54,487 bases of DNA from positions 1 through 54,487 of the forward strand of contig NZ_QYTW02000012.1 in the NCBI RefSeq assembly GCF_003605405.2, read 5' to 3'. Shown here piece after piece: positions 1-54,487 of this stretch (positions within the stretch are counted from its first letter, which is position 1; every line of letters starts with the position of its first letter). The position numbers and the translations under genes are program-made. This DNA comes from Siminovitchia terrae (GTDB taxonomy: Bacteria; Bacillota; Bacilli; Bacillales; Bacillaceae_C). The notes beneath the pieces were generated by a model that did not search any database, was not told where the DNA came from, and saw only the letters and a list, made by a program, of their open reading frames with translations.

Positions 1-1
1 T

Positions 2-373
2 GGAGCAATGAATCGAATGATAGAAGAAGCTTTTGGAATAAATCTGGTGGAAGAAACAATTAGACTTTATCTTGGTGATGAACCTAATTTAATAAGAAAA
101 CATGAGAAACATATTTATACCCATTATATTACTATGAACTCACGTGGACGTCTTGTAAAAGTTACGGGTAAAAATAGAGCTGCTAATGAACCTGGAGTAA
201 GAGAAGTTAATGTTAAGCTTCGTAAAAGAGCAATAATGCCTCCCAGATCAATGGGACATCGGTATGGATATGTTATAGCGACTGGAAATACCTTAGATGA
301 AGCAAAGGCAAACGCAGTGAATGCTGGTAGTAAAATAAAATTCCATTTGGAACCGTTTTCGGGGCAGATATAA
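2..373 (+). CDS. C-terminal part of an ATP-grasp ligase (5' end outside window)
   Basis: The reading frame is open to the left edge, so this is the 3' end of a gene whose start is not in the window; an internal ATG at 8 is unlikely to be the real start. The last ~40 residues (GYVIATGNTLDEAKANA, then SKIKFHLEP) look like the closing strand and helix of an ATP-grasp domain, as in carbamoyl-phosphate-synthase-like and biotin-carboxylase-like ligases. The segment REVNVKLRKRAIMPPRS is less typical. Such enzymes join a carboxylate to an amine using ATP; the substrate cannot be told from this fragment. ATP-grasp genes of a different subfamily (YheC/YheD) follow 1.1 kb downstream. Family assignment is by motif only. 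Confidence 0.55.
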   Translation, partial: GAMNRMIEEAFGINLVEETIRLYLGDEPNLIRKHEKHIYTHYITMNSRGRLVKVTGKNRAANEPGVREVNVKLRKRAIMPPRSMGHRYGYVIATGNTLDEAKANAVNAGSKIKFHLEPFSGQI

Positions 374-382
374 TGATTACAG

Positions 383-568
383 TTGGAGTGCTGCATTATA
401 GAAATTGATATGGGCGGGAATCCGATTAACTCATTTGATGATGATTTGTACTCGCTTCGGAAAACGAAAAGCTATATTATTGTTGATATAAATTGTTCCT
501 GTGTATTTAATCCACTTCCTCCAAACCTAGTCAATCAACCACTCCCCGATATTGAACCAAAAAAATAG
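383..568 (+). CDS. Small hypothetical ORF, doubtful
   Basis: A 61-codon frame starts 10 bases after the ATP-grasp stop. A second in-frame ATG (410, MGGNPINSFDDD) is a possible start. The C-terminus is rich in proline and asparagine (NPLPPNLVNQPLPDI). I do not recognise it. The ribosome binding site is weak (GTTGGAGTG) and overlaps the putative start. It could be a small gene co-transcribed with the ATP-grasp gene or a remnant; the hairpin at 622-659 would end the transcript. Confidence 0.25.
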   Translation: MECCIIEIDMGGNPINSFDDDLYSLRKTKSYIIVDINCSCVFNPLPPNLVNQPLPDIEPKK

Positions 569-621
569 TGCTTTATTGATGATCCATTTCGATTTAGAGA
601 TCATGATATTGTTAAACAGCT

Positions 622-659
622 AAAGCCACAACTATTTTGTGAAAAATGGTTGTGGCTTT
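622..659 (+). terminator. Hairpin, probable terminator of the upstream gene(s)
   Basis: An 11-bp perfect inverted repeat (AAAGCCACAAC / GTTGTGGCTTT) with a 16-nt loop. The 3' arm ends in CTTT followed by CATT, a poor T tract. A group II intron 5' end lies only 4 nt downstream, consistent with introns that home next to terminator hairpins. Confidence 0.55.
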
Positions 660-663
660 CATT

Positions 664-833
664 GTGCGTTCGACATGGGCTAACTTGGTTGTGAAAGTCC
701 ACTATAGGCTTGGCAGTAGGAACTGTTATCCATTGGCAAGGGTGTACATCGTGTGGTGGAATCGAAGGCAAACTCCCGAATTGACGAACAGAAACTGTAT
801 ACAAGACTTAATTGGATTGGATAAGGGCTGAAT
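664..833 (+). mobile_element. Group II intron 5' fragment (domain I relic)
   Basis: The segment starts with GTGCG, the canonical 5' end of bacterial group II introns, and continues with landmarks of domain I in the right order: GTGAAAGTCCAC, GGCAAGGGTGTACATCG, GTGGTGGAATCGAAGGCAAAC, GAACAGAAACTGTATACAAG and GGATAAGGG. Recognition is from memory of intron RNAs, not from a search. No intron-encoded reverse transcriptase and no domain V follow, so this is a dead 5' relic. Short ORFs over this stretch are not genes. Confidence 0.75.
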
Positions 834-1114
834 CTCAAACACCATGATCTACGCCTAACTCCCTTACTAACTGACTTTTATTGACTTTTTATTTTTAACT
901 AACCATACCCTGCTTTGTCTGAAAGACTAGTGTCTTAAAATCCGTTTTAATATTTATTGTTACATACATTCTAATCACCTCAAGACTAGATATGAGACAT
1001 AGTCAGTTTCATACATAGTTATTTAGACGCGAGTGTACATAACTCCCTAAATTAGAAACACTTTCGAAGAAAATGAGTGAATTACTTATATCTATTTCTT
1101 TTGTGTAACATATT
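834..1114. other. AT-rich spacer without a gene
   Basis: No supported gene. The sequence between the intron relic and the first racemase relic is AT-rich with stops in all frames. It must hold the promoter of the downstream tandem cluster, but I see no convincing -35/-10 pair. Confidence 0.4.
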
Positions 1115-1144
1115 ATGTATAGGGAAAGGACAAATCTAACAAAA

Positions 1145-1390
1145 ATGGGGAAAACCATTGGAATTCTTGGTGAGATGGGAGCATATGCCACGGTGATTTA
1201 TATATTAATATTGTTTGTAAAACCCCTGCTGAGGTCGATCAGATCATCACCCAATCATATTTTCATAATACAAAAATTACTTCAAGAATCGCTGCTCACT
1301 ATTAAAATGGTTGACCCAACTTTATTATTAGCTAAGATGGCTATTAAAAAACACACGAATAAATGGCCTTATGTTTTTCGAACAGGGTAA
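1145..1390 (+). pseudogene. Relic of an aspartate/glutamate racemase-family gene (copy 1)
   Basis: The frame opens with MGKTIGILGEMGAYAT, very close to the N-terminal signature of aspartate racemases (KTIGILGGMGPEAT). After about 16 codons a frameshift moves the reading to a second frame encoding GDLYINIVCKTPAEVDQII then HNTKITSRIAAH, which resembles the family's next ~40 residues (DLFxKIVxxTPAxxDQD...NNPKIPDRTAA). That frame stops at TAA; the first frame later reads IKMVDPTLLLAKMAI, which looks like the family's C-terminal end. The middle of the gene, including both catalytic cysteines, is missing. It is therefore a deleted, frameshifted remnant directly upstream of YheC/YheD copy 1. Confidence 0.55.
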
Positions 1391-1520
1391 ACATTTACTG
1401 AGTCAAATGGTCACCTTTCCAACTTGTGAAGATTCCTAAAATAGGGACAAATTGTTTGTGCTCATTTTTTTGAAATATATTCTCCATAGGCACGATAACC
1501 ATGTGAAGGGAAGTGATTGC

Positions 1521-2870
1521 TTGGACGGAGCTTTTAAAATAATTCCTATTAGTGAAGATAGCCCATGCCTTATGTTAAATCCTAAACAAAGTAAATTACT
1601 AGATGAAACGATGAGAAAAACTACTATTCACTTTGGTTTACAAAAAATAAAGGTTGCTTGCAAACAATTAAATACTTTGAAAAAGAACGAAATAGGGTTA
1701 TCTACCACTGTCATAGAAAATCTGCAGATTCCTTTAGAAGTTGATTATGAGGTTTCAATTCAAAACGGTGAAATAATAATCGGTCCATTTATTGGCATAC
1801 TATTGGCGAATTCCCGTGTTATTCTTGAAAATAAATTAAAAAAACTTAAATATATTAAACAATCCTCATTAGTGAGTGGGAGTGTTATAGCATTTTCTTG
1901 GGAAGGTATTGATCAAAAAAGTTCTAAGATAATTGGTTATATTTACAACCCATCTTCGAAAAAATGGGAAGAGGGGACTTTCCCTTTTCCTGCCGTAATC
2001 GTAAGACGAACGGCATTGTCTATTAAAAGAAAAAAATATTTAAAAAATCTTTATGGGTCACGTTTTTTTCATTTAGCAAGTGTTAATAAATGGAAAATGT
2101 ATCGGCGGCTTAGTTCAAATAAAGATTTGATTCCCCATTTACCTAAAACATTCTTATATAAAAAGCCCGAAGATATTTTAAAGTATCTTAAAAGCTTTCG
2201 TACAATTTATGTAAAGCCGTTATCAGGATTACAAGGAATCCGTATTAAGAAGTTTATAGCTGAAGGTGATCATTATTGCGTTAAATATCGACGTAATCAA
2301 GAAAATAATACAATCAACTTTTCCTCTGATACGGAACTACTTAATTATGTAAAATCTAAGTTCAAAAGTAAAAGGTATATTATACAGCAACAAATAGATT
2401 TAGAAATAGAAAAAAATCATTCCATTGATTTTCGAATTGCTCTTATAAAAAACCAGAGTGGCAAATGGGAAGATGTGGGTATGGTCGGCAGGAAAGGCAT
2501 TAAAGGGAGTGTCGTTAGCAACCTCTCGAACGGTGGAAAAGTGAAACGAGCACAAACCATATTTTTAAAATCGTTGCATCTATCTAAAGATGAGGCATTA
2601 AGTATCCGTCAAAAGATGTCTGAAATTGCCATTAAGGCTGCTGAAGAGATTGATAAATATGATACTATATTCAAGTCCGGCGTTGATATCGCTATTGACC
2701 GACATCATCATATTTGGTTAATTGAACTAAACAATCGTACCCCAGGCTTTGCAAGTTTTTCGAAGGTTGGGCTTAAGAGCACAATTATCAAAGTCAGCAA
2801 TTCAAGAATGCTTTATGCAAAATATTTGGCTGGGTTTCCAAAAGAAAAGGAAAATATGGGTTCTGAATAA
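1521..2870 (+). CDS. YheC/YheD-family ATP-grasp protein, copy 1
   Basis: This is a 449-aa member of the endospore coat-associated YheC/YheD family. The N-terminal half (~1-190) is the family-specific region; the C-terminal half carries the ATP-grasp fold, with FRTIYVKPLSG (nucleotide-binding lysine), IIQQQIDLE, the basic DFRIALIKNQSGKWE strand and the metal-binding end GVDIAIDRHHHIWLIELNN. I choose the TTG at 1521 because it follows GGAAGTGATTGC, a near-consensus ribosome binding site at ideal spacing that is conserved in all three copies; copy 2 has ATG at the same place. An upstream in-frame start at 1452 would add unrelated residues. Relatives in Bacillus subtilis localise to the spore coat; the ligation reaction is unknown. 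Confidence 0.85.
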   Translation: MDGAFKIIPISEDSPCLMLNPKQSKLLDETMRKTTIHFGLQKIKVACKQLNTLKKNEIGLSTTVIENLQIPLEVDYEVSIQNGEIIIGPFIGILLANSRVILENKLKKLKYIKQSSLVSGSVIAFSWEGIDQKSSKIIGYIYNPSSKKWEEGTFPFPAVIVRRTALSIKRKKYLKNLYGSRFFHLASVNKWKMYRRLSSNKDLIPHLPKTFLYKKPEDILKYLKSFRTIYVKPLSGLQGIRIKKFIAEGDHYCVKYRRNQENNTINFSSDTELLNYVKSKFKSKRYIIQQQIDLEIEKNHSIDFRIALIKNQSGKWEDVGMVGRKGIKGSVVSNLSNGGKVKRAQTIFLKSLHLSKDEALSIRQKMSEIAIKAAEEIDKYDTIFKSGVDIAIDRHHHIWLIELNNRTPGFASFSKVGLKSTIIKVSNSRMLYAKYLAGFPKEKENMGSE

Positions 2871-2871
2871 A

Positions 2872-2990
2872 ATGGAAAAAACAGTGGGATTTTGGTGGGA
2901 TAGTGTCATATGCACCTTTGATGCAGCCATTAAGATAATTGATCCAACTTGATTATTGCCAAAATGGCTACGATCCAATTCAGAAAAATG
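2872..2990 (+). pseudogene. Racemase-family relic (copy 2)
   Basis: The stretch starts MEKTVG and, after a frame change, reads GGIVSYAPLMQ, again like the N-terminus of aspartate racemases (KTIGILGGMGPEAT). It then runs directly into IKIIDPT, a stop codon, and a frame resembling LLAKMA, like the family C-terminus. The central ~200 codons are absent, so this is an internally deleted copy of the relic at 1145-1390. It sits between the stop of YheC/YheD copy 1 and the start of copy 2. Confidence 0.45.
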
Positions 2991-3005
2991 ATGGGAAGTG
3001 ATTGC

Positions 3006-4373
3006 ATGGAAAAAGTTTTTAAGTTAATTCCAATAAGTGAAGATAGTCCATGCCTTATATTAAATCCTAAACAAAGTAAATTACTAGACGAAACGATGAT
3101 AAAAACTACCATTCACTTCGGTTTACAAAAAATAGAGGTTACTTGCAAACAATTAGATACGATAAAAGAAAACGAAATAGGATTATCTACCACTGTCATA
3201 GAAAATCTGAAACTTCCTTTAGAAGTTGATTATGAAGTTTCAATTCAGAACGGTGAAATAATAATCGGTCCATTTATTGGTGTGTTGATTACGAATTCTC
3301 GTGCCAAACTTAAAAAGAAAGTAAATAAACTTATACCAATAAAAAAACTTAAACAAATAAGTAAACAATATCGGTTAGTAAGAGGAGTTGTTGTAGCATT
3401 TTCTTGGAATGGTATAGATCAAAATAACTCCAAGATAAATGGTTATTTTTACAACCCATCTTCGAAAAAATGGGAAGAAGGGACTTTCCCTTTTCCCGCC
3501 GTAATCGTAAAACGAACGGCATTGTCTACTGAAAGAAAAAAATATTTAAAAAAACTTTATGGGTCACGTTTTTTTCATTTAGCAAGTATTAATAAATGGA
3601 AAATGTATAAGCGGCTTAGTTCAAATAAAGATTTGATTCCCCATTTACCCAAAACATTCTTATATAAAAAGCCCGAAGATATTTTAAATCACCTTAAAAG
3701 CTTTCGCACAATTTATGTAAAGCCGTTATCAGGATTCCGAGGAATCGGGATTGAAAAGTTTATAGCAGAACCTGATCATTATTGCGTTAAATATCGAAGT
3801 GATCGAAAAAATGTGACAATTCACTTTTCCTCTGATACCGAACTACTAGATTATGTGAAATCTAAGTTCAAAAGTAAGAGATATATTATACAGCAACAAA
3901 TAGATTTAGAAATAGAAAAAAATCATTCCATTGATTTTCGAATTGCTCTTATAAAAAACCAGAGTGGCAAATGGGAAGATGTGGGTATGGTGGGCAGAAA
4001 AGGCAGGAAAGGGAGTGTCGTTAGCAACCTCACAAATGGTGGAAAAATGATACGAGCACAAACCTTACTTTTAACGTCATTAAATCTATCTGAAGCAGAG
4101 GCATTAAGTATCCGTCAAAAGATGTCTGAAATTGCCATTAAAGCTGCTGAAGAGATTGATAAATATGATACTATATTCAAATCCGGCGTAGATATAGCTA
4201 TTGACCGCGATCATCATATTTGGTTAATTGAACTAAACAACCGTAAACCATACTTAAAGTTTTCGAAGGTTGGGCTTAAGAGCACAATTGTTAAAGTCAG
4301 AAATTCAAGATTGTTTTACGCAAAATATTTGGCCGGGTTCCCAAAAGAGAAGAAAAATACGGGTTCTAAATAA
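3006..4373 (+). CDS. YheC/YheD-family ATP-grasp protein, copy 2
   Basis: This is a 455-aa paralogue of its two neighbours. It starts with ATG at 3006, 7 nt after GGAAG in the conserved site GGAAGTGATT, giving MEKVFKLIPISEDSPC. The ATP-grasp half contains RTIYVKPLSGFRGIGIEKF, IIQQQIDLEIEKN, DFRIALIKNQ and GVDIAIDRDHHIWLIELNN, so the residues expected to bind ATP and metal are kept. Relative to copy 1 it has a short insertion in the basic linker (KKKVNKLIPIKKLKQISKQY), and its C-terminus after ELNN differs (RKPYLKFSKVG). It is closest to copy 3. Expected role: spore-coat-associated carboxylate-amine ligase of unknown substrate. Confidence 0.85.
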   Translation: MEKVFKLIPISEDSPCLILNPKQSKLLDETMIKTTIHFGLQKIEVTCKQLDTIKENEIGLSTTVIENLKLPLEVDYEVSIQNGEIIIGPFIGVLITNSRAKLKKKVNKLIPIKKLKQISKQYRLVRGVVVAFSWNGIDQNNSKINGYFYNPSSKKWEEGTFPFPAVIVKRTALSTERKKYLKKLYGSRFFHLASINKWKMYKRLSSNKDLIPHLPKTFLYKKPEDILNHLKSFRTIYVKPLSGFRGIGIEKFIAEPDHYCVKYRSDRKNVTIHFSSDTELLDYVKSKFKSKRYIIQQQIDLEIEKNHSIDFRIALIKNQSGKWEDVGMVGRKGRKGSVVSNLTNGGKMIRAQTLLLTSLNLSEAEALSIRQKMSEIAIKAAEEIDKYDTIFKSGVDIAIDRDHHIWLIELNNRKPYLKFSKVGLKSTIVKVRNSRLFYAKYLAGFPKEKKNTGSK

Positions 4374-4374
4374 A

Positions 4375-4490
4375 ATGGAAAAACCAGTGGGATTTTGGTG
4401 GGATACTGTCATATGCACCTTTCATGCAGACATTAAGATGGTTGATCCAACTTGATTATTGCCAAGATGGCCACTATTCCAATTCACAAA
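4375..4490 (+). pseudogene. Racemase-family relic (copy 3)
   Basis: Almost identical to the relic at 2872-2990: MEKPVG, the same frame-changed GG..SYAP segment and IKMVDPT followed by a stop. It confirms that the deleted racemase remnant was duplicated together with the ATP-grasp gene. Confidence 0.45.
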
Positions 4491-4509
4491 AATGATGGGA
4501 AGTGATTGC

Positions 4510-5862
4510 TTGGACAAAGTTTTTAAGTTAATTCCAATAAGTGAAGATAGTCCATGCCTTATGTTACATCCTAACCAAAGTGAACTACTAGACGAAACGA
4601 TGATAAAAACTACTATTCACTTCGGTTTACAAAAAATAGAGGTTACTTGCAAACAATTAGCTACGATAAAAGAGAACGAAATAGGATTATCTAACACTGT
4701 AATAGAAAATCTGAAACTTCCTTTAGAAGTTGATTATGACGTTTCAATTCAAAATGGTGAAATAATTATCGGTCCATTTATTGGTGTATTGATGACGAAT
4801 TCTCGTGCCAAGCTTAAAAAGAAAGTAAATAAACTTAAACAAATAAGTAAACAATATCGGTTAGTAAGAGGAGTTGTAGTAGCATTTTCTTGGGAAGGTA
4901 TAGATCAAAATAACTCTAAGATAATTGGTTATATCTACAACCCATCTTCGAAAAAATGGGAAGAGGGGACTTTCCCTTTTCCCGCTGTAATCATAGAACG
5001 AACGACATTGTCTACTAAAAGAAAAAAATATTTTAAAAAACTTTATGGGTCACGTTTTATTCATTCACTTAGCATTAATAAATGGAAAATGTATCAACGG
5101 CTTCGTTCAAATCAACATTTGATTCCCCATTTACCCAAAACATTCTTATATAAAAAGCCTAATGACATCTTAAAGTATCTTAAAACCTTTCGTACAATTT
5201 ATGTAAAGCCGTTATCAGGATTACAGGGAATAGGTATTGAAAAATTTATAGCAGAACCTGATCATTATTGCGTTAAATATCGAAGTAATCAAAAAAATAA
5301 AATCATCCACTTTTCCTCTGAAAACGAACTACTTGATTATGTAAAATCTAAGTTCAAAAGCAAGAAATTTATTATACAGCAACAAATAGATTTAGAAATA
5401 GAAAAAAATCATTCCATTGATTTTCGAATTGCTCTTATAAAAAATCAAAGTGGTAAATGGGAAGATGTGGGGATCGTGGGGAAGAAAGGTGTAAAAGGGA
5501 GCATCGTTAGCAACCTCGAAAATGGCGGAAAAGTGATACGAGCACAAACCTTACTTTTAACATCATTCAATCTATCTGAAGATGAGGCATTAAGTATCCG
5601 TCAAAAGATGTATAAAATTGCCATTAAAGCTGCTGAAGAGATTGATAAATATGAAAATATATACAAATCTGGCGTTGATATCGCTATTGACCGCCATCAT
5701 CATATTTGGTTAATTGAACTAAACAATCGTAACCCTAGCAAAAATATTTTTTTATATCTCGGAGATTATGATACAGTTTCTAAACTCCAAAATGCAATAA
5801 TATTTTATGCGAAATATCTGGCAGGGTTCCCAAAAGAAACGGAAAATATGGGTTCTAATTAA
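4510..5862 (+). CDS. YheC/YheD-family ATP-grasp protein, copy 3
   Basis: This is a 450-aa paralogue with a TTG start at 4510 behind the conserved GGAAGTGATTGC site. The domain layout matches copies 1 and 2: N-terminal family region to ~190, then ATP-grasp with RTIYVKPLSGLQGIGIEKF, IIQQQIDLEIEKN, DFRIALIKNQ and GVDIAIDRHHHIWLIELNN. The tail after ELNNRNPS is unlike the other two (IFLYLGDYDTVSKLQNAI), so the region beyond the active site diverges faster than the core. No terminator hairpin is obvious after the stop; the following ~300 bases are non-coding debris. Confidence 0.85.
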   Translation: MDKVFKLIPISEDSPCLMLHPNQSELLDETMIKTTIHFGLQKIEVTCKQLATIKENEIGLSNTVIENLKLPLEVDYDVSIQNGEIIIGPFIGVLMTNSRAKLKKKVNKLKQISKQYRLVRGVVVAFSWEGIDQNNSKIIGYIYNPSSKKWEEGTFPFPAVIIERTTLSTKRKKYFKKLYGSRFIHSLSINKWKMYQRLRSNQHLIPHLPKTFLYKKPNDILKYLKTFRTIYVKPLSGLQGIGIEKFIAEPDHYCVKYRSNQKNKIIHFSSENELLDYVKSKFKSKKFIIQQQIDLEIEKNHSIDFRIALIKNQSGKWEDVGIVGKKGVKGSIVSNLENGGKVIRAQTLLLTSFNLSEDEALSIRQKMYKIAIKAAEEIDKYENIYKSGVDIAIDRHHHIWLIELNNRNPSKNIFLYLGDYDTVSKLQNAIIFYAKYLAGFPKETENMGSN

Positions 5863-6327
5863 AATAGACAGAAATCGATAATTGAAATAAAGGGAACCAA
5901 TAATGGTTGAACTACTGTCGAATAGAAATATAACTAATACGGCAACAAACTGGGCTGTTGACATAGAAAATTGATTAATGACTCTATCCGCAACTCTTTC
6001 CGGGTGAACAGTTTTTCTGACGGGATCAAGTCCCACAGGCGCTACGTTCTACCCCGACTACCGCTATCATTAGACCAAATGAAAAAAGGTCAATGATATT
6101 AGACTCAAAAGTAGACACAGTTTATTATAAATATAACAAACAAAACTGGGTGTCTACATGAGTGAAAAACATTTGATGAAGATTTCAAAAAAACCACTGT
6201 ACAAATGATGATTGAACAAAACAAGTCAGTTGGCCAAACAGCCCGGGATTCTAGATAAGCGATAGCGCGGTAGAGGAAGAAAATCTTCAAAATGGTTATG
6301 CTGTCTTTTTTAGGTCTTATTGAACAA
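5863..6327. other. Non-coding debris between the YheC/D cluster and the ger operon
   Basis: Apart from the IS3 relic at 6112-6275, no gene is supported. ORFs on the minus strand across 5752-6377 have no recognisable motif and overlap the ends of real genes. Confidence 0.5.
6112..6275 (+). pseudogene. IS3-family orfA relic with left end
   Basis: An inverted-repeat-like pair (TAGACACAGTTT and AAACTGGGTGTCTA) brackets 6112-6157. It is followed by ATGAGTGAAAAA, a one-base frameshift in the A run, then codons for TFDEDFKKTTVQMMIEQNKS and VGQTARDS before in-frame stops. This matches the start of IS3/IS911-type OrfA (HTH) transposases. Nothing of orfB is present. It lies just downstream of the ger operon. 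Confidence 0.6.
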
Positions 6328-7452
6328 TCAATTAATAATCCCGTGCCGATCGATTTTGACATTAAATGTTGCATCAATCGGAATTTCAGGGTAAATTTTT
6401 TTCCAATCGATTTTTTTCCATGTGGAATGATGATAGGCTTTAACTCTCTCTCCTAGCCCCAAAGAATCATTATTGGCCTCTTGCATTTTCGTCAACGTTT
6501 TTTTCGCCAATTTATTTAAGCGGCTTTCTAAACGTTTGGCCAGGGCTTTCACTTCTTTTTCCTTATTTAAATGATCTAATGCATATTCATCAACCTCCAC
6601 CTCAAGATCTACAATTACTTTTGCAGCAATAATTCCTTTATTTGCGTTTATATTTACTTTTCTTTTGTCTTTACGTACGGCGATGTTCACAAAGTTTTTA
6701 TCGTGTTTTTTTTGATCGTTCCTTACCTTAAAGTTTAATGTTGCGCCCTTTGTCTTTTGATCCGACAATATCAGGAACATGGTCGTTTCCTCGATATTCA
6801 ATTGGCCTGTCAGGCGATCACCATTAAACAAAGCCAATCCTTTTACTCTTACTTCTTTTTCATCCTTTAAGCCAACATAGGGCAACACAAGATCTTTACC
6901 TTTTGATAAAATAATCGGACAAGCGGTTTGCACATTTTCATTTTTGGTAATTCCTCCTTTTTCAGCACTGTCAAGAAGCTCTGAATAAACATCACTGACA
7001 AGCATAGAATCACCCGTCTTGACTGACAATCCACCTTTTGCATTTCCATCAAAGATAGCTAAAGTGGCATTTAATGGACCTCTCAAATCCCGATAAATGG
7101 AATCCAAAGTGGGAAAAATGCCTTGGGAAGCCAATCGTTTACCCAAAAGAATGACCTTTGCTTTGGACCTGTCAAATTTTTGGGGAATGCTTTGGTCCAT
7201 TTTTTTTTCAGCATCCTTGACTGTATCCCCGGTCATGGATAAAACTTTACTTTTATTTACAGGTGCACTTTGCTGACTCGAATCATTATTGTTTTTTGGA
7301 AAGGTCACGGTCTTGATTAATTTTTCGTCGTTTCCACGGTCATATCCAATAGATAAAACTAGGCTATGTTCCTTTAATAAGCGCTGATCCCAGCATCCAG
7401 CAAGAATGATGGATAATATGGCCGCCCAAATAAAGGTTAATCGATAAATCAT
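6328..7452 (-). CDS. Ger(x)C-family germination lipoprotein (GerC subunit)
   Basis: This is the 374-aa C subunit of a GerA-type germinant receptor. The N-terminus has a lipoprotein signal with lipobox LAGC followed by WDQRLL (lipidated Cys about residue 20), as in GerAC, GerBC and GerKC. The body contains the family segments SIGYDRG near the N-terminus, MDQSIPQKFDRSKAKVILLGKRLA, SDVYSELLDSAEKGG and the C-terminal TFNVKIDRHG. The start has the site GAGGGG, and the gene begins 3 nt after the gerB stop. It is the last gene of the operon; its product sits on the outer face of the spore inner membrane and is needed for receptor function. Confidence 0.9.
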   Translation of the reverse strand: MIYRLTFIWAAILSIILAGCWDQRLLKEHSLVLSIGYDRGNDEKLIKTVTFPKNNNDSSQQSAPVNKSKVLSMTGDTVKDAEKKMDQSIPQKFDRSKAKVILLGKRLASQGIFPTLDSIYRDLRGPLNATLAIFDGNAKGGLSVKTGDSMLVSDVYSELLDSAEKGGITKNENVQTACPIILSKGKDLVLPYVGLKDEKEVRVKGLALFNGDRLTGQLNIEETTMFLILSDQKTKGATLNFKVRNDQKKHDKNFVNIAVRKDKRKVNINANKGIIAAKVIVDLEVEVDEYALDHLNKEKEVKALAKRLESRLNKLAKKTLTKMQEANNDSLGLGERVKAYHHSTWKKIDWKKIYPEIPIDATFNVKIDRHGIIN

Positions 7453-7455
7453 TCG

Positions 7456-8547
7456 CTATTCCCCTCGCTCCTTTTTGTTGAAAATGATGGATACAAGTAA
7501 AAATAAAATTGGTAAGCCTAAAGCGAAAGTAAAAACAAGAAAATTATTATAAATCCTGGATATGGATGCTATCTCATACTTTCCATGAAAAAACATCGCC
7601 AACCCAAAGCATATGCTTGCAGTTAGAATGACGAATTTTTTTATTTTATTTGAATTCATGGCAACTGAGAGCCCCAATGAGGAGATGTATAACGCACTCA
7701 TAAATGTAGTGGCCACCAAGACAATCCACATGGACGTAAAGAGTAAGTCTGGCCTTTCAATAATTCTGAAAGTGAATGCCTTTATTAGATATAAAACCGG
7801 TTCAGGTACAAGCTTAAATTCTTCCGGACTGAAAAAAAGCAAGCACGTTAAGACCAAAAACAAATAAAAAAGTGTGACAAAGATATTGGCAATCGTTGCT
7901 GCTTTTAGCACCCCCTTTTTATCCGATTGAACAAAAGGATGGAAGATAAGCAATAACTCGAATCCCTGAAAAGCATACAAACTGGGGTTTATTCCATGAA
8001 TCACTGGCAGGACTCCATTGGCTCCAACAGGCAAAATAAATGTAAGATTTGCATCTTTTAACGCATAAGCAGCAAAGCCTATAAATCCGATTAAAACAAC
8101 GGAGGCAATAACAAAGAAACGAGCAATGAGCTGAAGGTTACCTTTTACAATATAAACCGCAGTAACCACCATCAGTACGAGCAATAGCCATTTGGGTGTC
8201 AGCGGCATCATCCAAGCTTTGAGGATATAGGAAAATTTCTCCAGAACCAAACTTCCAAAGTAAATAAAATATATACTATATAAGATAACGATCATTTTTC
8301 CGATCACTTTTCCAAAGAGGGATTGGGCAATCCCATACAAATGACTTGAAGGAAAACGCATCATTAATGCTCCGAATAAAAGGATTGCAATCTGAATGAT
8401 GACTCCTGTTAACAATATAGATATCCAACTGTCTCCCTTTGCCTTCATAAAAACATCGAAAGGCAAAGAAACCACTCCTACTCCTACCTGGCTGTGAATT
8501 AATAAAAATATCAACTGAAACTGAGTAATTTCTTTTTTACCGATCAT
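7456..8547 (-). CDS. GerB-type germination permease subunit
   Basis: A 363-aa integral membrane protein of the spore germination permease family (APC superfamily, GerAB/GerKB) with about ten hydrophobic segments. The N-terminus KKEITQFQLIFLLIHSQVGVGVVSLP is characteristic; the middle segment SLYAFQGFELLLIFHPFVQ is the conserved FEL/FxP region. This subunit is thought to bind the germinant in the spore inner membrane. Its start overlaps the 3' end of gerA by 11 bases, suggesting translational coupling, and gerC follows 3 nt downstream. The specific germinant cannot be inferred from sequence. Confidence 0.9.
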   Translation of the reverse strand: MIGKKEITQFQLIFLLIHSQVGVGVVSLPFDVFMKAKGDSWISILLTGVIIQIAILLFGALMMRFPSSHLYGIAQSLFGKVIGKMIVILYSIYFIYFGSLVLEKFSYILKAWMMPLTPKWLLLVLMVVTAVYIVKGNLQLIARFFVIASVVLIGFIGFAAYALKDANLTFILPVGANGVLPVIHGINPSLYAFQGFELLLIFHPFVQSDKKGVLKAATIANIFVTLFYLFLVLTCLLFFSPEEFKLVPEPVLYLIKAFTFRIIERPDLLFTSMWIVLVATTFMSALYISSLGLSVAMNSNKIKKFVILTASICFGLAMFFHGKYEIASISRIYNNFLVFTFALGLPILFLLVSIIFNKKERGE

Positions 8548-10096
8548 TCTTTCCCCATTCCCTTGATGCCCTTTGTCTTACCTGCTTTTGAGCTAGTGCA
8601 TATTTTGAACGGTGGTCTAGCGACCAGACTGGAAAACGCACAATAGCATCCTTTAAATCTTTTCCATTCAAAGGGGACAAAGGAGCAATATATGGCGTCC
8701 CAAAGGAGTCCAATTTACACATATGGATGATGATAATCATGAGAACGAATACAATTCCCACAAATCCAAGGGTGGCAGCGGCAATCATGATTGGCAACGA
8801 CAGGATACGGACGGTGTTTCCCATTTCATAAGAAGGGATACCAAATGACATGATCGCAGTTAAAGCAATAACAATTATCATCATGTTTGACACTAGGCCA
8901 GCATTAACGACCGCATCCCCGATAATCAGGCCTCCGACAATGCCAATCGTCTGGCCAATTGGTGACGGAAGCCTGATTCCCGCTTCCCGTATTAATTCAA
9001 TGGTAATCGCCATGAAAAGCGCTTCAAAAAATGGGGGAAACGGGATATTTTCAATCGAGCTTTTTACAAGTGTTATCAGATCATATGGAATGATTTCAAA
9101 GTGAAAGCCGACAACAGCAATGTATATGGCTGGAAGCGTGAGCGCCCCCCAAAAACTGAATAACCGGATCAAACGAAAAATGGATCCTGCGTAAAATCTG
9201 ATATTGTAGTCATCAGGGGTCTGGAAGAAGGAAAAAAACGTGACGGGTACAATCGATGCATCTGCAGATCCTTCGCTCATAACCACCACTCGTCCCTCCA
9301 TTAAATGAGCCTCTGCCCGATCAGGTCTTTCAGTAAACAGAATTTGCTGAAATGGGGAAAACGGATGATCTTCAATGAACTCCTCAATATATCCCGGACT
9401 GAAAACCATGCCGGTTGAGATCGATTCAATCCGCTTTTTAACTTCCTCAACGACCGAAGGGTTTGCAAGCCCATTCATATAAACAATCGCTACGTTTGAA
9501 TTTGTTTCCTTTCCCAATTTAAAATATTTGATCATCAGCTGGGGGTTTTTCACACGTTCCCTAATCAGGTTTAAATTGATGTTCAAATTTTCTACAAATC
9601 CTTCGTGGGATCCGCGTACAACTTTTTCATTTTCGGGTTCCTCTGGTGTCCGGGCATTCACTTGAATTGTATTGAATAAAAAGAAATCAGTTCCGTCCAC
9701 AAAAAAAAGGGCACAGTTTCCCATCAGCAGGGCGGATACCGCTTCGTTTAAGTTGTTTGTTATTTTGAGCTCAGGGCTTGTTATGATCTCTCTGACATTT
9801 CGAGTTTCCTCAGCTTCAGACAACGGAATGAGAATGCTTTGCTGAATTTCCTTTGTGTCAGCCATCGTCTCCAAATAGATAAGCTTGCCCTTCCTGTCAT
9901 CGAAGGTCACATCACGAACCTTTAAATCATCCGTATTGCAGAAGGCCTCATATATAAATTTGATATTATCCTCAAGAACAGGATGAACTATGATTTCTTT
10001 TTCTTGGAGGGTATCCTGGGGTTTGGGAATTTGTACTATATTTTTCTGTTGCTTTTTTCGTTTTTTCTTCAATAGCTTTTGTACATTTCGAATCAA
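8537..10096 (-). CDS. GerA-type spore germination receptor subunit
   Basis: A 519-aa protein with a hydrophilic N-terminal half and about five C-terminal membrane segments, as in GerAA/GerKA. Family motifs visible are NTDDLKVRDV, FVDGTDFFLFNT, RGSHEGFVENLNINLNLIR, VERPDRAE-like FTERPDRAEAHLMEGRV, PVTFFSFFQTPDDY and EAGIRLPSPIGQTIGIVGG. I choose the TTG at 10096 (MIRNVQKLLKKKRKK) because it lies 8 nt after GGAGG in GAGGAGGGAGCTGGC; an in-frame ATG at 10174 lacks a site and adds 26 atypical residues. It is the first gene of the gerA-gerB-gerC operon. I could not find a convincing sigma-G promoter. Confidence 0.9.
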   Translation of the reverse strand: MIRNVQKLLKKKRKKQQKNIVQIPKPQDTLQEKEIIVHPVLEDNIKFIYEAFCNTDDLKVRDVTFDDRKGKLIYLETMADTKEIQQSILIPLSEAEETRNVREIITSPELKITNNLNEAVSALLMGNCALFFVDGTDFFLFNTIQVNARTPEEPENEKVVRGSHEGFVENLNINLNLIRERVKNPQLMIKYFKLGKETNSNVAIVYMNGLANPSVVEEVKKRIESISTGMVFSPGYIEEFIEDHPFSPFQQILFTERPDRAEAHLMEGRVVVMSEGSADASIVPVTFFSFFQTPDDYNIRFYAGSIFRLIRLFSFWGALTLPAIYIAVVGFHFEIIPYDLITLVKSSIENIPFPPFFEALFMAITIELIREAGIRLPSPIGQTIGIVGGLIIGDAVVNAGLVSNMMIIVIALTAIMSFGIPSYEMGNTVRILSLPIMIAAATLGFVGIVFVLMIIIIHMCKLDSFGTPYIAPLSPLNGKDLKDAIVRFPVWSLDHRSKYALAQKQVRQRASREWGKNDR

Positions 10097-10174
10097 GCCA
10101 GCTCCCTCCTCACAAATTTTTATTATCTTTTCCCAATTCAGCAGACTGCATACAAGGGGAGGAAGAAATTGCAA

Positions 10175-10451
10175 TGAATCATTTTCAAAAAGTTTAACGA
10201 GTGAATAAATATAGTTATAACTTACATAGTCTGCTACATGTCAGCTTTAAAAAATCATAAACTATGAAGGAATGAATCAAAAGTTTCCTACGAACCGATA
10301 TTTTACTGTACATAAGAAAAATCCATTTTGAAACAATTGTAATAGGGGATATAACAGGAATAGGTAAACAAGCTAATCTGGGGAAAAAAACTAATCAAAA
10401 ATTTCATAGCTTCCTCTTTAAAAAGCTGATTCAAATGATGATTTACATCAG
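10175..10451. other. Upstream region of the ger operon
   Basis: Contains the presumed ger promoter (minus strand) but no -35/-10 pair I would defend. The part from about 10395 (KFHSFLFKKLIQM in one frame) may belong to the hydrolase relic that follows. Confidence 0.35.
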
Positions 10452-10622
10452 ATGTATGAAAATGCTAGATGCCTGTTCCAACATTTGGACTCATTCCCTT
10501 TGGTATCGGCGCAATTTTATACATCATCAGATGAAAATCATATGTCCATCGTTCCAACGACAATAAGTCAGGCATTACGATTTTTAATGAATATAAAGTC
10601 ATTCTCATCAAACAGAAGATAA
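10452..10622 (+). pseudogene. 3' fragment of an alpha/beta-hydrolase (esterase-like) gene
   Basis: A 56-codon frame reads MYENARCLFQHLDSF, then QFYTSSDENHMSIVP and TTISQALRFLMN. This looks like the C-terminal catalytic-histidine region of COG2819-type hydrolases and siderophore esterases (EGENHxSVVPxTISxALRF). The rest of the gene, including the nucleophile serine, is missing. No ribosome binding site precedes it. Assignment is by motif memory only. Confidence 0.4.
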
Positions 10623-10788
10623 ACTAACTTGAGAATCAAGAACAAAGGAGAGGAGCATCCTGTAAGGCGGTGCTCTTTTCGTTGTGATCAGATTTTTGAC
10701 TTTTTGCTCATGAACGGAGATTTTTCGCATTTTCATGGAGTGAAAAAATTACCTATTGAATACTTCTACTATATGAAACAATGTTTTT

Positions 10789-11349
10789 CTATTTAGCTGT
10801 CCACTTATAATGTACAAATTTCAAATCTACCCCATTGAAGTGAATGGTGTCATCACTTATATCTAACCGCTCAAACCCATTTTTCTCTAAAACCCTTTGA
10901 GAAGCTATGTTATTAGTTGTCGTTTTCGCTTTTATTTGTTTCACAATACCTTCTTCTGAAGTTTTTTCTAATAACAGTTCTAATGCTCTACTGGCAATTC
11001 CCTTTCCAGCATATAATTGCCCCACTCTATAGCCAAGATGGCCAATAGCTTGCGACTTTTCTATGTCCACTAAGTTCATTCGTCCCAGAATAGAATGGTG
11101 TATATCCTTAATCAGATAGAAATTGGATATTCCTCGGTTTTGCTCATCTATCAAGGAATACAGCCGACTTAGAAATACTTCAAAATGATAGTATTCATCA
11201 CCTCGAGGCGGAACTGTTTTTTCAAAATAAGTTTTGTTGTTAAGTTCAAATTCAAACAATGCTTTAGAATCCTCAATACGTAATTTTTCTAATGATAAGT
11301 CCACAGGTGGGGGCCGCCTTTCTATAAGAATATTTTTTTTATCAAACAC
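10789..11349 (-). CDS. GNAT-family N-acetyltransferase (RimJ/RimL type)
   Basis: A 186-aa protein with the GNAT fold: LGRMNLVDIEKSQAIGHLGYRVGQLYAGKGIASRAL contains the beta4 strand and the acetyl-CoA loop (motif A, Q/RxxGxG/A seen here as QLYAGKGIA). IKAKTTTNNIASQRVLEKNGF is the typical N..SxxxxxKxGF motif of RimJ/RimL-like enzymes. It probably acetylates an amino group on a small molecule or protein N-terminus; the substrate is unknown. The start is uncertain: GTG at 11349 lacks a clear site, and a second GTG at 11304 would begin MDLSLEKLRIEDS. It stands alone between a hydrolase relic and a fragment on the other strand. Confidence 0.8.
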   Translation of the reverse strand: MFDKKNILIERRPPPVDLSLEKLRIEDSKALFEFELNNKTYFEKTVPPRGDEYYHFEVFLSRLYSLIDEQNRGISNFYLIKDIHHSILGRMNLVDIEKSQAIGHLGYRVGQLYAGKGIASRALELLLEKTSEEGIVKQIKAKTTTNNIASQRVLEKNGFERLDISDDTIHFNGVDLKFVHYKWTAK

Positions 11350-11475
11350 TATAACACAAGCTCTTGTTTTTCTTCTAATTCATCTACTTTCATCCTACTC
11401 TATATTAATCGTTCAAATTACAAAATTAAAACGGGAGAAGAGGAAAGTCCACTATTCCCATTCACCCTTGTCTAA

Positions 11476-11670
11476 ACCCTCTCTCTTGTAACCGAAAAGC
11501 AAAAACATATTGTATCTACCAAATCGGGCAATAATACATTCCCAATATCGTTGGCTGATGTCGAGCATGGGTTTATCCGGCAAAAGATAGCCGGAATCAA
11601 TGATTCTCTTAGAGCAAATGGTTATGAACAACAATGTATAGAATTTGGAAAGGGGAAATTTGTATATTAA
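11476..11670 (+). pseudogene. Unidentified gene fragment
   Basis: An open frame without a start codon encodes about 64 residues that read like real protein (KHIVSTKSGNNTFPISLADV, then EHGFIRQKIAGINDSLRANG and FGKGKFVY). There is no start or ribosome binding site. I cannot name the family. It lies just upstream of the D,D-carboxypeptidase gene. Confidence 0.25.
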
Positions 11671-11700
11671 TAATTATGTGATTTTAGAAAGGGGATTAAT

Positions 11701-12771
11701 ATGTTTGCGAAAAAAGTTGAGACAAAGTCTATCGCCATGATTAGTGTAATAGCATTGATTTTAAGTCTATTCACTAGTCCAATAGGATCTTCTGCTAATA
11801 AGAATATGAAAATATCAAAAGCAAGTGGAACCTATGTTGTAACAGCTTCAACATTAAATGTAAGAACAGGCAATTCAACAAAGTATAAGCGTCTCGGTTA
11901 TCTTAAAAAGAATAAAAAAATAAATGTGTCTGGTAAAACATCGAATAATTGGTATAGATTCACGTTTAATGGAGAAACTGGCTACGTTAGTGGGGCTTAT
12001 TTGAAAGCAGCACCCAAGAAAAAAACACCATCTAATGACAGCAATATTACAAAAGTAAGTGGAGAATATACAGTAACTGCCAGCACATTAAATGTCCGTT
12101 CAGGAGCAAGCACGAAGCATAAAAAGATTGGTTCTTTGCGTTTGGGGAGTAAGATCAATGTAACTGGCAAAACATCTACTGCTTGGTATCGCTTCAACTA
12201 TAAAGGAAGAACTGGCTATGTAAGTGGTTCTTATATCAAAAAGACAAATAGTTCTCAAATAAAGCCAACTTATATCAAAGGTGTTTTGATTGTAAATAAA
12301 AAATATTCACTTCCTGATAGTTATGCGCCAGGTGAAAGTACAGCGGCGCGAAAAGCGTTTAACGTGATGAAAAACGATGCAAAGAAAAAAGGTTTTAACT
12401 TAACGGTATTCAGTGGCTATCGCACCTACAGTTATCAGAATCAGCTTTATCAGCATTACATTGCACGAGATGGAAAAGCTGCAGCTGATCTTTATAGCGC
12501 TAGACCGGGGCATTCGGAACACCAAACAGGATTATCATTTGATATTGGTGAAGTTGGAAACGAGAGTCAATGGTTTTCTGAAACCTCGGCAACTAAATGG
12601 ATGGCGAACAATGCTCATAAATATGGCTTCATTGTACGCTATCCAAAGGGTAAAGAGCATATCACTGGGTACAAATACGAGCCTTGGCATCTACGATATT
12701 TGGGAAAAGACCTAGCAGCAAATGTATATAACAGTGGCTTAACATTGGAAGAATATCTAGGTATTAACTAA
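11701..12771 (+). CDS. Secreted D-alanyl-D-alanine carboxypeptidase with two SH3b domains
   Basis: A 356-aa exported cell wall enzyme. Residues 1-33 are a signal peptide ending at SSANK. Two bacterial SH3 repeats follow at ~42-101 and ~117-178 (TASTLNVRTG / TASTLNVRSG and GETGYVSGAYLK / GRTGYVSGSYIK), which bind peptidoglycan. The C-terminal domain (~190-345) is VanY/LdcB type: zinc ligands fit the motif SxHxxGxxxD (Ser272, His274, Asp281) and EPWHLRY (His330). It would remove the terminal D-Ala from peptidoglycan stem peptides. AAGGGG precedes the ATG and a strong terminator follows at 12816, so it is monocistronic. Confidence 0.9.
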   Translation: MFAKKVETKSIAMISVIALILSLFTSPIGSSANKNMKISKASGTYVVTASTLNVRTGNSTKYKRLGYLKKNKKINVSGKTSNNWYRFTFNGETGYVSGAYLKAAPKKKTPSNDSNITKVSGEYTVTASTLNVRSGASTKHKKIGSLRLGSKINVTGKTSTAWYRFNYKGRTGYVSGSYIKKTNSSQIKPTYIKGVLIVNKKYSLPDSYAPGESTAARKAFNVMKNDAKKKGFNLTVFSGYRTYSYQNQLYQHYIARDGKAAADLYSARPGHSEHQTGLSFDIGEVGNESQWFSETSATKWMANNAHKYGFIVRYPKGKEHITGYKYEPWHLRYLGKDLAANVYNSGLTLEEYLGIN

Positions 12772-12815
12772 CAATCAGCATTGTCTCCGCTATGGACGCA
12801 GGGGGAAAAGGAAAT

Positions 12816-12862
12816 AAAAAAGGTTATCCATGTCAGGAATCTGACCAGGATAACCTTTTTTA
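12816..12862 (+). terminator. Rho-independent terminator of the carboxypeptidase gene
   Basis: AAAAAAGGTTATCC pairs with GGATAACCTTTTTT around an 18-nt loop, ending in a T run. Confidence 0.85.
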
Positions 12863-13014
12863 ATAATTATAAATTTCTAGACTTGTGACTAACTGTTCGT
12901 ATACAGCTGAGGAGTATGAGAATGAGCAGATAAAAAAGTGGGATAATCAAACGTATTTTAAAAGATTATTTTGATGGGTTCTGGAAAGAGCCGGATTAAC
13001 TAATTAAGAGTTTT
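12863..13014. other. Spacer before the first 194-nt element
   Basis: No supported gene. Two short runs (KRILKDYFDGFWKEPD and CSYTAEEYENEQIKKW in different frames) may be decayed coding sequence. Confidence 0.3.
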
Positions 13015-13208
13015 TTAACTTCATTTAGCAGAAGTCTCCCACTTCTGTAAGTGGTGAGATGAATGCATATTAGGATTCCATTCAGTGGGGGGGCAAACCC
13101 TGGCTAAATAAAGTTAAAGCCTCCGGCGGATGCCACAGATTTTCAGAGGAAATTTATCAAGCGGAGCTCGATAAAATCTGGGCGCAAATACGCCAAGGCG
13201 CATTTGAT
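13015..13208 (+). repeat. 194-nt structured dispersed element, copy R1
   Basis: First of ten same-strand copies. Consensus layout: left end TTAACTTCATTCAGC pairing with GCTGAATAAAGTTAA ~90 nt downstream; inside it hairpin A (CTCCCACTT CTGT AAGTGGTGAG) and hairpin B (GGGG TTCAAA CCCC). The right half has hairpin C (TTTATCGAGC GGA GCTCGATAAA) nested in CAGAT/ATCTG, then GGCG CAAATA CGCC and the end CATTTGAT. In R1 the outer pair is ATTTAGC/GCTAAAT, a compensatory change against the consensus ATTCAGC/GCTGAAT. No transposase is encoded. Confidence 0.9.
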
Positions 13209-13449
13209 ATGGTTGGATGAAGAAGATTCATTTGGACTTGATGAAGAAATAAAAACGATACTTTTTATTTGTATAGGTTGTGGGGAGGAAGACGATGTCC
13301 CTGAATTTGTTGTACAAGAATTTCAAGAGGATAAAAAACAAAATGAAGAAGTGGAGACTATCTGTCCCAGATGTAATGGCGCTATGCGTAGGGCGAGAAA
13401 AGTCCCAAGTGATTTTACTTCACTTGGAACGTCACTAAGGTCGCGTTAG
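13204..13449 (+). CDS. Small CxxC-containing protein, probably 5'-truncated by R1
   Basis: The 81-codon frame begins inside the last bases of repeat R1; its only possible starts are TTG at 13204 (within the repeat) or TTG at 13213 (MDEEDSFGLDEE). Two Cys pairs, CIGC and CPRC, separated by an acidic stretch (EEDDVPEFVVQEFQEDKKQN) suggest a zinc ribbon. The sequence looks like genuine protein but lacks its own ribosome binding site, so the 5' end was probably lost when the repeat inserted. Function unknown. Confidence 0.45.
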   Translation: MIWLDEEDSFGLDEEIKTILFICIGCGEEDDVPEFVVQEFQEDKKQNEEVETICPRCNGAMRRARKVPSDFTSLGTSLRSR

Positions 13450-13570
13450 CTATTTTGTTCCTTTTACGATTGTTTACGTCTTCAGCCCTAGAAAAAATCA
13501 TTCTTACGAACGTATGAATGCGTTTTACTTTCGAATATAATCATGAAAGAATAAAATACTGGAGGAGAAA

Positions 13571-14071
13571 ATGAGGAAAATTATATTGCTTGACTGGCTT
13601 TATTTAGGGTTACAGCTGCTCATCTTATTATTTCTATTTACCCATGATTGGATTTCATTTGGTAGTTTGAATGATGTCGAAGCAGTAAAACAGGTTAAAA
13701 CAACGAGGGAATTAATTATCCAGACAATACTTAATGGAGCTCCGTTTGCACCAGCGTTTTTCTTTTGTTCCGTCTATGTGGGAAAAGCGTACCCCTTATT
13801 AGTAAAGATATTTTTAAATATTTACTTCCCTGTACTTCTTATAGGTGCGATCTGGGCTTGGTGGATCCCATACTTCTTTGGTACAACTGCAGAAAAAGTT
13901 CAACAATACCAGTGGATGTTTGGAAAAACTCATGCTTTTTTACCGGAAATGAATGGAATCACACCGAATACACTTCATCTTGTTTTTCATCTTGCATTAT
14001 TATTTGTAACAGTTATAACGATTTATTTTAGCTTAAAGAGACGGAAAAATAAAAAAATAGTATACAAATAA
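13571..14071 (+). CDS. Hypothetical four-helix membrane protein
   Basis: A 166-aa protein with four predicted membrane segments: ~8-24 (LYLGLQLLILLFLF), ~52-68 (APFAPAFFFCSVYV), ~75-95 (LLVKIFLNIYFPVLLIGAIW) and ~134-155 (LVFHLALLFVTVITIYF). The loop between helices 3 and 4 holds WWIPYFFGTTAEKVQQYQWM and FGKTHAFLPEMNGITPNTLH, which looks conserved and may be functional. It has a strong site (GGAGGAG) before the ATG and a good terminator after the stop. I recall similar uncharacterised Bacillus proteins but no function. Confidence 0.75.
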   Translation: MRKIILLDWLYLGLQLLILLFLFTHDWISFGSLNDVEAVKQVKTTRELIIQTILNGAPFAPAFFFCSVYVGKAYPLLVKIFLNIYFPVLLIGAIWAWWIPYFFGTTAEKVQQYQWMFGKTHAFLPEMNGITPNTLHLVFHLALLFVTVITIYFSLKRRKNKKIVYK

Positions 14072-14095
14072 ATTAATTATTGAATATTTGAAATC

Positions 14096-14134
14096 CCAAT
14101 TTCTCAGTCATATTGATGAGAAATTGGAATTTTT
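14096..14134 (+). terminator. Terminator of the membrane protein gene
   Basis: CCAATTTCTCA pairs with TGAGAAATTGG, followed by AATTTTTTT. Repeat R2 begins directly in the T run (TTAACTT). Confidence 0.85.
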
Positions 14135-14328
14135 TTAACTTCATTCAGCAGAAGTCTCCCACTTCTGTAAGTGGTGAGATGAAAGCATATTGGTATTCCA
14201 TTCAGAGGGGGTTCAAATCCCGGCTGAATAAAGTTAAAGCCTCCGGCGGATGCCACAGATTTTTAGAGGAAATTTATCAAGCGGAGCTTGATAAAATCTG
14301 GACGCAAATACGCCAAGGCGCATTTGAT
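14135..14328 (+). repeat. 194-nt structured element, copy R2
   Basis: Full-length copy placed immediately after a terminator T tract. Hairpin C reads TTTATCAAGC GGA GCTTGATAAA, a two-sided (compensatory) change from the consensus TTTATCGAGC/GCTCGATAAA. Confidence 0.9.
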
Positions 14329-14336
14329 TATAGGTT

Positions 14337-14504
14337 GTGAACGTTCCAAACATAAACACATGGGTATTGATACAAGTAGAGACAAAATTTAGACTTCACG
14401 AACCGCTGTATACCGAACGGCATGTGACTCTGTTAAAATCTATTGTTCTATTTGGAATTTGGTTCATCTACATTGTCCGAATTTTAGCTCGCTTTAATAG
14501 GTGA
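14337..14504 (+). pseudogene. 3' fragment of a membrane protein gene behind R2
   Basis: A 55-codon frame begins 8 nt after the repeat and encodes INTWVLIQVETKFRLHEPLY, then LKSIVLFGIWFIYIVRILAR with one membrane helix and a basic end. It has no start signal except a GTG and is preceded in frame by a stop. It is probably the tail of a gene whose front was replaced by the repeat. Family not recognised. Confidence 0.35.
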
Positions 14505-14575
14505 GAGATTAACTTCAGTGCATGGACTGGTTTTATCTTCTTAGCAATGGTCAATCCAAGAAGTGTTTTTACCAG

Positions 14576-15010
14576 TCAAATCGTTGTTCGAATCCACTTA
14601 TCTATCACTTCTCGAAGGTCATTTTCCTTGGCTTTCACATCATCCATATTGGTGAATTTCACTATGGCCCTGTCATTAGTTACCCAATCCAATATCTCGC
14701 TGTTATCAACAAACAAAGGTGTATTGGTCGCATTATCTTTAACTTTTGCTCCGCAATGAAAAATAAGTCGAAAAAATCCTTTTCCATTAAGGTTAAACGT
14801 TATCCGATCATGACCATCGACACAGAAACTGGGTGCATTCCATTTAATTTTTTCTGTAATTTTGCTGTTCGTTCCTAAAATGATTTTTCTAACTTCTGTG
14901 ATCTCCTCTTTAAGTGGATGCTCAAGGTTGTTCATAAATTCTGCAACCTGTTCGGTACCAGATAACTTTTTATTTTTGTTCGGCAGCGTTCTCACCCTTT
15001 CATCTTCCAT
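14576..15010 (-). CDS. DUF1801 (YdhG-like) domain protein
   Basis: A 144-aa cytosolic protein of the DUF1801 family. Typical features are the N-terminal helix VAEFMNNLEHPLKEEITEVRK, the core IKWNAPSFCVDGHDRITFNL (consensus KWxxPxF...) and the terminal DVKAKENDLREVIDKWIR. Proteins of this fold are small and of unknown biochemical role; some relatives have been suggested to bind iron-sulfur or metal-related partners, which I cannot support here. The ATG at 15010 has only a weak ribosome binding site. It lies convergent to the membrane fragment at 14337. Confidence 0.75.
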   Translation of the reverse strand: MEDERVRTLPNKNKKLSGTEQVAEFMNNLEHPLKEEITEVRKIILGTNSKITEKIKWNAPSFCVDGHDRITFNLNGKGFFRLIFHCGAKVKDNATNTPLFVDNSEILDWVTNDRAIVKFTNMDDVKAKENDLREVIDKWIRTTI

Positions 15011-15118
15011 TACTATTCACAATAATATTTTGACGAAAAATAAGAAATACCTTCATAAATCAAAAATTTCAACTGTGAATCGTAAACTTAATGAATTATA
15101 TTCATAATTGATCTTAGT

Positions 15119-15286
15119 TTGTTCGGACATCGCAAGCACACCATTATCGATTACACGTATTCCATGTTTCCATTATATGGAGATCGACTCGCGATATTAT
15201 GGAGAGAAGGGCCCATATCAATTGATGAAGAACAATCTCTAAAGATCGTTGGATTCAGTACAAAGCGTTTTTACACCTATGCCTAA
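15119..15286 (+). pseudogene. Unidentified 3' gene fragment
   Basis: An open frame encodes HRKHTIIDYTYSMFPLYGDR and LAILWREGPISIDEEQSLKI before TAA. It reads as the C-terminal end of a real protein, but there is no start signal or ribosome binding site. I do not recognise it. Confidence 0.3.
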
Positions 15287-15443
15287 GTAACATATCTAAA
15301 GAAGGTAAATATGTCTCTTATACATTGTGCAACCCCTGACACAACATATTCGTATAATGACCTGATATATTCTAAATGGGGAGCTGCTGAATTCCACATC
15401 ATTTGCTCAGCCTCAACTGATATTTATAGGGAGGTACATAAGA
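15287..15443. other. Spacer upstream of the 15444 gene
   Basis: AT-rich; it must contain the promoter for the small gene at 15444, but no clear sigma-A elements were identified. Confidence 0.3.
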
Positions 15444-15683
15444 ATGACCGAGAAAGAATGGCAAGAATTTAGATTTGCAGTAGAAGTTGAAGAGCAGGAA
15501 CTAGCATTTTATTATAAAGGCGAAGAATGGTGGATTAGTAGACTATATGGTGAAGAAAAAAACTACCTACTTACACGTTCAAAAAACTCATATACTCAAG
15601 AGTATAGAACTGCCGTAGAATTATTCAACAATGGCATTGTTGATGGAAAACCTTTCATCGAAAGGGTGAAAGATTTTTTTTGA
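15444..15683 (+). CDS. Small conserved protein, possible immunity-type protein
   Basis: A 79-aa acidic cytosolic protein (MTEKEWQEFRFAVEVEEQEL at the N-terminus, YLLTRSKNSYTQEYRTAVEL in the middle, GKPFIERVKDF at the end) rich in aromatic residues. It has a good ribosome binding site (GGGAGG) 9 nt before the ATG. I do not recognise a named family with certainty. Its place 88 nt upstream of an SMI1/KNR4 gene and its size are compatible with an orphan immunity protein of a polymorphic toxin system, but no toxin gene is present in the window. No repeat or frame damage is seen. Confidence 0.65.
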   Translation: MTEKEWQEFRFAVEVEEQELAFYYKGEEWWISRLYGEEKNYLLTRSKNSYTQEYRTAVELFNNGIVDGKPFIERVKDFF

Positions 15684-15771
15684 AATAAAGGTATTGCCTG
15701 TATGGTTATACTTTTTGAAGTTTTTGTATTTAATTTCCAATCTTTAACACGTATAGAAAAGGAGAATTAGT

Positions 15772-16599
15772 ATGTTTGATTATGTTTTTGATACTGATAT
15801 TGGCATAGATTTTGCAAACCTCGATGATTTAACAGATGAAAAGTTGAATCAGGTAGAGAAAAAATTAGGAGTCAAATTTCCAGCAGCTTATGTTGAACTT
15901 ATGAAGAAACAAAATGGTGGAACATTATCTTATAATGAGTTTCATTCCAATAAAGTACCTGATGGTGAAGTTGATATTGATTCTATTATGGGTATAGATG
16001 TAGAGGATGGGATTGGGGAGTCTAATTATCTCGTAGAAGAATGGGATATAGAAAAGGGATTTGTCCTTTTTGCTGGAGATGGTCATGAATGGTTTGCTTT
16101 TGATTATCGTGAATATAAAGGAGATAATCCATGTGTATTTTACATAACAGATGAAGGTAAGCCAAAAAAAGTCGCAAAGGATTTTGAAAGTTTCTTAAAA
16201 AATTTAAAGAAACCTGAGTTTGATGATGCAGATGAAGATGATGATGGGGACTTCGATCGAGTTTATACAAAAGAGGAAGTAGAAGAATATATCGAAGAAG
16301 GTACGTCTCATTTTGATATTTCTGCGGGATTAGAGCAATTTGCTAAAGAAAAAGGTCATATGGAATGGTTTATAAAACAATCTCTAAAAACAATTGAAAT
16401 AGAGGAAATTGACGATATTTCTTGGACTGTCGGTGAAAGCGTATTAATTAAATTAAGAGTCGAACCAAGAGAAAATTGGCCAATTGATTCTTTGCAAAAG
16501 ATAGTCGATCATTTGATGGCAGTAACTGAGTATGAGGGAGTATCTGATATAGTTGCACAGCGTTTAGGAAAAAGAATTCAAAGAAACATTTTACAATAA
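15772..16599 (+). CDS. SMI1/KNR4-family protein (immunity-type)
   Basis: A 275-aa cytosolic protein. Residues ~14-145 carry the SMI1/KNR4 (SUKH) fold: LTDEKLNQVEKKLGVKFPAA and YVELMKKQNGG (classic LPxxYxxFLxxxNGG-like motif), then FVLFAGDGHEWFAFDYR and a C-terminal FESFLKNL. A very acidic linker (DDADEDDDGDFD, ~152-163) separates an unassigned C-terminal region. SUKH proteins commonly neutralise nuclease or other toxins delivered by polymorphic toxin systems. AAGGAG precedes the ATG. No toxin lies nearby, so it may be an orphan immunity gene or have another regulatory role. Confidence 0.85.
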   Translation: MFDYVFDTDIGIDFANLDDLTDEKLNQVEKKLGVKFPAAYVELMKKQNGGTLSYNEFHSNKVPDGEVDIDSIMGIDVEDGIGESNYLVEEWDIEKGFVLFAGDGHEWFAFDYREYKGDNPCVFYITDEGKPKKVAKDFESFLKNLKKPEFDDADEDDDGDFDRVYTKEEVEEYIEEGTSHFDISAGLEQFAKEKGHMEWFIKQSLKTIEIEEIDDISWTVGESVLIKLRVEPRENWPIDSLQKIVDHLMAVTEYEGVSDIVAQRLGKRIQRNILQ

Positions 16600-16636
16600 G
16601 AAATTGATTTTTTACTCGTATGAGAGGGGAGTAAAA

Positions 16637-17044
16637 ATGAAAGTATTGTTTTCTAGTTTGATTGTTATTTCATTTTTTTATCAATCTATGTTGCATACAA
16701 ATACTTAAGCTTAACTTTATTCAGCAGAAGTCTCTCACTTCTGTAAGTGGAGAGATGAATGCATATTGGTATTCCATTCAGTGGGGGTTCAAACCCCGGC
16801 TGAATAAAGTTAAAGCCTCCGGTGGATGCCACAGATTTTCAGAGGAAATTTATCGAGCGGAGCTCGATAAAATCTGGGCGCAAATACGCCAAGGCGCATT
16901 TGATTGTTTTTAAGTCTAGGTATTTATTTCTTATAAGATTTGGTTTACAGCAAAAAAAATAAAAAAACACAAGAAAAAATACTTCAAATTATTTTCAGTG
17001 TGTTTTTAATCGGTTTTTCTGTTTATTTTTTTGTGACTAAATAA
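16637..17044 (+). pseudogene. Small two-helix membrane protein gene interrupted by R3
   Basis: A ribosome binding site (GAGGGGAG) and ATG at 16637 begin MKVLFSSLIVISFF. A frameshift in a T run would continue LSIYVAYKYLS, but the main frame stops at 16706, and repeat R3 starts at 16711. Directly after R3 a matching frame resumes with ISYKIWFTAKKNKKTQEK and a second membrane helix, ending at TAA 17044. The two halves make a plausible ~60-70-aa membrane protein split by the 194-nt element. Confidence 0.55.
16711..16904 (+). repeat. 194-nt structured element, copy R3
   Basis: Full-length copy inside the gene at 16637. Hairpin A reads CTCTCACTT/AAGTGGAGAG and the left end is TTAACTTTATTCAGC, which makes a better match to the right partner GCTGAATAAAGTTAA than the consensus. 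Confidence 0.9.
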
Positions 17045-17151
17045 TTTAATAATTAACTCAGCATGGTGAAGTTAGGGCCTGCTGCTTAAATAGGGTGATT
17101 TTCTTAGCAAAACTATGGTGTGCCACTAACATCGCCCTATTTTACACTTAG

Positions 17152-17181
17152 TTGACAATGAGAATTGTTATCAATTAAAAT
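17152..17181 (+). promoter_or_regulatory. Sigma-A promoter with overlapping Fur box
   Basis: TTGACA (17152) and TAAAAT (17176) are 18 nt apart. The spacer is filled by TGACAATGAGAATTGTTATC (17153-17172), which matches the 19-bp Fur consensus GATAATGATAATCATTATC at 15 of 19 positions. Fur bound here would block RNA polymerase when iron is plentiful. It drives the AraC-family gene starting at 17347. Confidence 0.75.
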
Positions 17182-17346
17182 GATCAGTAACTCGTACTAT
17201 GTGATATATCTATGCAAGGATGGTATTACAAAATCAGATTATTAGATTGGGATGAAACGAAATTTTATAGGAGAGTTCGGAATAAGGTAAACCTACGTTT
17301 GTATATAACGAGGGCTTGCATTCGTGAAGAAGAAAGGAGAACGGTT

Positions 17347-18321
17347 TTGAATCTGCAAATGAATACTCAAAATTTGGGGTGTCTCTTTGAGAAATTAAAC
17401 GATGTCACTGTGTTATCGCAGAAGCAGAACTATCAGAAATATAGACTTCCGCTACAGAGCGGTGCAGGGCATGTAAAAAGGATTTGCTTAAGAGATGGCA
17501 TGGAGATTAATTGGTTCGATGCAAATTTTGACGAACCTATCGCTTTAGATATCGATGTTCAGTACCCACACCTAGAAATTGCTTATACCCTAGAAGGGCA
17601 GGCCTATTGGGAGGCAGCCGGCGAACCTAGAAGCTACGATTTATCTGCAGGCGTTTCCACATTCTCATATATTCGCGATAAAAACCTTCATGCCGAGTTT
17701 TCTCCGTCTGAACGGATGTCGCATATGGAACTTCGCATCGATATTCGGCAGCTGAATGAACTACTTCCAGAGCTTAGCGGTATTTCGAACAAAGCTTTTT
17801 TCTGCAGGCAGTTAGCTGCTTCTCCTCATGTTTCTCGTATCGTGGAGGAAATGAAACAGTGTCCATATACTGGAACTCTCCAAAAGCTTTATCTAGAAGG
17901 GAAAGCTTTTGAACTGTTGGTATATCACTTGGATGGTGTTCAAAAGGAAGAAGAACAAAGTCGATCGGCATCCAAACTGAAAGTCCATGATATTCGCTGT
18001 CTTCACCAGGCGAAAGAGATTCTGTCCGGTACATGGAAAGAGCCACCCAGTTTGCTTGAACTCGCTAGAATGATCGGACTCAATGATTATAAGCTCAAAC
18101 TAGGGTTCAAGGAACTGTTCGGCACGACAGTCTTTGGTTACGTACGCGGATTGCGAATGAATGAAGCACATAAAATATTGGAGCAAGGGAAGGTAAATGT
18201 GAGCGAGGCTGCCAGTATGGTTGGTTATAACAATTTGAGTCACTTTGCCAAACTATTCCGGAAAACCTATGGATATAACCCGAGTGAAGTTCAAAAAAGC
18301 TACGATTCTTACAGTCGATAA
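17347..18321 (+). CDS. AraC-family transcriptional regulator, probably iron-regulated
   Basis: A 324-aa regulator: N-terminal ligand-binding/cupin-like region (~1-215; DVQYPHLEIAYTLEGQAYWE) and C-terminal AraC HTH (~225-324; PPSLLELARMIGLNDYKLKL, then MNEAHKILEQGKVNVSEAAS and MVGYNNLSHFAKLFRKTYG). The TTG at 17347 is preferred because AAGGAGAACGGTT precedes it; the longer frame from ATG 17212 adds 45 atypical residues and lacks a site. The Fur box in its promoter and the MFS transporter 140 nt downstream suggest control of siderophore or metal-related export, as Btr does for bacillibactin uptake in Bacillus subtilis. The inducer is unknown. Confidence 0.85.
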   Translation: MNLQMNTQNLGCLFEKLNDVTVLSQKQNYQKYRLPLQSGAGHVKRICLRDGMEINWFDANFDEPIALDIDVQYPHLEIAYTLEGQAYWEAAGEPRSYDLSAGVSTFSYIRDKNLHAEFSPSERMSHMELRIDIRQLNELLPELSGISNKAFFCRQLAASPHVSRIVEEMKQCPYTGTLQKLYLEGKAFELLVYHLDGVQKEEEQSRSASKLKVHDIRCLHQAKEILSGTWKEPPSLLELARMIGLNDYKLKLGFKELFGTTVFGYVRGLRMNEAHKILEQGKVNVSEAASMVGYNNLSHFAKLFRKTYGYNPSEVQKSYDSYSR

Positions 18322-18463
18322 GGCCTTTAAACCAAAAGAATCCGTTTAGCATTAAGGAAAATCCGTTAGCAGGCGGCAAAGCATTCCACTTTCATTGATA
18401 ATATATCTCAATAACTCGCTAATTTTATCAATCAAAAGAAGCGTCTTGTGAAAGGAGATAGAT

Positions 18464-19660
18464 GTGAAGATGGAACGAGTACGATTCAGCATTTTTTTCA
18501 GTGTTTTTGTTGCCATGGTTGGCTTGATGATCATCGCTCCTGTCATGCCCCCGCTTATACGAGAATTGGGCTTGAGTGAAACTCACTCAGGTTTAATCAT
18601 TTCTTTGGGGTCTGTTGCGATGGCAGTGATGGCTCCGGTGTGGGGAAGGTGGAGCGATATTAAAGGAAGGAAGCCTGTCATATTGATTGGCTTCATAGGG
18701 ATGTTTGTGAGCTATGTTTTGTTCACGGCGACGATGTATGCCGGTTTGACGAAGCTTATCAGCGGCGGACTTTTAGTTATATTACTGATTATAGCACGCA
18801 GTATGGTTGGATTGTTTATTCCTGCTGTTCCATCGTCAGCACAGGCGTATATGGCTGACGTTACGGATGAAAAAGGGCGATCAGCAGGGATGGCTTTAAT
18901 CGGTGCCGCCAATGGGATGGGGCTTGTGCTCGGCCCTGCAATTGCCGGAGGGTTTGCGCTCATCGGCCTAATTTGGCCACTTTATATAGGTGCGATGCTG
19001 CCGCTTGTCGCATTTATCGTCGTACTGCTGTTGATCCCGGCTCAAAAACCAGTTATTCAAGAAAAGCCGCCGAGAGTCAATCCATTGCAAAAAGAACTTC
19101 GTCTTTATTTGTTTGCTGGTCTGGCAACAATGCTCAGCATCGTCACTTTGCAGGTGGTCGGAGGTTTTTATTTTCAGGATCAATTATCTTTGACTACGAA
19201 GGAAACAGCACGAATGGTTTCCATGGGTCTTATGCTTAGTGGAGTTGCGATGATAGTCACACAAGGAATCCAAATGAAAAAAACGAAATGGGAGCCAAAG
19301 CCTCTGATCTTGGTTGGATCATTGCTTCTGATTATAAGTATGCTGCTCTTTTTGTTCATCATAAGCCCGATTGGTTTTTACGTGGCCTTCGCCTTTTTTG
19401 GCATTGGAGCCGGTCTGATGATGCCAGGTTTTATGGCAGGTTCTTCACTTGCCGTTGCACGTGAGCAGCAAGGCGGTGTATCCGGACTAGTGGCAGCTGT
19501 CCAAGGGATTTCTGCTATGATTGCCCCCATTCTCAGCACAACTCTATACCAAGTGGATAAACACCTCCCCTTTGTGGTCGTGGCGGCGATTGTGCTGCTA
19601 ATGGCCATTACGTTACTTTCTGTGAAAAATAAAATCTCTACAAGCATGTCAGTACAATAA
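18464..19660 (+). CDS. MFS multidrug/siderophore-type exporter
   Basis: A 398-aa major facilitator with 12 predicted helices. Motif A between helices 2 and 3 is clear (GRWSDIKGRKPVIL), and the helix 5 antiporter region reads GAANGMGLVLGPAIAGGF (motif C, GxxxGPxxGG). Together these indicate a proton-coupled drug/H+ antiporter of the DHA1 type. GTG at 18464 is chosen from AAAGGAGATAGAT. It follows the Fur-box AraC gene on the same strand, so it may export an iron chelator; related YmfD exports bacillibactin. The two genes may be co-transcribed or AraC may activate the exporter. The substrate is inferred from context only. Confidence 0.85.
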   Translation: MKMERVRFSIFFSVFVAMVGLMIIAPVMPPLIRELGLSETHSGLIISLGSVAMAVMAPVWGRWSDIKGRKPVILIGFIGMFVSYVLFTATMYAGLTKLISGGLLVILLIIARSMVGLFIPAVPSSAQAYMADVTDEKGRSAGMALIGAANGMGLVLGPAIAGGFALIGLIWPLYIGAMLPLVAFIVVLLLIPAQKPVIQEKPPRVNPLQKELRLYLFAGLATMLSIVTLQVVGGFYFQDQLSLTTKETARMVSMGLMLSGVAMIVTQGIQMKKTKWEPKPLILVGSLLLIISMLLFLFIISPIGFYVAFAFFGIGAGLMMPGFMAGSSLAVAREQQGGVSGLVAAVQGISAMIAPILSTTLYQVDKHLPFVVVAAIVLLMAITLLSVKNKISTSMSVQ

Positions 19661-19751
19661 TGTGTGGTTTGAAAAAACGCTCCATTTAATCGTGGAGGGG
19701 AGAATCATATGACACCATACAAAGTATGAATTTAAAAAGAGCAACTGTTAT

Positions 19752-19788
19752 GATAAAAAGTTTCCTGAAGAGAAGGAAACTTTTTATC
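19752..19788. terminator. Bidirectional terminator between MFS gene and ctaG
   Basis: GATAAAAAGTTTCC / GGAAACTTTTTATC, a perfect 14-bp stem with A and T runs on both sides, serving the convergent genes at 18464 and 19844. Confidence 0.85.
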
Positions 19789-19843
19789 GTAATACAGGTT
19801 CTCGAGAAATGTGGTTTTGACTTATCATACCACAAGTGAACTA

Positions 19844-20770
19844 TCATTTAAGATTGTCCTTATTGCTTTGGGCTTGTGAAAAGTTCATCGTTTCCTCGAA
19901 TGCTTCTTCTTGGTCCTTTCGATACCATTCGAAGAAAATTTTAGCAATAATGGCCCCATATACAATTTCCTGGACAACCTTCATGATAATCCCGCCGAGT
20001 TGCTGATCTTGAAGGACGCCTAATGGATTGAACAACGATATCAGTTCAGGTGATGATGAACCTAATCCTGATAATGAGGATGGCGTTGCGCATAATGTCA
20101 GTGCATTTATCCACGCTTCAGGATCAGAATATGTTTGATACATGGGATCATTTGCAAAAATGATGAGCGCGCAGGCTGGTAACATTAGGACTCCATTGGC
20201 AAACATATACCCTGTTTTCAAGATTCCGGACATCTTATCGTATTCCTTAAGCGGATTTATAACCGGCCAAAACATGAAGATAGCTAGAAAAAATAATAAT
20301 GTGTGGATGGAGGCATGATAAAAGCTAGTTGTTTTTGAGAAATCCAGAATCAGTGGAACATGATAAACCGAAAATCCCACATTAAATAGCAGGAGTGCCA
20401 CTACAGGTTTTGTCAGGTGATGAAATAAGAATTTGATCACTCTAATATTCAACAATGCCCTCCACAGCCAAGTTGGTATCGAATGAATAAAAAGAATAGG
20501 CATTATTAATAGAAGAAATGCCATTTGAAGCATATGCATCGTTAACATCATGTGACTCATTAAATCGATTGGTGATCCTTTAATGATATACAGGATCGTG
20601 ACAAAGCCAATAAACGAAGCTATTTGCTTTTTGGTAGGAGGCTTGCTCCCTTTAAAGAAATGCCGATACTTAACTGTAATAAGATAATAAAAAACAGTAA
20701 TAAAGAGTAAAAATATTGCAAAATATGGACTCCACAATGAACGGAAGTCAAATAAATAGAAGATAGGCAT
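19844..20770 (-). CDS. ctaG: Cytochrome c oxidase assembly factor CtaG
   Basis: A 308-aa membrane protein of the caa3-type CtaG family with about seven helices. Family signatures include the start FDFRSLWSPYF, SPIDLMSHMMLTMHMLQMAF (histidine and methionine-rich, probably copper related), HHLTKPVVALLLFN and FSVYHVPLILDFS. It supports formation of the copper centre of cytochrome caa3 oxidase. The start has the site GGGGTG. In Bacillus subtilis ctaG lies with other cta genes; here it is separate, behind a small membrane protein gene, so transcription is likely independent. Confidence 0.9.
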   Translation of the reverse strand: MPIFYLFDFRSLWSPYFAIFLLFITVFYYLITVKYRHFFKGSKPPTKKQIASFIGFVTILYIIKGSPIDLMSHMMLTMHMLQMAFLLLIMPILFIHSIPTWLWRALLNIRVIKFLFHHLTKPVVALLLFNVGFSVYHVPLILDFSKTTSFYHASIHTLLFFLAIFMFWPVINPLKEYDKMSGILKTGYMFANGVLMLPACALIIFANDPMYQTYSDPEAWINALTLCATPSSLSGLGSSSPELISLFNPLGVLQDQQLGGIIMKVVQEIVYGAIIAKIFFEWYRKDQEEAFEETMNFSQAQSNKDNLK

Positions 20771-20820
20771 AAGTCACCCCGCTCGTTCCTTTTTGGTACT
20801 TATCCAATGGCATTCAAGTT

Positions 20821-20857
20821 AAAAAAGCTAATTTCCTATTGACCTGGAAATCAGCTT
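20821..20857 (-). terminator. Terminator of the small membrane protein gene
   Basis: On the minus strand AAGCTGATTTCC pairs with GGAAATTAGCTT (one mismatch) and is followed by TTTT. It separates the 20905 gene from ctaG. Confidence 0.7.
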
Positions 20858-20904
20858 ATCAATATTAGAGTGATATCTATCATTTAATGATTGAGCAAAA
20901 ATGA

Positions 20905-21066
20905 TTATTGATAATAGCCGACTGTCCTCTTGTCATCCGGATGTGGATCGATGACCTCTTTTGTATCGGTAGGAAAAGCATTTATCACTTCGTACATTAC
21001 AATTAATCCCGGAATTAGAACCACCGTCACAAGTATACCGATCACCATCATTAAAAACTGAGTCAT
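20905..21066 (-). CDS. Small single-helix membrane protein
   Basis: A 53-aa protein with one helix (~3-25; FLMMVIGILVTVVLIPGLIV) and a hydrophilic, acidic C-terminus (FPTDTKEVIDPHPDDKRTVG). I choose ATG 21066 because GGGGATGAG precedes it; an upstream in-frame ATG at 21099 has no site. Its position directly upstream of ctaG hints at a link to respiratory oxidase assembly, but a terminator separates them. No named family recognised. Confidence 0.6.
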   Translation of the reverse strand: MTQFLMMVIGILVTVVLIPGLIVMYEVINAFPTDTKEVIDPHPDDKRTVGYYQ

Positions 21067-21465
21067 ATACTCATCCCCATTTAATTTTTTTGAAGACATT
21101 TTGTTAAACGTGATTGATCTTCACAAAAAAATTCTAAAGGAAAAAATATCGACTGTGACCATCCAATCTTTATTAAAAAACCCCATCCAGCTTTTTGGAG
21201 TTAAGTGCGTCGTTATCAAAAATCGATGATCATTTCGAGTTCGTAAATACGACTTGAAAAAGATTTTTAAAAAAAGGGGGAAGTGTGAAAATTTGCAAAT
21301 AAAGAGTTGCGCAAATAACAAGTGGATGGTCAAAACAAGCCGTAATTGGATGATTAAAAGTACGGCATTTCCGTTAAGATTATTAATAAGATTTTATTTC
21401 GCTAATTCTGCGATTGTTGTCTCGTGTGGGTGAATGTTTTTTTACGCTAATAGGGGGCTTGAAAA
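21067..21465. other. Divergent intergenic region
   Basis: Holds the upstream regions of the 21066 gene (minus) and the aminotransferase gene (plus). It contains an A/T-rich stretch and CCCCATCCAG near 21180. I see no gene and no clear promoter pair or operator. Confidence 0.35.
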
Positions 21466-22578
21466 ATGGAGAAAAACAGCAAAATAAAAAGGCGTTTAGC
21501 TTTAAATAAGATAAAACCGTACCAACCAGGTAAACCAATCTGGGAATTACAGAGTGAATTAGACTTGGATCAAGTGGTCAAATTAGCTTCAAATGAAAAT
21601 CCGATTGGTCCATCACCTAAAGCAGTTGAAGTATTACAGCATTCTTTGTCGACGCTTAACAGATATCCTGATGCTCATGCTACGAGATTAAAAGAAGTCT
21701 TGGCAGCTCATTTATCCTTATCTACGGAACAATTCATTATTACAAACGGTGCGGATGAACTGATTACACTCATTTCTGAGACATATCTTGAACCGAATGA
21801 TGAAATTATTGTTCTCTCCCCATCTTTTAGTGAATATCAATTTGGGGCGAATTTGATGGGGGCTAACATTGTCAGTATTCCTCTTGATAATAGATTTCAA
21901 ATTAATATTCATACAATCCTATCGTCTGTTACAGACCATACAAAATTGGTATACGTATGTTCGCCTAATAATCCAACGGGTACGTATCTATCTTCGAATG
22001 ACCTTGAAGCATTGCTGTTAGCATTACCTGAACATGTCCTTCTAGTACTTGATGCAGCATATAGCCATTTTGCAACAAATACCGATTATACAGATGGCCT
22101 GGAGTTTGTTCGATCAGGCCATCAATTGATTGTTCTCCAAACCTTCTCAAAAATATATGGTCTAGCAGGTATAAGGATAGGATTTGGGGCCGCACCTTCA
22201 TCTATTATTGGTAGTATAACAAGTGTAAAGGAACCATTTAATGTTAATACACTAGCTCAATATGCAGCGGCTTCTGCTATTGAAGATGTCGATCATGTTA
22301 ACCAATCAAAGCTTGTGAACACATCCGGGCGCAAACAATTGTACGAAGCGTTTTCTAGATTAGGCTTATCCTATATAGAGAGCATGGCTAATTTTGTTTT
22401 TGTGAAAATTGGCCATGAGGCAAAAAGAGTATATGAGCGGCTGCTTGAAGGTGGAGTCATCGTCCGTCATGGTGATGCCTGGGAAATGCCTGAATATTTA
22501 CGGGTTTCAGTCGGAACTCAGGAAGAGAATGCAAAGTTCATTAAACAACTAGAGTTGATTAAATCAAAAGCTGAATAG
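21466..22578 (+). CDS. HisC-like PLP-dependent aminotransferase
   Basis: A 370-aa fold-type I aminotransferase resembling histidinol-phosphate aminotransferase. Markers in order are LASNENPIGPSPKAVEVLQ, NRYPDAHATRLKEVLA, ITNGADELI, VYVCSPNNPTGTYL, LVLDAAYSHF and FSKIYGLAGIRIGFG with the PLP lysine at residue 229. It is not in a his operon; its neighbours are another aminotransferase and a MocR regulator. It may therefore serve as a HisC2-type enzyme acting on aromatic or specialised 2-oxo acids. AGGGGG lies 8 nt before the ATG. The next gene starts 13 nt downstream, so they form an operon. Confidence 0.85.
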   Translation: MEKNSKIKRRLALNKIKPYQPGKPIWELQSELDLDQVVKLASNENPIGPSPKAVEVLQHSLSTLNRYPDAHATRLKEVLAAHLSLSTEQFIITNGADELITLISETYLEPNDEIIVLSPSFSEYQFGANLMGANIVSIPLDNRFQINIHTILSSVTDHTKLVYVCSPNNPTGTYLSSNDLEALLLALPEHVLLVLDAAYSHFATNTDYTDGLEFVRSGHQLIVLQTFSKIYGLAGIRIGFGAAPSSIIGSITSVKEPFNVNTLAQYAAASAIEDVDHVNQSKLVNTSGRKQLYEAFSRLGLSYIESMANFVFVKIGHEAKRVYERLLEGGVIVRHGDAWEMPEYLRVSVGTQEENAKFIKQLELIKSKAE

Positions 22579-22591
22579 AGGATGAGAACGA

Positions 22592-23890
22592 ATGAATGAG
22601 CTTGCAGAAAATTTAAATGCCCGCATACAAAAATCCAATCCTTATATTTTTGAATTACTATCTGATCTCGGTAAGAGGTTATATTATCCAAAGGGAATTT
22701 TGAGTCAAAGTGCGGAGGCAAGTACCAAAGCAACCCGATATAATGCAACAATCGGAATTGCAACTGTCAATAATTCCCCCATGCATTATAAACATATACA
22801 TGAAACCTTAAAAGGGTATTCTCCTGAAGAGGTTTATCCCTATGCACCGCCAGCAGGAAAAGAAGAGCTGCGTGAAGAGTGGAAAAAGAAGTTATTAAGA
22901 GAAAATCCTTCTTTGAAAACCAAAAGTATTGGTCTCCCAATTGTAACAAATGCTTTAACCCATGGTTTAAGTATTTTGGCAGATTTGTTTGTAAATGAAA
23001 ATGATACGATTATCCTTCCTGATAAGTACTGGGGAAATTACGCGTCCATTTTTCATATTCGACGGGGTGGAAGCCTGATAACTTTTGATCTTTTTGATCA
23101 ATACGAAAATGTAAATGTCGTTGGATTTAGAGAACAATTATTAAAACAGAAAAAATCAGGGAAGGCGATCGTGTTACTCAATTTTCCGAATAACCCAACA
23201 GGCTATACTCCTGATGAAGTAGAAATCGGCGGAATCATATCAGCATTACTTGAAGCTGCTGAGGCAGGTATTAATATCGTATTGATTTTGGATGACGCAT
23301 ATTTTGGCCTGTTTTATGAGAATTCAATCAAGGAATCTCTGTTCGGCAGGGTTGCTGGTCTCCATTCAAGAATATTGCCTATTAAAGTGGATGGCGCAAC
23401 AAAGGAGAGTTACGTTTGGGGGTTACGAGTCGGGTTTATCACGTACGCCTCACACGACAAAGAAGTATTGGAAGCCTTGGAACAGAAAACAAAAGGCATC
23501 ATTAGAGGAACAATTTCAAGCAGTTCCCAATTATCCCAGACAATCGTTCTAAATTCTTTAAAATCAAATGAATATGAGGAAGAAAAGCGTCTCAAATATG
23601 AATTAATGAAGAAACGGGCTGAACGGGTTAAAGAAATAGTCAGTCAGGACAAGTACCAGGAAGTGTGGACACATTACCCGTTTAACTCGGGGTATTTTAT
23701 GTGTTTAAAAATAGATAAAGTGAATACGGAAATATTGAGGAATTATTTATTGGAGAAGTATGGAATTGGTACGATAGCCATCAATCAAACTGATTTAAGA
23801 ATCGCATTTTCGTGTGTAGATGAAGATGATTTAGAAGAACTTTTTGAATTCATCTATATAGGGATAAAGGAATTGCTGGAAATGTCATGA
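22592..23890 (+). CDS. Class I/II-fold PLP-dependent aminotransferase
   Basis: A 432-aa PLP enzyme. Motifs: YPYAPPAGKEELREEWKKKL (substrate-binding N-terminal part), VTNALTHGLSILADLFV, DKYWGNYASIF, VLLNFPNNPTGYTPDEVE, LILDDAYFGLF, and KVDGATKESYVWGLRVGF with the likely PLP lysine at residue 271. The spacing between the lysine and the conserved GLRVGF is typical of aminotransferases near the aspartate/aromatic group. The reaction is not predictable from sequence. It is cotranscribed with the HisC-like gene and followed after ~150 nt by a MocR regulator. Confidence 0.8.
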   Translation: MNELAENLNARIQKSNPYIFELLSDLGKRLYYPKGILSQSAEASTKATRYNATIGIATVNNSPMHYKHIHETLKGYSPEEVYPYAPPAGKEELREEWKKKLLRENPSLKTKSIGLPIVTNALTHGLSILADLFVNENDTIILPDKYWGNYASIFHIRRGGSLITFDLFDQYENVNVVGFREQLLKQKKSGKAIVLLNFPNNPTGYTPDEVEIGGIISALLEAAEAGINIVLILDDAYFGLFYENSIKESLFGRVAGLHSRILPIKVDGATKESYVWGLRVGFITYASHDKEVLEALEQKTKGIIRGTISSSSQLSQTIVLNSLKSNEYEEEKRLKYELMKKRAERVKEIVSQDKYQEVWTHYPFNSGYFMCLKIDKVNTEILRNYLLEKYGIGTIAINQTDLRIAFSCVDEDDLEELFEFIYIGIKELLEMS

Positions 23891-24042
23891 AAGATAAGCC
23901 TGAATAAAGGGATGAAAAAGGTACAACAAATTCCCATAGTAGTACTCTGGAAATGCTCCTTTACTGCCTGGTAGCTTAATTATAGGTATAATTATTTTTA
24001 TAAATTGAAATGATTGTAAATCCCAATACGGAGTGATAGTAA

Positions 24043-25476
24043 ATGGAGTTCACACCAGATTCTTCATCTAAAAAACCCATTTATAAACAAATTGCTGAAT
24101 TCATAGAACAAGGGATTTCATCAGGAGAGCTTTCTCCTGATGTCCCCTTGCCATCTGAACGTACTTTAGCAAAGAAGATAAATGTTAATCGCAGCACGAT
24201 TGTAGCAGCTTATGATGAATTGCAATCTATTGGAGTGGTGGTTAGAAAAAAAGGAAGCGGCACGTATATCAATACGGATATATGGGGGATATCTCACAAA
24301 CGGGTACCAAATTGGGGAAGATATGTAGAGGATGGTTCTTTTCTGCCCAATCTACCTTTAGTACAGAAAATCCGTACAGAAACACAGAAGAATGAGCGGA
24401 TTAATTTGGCAAGTGGTGAATTAGCTTCTGATCTCTTTCCTGCTGATCAATTCCGTTCTATTTTAGCAAAACACCCATTCAATGGTTACTTAGGATATGA
24501 TCATCCACAGGGGAATGAGCTGCTGCGAGAGACGATTTCTCATCACGTGGAAGATTATAAAAATATCTGTATCAGTCCAGATTCAATCCTGATCACTTCG
24601 GGAGCGCAGCAAGCCCTTCATTTAATTGTGCAATGTTTGCTTAAGCCAGGAGATACTGTAGCGATTGAAAATCCGTCGTATGCTTATTCCTTGCCTATTT
24701 TTCAATCAGCTGGTCTTAGAATTCTATTATTACCAGTTGATAAATATGGCGTGAATCCTGATGATATTATAGAACTACAAAAAAAACATCGGATTCGAAT
24801 GTTGTTCTTGAATCCAGATCATCAAAACCCTACTGGGGCAAAAATGTCCGTGTCCAGGCGTAAACGGATTTTAGACATATCTTCAGAATACGGCATTCCA
24901 ATTATAGAGGACGATCCATATAGCTTGACCTCGTTTGATGGAAAAATAGGCCCTTGTTTAAAATCAATGGACGATAGTGGAAATGTAGTGTATATTAGTT
25001 CGCTTTCTAAGATAGTAGCATCAGGACTGCGAATTGGCTGGATCATTGGGCCGCAGAAGGTGATTGAACGTTTGGCAGATGCCAAACAACAAGTGGATTT
25101 TGGGCACAGTGTCTTTCCACAATGGGTGGCTAATGAATTTTTAGGATCACCACAATTTGGCAAACATATTTTAATGCTTCGAAAGTACCTTCAAGAGCGA
25201 AGAGATTTAATGATTTCGTCGCTTTTGAAGGTGTCAAATAATGAAACGGATGTCTTTGTACCTGAAGGCGGAATTCATTTATGGTATAAGTTAAATGAAC
25301 CGGTTGATGAATATAGGCTGCTCGATGAATCGATGAAAAAAGGGGTGGCGTTCGTCCCGGGGAGTATTTTTGGTTCTGAAAAAGGCTACATTCGTTTTTC
25401 TTATGGACGAGGACAAAAGCACTCAATCGAGGAAGGAATTTCTAGATTCGCCAGTGCACTAAAAAGCTTCGCTTAG
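24043..25476 (+). CDS. MocR-family (GntR-HTH plus aminotransferase-fold) regulator
   Basis: A 477-aa regulator. Residues ~10-77 form a GntR-type winged helix (KPIYKQIAEFIEQGISSGEL, LPSERTLAKKINVNRSTIVA, GSGTYI). Residues ~115-470 form an aminotransferase-like effector domain with ITSGAQQALHLIVQCLLKPG, LNPDHQNPTGAKMS, IPIIEDDPYSL and SSLSKIVASGLRIGWI, where Lys323 should bind PLP. MocR proteins sense PLP or PLP-amino acid adducts. With two aminotransferases just upstream on the same strand, it probably regulates them. GGAGTGAT precedes the ATG. The coding end is followed 2 nt later by repeat R4. Confidence 0.9.
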   Translation: MEFTPDSSSKKPIYKQIAEFIEQGISSGELSPDVPLPSERTLAKKINVNRSTIVAAYDELQSIGVVVRKKGSGTYINTDIWGISHKRVPNWGRYVEDGSFLPNLPLVQKIRTETQKNERINLASGELASDLFPADQFRSILAKHPFNGYLGYDHPQGNELLRETISHHVEDYKNICISPDSILITSGAQQALHLIVQCLLKPGDTVAIENPSYAYSLPIFQSAGLRILLLPVDKYGVNPDDIIELQKKHRIRMLFLNPDHQNPTGAKMSVSRRKRILDISSEYGIPIIEDDPYSLTSFDGKIGPCLKSMDDSGNVVYISSLSKIVASGLRIGWIIGPQKVIERLADAKQQVDFGHSVFPQWVANEFLGSPQFGKHILMLRKYLQERRDLMISSLLKVSNNETDVFVPEGGIHLWYKLNEPVDEYRLLDESMKKGVAFVPGSIFGSEKGYIRFSYGRGQKHSIEEGISRFASALKSFA

Positions 25477-25478
25477 AT

Positions 25479-25672
25479 TTAACTTCATTCAGCAGAAGTC
25501 TCCGACTTCTGTAAGTGGTAAGATGAATGCCTATTGGTATTCCATTCAGTGGGGGTTCAAACTCCGGCTGAATAAAGTTAAAGCCTCAGGCGGATGCCAC
25601 AGATTTTCAGAGGAAATTTAACGAGCGGAGCTCGATAAAATCTGGTCGCAAATACGCCAAGGCGCATTTGAT
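25479..25672 (+). repeat. 194-nt structured element, copy R4
   Basis: Full-length copy 2 nt after the MocR stop, with that gene's terminator (25690) on its far side, so it lies within the 3' untranslated region. The outer stem (25479-25493 with 25567-25581) is intact. Hairpin C has one change (TTTAACGAGC). Confidence 0.9.
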
Positions 25673-25689
25673 AATAAGGAATCTGAAAT

Positions 25690-25720
25690 GACTCTTGGGT
25701 TCATCAAGAGTTATTTTTTT
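25690..25720 (+). terminator. Terminator of the MocR gene, displaced by R4
   Basis: ACTCTTG pairs with CAAGAGT across GGTTCAT, followed by TATTTTTTTA. Confidence 0.75.
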
Positions 25721-25992
25721 ATTAAAAGTGGATGAGCATAAAAAGGCAGAACTGGATGGTCCAATTAGGAATGAAACTTATTAAAATGAATAATGATGCA
25801 GTAATAGAAAGAAGGGTAGGTTTCGGAGGATATGTTCTTTAACGGCGATCTTCATGCATGCATGAACGAATGACTGCATACGGAGTGGTTTTTTCTATTG
25901 GTTTGTTGGTTTCCATGAAGGCAGACATACTTCCTTTTAGAATTAAGTTTCGTCATTTTACATGCCTCTATTGATGAGAACAAGAATACTGT
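25721..25992. other. Spacer between R4 terminator and R5
   Basis: No supported gene. It contains a palindromic GCATGCATGC-like stretch near 25853 and a GGAGG not followed by a sustained frame. Confidence 0.35.
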
Positions 25993-26187
25993 TTAACTTC
26001 ATTCAGCAGAAGTCTCCCACTTCTGTAAGTGGAGAGATGAATGGATATTGGTATTCCATTCAGTGGGGGTTCAAACCCCGGCTGAATAAAGTTAAAGCTT
26101 CCGGCGGATGCCACAGATTTTCAGAAGAAATTTATCGAGCAAAGCTCGATAAAATCTGGGCGCAAATGACGCCAAGGCGCATCTGAT
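25993..26187 (+). repeat. 194-nt structured element, copy R5
   Basis: A 195-nt copy with a one-base insertion in the right-end hairpin (AAATGACGCC) and end CATCTGAT. Hairpin A is CTCCCACTT/AAGTGGAGAG; hairpin C has loop AA instead of GG (GAGCAAAGCTC). It forms the sequence directly upstream of the gene at 26230. Confidence 0.9.
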
Positions 26188-26229
26188 GTGCATATGATAA
26201 TGGAAGATAGTTTACAGGGAGTGATTTCT

Positions 26230-26490
26230 TTGACATTATATATGATTATTGGTGGGGTTATTACAAGTATAGCTGCTCTTGTAGGTACGTTTCTTGTTGG
26301 AAGAGATGTAACAAGGCAAATGAAGAAGTATGAAGAAGAAGGGGCTACTTCCCAAGATGAATTAGCAAGATCCTTGGAGTACGAAAAAAACTCTTTGGGC
26401 TACAATATAAAAAGATTATCATGGATTTATGTAGTATTGGGACTTGTTGTTCTAATTGTTTCAATAAGTATTGCCTATTACGGAAAATAA
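26230..26490 (+). CDS. Small two-helix membrane protein
   Basis: An 86-aa protein with helices at ~2-24 (LYMIIGGVITSIAALVGTFL) and ~60-83 (LSWIYVVLGLVVLIVSISIA) and a charged loop between them (RQMKKYEEEGATSQDELARS). I choose TTG 26230 because GGGAGTGATTTC lies just upstream and the longer frame from 26188 starts at the end of repeat R5. The leader is therefore only ~40 nt from R5. A second repeat, R6, begins 16 nt after the stop, so the gene is sandwiched between two copies. Family not recognised. Confidence 0.65.
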   Translation: MTLYMIIGGVITSIAALVGTFLVGRDVTRQMKKYEEEGATSQDELARSLEYEKNSLGYNIKRLSWIYVVLGLVVLIVSISIAYYGK

Positions 26491-26505
26491 TCAATGTTGC
26501 TAGTT

Positions 26506-26695
26506 TTAACTTCATTTAGCAGAAGTCTCCACTTCTGTAAGTGGAGAGATGAATGGATATTGTATTCCATTCAGTGGGGGTTCAAACCCCGGCTGAATAA
26601 AGTTAAAGTTTCCGGCAGATGCCACAGATTTTCAGAGGGGATTTATCGAGCGAAGCTCGATAAAATCTGGTCGCAAATACGCCAAGGCACTTGAT
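26506..26695 (+). repeat. 194-nt structured element, copy R6 (190 nt)
   Basis: Slightly shortened copy. The left end is ATTTAGC opposite GCTGAAT (G-T wobble), hairpin A is CTCCACTT/AAGTGGAG (perfect after loss of one C), and the right end is GGCACTTGAT. Confidence 0.9.
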
Positions 26696-26814
26696 TTAGC
26701 ATTATAGTTATTGAGGAATAATCGCTTATAGCGACCTTAGGTGCAGATTATTCATTTTATGCCATACTCCTTTTTGATAGTTTGAAAAAATAGGTTTATT
26801 TAGCACCGGTTTTT

Positions 26815-26841
26815 TAAAAAAAGAGCGCTGTGAAGCGCTCT
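26815..26841 (-). terminator. Terminator of the YjcZ-type gene
   Basis: On the minus strand AGAGCGCT TCAC AGCGCTCT is followed by TTTTTTT. Confidence 0.85.
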
Positions 26842-26899
26842 AGGAGGTTAAGATGAGTCGAAAAAGGATGCGAAACGGTTTAATTATGCCCGAATCTAA

Positions 26900-27052
26900 T
26901 TAGTTACAAAATGCTGTACCGACAATAATCAATAGAATAAACAGCACTACGATCAAGGCAAAGGAATTACGAAAACCATATCCACCGCCATATCCATAAC
27001 CGCCGTATCCACAACCGAACCCACAGCCGAACCCACGGCCAAAGAAGCCCAT
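26900..27052 (-). CDS. YjcZ-family small sporulation protein
   Basis: A 50-aa protein: a glycine, aromatic and cysteine-rich head ([20 protein letters not shown]) followed by a single hydrophobic helix ([18 protein letters not shown]) and the end CN. This matches YjcZ/YczM-type small Bacillus proteins annotated as sporulation proteins. The start ATG 27052 has AAGGTGG 8 nt upstream (another ATG at 27058 is too close to the site). A strong terminator follows. Monocistronic; function unknown beyond membrane location. Confidence 0.85.
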
Positions 27053-27623
27053 GAACATCACCACCTTATAGGATTAATACAAATTATGCAGGTCCAAGTA
27101 AAACGAGCTAGGGATATGCGGACAAATCTCAAAAATGGGTTTATTTTGGGACAATATCTTGGTTTACTACCGTATTGATGACTATGTCATACTGCGGCTT
27201 TCATTGGCGTTCGGAAAAACGCCAATAAAATTTTCGAGCTTACCAGACAGGTGTCCGATCAAATCTTTCATATGACGAAATTATGTAAGAACATATAAAC
27301 TCTTCATAACCGTTGATAAATCACATTGCAAGATAATACATAACCGTACTTGGGGCTGCTTTTGGAGAAAATAATGTGTAGATAGAAGTTGGATATTAAA
27401 AAATTAAGCCTGGTCAGCGCCGGGCCTATTTTAATTGAAGCTTTAATTGATTACCGCACCGGTTTCTAGCCTACGGACAAAAAGCGAAAAATTATAAGAA
27501 GGATAAGTTTGATTCGATGTAGAAGAAATAAAGACATGCGGTAAAGGAGAATACTTTCCAACGTAGAGAATATATACAGAATGGGCATCAAAGTACGTAC
27601 TTTTCGATAAAGGGAGGAAGCTC
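27053..27623. other. Long spacer with two terminator-like hairpins
   Basis: No gene. Hairpin ATTGGCGTT CGGAAA AACGCCAAT (27203-27226) is followed by AAAATTTT. A second, imperfect one (TAAGCCTGG / CCGGGCCTA) around 27404-27429 is followed by TTTTAATT. Weak coding-like runs near 27140-27200 have no start signals. Confidence 0.45.
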
Positions 27624-28127
27624 ATGAATAAATTAGCAAATGACCATTTGCATGAAACGAGAAATAACCTTATAAAGGAGATTAGTGTATTAGGCGATGC
27701 TCAATTTAATAGTAAGCCTGATCCGAATAGTTGGAGTATAGCACAAGTTTGTCATCACCTGGTTTTAGTGGAAGAGGCATCTATAAAGGCTATTTCATGG
27801 GGATTACAAGATAGTGCCAGCACTCAAAAAGAACGTAAAAATGTTCACTCTATATTATTGAATAGAACAAAAAAGCTTAAAGCCCCGAAAATCGTTGAAC
27901 CAGATGTAAAACCATTTGAAATTCAGCAAATAATTGATTTGTTAAGCGAATCCAGAAAAAAGTTGATGACTTTCCTCAGTACTATAGAAGATGAATCTTT
28001 ATTGGCGAAAAAATCAATGAAGCATCCAGCTATAGGTGATTTACCTCTCGATCAATGGATCGAACAAATCTATGTGCATGAACAGCGGCACATAGAACAA
28101 ATAAAAGAATTAAAGGCAGCACTCTAA
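27624..28127 (+). CDS. DinB-family protein
   Basis: A 167-aa four-helix-bundle protein of the DinB/YfiT metal-dependent superfamily. Conserved elements are NSWSIAQVCHHLVLVEEASI (first metal histidine in the W-SxxQxxxHL motif), a central helix SRKKLMTFLSTIED and the C-terminal IYVHEQRHIEQIKEL with two histidines of the HxxxH type. Members are often bacillithiol-S-transferases or related thiol enzymes in Bacillus; the exact substrate here is unknown. GGGAGG precedes the ATG at 27624. Two terminator hairpins follow. Confidence 0.85.
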   Translation: MNKLANDHLHETRNNLIKEISVLGDAQFNSKPDPNSWSIAQVCHHLVLVEEASIKAISWGLQDSASTQKERKNVHSILLNRTKKLKAPKIVEPDVKPFEIQQIIDLLSESRKKLMTFLSTIEDESLLAKKSMKHPAIGDLPLDQWIEQIYVHEQRHIEQIKELKAAL

Positions 28128-28140
28128 AGCTTGCTCAAGT

Positions 28141-28175
28141 AAAGCTAGGTCTGTGGCGAGCCTAGTTTATTTTTA
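28141..28175 (+). terminator. Terminator of the DinB-family gene
   Basis: AAAGCTAGG opposite CCTAGTTTA (one bulge) with a TTTATTTTT tail. Confidence 0.55.
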
Positions 28176-28205
28176 CAAAATGTTCTCCCAACGAGCAATA
28201 AAAAA

Positions 28206-28229
28206 TAGGCCCGTGATAGCGGGCCCTTT
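28206..28229 (+). terminator. Second terminator-like hairpin
   Basis: GGCCCG TGATAG CGGGCC followed by CTTTAA. The T tract is the left end of repeat R7. Confidence 0.6.
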
Positions 28230-28420
28230 AACTTGATTCAGCAGAAGTCTCCCATTTCTGTAAGTGGAGAGATGAATGCCAATTGGTATTCCATTCAGTG
28301 GGGGGTCAAACCCCCGCTGGATAAAGTTAAAGCCTCCGACGGATGCCACAGATTTTCAGAGGAAATTTATCGAGCGAAGCTCGATAAAACTGGGCGCAAA
28401 TACGCCAAGGCGCATTTGAT
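28228..28420 (+). repeat. 194-nt structured element, copy R7
   Basis: A 193-nt copy. Hairpin B shows a compensated extension (GGGGG GTCAAA CCCCC) and the outer stem a G-T wobble (ATTCAGC/GCTGGAT). It starts at the foot of a terminator hairpin and ends 19 nt before the stop codon of the convergent Excalibur gene. Confidence 0.9.
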
Positions 28421-28439
28421 AAAAACCACTCGATAGCGC

Positions 28440-28703
28440 TTATTTTTCACATGCAATGCCATCCTTATCTCTGTCCATTTTTTTGTTTGCATTATAGAGT
28501 TTTGCGGAAACGTATGGCTTGTACTTTGTTTTTCCGCCTTTATTTTTTATTTTGGACGATTTTGCAACGCCACCTTTGTAATCTTTATTCAAGGCAGTAC
28601 AATTTTTGTAGGTTTTTACTTTGGACTTTGCTTCCGCTGTATCATATGAGGTGTAACCAAAAATAAGTCCGGCTCCCAGCACAACCGCTAACACTTTTTT
28701 CAT
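28440..28703 (-). CDS. Secreted Excalibur-domain protein
   Basis: An 87-aa exported protein: signal peptide ~1-26 (KKVLAVVLGAGLIFGYTSYD ending TAEA) and an Excalibur calcium-binding domain at ~34-87 (YKNCTALNKDYKGGVAKSSK, then MDRDKDGIACEK with the DxDxDGxxCE motif and a paired cysteine). The domain is usually attached to nucleases or wall proteins; here it stands alone. AGGAG precedes the ATG. The same domain ends the thermonuclease gene at 30274, also on the minus strand. Confidence 0.85.
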   Translation of the reverse strand: MKKVLAVVLGAGLIFGYTSYDTAEAKSKVKTYKNCTALNKDYKGGVAKSSKIKNKGGKTKYKPYVSAKLYNANKKMDRDKDGIACEK

Positions 28704-28808
28704 TTAGAACACTCCTATTATTCATTACTTTCCTAATATTTTACTATTTTTCCAGATTAAAATAAATTTCAAATCAAAAATAACCAATGTCGAAGAAATG
28801 CAAATTTA

Positions 28809-28839
28809 TTTACCAGAAAATCTATATTTATTGTACAAT
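28809..28839 (+). promoter_or_regulatory. Probable promoter of the leader peptide/FusB-like gene
   Basis: TTTACC (28809) and TACAAT (28834) with a 19-nt spacer, or TTACCA with 18 nt; a TG precedes the -10. It lies 28 nt before the leader peptide start codon. Confidence 0.4.
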
Positions 28840-28866
28840 ATACATGATCACTGGAGGTGATATAAA

Positions 28867-28953
28867 ATGGCGAAAATATTTCCGCCAGAATTTGCGGCGT
28901 CTCATGCGAAGCCTTTTATTAAAATAGGCGATACTTTGCATGAGGTAGACTGA
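28867..28953 (+). CDS. 28-aa putative leader peptide upstream of the FusB-like gene
   Basis: The frame MAKIFPPEFAASHAKPFIKI, ending GDTLHEVD, has an almost ideal ribosome binding site (TGGAGGTGATATAAA) much stronger than that of the gene behind it. The end of the frame carries AGGCGAT (28926-28932), which can pair with ATCGCCT (28961-28967) just after its stop, so translating ribosomes would affect a hairpin in the leader. Inducible fusB genes of staphylococci also have leader peptides. I infer an attenuation role; it could instead be a genuine small protein. Confidence 0.5.
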   Translation: MAKIFPPEFAASHAKPFIKIGDTLHEVD

Positions 28954-29032
28954 TTAAACCATCGCCTTAATTTTATAAATGGCTTTGTCTTCCATCCAAA
29001 TTTTTTATACTAAAAATAAGGAGCTAATTAAA

Positions 29033-29680
29033 ATGACAAGCCATAATGAAATACAACCCTTTATTAGATGCGACCAGTTTAATTTTATTAAATTTCAAGT
29101 GAAGCATTTGGTGCATGCCCATTCTACCGTAAAGGATCCAGCCGTTCTAAATGCAATCAAATATGGAGCGCTGGACAAGATAATGAATCTGTTTCCGGAA
29201 ATGAGTGAGGATCATCAGGTTTTTCATAAAATAACCGAAATCGAACAGGACATTCAGGGAAAAAGTTTTCTGGATGCTCTAAAATCGTACGTAATTCCTT
29301 TTAAGCCCATAACGGAAAAAACGGTAGGGAAGCTTTTTCCAAAAGCGGGGAAGCTGAAACTACAATTTTTAAAGAATGTAGATTTTAAAGAACTATCCTA
29401 TTTGGGCTGGTATGATATTCGTTCTGATAAAAAGTTCCTCATTTTTGATTATAAAGGAAAATTAATGGGGATTCATGGAACGTTCAGGCATAAAACAAAA
29501 GGGATTTGTTCTTTATGTAATCATCATGGAGAAGTGGGTTTGTTCATGGCGAATGTAAAAAGCGGGAAAGAAACATTCACTAACCGCGGGAATTATATTT
29601 GCGATGACAGCCATGAATGCAATCAAAACTTGCAAAGACTGGATAAGCTTGAATATTTCATAGAGAACTTAAAAAACTGA
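29033..29680 (+). CDS. FusB/FusC-like elongation factor G-binding protein
   Basis: A 215-aa two-domain protein. The N-terminal helical bundle (~1-130) precedes a C-terminal treble-clef zinc-binding domain (FBP_C type): GWYDIRSDKKFLIFDYKGKL, KGICSLCNHHGEVGLFMANV, and YICDDSHECNQNL with the four expected cysteines. FusB proteins bind EF-G and speed its release from the ribosome, giving fusidic acid resistance or general ribosome rescue. The ATG at 29033 follows AAGGAG. An upstream ATG at 28979 lacks a site. The terminator overlaps the stop codon. Confidence 0.85.
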   Translation: MTSHNEIQPFIRCDQFNFIKFQVKHLVHAHSTVKDPAVLNAIKYGALDKIMNLFPEMSEDHQVFHKITEIEQDIQGKSFLDALKSYVIPFKPITEKTVGKLFPKAGKLKLQFLKNVDFKELSYLGWYDIRSDKKFLIFDYKGKLMGIHGTFRHKTKGICSLCNHHGEVGLFMANVKSGKETFTNRGNYICDDSHECNQNLQRLDKLEYFIENLKN

Positions 29681-29701
29681 GGATCATTCCTCAGTTTTTT
29701 T
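29671..29701 (+). terminator. Terminator overlapping the FusB-like stop codon
   Basis: AAAAAACTGAGGA / TCCTCAGTTTTTT; the TGA stop (29678) is inside the left arm. Confidence 0.9.
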
Positions 29702-29769
29702 GTGTAAGTAAGGAAAATATAACTTGTTATGGAAAGTTTTATTCAAAGGAAGCTTATTCTTCAAGCTAC

Positions 29770-30001
29770 GACGTACAGGAAGTACTAGTGCAAGCGAAGC
29801 GACAGGACGTCGCGCCTTGAGCCAGCCGACGTACAGGAAGTACTAGTGCAAGCGAAGCGACAGGACGTCGCGCCTTGAGCCAGCCGACGTACAGGAAGTA
29901 CTAGTGCAAGCGAAGCGACAGGAAGTCGCGTTCTGAGCCAGCCGCCCTACAGGAAGTACTAGTACCACAGAAGCCACAGGATGTGGCGGCCTGAGGCGTA
30001 A
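29770..30001 (+). repeat. 58-bp tandem array with AGGA-loop hairpins (array A)
   Basis: Four tandem units begin at 29770, 29828, 29886 and 29944. Each holds two tight hairpins: TAC-AGGAA-GTA-type (in GTACAGGAAGTAC) and GCGAC-AGGAC-GTCGC. In unit 4 the second becomes GCCAC-AGGAT-GTGGC and in unit 3 the loop is AGGAA. Stems change in a compensatory way while AGGA in the loop is constant. A further hairpin ATTC-AGGAA-GAAT follows near 30026. No protein-coding frame with start signals fits. Confidence 0.9.
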
Positions 30002-30273
30002 GGATCAAGTCATGCGGAAGTTTATTCAGGAAGAATGTGCTTCTGCTGCACAGTTTATTCAAGGAAGCAATGTTTCCCTCGTCGCAAAGCTGCATGAAGC
30101 ATACTCAAGGAAACTTTTCACGATGTAATTGAAATTAGTAGCTTTGCTGTAGTGGCTGAGGAACTCCCTCATCAAAATTCGCCTTGTGCTTGTCACCTAA
30201 GGCTCAAATAAGAGATAGGTGAAAGTGAATTTTATCTGGAAATGAAAAAGAAAACAGCCATCTAAAGGCTTCC
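30002..30273. repeat. Composite repeat debris downstream of array A
   Basis: 30002-30085 shares a stretch (AAGGATCAAGTCA, GGAAGAATGTGCT, CAGTTTATTCAAGGA) with the sequence after array B at the right edge of the window. 30085-30120 resembles 35440-35500 (GCAAAGCTG, CGAAG/TGAAGC, ACTCAA). 30143-30200 resembles 45668-45700 (GTAGTGGCTGA). No gene is seen. Confidence 0.6.
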
Positions 30274-31155
30274 TTATCTTTCGCAGGCATATCCATCTTT
30301 ATCCCTGTCCATTTTAGCTTGATAGGCGGGATGGCCTTCAGGGACTCCATTTGGGTAAACCTTTCTTAGTTCTGTGCAGTTTTGAAAAAATTCCGTGCCG
30401 CTTTCCGGCTTGGAAGTCTGGCTTTTGGCAGGTTGGCTGTCAGTGGAGGATTGCTGTGAACCTTCTGATGATCCAGCCGAAGATTCTTTAAAGCCTGAAT
30501 CTGTCGCATAGTTTTCGATGGACCAAATACCGATTTCTTTTACTTTAGCTTTTTCTTGTGCTTCCTCATAAGTGGTTAAATGTCTTGTATTTGGAGGGTA
30601 AACATAAGCAACCCGGGCTAAACCTTCTTCCAACAACATCTCTTGCACACTTTTCCCATCGACATACACATAAGCCAGCAAACGCCCGTATTTATCAACA
30701 CGTTCCCCAATGTCGAACTCCAGCGTTAAATCACCACTGTCAACCAGTTGTTTGTTTCGCTCCTTGGCTTCTTCGCCAAACGGCTGCTTACCTAAGCGCG
30801 GGTGGTTTGTTTCGGGCGTATCAATTAACAGGTAGCGGACATTTTGTTCTTTTCCATTGTAGAGGACCTTAATGGTGTCTCCGTCTATCGTTTTGACAAG
30901 TGTTACAGGAATATGATCGATTGTACCGGATGTATCAGTGGATTGATCTTTTGCTGACGTTGGTTCTTGTACTTCCTGTTGTTGAACATCTTTTTTCTGA
31001 TCCTGATTGACCGGAACGCTGTCAACGTCAGAACAACCGCTCAAGGCAAACAGGCTGAGCGCAAGGATAGAAACAGTAATTTTGCGCTTGGACGCTGCTG
31101 TTATAACAATGCCAATTAAAAAAAAGATGAAAATAACTCCCCAGATGACGTTCAT
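30274..31155 (-). CDS. Thermonuclease (SNase) lipoprotein with C-terminal Excalibur domain
   Basis: A 293-aa exported nuclease. The N-terminus has a hydrophobic segment and a lipobox-like LSGC (Cys41) after a second one. SNase-like domain ~80-215: VKTIDGDTIKV, VRYLLIDTPETNHP, FGEEAKERNKQLV, DKYGRLLAYVYVDG contain the catalytic Asp, Arg and Arg/Glu positions of staphylococcal nuclease. The C-terminus (~255-293) is an Excalibur domain (FFQNCTELRKVYPNG, MDRDKDGYACER). I choose ATG 31155 because AAGGAG precedes it; the longer frame to 31338 adds 61 unlikely residues. It degrades extracellular DNA or RNA with calcium. Confidence 0.9.
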   Translation of the reverse strand: MNVIWGVIFIFFLIGIVITAASKRKITVSILALSLFALSGCSDVDSVPVNQDQKKDVQQQEVQEPTSAKDQSTDTSGTIDHIPVTLVKTIDGDTIKVLYNGKEQNVRYLLIDTPETNHPRLGKQPFGEEAKERNKQLVDSGDLTLEFDIGERVDKYGRLLAYVYVDGKSVQEMLLEEGLARVAYVYPPNTRHLTTYEEAQEKAKVKEIGIWSIENYATDSGFKESSAGSSEGSQQSSTDSQPAKSQTSKPESGTEFFQNCTELRKVYPNGVPEGHPAYQAKMDRDKDGYACER

Positions 31156-31369
31156 GTTATTTGAACTCCTTTTGATAATAATGAATTGTTCAGATCTTTT
31201 CATATTAAAGAACATGCAAACAAGGTCTATTTTAACATCAAAGATTGTATAATCAAGCAGGTTTTGGAAAAAGACAAACTGAACAAAAAGACAAAGCTCC
31301 CTGTTTGAACTTGATAATTCTTCCTTTCTTTTAAACATAGAATGATTAAAGAAAAGGGGAGTGAGTCTA

Positions 31370-32518
31370 TTGAAAATAGCTGTATTGGGTGCGGGATTGA
31401 TGGGAAAGGAAGCTGTCCGTGACCTTGCCAGTTCTAAAAATGTGAAGGAGATTGGTATAGCAGATATTAATTTTGATCACGCGATGGCTGTATGTAGAGC
31501 GGTCGGTTCGCCGAAGCTCAAAGCGTATCAATTGGATGCCGGAAGTTTTAAGGATCTTGTTCAATTTCTTCAAGGGTATGATGTTGGCATTAATGCTCTG
31601 TTCTACTCTTTTAATGAGCAGGTGGCAAAAGCTGCTATTCAGGCAGGAACACATTCTGTTGATTTGGGAGGGCATATCGGGCATATGACGGATAAGGTGC
31701 TCGCCCTTCACGAGAAAGCGAAAGCTGCCAATATTACGCTGATCCCTGATCTGGGGGTAGCTCCTGGCATGATCAATATTTTAGCAGGATATGGTGCAGA
31801 AAAATTAACTAAGCCAGCATCTATCAAACTGTATGTTGGGGGAATCCCGCTCCGGCCGGAGCCTCCCTTGGAATATAATCATGTTTTTTCAATGGAAGGC
31901 GTGTTTGACCACTATACTGATCCTTCCTTGATTATACGGGATGGATTGGTACGGGAAATTCCATCCTTATCGGAAGTGGAAAAAGTATATTTTGAAAAAT
32001 TTGGCCCATTGGAGGCCTTTCACACTTCAGGCGGTACGTCCACACTTTCAAAGTCATATCCGAACTTACAAACATTGGAATATAAAACAATCCGATACCC
32101 AGGACATTGTGAAAAATTTAAACTGTTGGTTGATTTGAACTTGACTCACACAGATTATATCGTGGAAGTGAGAGGACAACAAGTCAAGCCGCGTGATGTT
32201 CTATTAAAAGTGTTGGAGCCTATCGTTGATTTGAAGGATAAGGATGATGTCGTTTTGCTCAGAGTGATGGTAGCGGGAGAGGCAGGAGGAGAGAAGGGGA
32301 CTTTCGAATACGAAATGGTGACGTATAAAGACCGTGGACATCAAGTGACTGCGATGGCAAGGGCGACAGCCAATACGATATCTGTTGTTGCCCAAATGAT
32401 AGGGGATGGGATAATAACCGAAAAAGGAGTATTTCCACCGGAGCAGATTGTTCCTGGGGATATTTATATAGAAGAGATGGCCAAAAGGGGAGTCCATATA
32501 GTTGAGAAGAGATATTAA
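31370..32518 (+). CDS. Saccharopine dehydrogenase-family oxidoreductase
   Basis: A 382-aa NAD(P)-dependent enzyme. The Rossmann motif is at the very N-terminus ([20 protein letters not shown]), followed by [24 protein letters not shown] and [10 protein letters not shown], and [20 protein letters not shown], all typical of the saccharopine reductase/Lys9-like family used in amino acid metabolism. A TTG start at 31370 is preferred (GGGGAGTGAGTCTA). The real substrate is uncertain; lysine, ornithine or opine-type amino acids are possible. It is divergent from the nuclease gene and convergent to the acyl-CoA dehydrogenase gene. Confidence 0.8.
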
Positions 32519-32659
32519 GGGTAATCTATTTGTAATTGCTCTGAAAAATGGTCACCAATGGAGAAGATCCGTGTTCATTATCGTATCAGCGATCCTGTTA
32601 AACTTGGGTGCCATGCCACGGAGATAACTTTCACTAACCTTAACGGAGGCCTCCATTAA

Positions 32660-32698
32660 AATAAAAAGCCGTCCAGGAAATCTTTTACAGGACGGCCT
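32660..32698 (-). terminator. Terminator between the saccharopine and acyl-CoA dehydrogenase genes
   Basis: GCCGTCC / GGACGGC stem; on the minus strand it is followed by TTTTTATTTT, so it mainly serves the acyl-CoA dehydrogenase gene. Confidence 0.8.
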
Positions 32699-32712
32699 CC
32701 TTGCCTATTGAT

Positions 32713-33906
32713 TTAATCTTCAAACGGCCACGCCGGCAACATTCTGTTAAGCTCTTTATCCTCACGGTAACCTAGTACATAATCGGCCTGCATGATGGTG
32801 TGGATTTCCCGAGTTCCTTCATATATTACTGGTGCTTTGGAATTCCTCAAATACCGCTCCACGGGGTATTCGTTTGAATAACCGTAAGCTCCATGAATTT
32901 GAACGGCGTCGTCTGCGGCTTTATTAGCAAAATCGCATGCTTGCCATTTGGCAAGGGAAGTTTCCCTCGTGTTGCGCACTCCTTTGTTTTTTAATTCTCC
33001 TGCACGGTATACAAGCAAGCGGCTCATTTGCAAGCCAGCTTCCATATTGGCAATCATCTGTTTCACAAGCTGATGGTCTCCAATTTTCTTGCCAAAGGTT
33101 TCCCGCTCATGACAGTATTTAATGCTAGCTTCAAGGCAGGCCATAATTTGACCGCAAGCTCCCGCTGCCACTGTAAAGCGTCCGCTATCCAAAGCGGACA
33201 TAGCAATTTTAAATCCTTCCCCTTCTTCTCCAAGCAGGTTTTCTTTTGGGATTTTTATATTTTCAAAAAATATTTCCCCTGTATTGCCTGCGCGGATTCC
33301 CAATTTTCCCTTAATAGCCTTGGAGGAAAAGCCCTCCATCGTCCTTTCCACAATGAAAGCTGAGATTCCATGATGCTTTTTGCTTTTGTCCGTGTAAGCG
33401 AAAACGAGGAAGTGGTCAGCCACATCACAAAGGGAAATCCATGTTTTTTGCCCGTTTAAAATATAGTAGTTTCCATCCCTGACTGCTGTCGATTGCAGGG
33501 CGGCAACATCGGATCCTGCATTTGGCTCCGTCAATCCGAACGCACCGATTTTTTCTCCTTTAGCCTGAGGGACAAGGTATTTTTGCTTCTGATCTTCCGT
33601 TCCCCACTGAAGCAAAGTCATGCTGTTTAATCCGGTATGTACAGATACGGCTGTACGAAAAGCTGTATCGCCCCTTTCCAACTCCTCGCACACAATGGCA
33701 AGAGAGTTATAGTCCATTTCGCTTCCGCCGTATTTTTCCGGAATACAGACTCCCATTAAGCCGAGTTTCGCCAAATCAGTAATGATTTCTGAGTGAAACT
33801 CTCCTTTTTCATCCCATTCGGCAATATGAGGCATGATTTCCTTATCAACAAAATTCCGTACCGTTTTTCTTAACATGATTTGTTCATCGCTAAAGTCGAA
33901 ATTCAA
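32713..33906 (-). CDS. Acyl-CoA dehydrogenase family protein
   Basis: A 397-aa FAD-dependent dehydrogenase. Signatures: FSDEQIMLRKTVRNFVDKEI, AFGLTEPNAGSDVAALQSTA (FAD signature 1), GQKTWISLCDVADHFLVFA, ALDSGRFTVAAGACG and QIHGAYGYSNEYPVERYLRN followed by VIYEGTREIHTIM with the catalytic Glu region. It oxidises an acyl-CoA; substrate chain cannot be told. TTG at 33906 is the start (GGGGTGCTGTAG upstream). It begins 15 nt after the CaiB-type gene stop, so both form an operon, a pairing seen in CoA-ester degradation pathways such as glutaryl or dicarboxylic acids. Confidence 0.9.
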   Translation of the reverse strand: MNFDFSDEQIMLRKTVRNFVDKEIMPHIAEWDEKGEFHSEIITDLAKLGLMGVCIPEKYGGSEMDYNSLAIVCEELERGDTAFRTAVSVHTGLNSMTLLQWGTEDQKQKYLVPQAKGEKIGAFGLTEPNAGSDVAALQSTAVRDGNYYILNGQKTWISLCDVADHFLVFAYTDKSKKHHGISAFIVERTMEGFSSKAIKGKLGIRAGNTGEIFFENIKIPKENLLGEEGEGFKIAMSALDSGRFTVAAGACGQIMACLEASIKYCHERETFGKKIGDHQLVKQMIANMEAGLQMSRLLVYRAGELKNKGVRNTRETSLAKWQACDFANKAADDAVQIHGAYGYSNEYPVERYLRNSKAPVIYEGTREIHTIMQADYVLGYREDKELNRMLPAWPFED

Positions 33907-33921
33907 CTACAGCACCCCTTA

Positions 33922-35109
33922 TCAGATGATTTTATTTTTCTTTAAAAATCTGACCAAATCTTCATCGTATCCAAGCTCCGTCAGTATTTCGTTTGTGTGT
34001 TCCCCGGCATCAGGCGGATAATACCGTACTTTGGCAGGGGTACGCGAAAGCTTCAACGGACTTCCGATCATTTTGATTTTTCCAGCTGTAGGATGGTCGA
34101 TGGCTTGAATGGTTTCTCTCGCTAGAAGCTGCGGGTCTTCCTCTAATTTATTGATGGTTTGAATCGGACCGCAAGGAATGTTATTTTCGCGGAAAAGTCC
34201 GATCCATTCATCAGCTCCTGTTTCTACCAACTGCTTTTGTAAAATTGGCACCAACACTTCACGGTTTTCCACTCTCTTTGGGTTCGTTGCAAACCTTGGA
34301 TCCTTTGCCAATTCTGCTAGTCCGATCAGCCGGCATAGAACTTCAAATTGCCGGTCGTTACCAACAGCAATCACAATATCGCTGTCCTTTGTCTGAAAGG
34401 TTTGATATGGAACGATATTCGGGTGGCTGTTCCCGAGCGGTTCGGGGGTTTGCCCTGACATTAAAAAATTGCTTGCGATGTTGATCAGGGCGCTTACTGC
34501 GCTGTCATATAAAGCGATGTCGATCTTTTGTCCAAGTCCTGACCGTTCCCGTTCCAACAGCGCGGCTTGGATGCCAATGCACGCATATAAACCCGTCAAT
34601 ACGTCTGTGATAGCAATTCCAGTTTTTTGCGGTCCAGAATTTTTATCTCCGGTTATACTCATGAAACCGCTCATTGCCTGAATGATAAAGTCGTATCCAG
34701 GCAAGCGTTTATAAGGGCCGGTTTCTCCAAATCCTGTAATGGAACAGAAAATGATGCCAGGATTAATGTTTTTTAGAGTCTCGTAACAGAGTCCGAGCCG
34801 TTCCATTGTCCCAGTTTTAAAATTGTGGATGACAACATCGCTTTCTTTCACAAGCTTTTTGATGATGTCTTTTCCTTCGGTTGATTTCAAATTTACCGTC
34901 AGGCTTTTCTTGTTTCGATTGGCACATAAATAATAGGCGCTGACCCCTTTTTGAAAAGGGGGCCCCCATCTTCTTGTGTCATCTCCTCCATCGGGGCTTT
35001 CTACTTTTACCACGTCTGCTCCCAGGTCACCCAGAACCATCGAACAATAGGGGCCTGCAAGGACTCTTGACAGATCCAACACCTTAACGCCTTTCAGTGC
35101 ATGGCTCAG
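33922..35109 (-). CDS. CaiB/BaiF family CoA-transferase, probable CTG start
   Basis: A ~395-aa family III CoA-transferase. Motifs: LDLSRVLAGPYCSMVLGDLG, DVVKVESPDGGDDTRRWGPP, SAYYLCANRNKKSLTVNLKS, DVVIHNFKTGTMERLGL, GFGETGPYKRLPGYDFIIQA, with the active-site Asp in the GYDxxxQA region. The conserved N-terminus LKGVKVLDLSR lies before the first GTG (35082) and is only reached from a CTG at 35109 (fMet-SHALKGVKVLDLSR), which sits 8 nt after the site GGAGT in AAGGAGTGAT. The only nearby ATG is out of frame. It would make the CoA ester oxidised by the dehydrogenase downstream. Confidence 0.85.
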   Translation of the reverse strand: MSHALKGVKVLDLSRVLAGPYCSMVLGDLGADVVKVESPDGGDDTRRWGPPFQKGVSAYYLCANRNKKSLTVNLKSTEGKDIIKKLVKESDVVIHNFKTGTMERLGLCYETLKNINPGIIFCSITGFGETGPYKRLPGYDFIIQAMSGFMSITGDKNSGPQKTGIAITDVLTGLYACIGIQAALLERERSGLGQKIDIALYDSAVSALINIASNFLMSGQTPEPLGNSHPNIVPYQTFQTKDSDIVIAVGNDRQFEVLCRLIGLAELAKDPRFATNPKRVENREVLVPILQKQLVETGADEWIGLFRENNIPCGPIQTINKLEEDPQLLARETIQAIDHPTAGKIKMIGSPLKLSRTPAKVRYYPPDAGEHTNEILTELGYDEDLVRFLKKNKII

Positions 35110-35359
35110 TTAGTATCACTCCTTCCTCGTGCATATTAATTGGCCTGATTTACAATGTGAATCCCTTTGGTGTCTGGATGATTAAACGTCGGACAAAAGG
35201 GGAAAAGTAGTGGAACGAAAAAAATGTGTTATTTTGTCCTATACATATTTACATATATTCTATAAAAATTTGAAATATTCCTTCTTAATGAATGAGGTTT
35301 TTGTTTACGTTAAAGAAAACATAAAATTTGACTAAGTTTTCTATTAGAAGTGATGTGCT
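35110..35359. other. Upstream region of the CoA-transferase operon
   Basis: AT-rich with no gene. It must hold the operon promoter on the minus strand; no defended pair. Confidence 0.35.
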
Positions 35360-35680
35360 ATGTCTAGCTCCAGCGCCTATCGACTAGCAGACTTCGTGAC
35401 AATGTGCTCCAGCGGCGCAGCGTATTCGAAACCTTGTTGCAAAGCTGTACGAAGCTTACTCAAAGAAGCTTCTCACGAAGTAATCCAGTAAGCTGCTGCT
35501 TTCCTCCGATAAGTCAACCTCGGCGTAAGGATTAAGCCAATCGCTGCTGAACGCAGACTACGCCTTCTTCAACGCTCGTCTAGCTTTGCGCCGATAATCA
35601 GGCACACTCGCACTTCGTTTTCCTTTATCTCGTTAGAGCCACTCCATCCTGTAGTCGATGAACTGGCGCTTGCTCGTTAC
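35360..35680. repeat. Dispersed Bacillus-type repeat region (TCTAGCTCCAGCGCC family)
   Basis: Begins GTCTAGCTCCAGCGCCTA and ends near TGAACTGGCGCTTGCTCG. Internal pieces (ACTACGCCTTCTTCAACGCTCGTC, shortened here to ACTACGCCTTCTTCAA) match the reverse complement of 50783-50960. The middle (35440-35500) resembles the tail of array A. Appears to be a mosaic of intergenic repeats; no gene. Confidence 0.7.
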
Positions 35681-35777
35681 TTAAGATGTTTGTTTTTCAA
35701 AGATTCACATGCTAAACTATTTTACATTAAAGTTCCTCTTAAAAGGGTAAGCTCGTTCTGAATGGGAAGGGTTTTAT

Positions 35778-36764
35778 ATGAAAAAAGACAACATTATTTT
35801 ATTTCCGGGGTTAAAAAAGCGTCTCTTTCAATTTGGAATGGAACACTTGAAGGACCGCCAATTTGAAGAAGCGGCGCATTTCTTTGAACAAGCAAGAGAA
35901 ATCGGCCACGATGATGACGAGATTGATATGGCGCTTGCAGTGGCCTATTATGAAAGCGCCGATTATCAAAAGGCCAAAGAGAGAACGGAGGACATGCTCC
36001 ATAAAGGAATTGGTGACTATTATGAAAACATTGATCTCTATTTGATGATATTGATGCAGCTAAATTTGCATGATCAGGTGGTTCATACACTGGAAGCCCT
36101 TTTTGAAGAGCAGCATGTGCCGCTGGAAAAGCGGGAACATTATGAGACGTTATTAAAGTTCAGCAAAAGAGCCCTTACTAATAAAGAGAATCCCCTTTCG
36201 TCCCAGGAAAAGGTTGAATCTGTCCTTGGTAAAGGTGACTTCAGAGAGCAATTGATTTTTATAAGCGGTTTGGGGGATAAAAATATTCAACCGTATCTAG
36301 CATCATTAGTGAATCTTTTGAAAGACAGTCAAGTTCATCCATTTTTACAGACCGCCACCTTGAATGTGTTAATGGAGCATAAGGTTCAAACACCGGTACA
36401 GGTTAGGAAGTTTGATTATGAAGGTAATTTTATTCCTAGTGAGCTTCCGGATGTCATGGAGATCCCTTTTTATCAGTCTGTCATTGCCAAATTAAATGAA
36501 GAACTTGAAAATGAGAACCCTATATTGTTGGATCAATTGAAGGAAATGATTCTCCGCCATCAGTTTTTGTTGTTTCCATTTGAGTTTAAACCAAATAATG
36601 CGGCACTATGGGCTGCAGCATACAGGGGATTCGGCCACGAGATGTATGGAGAGAATTGGAGTAACGAGAAGACAGCCAAAAAGTTCCAAGTGGAGCCGAT
36701 TGAATTGGAACAGGCTATTTCTTTTATTTTTGATCTAGAGCAACATTCGCCTTCAACTGTTTAA
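35778..36764 (+). CDS. ysoA: TPR-containing protein YsoA
   Basis: A 328-aa cytosolic protein with N-terminal tetratricopeptide-like helices (GMEHLKDRQFEEAAHFFEQA, ALAVAYYESADYQKAKERTE, ~15-110) and a helical C-terminal half ending AISFIFDLEQ. It lies immediately before tig as ysoA does in Bacillus subtilis, which is the main basis for the name. The ATG has GGAAGGG upstream. The role is unknown; TPR proteins usually serve as protein-binding scaffolds, and its place next to protein quality control genes suggests a chaperone-related function. Confidence 0.8.
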   Translation: MKKDNIILFPGLKKRLFQFGMEHLKDRQFEEAAHFFEQAREIGHDDDEIDMALAVAYYESADYQKAKERTEDMLHKGIGDYYENIDLYLMILMQLNLHDQVVHTLEALFEEQHVPLEKREHYETLLKFSKRALTNKENPLSSQEKVESVLGKGDFREQLIFISGLGDKNIQPYLASLVNLLKDSQVHPFLQTATLNVLMEHKVQTPVQVRKFDYEGNFIPSELPDVMEIPFYQSVIAKLNEELENENPILLDQLKEMILRHQFLLFPFEFKPNNAALWAAAYRGFGHEMYGENWSNEKTAKKFQVEPIELEQAISFIFDLEQHSPSTV

Positions 36765-36775
36765 TTTTTCTTCCC

Positions 36776-36804
36776 TTTAAATAGTTGAAAAGCTATGTTA
36801 TAAT
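36776..36804 (+). promoter_or_regulatory. Sigma-A promoter of tig
   Basis: TTTAAA (36776) and TATAAT (36799) separated by 17 nt, about 85 nt before the tig start. Confidence 0.6.
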
Positions 36805-36891
36805 ATAATGGTTATGCCATCCGTTGTTAAGATCAAAAAATAAGATTTACATAAGAGATTTATCGAAGATATGTAGTTGGAGGTAATGAAT

Positions 36892-38181
36892 ATGTCAGCA
36901 AAATGGGAAAAGTTAGAGGGCAATAAAGGAGTCCTTACAGTTGAAGTTGATCAGGAAACTGTCGATAAGGGGCTTGATACAGCGTTCAAAAAAGTTGTAA
37001 AACAAGTACACATTCCGGGCTTCCGCAAGGGAAGAATCCCCCGTTCACTTTTTGAAAAGCGATTTGGTGTAGAATCTCTTTATCAGGACGCTCTTGATGC
37101 GATTCTTCCTGAAGCTTACACTACTGCTGTGGAAGAAGCAGGCATTGAACCAGTTGATCAACCAGAAATAGACATCGAACAAATGGAAAAAGGAAAAGAA
37201 TTGATTTTCAAAGCTACTGTAATCGTGAAACCTGAGGTGAAACTCGGTGACTATAAAGGCCTTGAAGGTGAAGAAGTCGATACAGAAGTGACAGACGAAG
37301 ATGTTGAAAATGAATTGAAAACTCTTCAAGAGCGCCAAGCTGAGCTTGTTATCAAAGAAGAAGGTGCAGCTGAAGAAGGCGATACAGTCACAATCGACTT
37401 CGAAGGATTTGTCGATGACGAGCCATTCGAAGGCGGAAAAGCTGAAAACTATTCTCTGGAACTTGGTACTGGAAGCTTCATTCCAGGATTTGAAGAACAG
37501 CTTGTAGGTGTGGAAGCAGGAGCGGAAAAAGACGTATCTGTCACATTCCCAGAGGAATACCACGCAGAAGAATTGGCTGGAAAGCCGGCAGTTTTCAAAG
37601 TGAAGGTTCACGAAATCAAGACAAAAGAACTGCCTGAGCTGGATGATGAATTTGCAAAGGATGTTGACGAAGAAGCTGAAACACTTGATGAATTGAAAGC
37701 TTCTATCAAAGAACGTCTGACAAAAGACAAAGAGCATGAAGCAGAACATAAGCTTCGCGACTCTTTGGTTGAAAAAGCAACTGAAAATGCAGAGGTCGAT
37801 TTGCCAGAAGTCATGGTTGAAAACGAACTGAAAAACATGATGAAGGAATTCGAACAACGTCTTCAAATGCAAGGAATGAACTTGGATCTTTACTACCAAT
37901 TCTCCGGACAAGACGAAGATGCGCTTAAGAGCCAAATGAATGAAGATGCTGAAAAACGCGTTCGCATGAATTTGACGCTTGAGGCAATTGCAAAAGCGGA
38001 AAATCTTGAGCCAAGTGAAGAAGATGTAGATAAAGAGCTTCAAAAAATGGCTGATATGTACAGCATGTCTGTTGAAGACATAAAAAAAGCGTTCGGTGGC
38101 AATACTGATCATATCGAAGCCGACCTTAAGATTCAAAAAGCAGTTGATTTCCTAGTCGAAAACAAAGTTGCAAGTGCATAA
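36892..38181 (+). CDS. tig: Trigger factor
   Basis: A 429-aa ribosome-associated chaperone and peptidyl-prolyl isomerase. The N-terminal ribosome-binding domain contains the signature [17 protein letters not shown]; the central FKBP domain (~145-240) carries [20 protein letters not shown] and [15 protein letters not shown]; the C-terminal helical domain completes it. ATG 36892 is 8 nt after GGAGG; an in-frame start 15 nt upstream lacks spacing. The length equals that of Bacillus subtilis Tig. It has its own sigma-A promoter and a strong terminator. Confidence 0.95.
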
Positions 38182-38217
38182 TATATAAACATAACGTTGA
38201 AAAACTCAACATATAAT

Positions 38218-38254
38218 AAAAACAAGGCGCGGGGTAACACGTGCCTTGTTTTAC
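38218..38254 (+). terminator. Terminator of tig
   Basis: AAAACAAGGC / GCCTTGTTTT stem with an internal CG/CG pair and loop GGGGTAACA. Confidence 0.85.
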
Positions 38255-38445
38255 AATAAATAGAAGTACAAGCTCCATACATAACAAACCTTACTATCAT
38301 CAATAAAATAATCAATTATCACCTATGCTGAGCGAAAAAGTGTATATTTGTTCATGAAATATGCTACAATGCAATACATAACTATTTAACATCGGTAACT
38401 TTATAGCGAGGCTAAGGTATAGTTATTAAAAGGGGTGAGAGTTCA

Positions 38446-39699
38446 TTGTTTAAATTTAATGAAGAAAAAGGACAATTAAAATGTTCTTTTTGCGGTAAGA
38501 CTCAAGAACAGGTCCGAAAACTGGTCGCAGGACCAGGTGTATATATATGTGACGAGTGTATTGAACTCTGTACGGAAATTGTTGAAGAAGAGCTTGGGAC
38601 AGAAGAGGAATTTGAATTCAAAGATATTCCAAAGCCCCGTGAAATCCGTGAAATCTTAAAGGATTACGTCATTGGGCAGGAGCAGGCAAAGAAAGCGCTT
38701 GCTGTTGCTGTTTATAATCACTATAAGCGGATCAATTCCAACAGCAAAATTGATGATGTTGAATTGTCTAAAAGTAATATTTGCTTAATCGGACCAACGG
38801 GTAGCGGTAAGACCCTTCTTGCGCAAACACTTGCCCGTATTTTGAACGTTCCGTTCGCCATTGCGGACGCCACTTCGTTGACTGAAGCAGGGTATGTCGG
38901 GGAAGACGTAGAAAATATCCTCTTGAAATTGATCCAGGCTGCAGACTACGATGTGGAGAAAGCGGAAAGAGGCATCATTTATATTGATGAAATCGATAAA
39001 GTGGCGCGGAAATCCGAAAATCCTTCAATTACCCGTGACGTTTCAGGTGAAGGTGTTCAACAGGCACTGTTGAAAATTCTTGAAGGAACAACTGCAAGTG
39101 TTCCACCGCAAGGCGGACGTAAGCATCCTCATCAGGAATTCATTCAGGTTGACACAACAAACATTCTCTTCATTTGTGGCGGAGCCTTTGATGGTATTGA
39201 GCAAATCATTAAGCGCCGTTTGGGGCAGAAGGTCATTGGCTTTGGTTCTGATAATAAGCCGGAAGAGATTGAAGCAAAAGGGCTTTTATCGAAAGTTCTA
39301 CCTGAAGACCTTTTGCAGTTCGGTCTGATTCCTGAATTCATCGGCCGTCTGCCTGTTATCGCGAGTCTGGAACAGCTTGATGAAGAAGCATTGGTTCAAA
39401 TATTGACACAACCGAAAAATGCGCTTGCCAAGCAGTATCAGAAAATGCTTGAGCTTGATAATGTTGAGCTTGACTTTGAAGAAGACGCCCTTCGTGAGAT
39501 TGCCAAAAAAGCAATTGAGCGCAAGACAGGTGCGCGCGGACTCCGTTCTATCATTGAGAGCATCATGCTTGATATCATGTATGATCTTCCATCGCGTGAA
39601 GATATTAAAAAATGTATCATCACAAAGGACTCTGTGCTTGATGAGAAGCCGCCAAAGCTTGTTCTTGAAGACGGAACAGTGTTGAAAGGAACTGCATAA
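38446..39699 (+). CDS. clpX: ATP-dependent protease ATP-binding subunit ClpX
   Basis: A 417-aa AAA+ unfoldase of ClpXP. Zinc-binding domain at the N-terminus ([14 protein letters not shown] and CDECIELC), Walker A GPTGSGKT, pore loop GYVGED, Walker [10 protein letters not shown], ClpP-docking IGF loop (VIGFGS) and the arginine finger region all present. It uses a TTG start ([13 protein letters not shown]) after GGGGTGAGAGTTCA; Bacillus subtilis clpX starts with ATG at the same place. It unfolds tagged or specific proteins for ClpP. It lies between tig and lonB as in other Bacillus genomes. Confidence 0.97.
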
Positions 39700-39713
39700 T
39701 CTGTAACTGAAAC

Positions 39714-39746
39714 ATCCAGGAGGCAGACAGCTTCCTGGATTTTTTA
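39714..39746 (+). terminator. Terminator of clpX
   Basis: ATCCAGGA / TCCTGGAT with loop GGCAGACAGCT and a TTTTTTATT tail. Confidence 0.85.
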
Positions 39747-39780
39747 TTATTTCTTTGAATATAGCCACATGAAATATTCC

Positions 39781-39810
39781 GTTTATTCCTGATCTTGTAC
39801 GGAGATACTA
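39781..39810 (+). promoter_or_regulatory. Sigma-F promoter of lonB
   Basis: GTTTA (39781-39785) fits the sigma-F -35 consensus GYWTA, and GGAGATACTA (39801-39810) fits the -10 consensus GGNRANANTW exactly, with a 15-nt spacer. lonB of Bacillus subtilis is known to be transcribed by sigma-F in the forespore. Confidence 0.75.
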
Positions 39811-39846
39811 CCCATATGTGAAAAAGTGAGGTCAGGAGGGAATATG

Positions 39847-41514
39847 ATGAATTGGACTGCCGTCATCTTATTCATTCAGTTGTTTTTTGGAACAGTCATT
39901 GGGCTTTATTTTTTTAACCTGTTAAAAAACCAAAGATCGCAAAGGGTGACTATTGACAGGGAATCGAAAAAAGAAATGGAACAATTGAGAAGAATGCGCT
40001 CGATCAAACTCACAGAACCTTTGTCTGAGCGGGTAAGGCCCATAAGCTTTGATGATATTGTCGGGCAGGAAGATGGGATTAAGGCTTTAAGGGCAGCTTT
40101 GTGTGGCCCGAATCCACAGCATGTTATTATTTACGGGCCTCCCGGGGTTGGAAAAACAGCCGCTGCACGGCTAGTGTTAGAAGAAGCTAAGAAATTCGAG
40201 AATTCCCCTTTTCGCCAATCAGCCGTCTTTGTTGAATTAGATGCCACCACTGCGCGCTTTGATGAGCGAGGAATAGCGGATCCTCTGATCGGCTCAGTCC
40301 ATGACCCCATCTATCAAGGGGCAGGCGCCATGGGCCAGGCAGGCATCCCGCAGCCAAAACAAGGAGCTGTCTCTAATGCACACGGAGGCGTCTTGTTCAT
40401 AGATGAAATTGGTGAACTTCACCCTATTCAGATGAATAAACTGCTGAAGGTTTTGGAAGATCGTAAAGTGTTTTTGGAAAGCGCCTATTACAGTGAAGAA
40501 AATACTCAAATTCCAACCCATATCCACGATATCTTTCAAAAAGGCCTTCCTGCTGACTTCAGGCTTGTCGGTGCCACAACCAGAACACCGAGCGAAATTC
40601 CGCCTGCTATCAGATCCCGTTGTATGGAGGTTTTCTTTCGGGAGCTTGAGCTGGGCGAAATTAAGAGCGTAGCAAAAAAGGCAGCTAACAAAGTGGAGCT
40701 TTCAATCAGTGATTCAGGTTTGTCCACACTTGCTGCTTATGCCTCAAGCGGAAGAGAAGCTGTCAATCTCATTCAAATTGCTGCCGGTTTGGCGATAACA
40801 GAAACAAGACAGCAAATATTGGATGCAGACGTTGAGTGGATTATAGAGGCAAGTCAATTGGTTCCAAAATATGAGAAAAAAATTGCCGAGAACCCTTCCG
40901 TAGGCATAGTTAACGGTTTGGCAGTCACAGGGCCCAACAGCGGAGCACTTTTGGAAATAGAAATAATGGTCATTCCTTCTAATGAGAAAGGAACTATCAA
41001 CATTACAGGAATCGTTGAAGAAGAGAGTATCAATGGGCAAGGGAAATCGATCAGAAGAAAAAGCCTCGCCAAGGGGTCAGTCGAAAATGTCCTCACGGTA
41101 CTCAGGTCAATGGGTGTTCCCGCACATCAATATGATATTCATGTGAATTTTCCCGGTGGCATTCCAATTGACGGACCTTCGGCAGGAGTTGCCATGGCAG
41201 TCGGTATTTACTCGGCCATTTATAAAATTCCGGTGGATAATCAAGTGACCATGACTGGGGAGATTGGCATTCAGGGAGATGTCAAGCCGGTTGGAGGCAT
41301 TTTGGCAAAGGTGAAGGCTGCAAAGCATGCTGGCGCACGTTCAGTTTTCATACCAGCAGAAAACATGCGCTCCATTCTCGGAAGCATTGAAGGCATTGAA
41401 ATCATTCCAGTACAAAGGATCGAGGAAGTGCTCAAAAAAGCATTGATAAGCAATAATAGCCATGAATTCGTTTTTACCGATCTGCTTCATGGAAAAGGGA
41501 AAAAGAGTGTTTAA
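39847..41514 (+). CDS. lonB: Membrane-anchored, forespore-specific Lon-family protease LonB
   Basis: A 555-aa LonB-type protease. An N-terminal helix (WTAVILFIQLFFGTVIGLYF) anchors it; the AAA+ domain has GPPGVGKT and VLFIDEIGEL; the C-terminal protease domain has the catalytic Ser motif GIPIDGPSAGVAMA and the Lys in KPVGGILAKVKAA. ATG 39847 is 7 nt after GGAGG. A sigma-F type promoter lies upstream, in line with its forespore role in Bacillus subtilis. The TAA stop codon at 41512 belongs to the left end of repeat R8. Confidence 0.95.
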   Translation: MNWTAVILFIQLFFGTVIGLYFFNLLKNQRSQRVTIDRESKKEMEQLRRMRSIKLTEPLSERVRPISFDDIVGQEDGIKALRAALCGPNPQHVIIYGPPGVGKTAAARLVLEEAKKFENSPFRQSAVFVELDATTARFDERGIADPLIGSVHDPIYQGAGAMGQAGIPQPKQGAVSNAHGGVLFIDEIGELHPIQMNKLLKVLEDRKVFLESAYYSEENTQIPTHIHDIFQKGLPADFRLVGATTRTPSEIPPAIRSRCMEVFFRELELGEIKSVAKKAANKVELSISDSGLSTLAAYASSGREAVNLIQIAAGLAITETRQQILDADVEWIIEASQLVPKYEKKIAENPSVGIVNGLAVTGPNSGALLEIEIMVIPSNEKGTINITGIVEEESINGQGKSIRRKSLAKGSVENVLTVLRSMGVPAHQYDIHVNFPGGIPIDGPSAGVAMAVGIYSAIYKIPVDNQVTMTGEIGIQGDVKPVGGILAKVKAAKHAGARSVFIPAENMRSILGSIEGIEIIPVQRIEEVLKKALISNNSHEFVFTDLLHGKGKKSV

Positions 41515-41703
41515 CTTCATTCATCAGAAGTCTCCCACTTCTGTTAGTGGTGAGATGAAAGCATATTGATATTCCATTCAGTGGGGGGCAACCCCCGGCT
41601 GAATAAAGTCAAAGCCTCCGGCGGATGCCACAGATTTTCAGAGGAAATTTATCGAGCAGAGCTCGATAAAATCTGGGCGCAAATACGCCAAGGCGCATTT
41701 GAT
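41511..41703 (+). repeat. 194-nt structured element, copy R8
   Basis: The left end TTAACTT begins at 41511, so the lonB stop TAA (41512-41514) is made by the element. Hairpin B is a compensated variant, GGGGG CAA CCCCC. Hairpin C loop is CAGA rather than CGGA. It occupies most of the lonB-lonA gap. Confidence 0.9.
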
Positions 41704-41784
41704 ATGAAAGCGAAATGTCATCAGCACCTGTTTCTCGACATAAAGCGTCTATATAAGCTAAAATTGTAGTAATATGTTTTAAAG

Positions 41785-41803
41785 TCCTTCTTTGATAGAA
41801 GGA
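41785..41803 (+). other. Short hairpin in the lonA leader
   Basis: TCCTTC TTTGATA GAAGGA directly upstream of the lonA ribosome binding site (GGGAGGTG). It could hold the leader open or affect mRNA stability; no T run, so not a terminator. Confidence 0.45.
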
Positions 41804-41826
41804 ACATTACTGGGAGGTGTACGAAT

Positions 41827-44151
41827 GTGACAAAACAAAAAGAGGCGTTCGTTCCCCTGCTGCCTTTGCGTGGGATGCTAGTTTTTCCGACAATGGTTTT
41901 ACATCTTGATGTCGGAAGGGAACAATCCGTTCAGGCATTGGAGCAGGCGATGCTCACCGACCATCTTATTTTTTTGACGACTCAAAAAGATACTGCGATT
42001 GATGAGCCTGGTGAGGAAGACATCTATAGAGTGGGGACATTGACGAAAGTAAAGCAAATGCTTAAACTCCCAAACGGTACGATACGAGTGCTTGTAGAAG
42101 GGCTTTCGCGGGCAAAAATGAAGAGCTACCTTGTAAAAGACGATTTTGCCGCTGCCACTCTTGAACTTTTTGAAGATGACACAGAAAAAGATGTGGAAAT
42201 TCAGGCCTTAATGAGGACGATGCTTCAATACTTTGAGCAGTATATAAAGCTGTCCAAGAAAATATCAGCGGAAACTTTCGCAACTGTAGCTGATATGGAG
42301 GAGCCTGGACGGATGGCGGACATTGTTGCATCCCATTTGCCGCTGAAATTGCAGGACAAGCAGGATATCCTGGAAACTTTCGATGTGAATGAAAGGCTAA
42401 GCAATGTCATTGAAATCATCCATAATGAAAAAGAAGTTCTCGATTTGGAAAAAAAGATCGGTCAAAGGGTCAAACAATCAATGGAGCGGACCCAAAAAGA
42501 GTATTATTTGCGTGAGCAGATGAAGGCCATTCAAAAAGAACTCGGTGAGAAAGAGGGAAAAGCCGGCGAGGTGGCTGAGCTGACCGAGAAAATTGAAAAT
42601 GCCGGCATGACGGAACTCGCCAAGATGACAGCGTTAAGAGAGCTGGACAGGTATGAGAAAGTCCCAGCGACATCAGCAGAAAGCGCTGTGATCCGGAATT
42701 ATCTTGACTGGCTCGTTTCGCTGCCATGGACGAAAGCGACGAAAGATGATCTGAGCATTCATAAAGCAGAGAAAATCCTTGAACGGGACCATTATGGTCT
42801 TCAGCATGTGAAAGAGCGTGTTCTTGAATTCCTAGCGGTTAAACAATTGACCAAATCTCTCAGAAGCCCAATACTTTGCCTTGCAGGGCCGCCAGGCGTG
42901 GGAAAGACCAGCCTGGCACGTTCTATTGCAGAATCCATGGGAAGACATTTCGTTCGGATTTCTCTTGGAGGTGTCAGGGATGAGTCCGAAATCCGCGGAC
43001 ACAGGCGTACTTACGTTGGGGCAATGCCAGGCCGGATCATTCAAGGGATGAAAAAGGCGGGTACAGTTAATCCGGTTTTTTTACTGGATGAGATTGATAA
43101 AATGTCAAATGATTTCAGGGGTGACCCATCATCAGCTATGCTTGAAGTGTTGGATCCCGAACAGAACAGGACGTTTAGCGACCATTATATTGAAGAAACG
43201 TACGACCTTTCAAAGGTGATGTTTATTGCAACAGCGAATGACTTGGGGACCATTCCCGGACCGCTGAGGGACAGAATGGAGATCATTACTATTGCCGGTT
43301 ATACGGAGCTGGAAAAAATTCATATAGCCAAGGACCACCTGCTGCCAAAGCAAATTGAAGAACACGGGTTAACGAGAAGCCAGCTTCAGATTAAAGAAGA
43401 CGCTGTTAAGGCGATTGTCCGATATTATACAAGGGAAGCCGGCGTACGGGAGCTTGAGCGCCAGCTCGCCTCCATTTGCAGGAAAGCTGCAAAAATCATT
43501 GTAGCTGGTGAACGCAAAAGAGTCATTGTGACCGAGAAAAACCTTGAAGAGCTGCTTGGTAAGAAAAAATATCGTTATGGTCAGGCTGAGCTTGAAGACC
43601 AAGTGGGGGTTGCCACAGGACTTGCCTATACAACGGTTGGAGGCGATACGCTTCAAATCGAAGTATCCCTGACTCCAGGGAAAGGAAAGCTGATTTTGAC
43701 CGGAAAATTAGGCGATGTAATGAAAGAATCTGCACAAGCAGCTTTCAGTTATGTCCGTTCAAAAGCTGAAGAATTGAAACTTCCAAATGATTTTTACGAA
43801 AAGTATGATGTTCATATCCATGTGCCTGAGGGTGCGGTGCCGAAGGACGGGCCATCTGCAGGGATAACGATTGCTACTGCACTTGTATCCGCTCTGACAG
43901 GTCGTCCGATCAGAAGAGAAGTTGGCATGACCGGAGAAATAACCCTTCGGGGGAGGGTTTTACCTATCGGTGGATTGAAAGAAAAATCGATGAGTGCCCA
44001 CAGAGCAGGATTGACGACCATTATTTTACCAAAAGACAATGAAAAAGATATTGATGAAATTCCTGATAGTGTAAAGAGTGACCTGACTTTCATTCCAGTG
44101 ACACATATGGATGAAGTGCTCGGGAAAGCTTTGATGGGAGAGGCAAAATGA
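41827..44151 (+). CDS. lonA: ATP-dependent protease LonA
   Basis: A 774-aa Lon protease. The N-terminal substrate-recognition domain (~1-310) starts [19 protein letters not shown]; the AAA+ module has [13 protein letters not shown] and [10 protein letters not shown]; the protease domain has [14 protein letters not shown] with the catalytic Ser and [14 protein letters not shown] with the Lys. A GTG at 41827 is the start, behind GGGAGGTGTACGAAT. It degrades misfolded and regulatory proteins. It overlaps ysxC by four bases (ATGA), so the two are cotranslated as in Bacillus subtilis. Confidence 0.97.
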
Positions 44152-44732
44152 AAGTAAACAATGTAGAAATGGTAATCAGTGCCGTTAAGCCTGACCAATA
44201 TCCCGATGAAGGACTGCCGGAATTTGCACTTGCCGGCAGGTCAAACGTCGGAAAATCTTCTTTTATCAATAAAATGATTAACCGCAAAAGCTTGGCCAGA
44301 ACATCTTCGAAACCAGGCAAAACGCAAACGTTGAATTTCTACAAGATAGAGGAGATGCTCTACTTCGTGGACGTTCCGGGATACGGATTTGCGAAAGTAT
44401 CCAAAAGGGAACGGGAAGCCTGGGGACAAATGATCGAAACGTACATGACATCAAGGAAAGAGCTGCAGGCCGTCATGTTGATCGTCGATCTTCGCCATCC
44501 GCCCACGGAGGATGATGTCATGATGTATGACTTTCTGAAATACTATGACATTCCATGCGTGGTCATCGGAACCAAAGCGGATAAAATCCCAAAGGGAAAA
44601 TGGTCGAAGCATTCCAAAATAACCAAAGAAAAACTGAATCTGGTACCAGAAGATGAACTTATTATTTTTTCTTCGGAAACTGGGGAAGGCAAGGAAACCG
44701 TTTGGAATATATTAACTAAAAGGTTCAAATAA
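44148..44732 (+). CDS. ysxC: Ribosome biogenesis GTPase YsxC (EngB)
   Basis: A 194-aa TRAFAC GTPase needed for assembly of the 50S subunit. G1 [16 protein letters not shown]3 [11 protein letters not shown]4 TKADK and G5 SSETGEGK are present, with switch [16 protein letters not shown]. Its start ATG 44148 overlaps the lonA stop. A bidirectional terminator separates it from the convergent membrane protein gene. Confidence 0.95.
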
Positions 44733-44772
44733 AATAAATTTCAGGACAATGTGGTCCTGAAATTTATTTTTT
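44732..44772. terminator. Bidirectional terminator between ysxC and the 44764 gene
   Basis: Perfect 16-bp stem AAATAAATTTCAGGAC / GTCCTGAAATTTATTT with a 6-nt loop; the stop codon of the minus-strand gene (44764) lies within the right arm. Confidence 0.9.
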
Positions 44773-45252
44773 TCTTTGGAGAAACAAGAAATACCCCCCG
44801 GCTATAATAAAGAAGAAAGGCCAGAATTTGCTGAGCAACGAAATATCGTGCCCGTTCTCAGCAGCCCAGTTTGTAAGTCGATCGAAAAACAGAAGTAAGG
44901 AGGCAGCCGCCAAAAATAAAATTCCCATCATTAGACCGGCACCTGTTTTTACATATGTAAGTAAAATGCCGACAGCCACCAGCAATAAGAATACTCCAGC
45001 AAAGTCCTGCCACATCTCAAGTCTATTGGCAATGTGAAAATGTATCCCCATCCCGGTTAGGACAACCCCAGGTAAAATTGCTTCGTGATCCTTGCCTAAA
45101 TAGCCTTGGGCCAAAAAGCCGCACCCAATAATGATCACCAAGGTAGGCCAGGAGTATAAATCCTGTAAAATTTGTATGTTGTATTGCTGCAAAAGAAAGT
45201 AGACACCAAACCCCAAAAAAATAACTCCAGAAAACATTCCTTTATTTTTCAA
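44764..45252 (-). CDS. LiaF-like/DUF5668 membrane protein
   Basis: A 162-aa protein with about five or six membrane segments (GVIFLGFGVYFLLQQY, LVIIIGCGFLAQGYLG, FAGVFLLLVAVGILLTYV, LMMGILFLAAASLLLFF, FWPFFFIIAGGYFLFL) and repeated W/FPxxxIxxG-type turns of the LiaI-LiaF transmembrane family. The family includes membrane-stress sensors and uncharacterised proteins. The same place between ysxC and hemA in Bacillus subtilis is occupied by the membrane gene ysxD, but identity is not claimed. The start has no very strong site. Confidence 0.75.
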   Translation of the reverse strand: MKNKGMFSGVIFLGFGVYFLLQQYNIQILQDLYSWPTLVIIIGCGFLAQGYLGKDHEAILPGVVLTGMGIHFHIANRLEMWQDFAGVFLLLVAVGILLTYVKTGAGLMMGILFLAAASLLLFFDRLTNWAAENGHDISLLSKFWPFFFIIAGGYFLFLQRKK

Positions 45253-45325
45253 AAAATCACATCCAGCGCGTTTACTTGTATTTAGTCTATATATTTGCTA
45301 TGGTACAAAAGGATTGAAAATGGTT

Positions 45326-45521
45326 TTAACTTCATTCAGCAGAAGTCTCCCACTTCTGTAAGTGGTGAAATGAATGCCTATTGGTATATTCTATTCAGTG
45401 AGGGTTCAACCCCCGGCTGAATAAAGTTAAAGCCTCCGGCGGATGCCACAGATTTTCAGAGGAAATTTATCGAGCGGAGCTCGATAAAATCTGGGCGCAA
45501 ATACGCCAAGGCGCATTTGAT
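45326..45521 (+). repeat. 194-nt structured element, copy R9 (196 nt)
   Basis: Full-length copy with TAT insertion near ATTGGTATATTC. Hairpins A and C follow the consensus; hairpin B is AGGG TTCAA CCCC. It lies in the gap between the divergent 44764 and hemA genes. Confidence 0.9.
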
Positions 45522-45534
45522 TATAAGAAGCTAG

Positions 45535-45745
45535 GGCTAAACGGACAGTAAAGATAAAATAAGCGGGCTTTCGCCAGCTGCCATGTGTTTGTCGGGGCTA
45601 CTAGATGTTTCCGCACTAATAATGATCCGGCTGCGGCTCCTAGCACCTCGAGGTCACAAGTCACCTAGTTGTAGTGGCTGAAGAACTGCTGGGGCAGAAC
45701 AGTCGCCCCGCACTTAAATATACCATAGGTTTCGGTTTCTGTTCA
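45535..45745. repeat. Degenerate mosaic repeat upstream of hemA
   Basis: 45585-45720 contains pieces of the TCTAGCTCC/CTCGAGGTCA and GTAGTGGCTGA families (compare 30143-30200 and 50860-50900). No gene. Confidence 0.5.
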
Positions 45746-45752
45746 CAACTTT

Positions 45753-45783
45753 TTAGAATTCTTCTAATGTAAAGTGATATACT
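45753..45783 (+). promoter_or_regulatory. hemA promoter with PerR-like box
   Basis: TTAGAATTCTTCTAA (45753-45767) is a 15-bp palindrome close to the PerR consensus TTATAATNATTATAA; TATACT (45778) is the -10 and the box covers the -35 position 17 nt upstream. hemA of Bacillus subtilis is repressed by PerR. Confidence 0.65.
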
Positions 45784-45823
45784 AAAGATATTGAGTGATC
45801 ATTTTGGAGGTGCCTGTTTTAAA

Positions 45824-47176
45824 ATGCATATCATCGTGGTCGGTTTGAATTATCAAACAGCGCCTGTCGAGGTTAGGGAACGCCTAGCTTTTGCTGAAAG
45901 CGATCTTGCCTCTGCTATGACGGCATTGAAAAATAAAAAAAGCATTTTGGAAAATGTCATTGTGTCCACCTGTAACCGGACTGAAGTATATGCAGTGGTG
46001 GATCAGCTTCACACTGGCCGTTATTATATAAAAGAATTTCTGTCAGAATGGTTTCAAATAGACCAAAAGGATTTTTCTAATCATTTATTCATTCACGAAC
46101 ATGAGCGTGCTGTTGAGCATTTATATAAAGTTACATGTGGATTAGATTCCATGATTCTTGGGGAAACCCAGATTCTTGGTCAAGTTAGGGACAGCTTCCT
46201 ACTTGGTCAAGAAAGAGGGACAACTGGGACAGTCTTTAACCATTTGATGAAACAGGCTGTAACACTTGCTAAGCGTGCCCACTCAGAAACTGAAATTGGG
46301 TCCAATGCGGTTTCCGTTAGTTACGCAGCAGTCGAGTTGGCAAAGAAAGTGTTTGGCCAAATGAAGGACAAGCATGTACTTATTATCGGAGCCGGGAAGA
46401 TGAGTGAGCTGGCCATCAAAAATCTATATTCAAATGGAGCGACTAAGGTCACGGTTGTTAACCGCACTTTAGAAAGAGCAAAGAATTTAGCGGATCAGTT
46501 TGATGGACAGGCTAAATCGCTGAGTGAACTGCAATGTGCGGTCATGGAAGCCGATATCGTCATTAGTTCCACTGGGTCACCTGAATATGTATTGACTAAA
46601 GACATGATGGTCCAGGTTGATAAAATGAGGAGAGGGCGCCCGCTTTTCCTTGTTGATATTGCTGTTCCTCGCGACTTAGATCCTGCCATTTCAGAAATTG
46701 ACAGCTTCTTCCTCTATGATATAGATGATCTGGAAGGGATTGTTCAGGCGAATTTGGTCGAGAGAGAATTAGCTGCTGATAAAATTATGGGTATGATTGG
46801 AACGGAAATCAACAACTTCAAAGAATGGCTTAATATGCTCGGTGTTGTACCTGTCATTACGGCTTTGCGAGAAAAGGCATTGTCCATTCAGGCTCAAACG
46901 ATGGAAAGTATTGACCGAAAGCTTCCGAACCTTACGGAGCGTGAAAGAAAAGTATTGAGCAAGCATACAAAGAGCATTATCAATCAATTGTTGAAAGATC
47001 CAATTATGCAAGTGAAGGAATTTTCGGGTCTGGAAAATGCTTCGGAGAAAATCGAGCTCTTTAAGCAAATTTTTGACTTGGAAGATGCCGTAAAGCAAGC
47101 AGATCCTGCACCTGCAAAAGAATCCGAAAAAAAGAAAATCAAATTTGCAGCGCCGCTGCATACATTCCAATCATAA
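45824..47176 (+). CDS. hemA: Glutamyl-tRNA reductase HemA
   Basis: A 450-aa enzyme reducing glutamyl-tRNA to glutamate-1-semialdehyde, the first committed step of haem synthesis. The catalytic Cys50 lies in [27 protein letters not shown] and [12 protein letters not shown] follow; the NADPH domain has [17 protein letters not shown]; the C-terminal dimer helix completes it. ATG 45824 ([20 protein letters not shown]) matches Bacillus subtilis HemA; the site GGAGG is 13 nt upstream, slightly far. It opens the hemAXCDB operon under a PerR-like box. Confidence 0.95.
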
Positions 47177-47189
47177 GAGGAATGAGTCT

Positions 47190-48020
47190 ATGTTCGATCT
47201 TGTATTGGCAAGACTTCCAGAATTGATAATCGTCATATATGCCTTATCCATTCTGCTTTATTTTATCGATTTCGTTGATCATAATCGGAAGGCAAACATT
47301 TTTGCTTTCCGGTTGCTTTTGATTGTTTGGGCATTTCAAACAATCTTTTTGTTTATGTACATGTTAAATACCGGTAGATTTCCAGTATTGACGCTCTTTG
47401 AAGGGCTGTATTTCTATACTTGGGTACTTATCACAATCTCTTTGTTTATTCATCATATTTTCAAAGTTGATTTCACGGTATTTTTTATAAATTTGATAGG
47501 ATTTTGTTTCATGGCAATTCATGCTTTCGCGCCTATTCAGCGTTCTTTTGTAACGGCGGAGCAATTAATGTCTGAATTATTGTTGATCCATATAACAATC
47601 GCAATCCTATCATACGGAGCTTTCTCTGCGTCATTTGTGTTCTCAAGCCTATACTTGTTTCAGTTTAAACTGCTGAAGGAGAAAAGGTGGAAGAAGAAGT
47701 TATGGCGATTGGCGGACTTGGCGAAACTGGAAAAGGCATCTTTTGTTCTCAACACGATCGGTTTCCCAATGCTGCTATTAAGTCTTATTCTGGGTCTCAG
47801 ATGGGCAGTGATTAAGCTTCCAGTTTTTCATTGGTATGATCCTAAAATTATCGGGTCCTTTTTTTTGTTGATCATCTATGGATTTTTACTATATGCTTTT
47901 GTTAAACGCGTCATTTTCGGGCGCAAACTGGCTTTATGGAATACAATGGCTTTTTTATTTGTATTGGTCAACTTTTTTCTAATCAGCAGAATATCTAAGT
48001 TTCACTTTTGGTTTTCGTAA
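47190..48020 (+). CDS. hemX: HemX membrane protein
   Basis: A 276-aa protein with eight predicted helices of the HemX/CcsA-like (cytochrome c assembly) family. VWAFQTIFLFMYMLNTGRFP, LFEGLYFYTWVLITISLF and LLIHITIAILSYGAF are typical, and SYGAFSASFVFSSLYLFQ resembles the conserved family core. In Bacillus subtilis HemX lowers the cellular amount of HemA. The ATG at 47190 lies 14 nt after hemA with AGAGGAATG as site; the operon continues with hemC after 50 nt. Confidence 0.9.
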   Translation: MFDLVLARLPELIIVIYALSILLYFIDFVDHNRKANIFAFRLLLIVWAFQTIFLFMYMLNTGRFPVLTLFEGLYFYTWVLITISLFIHHIFKVDFTVFFINLIGFCFMAIHAFAPIQRSFVTAEQLMSELLLIHITIAILSYGAFSASFVFSSLYLFQFKLLKEKRWKKKLWRLADLAKLEKASFVLNTIGFPMLLLSLILGLRWAVIKLPVFHWYDPKIIGSFFLLIIYGFLLYAFVKRVIFGRKLALWNTMAFLFVLVNFFLISRISKFHFWFS

Positions 48021-48070
48021 AGGCGATGCAGACGGGCATTTAAGTGCAGTATTCACAGGAGGCATTTTAT

Positions 48071-49003
48071 ATGAGAAAAATTGTAATTGGTTCGAGGAGA
48101 AGCAACCTGGCAATCACACAGACAAACTGGGTGCGCGAACAGTTGGAAAAGCTTGGCGCTCCTTTTGAGTTTGAGGTAAAGGAGATTGTGACAAAGGGAG
48201 ACCGCATCTTAGATGTCACTTTGTCCAAAATTGGCGGGAAAGGGTTGTTCATCAAGGAAATAGAGCAGGCGTTATTTGATGGCGAGATTGATATGGCTGT
48301 CCACAGTATGAAGGACATGCCAGCAGAACTTCCAGAAGGACTGGTAATCGGATGCGTACCGCTGCGCGAAGATCATCGTGATGCATTTATTTCAAAAAGC
48401 GGGCTTAAGCTGAAGGAACTGCCAGTCGGGTCTATCGTAGGTACGAGCAGTTTGCGAAGAGGAGCACAGATCTTGGCTCAAAGACCAGATTTGGAAATTA
48501 AATGGATACGAGGCAATATTGATACACGGCTATCCAAACTTAAAACTGAAGATTATGATGCCATTATTCTAGCAGCAGCCGGATTAATCCGAATGGGATG
48601 GAATAAAGAAATCGTAACGGAATATCTGGACCCAGATTTCTGTTTGCCTGCCATCGGTCAAGGGGCATTAGCCATCGAATGCAGGGAGGACGATAAAGAG
48701 CTTCTGACTGAATTAGCTAAGCTAACTTGTGAAAAAACGGCAAGGGCTGTTGAGGCTGAGCGTGTATTTCTTCATAAGATGGATGGAAGCTGCCAGGTGC
48801 CAATCGCTGGCTTTGCCGAAATTTTACCCAACAATGAAGTCCAGCTTACAGCTCTTGTGGCTTCCCCTGATGGCAAAACAGTTTATTCGGATATGATTAA
48901 AGGAACAGACCCGAAGGATGTCGGTGAAAAAGCTGCAGCAAGCTTGATTGAACAGGGCGCTAAAGCTTTAATAGAGAATGTAAAAGAGGAACTCGACAAA
49001 TGA
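48071..49003 (+). CDS. hemC: Hydroxymethylbilane synthase (porphobilinogen deaminase) HemC
   Basis: A 310-aa enzyme joining four porphobilinogens. Motifs: [60 protein letters not shown] and [11 protein letters not shown] for substrate binding, and the dipyrromethane cofactor cysteine in [15 protein letters not shown]. The ATG has AGGAGG upstream. Its stop overlaps the hemD start by four bases (ATGA). Confidence 0.97.
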
Positions 49004-49803
49004 CAGCAGACCAGCTTCCTTTACGAGGCAGGCATGTGTTGATCACCAGAGGTGGAGAGCAGGGTGAAAAGTTTTGTAATGACGTTGCTTCAGCTGGTGG
49101 GATTCCATATATGGTCCCGCTCATTGATTTTCGTCCTCATGAAGACTTGAACGCGGCCCATTTCAAACAATCACTGGGTACATATGATTGGATTATTTTT
49201 ACAAGCAAAAATGGCGTCAAGTATTTTTTTCAGCACATTGCTTCCCATCGGGAACAATTTGAAATGTTTAAAGAGAATATTCAATTTGCGGCTGTGGGCG
49301 AGAAAACAAGGGCTGAATTAAGCCGATATCGTGTTGAATCGCATTTTATACCCAATATTTATACGGCAGAAGATTTCTCAAAGGAGTTTTTTGAAAAAGG
49401 ATATACGGTAAAGCGGGCTTTGATTCCAAAAGGTAATCTGGCAAGTACCACGATCGCCGAAAGCTTTCGAAGCCAGCGGATTTTAGCTGATGAATGGGTT
49501 GTCTACGAAACTTTTTATCCAACAAAGGACATTGGCAGGCTGGTCACGATTGTAAAGGAAGATAGGCTTGATGTTGCTTGTTTTACAAGCCCCTCCACTT
49601 TTCATCATTTTAATAAAGTGATAAAGCAATACTATTTGGAAGAACATCTTCAGTCTATTTTGCTTGCAAGCATTGGCAAAGTAACAAAAAGGGCAATTGA
49701 AAACGAGGGGTACTTGGTTAAAGTGTGTCCTGAAAAATATACAATAGATTCTATGTTCCATGAACTGTGCCAGTATTTTGGCCAGGAAAGAAAGGAAGAA
49801 TAG
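49000..49803 (+). CDS. hemD: Uroporphyrinogen-III synthase HemD
   Basis: A 267-aa enzyme closing hydroxymethylbilane with inversion of ring D. HemD is poorly conserved; the two alternating domains are visible through [73 protein letters not shown] and [14 protein letters not shown]. Position between hemC and hemB and the ATGA overlap with hemC make the assignment firm. Confidence 0.92.
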
Positions 49804-49805
49804 CA

Positions 49806-50780
49806 TTGGATCAAATTCAATTCAAACGTCATCGAAGACTTCGTAAATCTGCTGCTTTACGGGAAATGGTAAGAGAAACGCATATACATCCGGAAGATCT
49901 GATTTACCCCCTTTTTATTGTGGAAGGCGAGAATACCCGTAAAGAAATTTCATCCATGCCTGGCGCGTTTCAAATTTCATTGGATCTGTTAAAAGAGGAA
50001 ATAGCTGAAATTAGCGAACTCGGTATCAAGGCGGTCATTCTTTTCGGTGTACCGGATGAAAAGGATGATTGTGGAACGGGTGCATATATAGATGAAGGAA
50101 TTGTGCAAAAAGCTACACGGGTTATAAAGGAAACTACTCCAGAGATGTTGGTCATTGCCGATACATGCCTTTGTGAATACACTGACCATGGACATTGCGG
50201 TGTAATCGAAGAAGGGTATGTCCAAAATGATGCTAGCTTGGAACTTCTTGTTAAAACGGCTGTCAGCCAAGCCAAGGCTGGTGCAGATATAATCGCCCCC
50301 TCCAATATGATGGATGGATTTGTGGCTGCGATTAGAAAAGGTTTGGATGAAGAGGGATTCCAGGAAATACCAATCATGTCTTATGCAGTGAAATATTCTT
50401 CTGCTTTTTACGGACCTTTCCGTGAAGCGGCGAATAGCGCTCCGCAATTTGGAGACCGAAAAACGTATCAAATGGATCCAGCCAATAGAGTGGAAGCCCT
50501 TCGTGAAGCTCAGTCCGATATGGAAGAAGGAGCGGATATGCTGATTGTTAAGCCTGCTCTTTCCTACTTGGATATCATTCGTGATGTAAGGAACGAATTC
50601 AATGCTCCGCTCATTGCCTATAATGTGAGCGGAGAGTATTCCCTTATTAAAGCTGCGGCTTTGAACGGCTGGGTAGATGAAAAAGCGATTGTCATGGAAA
50701 TGCTGACTAGCATCAAACGTGCAGGAGCGGACATGATCATCACTTACTTTGCCAAAGACATGGCAAAATGGCTTAAATAA
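49806..50780 (+). CDS. hemB: Delta-aminolevulinic acid dehydratase HemB
   Basis: A 324-aa porphobilinogen synthase of the zinc type: [14 protein letters not shown] holds the three zinc cysteines. Schiff-base lysines are in [16 protein letters not shown] and [12 protein letters not shown]. The start is TTG at 49806, two bases after hemD, with AAGGAAG upstream, giving [15 protein letters not shown]. It condenses two aminolevulinates. A repeat block separates it from hemL. Confidence 0.96.
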
Positions 50781-50782
50781 AG

Positions 50783-50990
50783 AAAAGCGGAGAGTGCCTG
50801 TTTATCGGCGACAAGCATAAGACGAACGCTGAAGAAGGCGTAGTTTGCCTTCAACAGCGTTTGGCTTATGACCTTGAGGGGCTAGGCGCTGGAGCTGGAC
50901 ATCAAGAAAAGCGTAAGCGCTCGTCTAGCAACGTACAGACTGGACGAGTCCTGACGAGATAAAGGAAAAAGAAAAGCACAAGCGTATGAG
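50783..50990. repeat. Dispersed repeat between hemB and hemL
   Basis: Begins AAGAAAAGCGGAGAGTGCCT and runs through GGCGTAGTTTGCC, CTTGAGGGGCTAGGCGC and TGGAGCTGGACATC. It is an inverted relative of the 35360-35680 block and of the TCTAGCTCCAGCGCC family common between Bacillus genes. No gene; it lies inside the hem operon and may reduce or split its transcript. Confidence 0.75.
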
Positions 50991-51033
50991 TAAACAAGAT
51001 ACTTTCTTGTCTAAATAAGTGGAGGTTATGTTC

Positions 51034-52329
51034 ATGCGATCTTTTAAAAAATCGAAAGAAGCGTTCCAAGAGGCGGTTAAGCTAATGCCAGGGGGAGTAA
51101 ATAGCCCTGTCCGCGCATTTAAGTCCGTCGACATGGATCCGATTTTCATGGAAAGTGGGAAAGGTTCCCGTATTTTTGATATTGATGGGAATGAATATAT
51201 TGATTATGTCTTATCATGGGGACCGCTCATTTTAGGTCACACAAATGAACGTGTGGTTGAAGCGATCAAGAAGGTTGCGGAAAGTGGGACAAGCTTCGGT
51301 GCATCGACGCTCATTGAAAACGAATTAGCGAAACTGGTAACTGAGCGTGTGCCTTCCATTGAAATTGTTCGTATGGTTTCTTCAGGTACGGAAGCAACGA
51401 TGAGCGCTCTCCGTTTGGCGAGAGGCTATACGGGCCGGAATAAAATCATGAAATTTGAAGGCTGTTATCATGGCCATGGGGATTCTCTTCTTATCAAAGC
51501 GGGTTCTGGTGTGGCGACGCTAGGATTGCCGGACAGTCCGGGAGTTCCAGAAGGCGTTGCAAAGAATACAATTACAGTTCCATATAATAACTTGGAGAGC
51601 GTACGTTATGCTTTCGAACAGTATGGAGATGATATTGCAGGTGTCATCGTTGAACCGGTTGCTGGAAACATGGGGGTAGTGCCTCCGCAGCCTGGATTCC
51701 TTGAAGGTCTCCGCGAATTGACCACTGAATACGGCGCTTTGCTCATTTTTGATGAGGTCATGACTGGTTTTCGTGTAGGCTATCATTGTGCACAGGGCCA
51801 TTTTAACATTACTCCTGACATTACTTGCCTTGGTAAAGTGATTGGTGGAGGTCTTCCAGTAGGTGCATACGGAGGAAAAGCCGAAATCATGGAACAAATT
51901 GCTCCGAGCGGCCCAATCTATCAAGCTGGCACACTTTCTGGAAACCCACTTGCTATGGCAGCCGGATATGAAACATTGATTCAGTTGACTCCTGAATCTT
52001 ATGATGAGTTCAATCGTAAAGCTATAAAATTGGAACAAGGACTAAAAGCAGCAGCGGCGAAATATAATATTCCAAATACGGTCAACCGTGCAGGATCAAT
52101 GGTTGGATTTTTCTTTACAAATGAAGATGTCTATAACTATGATCAGGCAAAAACAAGTGATCTCTCCATGTTTGCTGCTTATTACAAGGAAATGGCAAAC
52201 AGTGGAATCTTTTTACCGCCATCCCAATTTGAAGGATTATTCTTATCAACTGAGCATTCTGATGCAGACATCGACGAGACCATTGAAGCGGCTGAAAAAG
52301 CCTTTGCTGCTATTTCAAATAAGCAATGA
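51034..52329 (+). CDS. hemL: Glutamate-1-semialdehyde 2,1-aminomutase HemL
   Basis: A 431-aa PLP enzyme converting glutamate-1-semialdehyde to aminolevulinate. Markers: [63 protein letters not shown], and the PLP lysine region [19 protein letters not shown], then [16 protein letters not shown] 51034 follows GGAGGTTATGTTC. It is last in the haem cluster, with a strong terminator. Confidence 0.97.
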
Positions 52330-52336
52330 CAATTAT

Positions 52337-52366
52337 AGGGAACCGTTTAATAACGGCTCCCTTTTT
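52337..52366 (+). terminator. Terminator of hemL
   Basis: AGGGAACCGTT / AACGGCTCCCT with a TTAAT loop (one mismatch) followed by TTTTT. Confidence 0.85.
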
Positions 52367-52682
52367 GTTGGCCAAGAAACTGCATAATGCCGATTATGCT
52401 ACGTTAAAAACCGACAAAATAAATTAACAGGATGAAGCCTGCTGAGCTGCTTCAGTCCGCAAATCACTGACCGGAGCTTGCTTTTTTGAATTGCCGTTGG
52501 TTTTGATCAGCACGCCATTTAGACAATTTTTCAGATGGTTGTGTGCTGCTTGAGTTTCAAGAACTAATTTTTAGACAGCCCCGAACTTCATTTTCTATCT
52601 TCTCTTTTCATAATTAATACCTTCACATCATAGGATGTAATTGACCCATATATTTTTGTACGGAGTGAAAGGAGGAGCTATC
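52367..52682. other. hemL-spoVID spacer
   Basis: No gene. Near 52628-52654 TCATAGG and CATATATT lie 12 nt apart and could be a weak sigma-E promoter for spoVID (sigma-E dependent in Bacillus subtilis), but the spacing is shorter than ideal. Confidence 0.35.
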
Positions 52683-53927
52683 TTGTCTGAGAACGGGCAT
52701 TCATCTATCAAGTTTACTTTGGAAGAATCCGTCTTGTTTAAAAGCGGACAGGAAGTCGATGAGCTGATTTCAATATCTTTAGATCCGAATATATCGATTG
52801 TTGAAGAAGAAGAAATTGTCGTGTTAAGAGGGAGTCTAAATCTGACGGGAGATTATAAACGCATAGATTCTGCTCAAACAGAAGAGGTTGCGGAAGAGGC
52901 TATGTTAAAAGGAAGGTATGTCCAGGAAGTGGGGGACAGGGATAATGGAGAGTGTGATTTTTTTCACCAATTTCCAGTTGATATAACTATACCAAAAGAT
53001 AGGATCCATCACTCTAATGAAGTGTTTGTTGAGGTAGAATCTTTCGACTATGTCATGCCGGAAAATTCCCGTTTAAATATTGTAGCAGAAGTTCATGTGT
53101 ATGGTTTACAGGGGGAGCAGGAAGAGAGCCAACACGAACATCGCGAACATGATGAACAACCCGAACATGTCGAATATAGGGAACATGACGAGCATGACGA
53201 AAATCTCGCGCATAGCGAATATGACGAACAACCCGAACATGTCGAAAGTACGGAATCAATACCAGAGTCCACCGCATTTCATGTACGGACTAAAGAAACG
53301 GAGGAGGAAGAAAGTACCGTAGAGGTGGATTTGGTGGAATATGAAGCTGAAGAAGAACAGGAATCAATTGAAACTAGCGAATACGTAGAAGAAAGCAAAG
53401 AGGAGGAAGAAGAACTTTATACGCCATTTATGGCTGAAGCCAGGTCATCTAAAGATTATCAGCAAAAACCCCCTGAACATCACCACCATAATCAATTTCC
53501 ATTCCCATTTCCAATGCTTCCTGAAATGGACATGGATGAAGTGGCCCACAGACTCAAAGGGTTTTTCAAAAAGCACAGTATGGAATCTTCTTCATCTTCA
53601 AGCATAGTCGAGGAATTGCCAGTACATGAATCCAGCAGCTACAACGAGAGCAGTGAAATGAAAGAGGAGCCCCATGAAAAGCCTAAGAAAAAGAAGGATA
53701 AGTATAAATCGATGTCATTTGCAGATTTTTTTGCTCGGAAGGATGAAGATAACTCAGCCAAATTGAAAGTCCGACTTGTTCAGAATGGAGATTCATTGGA
53801 AAAGCTGGCAGATCAATATGGAGTCAGTGTACAGCAAATATTAAGGGCAAACCAATTGGAAACGAGTCAGGAAGTCTATGAGGGGCAGGTCCTCTATATA
53901 CCCGGCAAGGCGGCCTATAGGAAATAA
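52683..53927 (+). CDS. spoVID: Spore coat assembly protein SpoVID
   Basis: A 414-aa coat morphogenetic protein. The N-terminal domain (~1-130; IKFTLEESVLFKSGQEVDEL, ISLDPNISIVEEEEIVVLRG, SLNLTGDYKRI) guides encasement of the spore. A long acidic, low-complexity middle contains two DEQPEHVE repeats (~156 and ~181) amid His/Glu-rich sequence. The C-terminal LysM domain (~362-410; VQNGDSLEKLADQYGVSVQQ ILRANQ) ends the protein. The start is TTG 52683 behind GGAGGAGCTATC; the longer frame adds 14 residues. The stop is followed 10 nt later by repeat R10 and then a terminator. Confidence 0.93.
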   Translation: MSENGHSSIKFTLEESVLFKSGQEVDELISISLDPNISIVEEEEIVVLRGSLNLTGDYKRIDSAQTEEVAEEAMLKGRYVQEVGDRDNGECDFFHQFPVDITIPKDRIHHSNEVFVEVESFDYVMPENSRLNIVAEVHVYGLQGEQEESQHEHREHDEQPEHVEYREHDEHDENLAHSEYDEQPEHVESTESIPESTAFHVRTKETEEEESTVEVDLVEYEAEEEQESIETSEYVEESKEEEEELYTPFMAEARSSKDYQQKPPEHHHHNQFPFPFPMLPEMDMDEVAHRLKGFFKKHSMESSSSSSIVEELPVHESSSYNESSEMKEEPHEKPKKKKDKYKSMSFADFFARKDEDNSAKLKVRLVQNGDSLEKLADQYGVSVQQILRANQLETSQEVYEGQVLYIPGKAAYRK

Positions 53928-53936
53928 TTGCCAATT

Positions 53937-54126
53937 TTAACTTCATTCAGCAGAAGTCTCCCACTTCTATAAGTGGTGAGATGCATATTGTTATTCTATT
54001 CAGTGGGGGTTCAAACCCCGGCTGAATAAAGTTAAAGCCTCCGGCGGATGCCACAGATTTTCAGAGGAAATTTATCGGGCGGAGCTCGATAAAATCTGGG
54101 CGCAAATACGCCAAGGCGCATTTGAT
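53937..54126 (+). repeat. 194-nt structured element, copy R10 (190 nt)
   Basis: Lies between the spoVID stop and its terminator. It has lost four bases after GAGATG, hairpin A is CTCCCACTT CTAT AAGTGGTGAG and hairpin C carries a G-T pair (CGGGC/GCTCG). Confidence 0.9.
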
Positions 54127-54127
54127 T

Positions 54128-54159
54128 AGGAGGATAGATTGGCCGCAATCCTCCTTTTC
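54128..54159 (+). terminator. Terminator of spoVID, displaced by R10
   Basis: AGGAGGA / TCCTCCT with a 14-nt loop, followed by TTTCTT. Confidence 0.7.
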
Positions 54160-54231
54160 TTCAAAAAGTAAGAAAGTATTGAAAGTATAAAATTAGATGA
54201 AATATTTTGTTCATTTTATATATCTAGCTGC

Positions 54232-54405
54232 GACGTACAGGAAGTACTAGTGCAGGCGAAGCGATAGGACGTCGCTGCATGAGCCAGCCGACGTACAGGA
54301 AGTACTAGTGCAGGCGAAGCGACAGGACGTCGCTGCATGAGCCAGCCGACGTACAGGAAGTACTAGTGCCACCGAAGCCACAGGATGTGGCGGCTTGAGG
54401 AGGCC
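54232..54405 (+). repeat. 58-bp tandem array with AGGA-loop hairpins (array B)
   Basis: Three units begin at 54232, 54290 and 54348, followed by the same tail as array A (AAGGATCAAGTCACG, ATTC-AGGAA-GAAT). Loops are AGGAA and AGGAC or AGGAT; stems include GCGAT/GTCGC (wobble), GCGAC/GTCGC and GCCAC/GTGGC. It runs toward the right edge of the window. Confidence 0.9.
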
Positions 54406-54487
54406 AGGCGCCATCGGCGCAAGGATCAAGTCACGCGGAAGTTCATTCAGGAAGAATGTGCTCCTGCGGCACAGCTTATTCAAGGAG
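54406..54487. repeat. Shared tail of the AGGA arrays, running off the window
   Basis: Nearly the same as 29993-30075; it contains one more AGGA-loop hairpin. Incomplete at the window edge. Confidence 0.7.

Follow-up and report, generated by a model that had tools for sequence, protein, structure and literature searches.

What are the arrays of short AGGA-loop hairpins that occur twice in the 54,487-nucleotide stretch of Siminovitchia terrae DNA analyzed here (the window), and could they act as RNA? An initial annotation had read them as a candidate decoy RNA for CsrA, comparable to CsrB/RsmZ, and had offered ordinary intergenic repeats as the alternative. Our analysis supports, with a probability of about 0.7, a reading in which each array is a copy of a mobile repeat that is dispersed, carries no recognized gene of its own and has inserted behind a terminator, on the strand of the upstream gene; in the inferred part of this reading, the AGGA-bearing RNAs would act as a CsrA sponge.

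Array 1 (29769-30000, + strand) consists of four 58-bp units with two AGGA loops each, eight in total, at positions 29777, 29804, 29835, 29862, 29893, 29920, 29951 and 29978. Array 2 (54231-54404, + strand) has three 58-bp units and six loops, at positions 54239, 54266, 54297, 54324, 54355 and 54382. Both were recovered as period-58 tandem repeats (29769-29995, 3.9 copies; 54231-54399, 2.9 copies), and each unit joins a hairpin of the GTAC-AGGAN-GTAC type to one of the GCGAC-AGGAN-GTCGC type on the + strand. An ATTC-AGGAA-GAAT hairpin follows each array, at 30024-30036 in the 3' module of copy 1 (+ strand, loop at 30028) and with its loop at 54449 behind array 2. We inspected every AGGA of both arrays. 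As the initial annotation had stated, all 14 loops read AGGA on the + strand, but the stems do not all hold equally: the fourth GTAC hairpin of array 1 (loop 29951) has three pairs only, and the GCGAT-AGGAC-GTCGC hairpin of array 2 (loop 54266) requires a G-U closing pair. Counting both strands of the whole window, 16 AGGA loops are closed by stems of at least four Watson-Crick pairs, and the arrays with their 3' modules account for 14 of these 16. The same count in 50 order-1 Markov sequences gave a mean of 2.3 and a maximum of 6, which rules out chance hairpins; the arrays, and the hairpin after each of them, are real.

These hairpins are local stems, and folds of the whole RNA differ. The minimum-energy fold of 29724-30220 formed three of the eight array 1 hairpins as well as the ATTC hairpin, with none of the four GTAC hairpins and three of the four remaining ones. 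The corresponding fold of 54163-54487 formed one of the six array 2 hairpins, again together with the ATTC hairpin. No unusual overall stability of the arrays was found on either strand (fold-energy z of -1.1 and -1.0).

The arrays are the bodies of larger elements. Upstream of array 1 lies a gene encoding an EF-G-binding protein (Pfam EF-G-binding_N/FBP_C), followed by its putative terminator at 29676-29701 (+ strand), a hairpin and T-run read by eye; the 60 bases before the array 1 leader reach a fold of -17.3, and 0 of 100 shuffles were as low. Element copy 1 starts immediately 3' of this T-run with a leader (29702-29768, + strand) that is a variant of GTAAAGAAAGTATAA, and it continues beyond the array into a 3' module (30001-30220, + strand, right border approximate) common to C9:47708 and array 2. 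A motif search did not find the usual GCGCTTGCGCTTTTCTTA end in the 3' module of array 1. Copy 2 also starts right behind the T-run of a preceding putative terminator (54128-54161, + strand, read by eye), whose stable fold was equalled by 1 of 100 shuffles. Its leader covers 54163-54230 and its 3' module 54405-54487, both on the + strand, the latter running on to about 54688 of the contig, where it ends in GTGCGTCGCTTTTCTTA. A simple terminator scan listed neither of these window terminators, both of which were read by eye and by folding.

Within the 3' module of array 2, contig position 54488 (L062:589) is a lone N, after which the bases before it recur; this is probably a scaffold join. A second repeat (TTCATTCAGCAGAAG...GGCTGAATAAAG...GGCGCATTTGAT) occupies 53941-54125, just before array 2. 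It recurs beside other arrays (L004, L007, L026 and L028), its orthologous site is empty in L271-L274, and it may represent an IS605-type end.

A simple scan of 29600-30300, around array 1, found no sigma-70-like promoter site and one terminator-like site, on the + strand at 30036-30052. In the array 2 region (53950-54487) there were three weak promoter-like matches where 0.7 would be expected, two of them overlapping on the + strand and one on the - strand. Given the missing promoter-like site at array 1, the few hairpins in the full-length folds and the copies in stable-RNA operons described below, most of which lie on the opposite strand, and given also the csrA-less carriers and ACGA loops reported further on, a dedicated CsrB-like gene is not supported.

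The element is abundant in its own genome, where array 1 as query gave at least 67 matches. Our statistics for this genome cover about 207 kb in 65 stretches, picked because they bear copies, and the copy counts are lower bounds: at least 62 clusters of two or more hairpins at no fewer than 56 sites, with at least 272 hairpins, the largest clusters having 22 and 20. A leader like GTAAAGAAAGTATAA stands upstream of 27 of the 62 clusters and is absent from the other 35, while four controls gave 0 of 62. An end like GCGCTTGCGCTTTTCTTA on the AGGA strand was found by loose matching at 56 of the 62 (11-13 in equal-length controls) and by strict matching at 42 (0-4 in controls). Before the leader, 21 of the 27 leader-bearing clusters have TTTT within 16 bases. 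In 18 of them the preceding 60 bases form a fold reached by at most 5 of 100 shuffles, 14 combine such a fold with a T-run in the last 20 bases, and nine have no stable fold. Two composite elements, C68:99387-100053 (L009, L061) and C15:90363-90779 (L002, L011), carry AGGA hairpins on opposite strands at their two ends.

Relative to congeners, both window arrays are insertions. The array 1 site is empty in all four congeners that have the upstream gene (G024, G025, G026 and G027), which keep that gene's hairpin and T-run and do not have the element; a fifth congener, G028, has no upstream gene and falls outside this comparison. The array 2 site, read in four close named relatives of the 14 loci found, is likewise empty in Bacillus sp. 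HF117, B. norwichensis, Siminovitchia fordii and S. fortis. In these four the adjoining gene is 69-77% identical, and the hairpin and T-run are present with small differences only. Many dispersed copies together with empty orthologous sites characterize a mobile repeat, and the empty sites, the end and leader motifs and the folds before the leader support both its insertion and its placement. The alternative of ordinary intergenic repeats was thus partly right, for the arrays belong to a dispersed repeat that is missing at the orthologous sites of the relatives inspected.

Most likely, this repeat spreads and often lands just behind terminators, where its insertion should be harmless. Judged by its sequence, the usual GCGCTTGCGCTTTTCTTA end reads like a small terminator on the AGGA strand. 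Read-through from the upstream gene would then produce an AGGA-loop RNA reaching up to this terminator-like end, and we consider it moderately supported that such RNAs would carry between 2 and 22 AGGA loops.

The hairpin unit itself has a known counterpart. The Rfam scan of the window gave no family at its cut-off. At a relaxed threshold the minus strand matched Bacillaceae-1 (RF01690) at 29888-29953 (32.9 bits, E 0.0004) and at 29772-29837 (30.6 bits, E 0.0015), the cut-off being 35 bits and the E values referring to a search of 801 bases. Since the window units miss this cut-off, we class them as a diverged relative on the reverse strand; the arrays share the RF01690 layout, in which a pair of hairpins with UCCU/AGGA loops is combined with an outer stem. 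The body of the element consists of two-hairpin units, repeated in tandem, that are related to the RF01690 reverse complement. Elsewhere in the genome the likeness is closer: at least 64 RF01690 matches at E <=0.001 were obtained among 150 scored of 722 candidates, and 32 of the 64 listed reach the cut-off, with the best at up to 70.7 bits. Bacillaceae-1 RNA was described by Weinberg et al. 2010 (PMC2864571), and BSGatlas gives eight Bacillaceae-1 structures in B. subtilis (PMC8208703). According to Gardner and Eldai 2014 (PMC4333381), its discoverers were not confident of the strand, and these authors proposed the RF01690 reverse complement as a CsrA-binding RNA; the accessible text of the literature searched contains no later validation of their proposal. 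At L141, a BsrG match (1394-1705, 83.3 bits) encloses a Bacillaceae-1 match at 1501-1567. At L004 and L005 (about 1501-1566), the hairpin pair of RF01690 belongs to another repeat, which has TGTTCAAAAAGT on one side and the inverted copy on the other; two or more kinds of dispersed repeat thus contain the hairpin module.

What, then, are the hairpins for? One possible answer is that the element itself uses them: in single-stranded form, DNA or RNA, they may be recognized by a putative mobilizing enzyme, in the way that REP hairpins are recognized by TnpA-REP; the strand preference and the likeness to CsrA targets described below would then be by-products. We regard hairpins that serve only the element's movement as at least as likely as a host function, and this explanation as a serious contender, although its chances fall short of even. 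It agrees with insertions that are absent from relatives, with 12 hits of identical score in G434, with the presence of the module in differently bounded repeats such as that of L004 and L005, with sites that adjoin terminators and stable-RNA genes, and with the persistence of hairpins in genomes without csrA. The explanation is weakened by our search for a mobilizing enzyme, which covered the group II maturase domain and found none: the S. terrae genome gave only one fragment, containing a stop, and G014, G015, G019 and G020, each with more than 100 RF01690 matches, gave no maturase at all. Moreover, hairpins acting as DNA should not show the one-strand excess of G-U pairs seen in this genome, and their loop motif need not equal that of CsrB. 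Mobilization by, or derivation from, group IIC introns received no support, as the array-rich genomes searched have no intact maturase.

A function as RNA raises the question of strand. Our own-genome alignment comprised 182 units, 136 of them distinct, and both stems showed compensatory changes. At its third pair, hairpin 1 has T-A in 85 distinct units, G-C in 17 and C-G in 15, and hairpin 2 has G-C in 91 and C-G in 28. On 38 sequences hairpin 2 was 100% paired, with 13 two-sided changes, a number as high in 0 of 500 shuffles; 33 of the 38 rows were RF01690-selected, so that pairing was favored. Read on the AGGA strand, the stems contain 31 G-U and 13 A-C events, each a distinct combination of locus and column (p=0.0096). 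The unpaired columns, counted per distinct unit, contain 76 G-U-type against 100 A-C-type changes, and this difference favors the AGGA strand in this genome. Pointing the other way, an outer-stem column reads A-C on the AGGA strand, and hence U-G on the other, in 99 of the 136 distinct units.

In this genome the neighbors point to the AGGA strand as well. With orientation taken from ORFs of at least 80 aa rather than from annotation, 60 of the 62 clusters had both neighbors. The upstream one lies on the AGGA strand in 48 of these 60, and tandem contexts agree with the AGGA strand 30 times and oppose it nine times (p=0.001). The p values are optimistic, because several clusters lie in one intergenic region and the copies are related. 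Among relatives, 178 sites remained after removal of repeated flanks, of which 138 had both neighbors and 40 were dropped; the upstream neighbor is on the AGGA strand in 89 of the 138, and no tandem-orientation bias was found (44 versus 35, p=0.37).

We also searched relatives with a sequence-only model, which gave matches in 20 of the 20 genomes asked (98 hits, 77 of them distinct in the loci read). In 74 of the 77 distinct units, both stems have a sixth pair that is G-U on the AGGA strand alone, which adds a little weight to that strand, given that the model derives mostly from RF01690-selected units carrying these bases and that our own arrays do not have the pair. The comparison of G-U with A-C changes in this set (6 to 2 and 2 to 3) involves too few events, and copies selected with RF01690 carry a bias to the UCCU strand. 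Altogether, that the AGGA strand is the constrained strand in this genome is moderately supported.

It is on this strand that the loops resemble CsrA targets. CsrB carries about 18 CAGGA(U/A/C)G motifs in hairpin loops, and the SELEX motif of CsrA is RUACARGGAUGU (PMC7652899). The array loops read C-AGGAN-G, and among 298 AGGAN loops with at least four of five Watson-Crick pairs N is A in 128, C in 98, T in 68 and G in 4, so they match the CsrB loop motif. The avoidance of G has a second possible reason, since G would create a full Shine-Dalgarno AGGAGG. The Rfam CsrB model matched the + strand at 29838-30121 with E 0.00024 in the 801-base search, although the 23.2 bits stay below its cut-off of 71. 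The initial annotation had asked whether the host has csrA at all; it does, with fliW, csrA and the flagellin gene (hag) side by side. The flagellin leader beside csrA holds UCACAAGGAUGUGA, which is close to GCCACAGGAUGUGGC of the arrays.

Against this background, a decoy could be the selected function of the hairpins: AGGA RNA would sequester CsrA dimers, possibly one per unit given its two hairpins, and would relieve the repression of targets, hag among them, in parallel to FliW. If CsrA bound the loops, the summed arrays would titrate it. We compared the occurrence of csrA and arrays. In 398 Bacilli genomes, csrA is present in 79 of the 82 with a listed RF01690 match and in 154 of the 316 without one (Fisher p ~1e-17, applied after the class-level overlap of the two lists had been read from tables by eye), an association confounded by phylogeny. 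Among the 151 genomes of G230's family, matches occur in 106 of 134 csrA-bearing and in 7 of 17 csrA-less genomes (Fisher p=0.002), while loss of csrA and loss of arrays within genera go together in the expected direction but not significantly (p=0.17). The genus g102, which has no csrA, fits the decoy proposal in that 7 of its 8 genomes are without a match. In contrast, csrA-less G481 and G488 (both estimated 100% complete) keep arrays, with 20 and at least 31 RF01690 matches, and in the host's own family csrA is present in 34 of the 34 genomes searched and RF01690 matches are listed in 24, leaving 10 with csrA and without a listed match.

The initial annotation had also proposed that stems change while AGGA stays, and had named the conservation of AGGA loops in other copies as a check on its reading. 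Across the 136 distinct units of the own genome the pattern holds. Among relatives, 21 of the 77 loops of each hairpin read ACGA instead; such a loop should not bind CsrA, because GGA is invariant in the motif, and the check therefore counts in part against a sponge. Nevertheless, at least one AGGA per unit is retained in 96 of 98 units of relatives, and in the RF01690-selected set AGGA occupies 71 of 94 first loops and 88 of 94 second loops. The ACGA found in hairpin 2 of 10 of 11 units of csrA-less G481/G488 is uninformative as a sign of decay, since all 12 of 12 units of csrA-bearing G509 also have ACGA there.

The CsrA proposal of the initial annotation thus emerges with its case divided. 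It is strengthened by the loop motif with an N that is almost never G, by stem covariation, by the presence of csrA and by the own-genome strand evidence, including the wobble pairs; it is weakened by strand use in stable-RNA operons, where most copies would yield UCCU RNA, by the csrA-less carriers, by the full-length folds and by the ACGA loops. We therefore regard it as possible but somewhat doubtful that the AGGA-strand RNAs bind CsrA and together form a dispersed sponge beside FliW, and we hold a decoy as the selected function of the hairpins to be similarly tentative. That a mobile repeat has seeded Bacilli with dispersed CsrA sponges, adding AGGA-hairpin arrays, with at least 272 loops here, to the read-through transcripts of dozens of genes, so that copy number and read-through would set CsrA activity together with FliW, seems to us unlikely, though worth stating.

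The stable-RNA operons reverse the picture obtained for the AGGA strand. We read 58 loci of relatives, chosen as the top RF01690 matches and all scanned for tRNA (and all but L148 for rRNA), and found 13 of them within or next to rRNA/tRNA operons. In 11 of these (L105, L108, L110, L114, L115, L136, L137, L144, L147, L150 and L151) the UCCU strand runs in the direction of the operon, and in two (L135 and L139) the AGGA strand does. L006 and L008 of the own genome, which we scanned after noticing tRNAs in them, are also UCCU, giving 13 of 15 operon copies altogether. Strand use thus depends on context. At L114, L136, L137, L108, L110, L135, L139, L147 and L150, the hairpins stand at or within about 11 bases of the 16S 5' end, in both orientations, or directly before 5S, and Bacillaceae-1 hairpins beside 16S or 5S may affect rRNA precursor processing.

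These copies suggest a third explanation, in which the UCCU strand, the one filed in Rfam as Bacillaceae-1, would be the functional RNA, acting for example in 16S/5S/tRNA precursor maturation, and the dispersed arrays are stray copies; the co-directional strand and the several operon copies that abut the 5' end of 16S, 5S or tRNA-Val fit it, but operon-copy positions vary among genomes, with both orientations before 16S within the genus g8, as for insertions, and both the sixth stem pair and the own-genome G-U excess favor AGGA, so we consider it improbable.

We return to the mobile repeat inserted behind terminators as the preferred reading of both arrays. If its CsrA part is true, an RNA antagonist of CsrA would act beside FliW in a Gram-positive host, one with CsrB-like loops by the hundred in addition to its fliW, csrA and flagellin genes. 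Independently of CsrA, the analysis shows relatives of Bacillaceae-1 as insertions whose sites are vacant in congeners; they stand behind terminators and ahead of 16S, 5S and tRNA genes, on a strand that varies with context. Insertion, placement and context-dependent strand use bear on the uncertain strand and function of Bacillaceae-1.

How does this element compare with known systems? REP/REPIN-type and MITE repeats are high-copy intergenic palindromic mobile repeats. The arrays are likewise high-copy, intergenic, palindromic and mobile, but they are longer and modular, and many copies lie directly behind terminators. The main text of a description of the GTAG/CGTC REP families names no Bacillaceae (PMC3733652), and a survey of stem-loop repeats gives the B. 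halodurans families Bhal-1 and Bhal-2 (PMC2267715). Group IIC introns likewise insert after intrinsic terminators (Robart 2007, as cited in PMC7161350); the arrays differ in having no Rfam family at its cut-off in the window and no maturase association. With the CsrB/RsmZ sponge RNAs, the arrays share the repetition of CAGGA(U/A/C)G in hairpin loops (PMC7652899). Unlike those RNAs, array 1 has no promoter that we could find, the copies are dispersed over at least 56 sites, the host has FliW and the match to the Rfam CsrB model is far under its cut-off; a 2020 review called joint control of CsrA by FliW and sRNAs undetermined for any bacterium (PMC7652899). The closest relative is Bacillaceae-1, which has the same two-hairpin unit on the opposite strand; here, an inserted repeat contains the unit in tandem, with up to 22 hairpins per array and an orientation bias for the AGGA strand in this genome. 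The CsrA-decoy idea is an already published hypothesis, proposed for the same hairpins by Gardner and Eldai 2014 (PMC4333381), to whose account, as far as its accessible text goes, we add the arrays, their mobility, the copy counts, the co-occurrence with csrA and the strand test. What is new is that both arrays are insertions directly behind a terminator and that this hairpin unit has a mobile form built as a tandem array.
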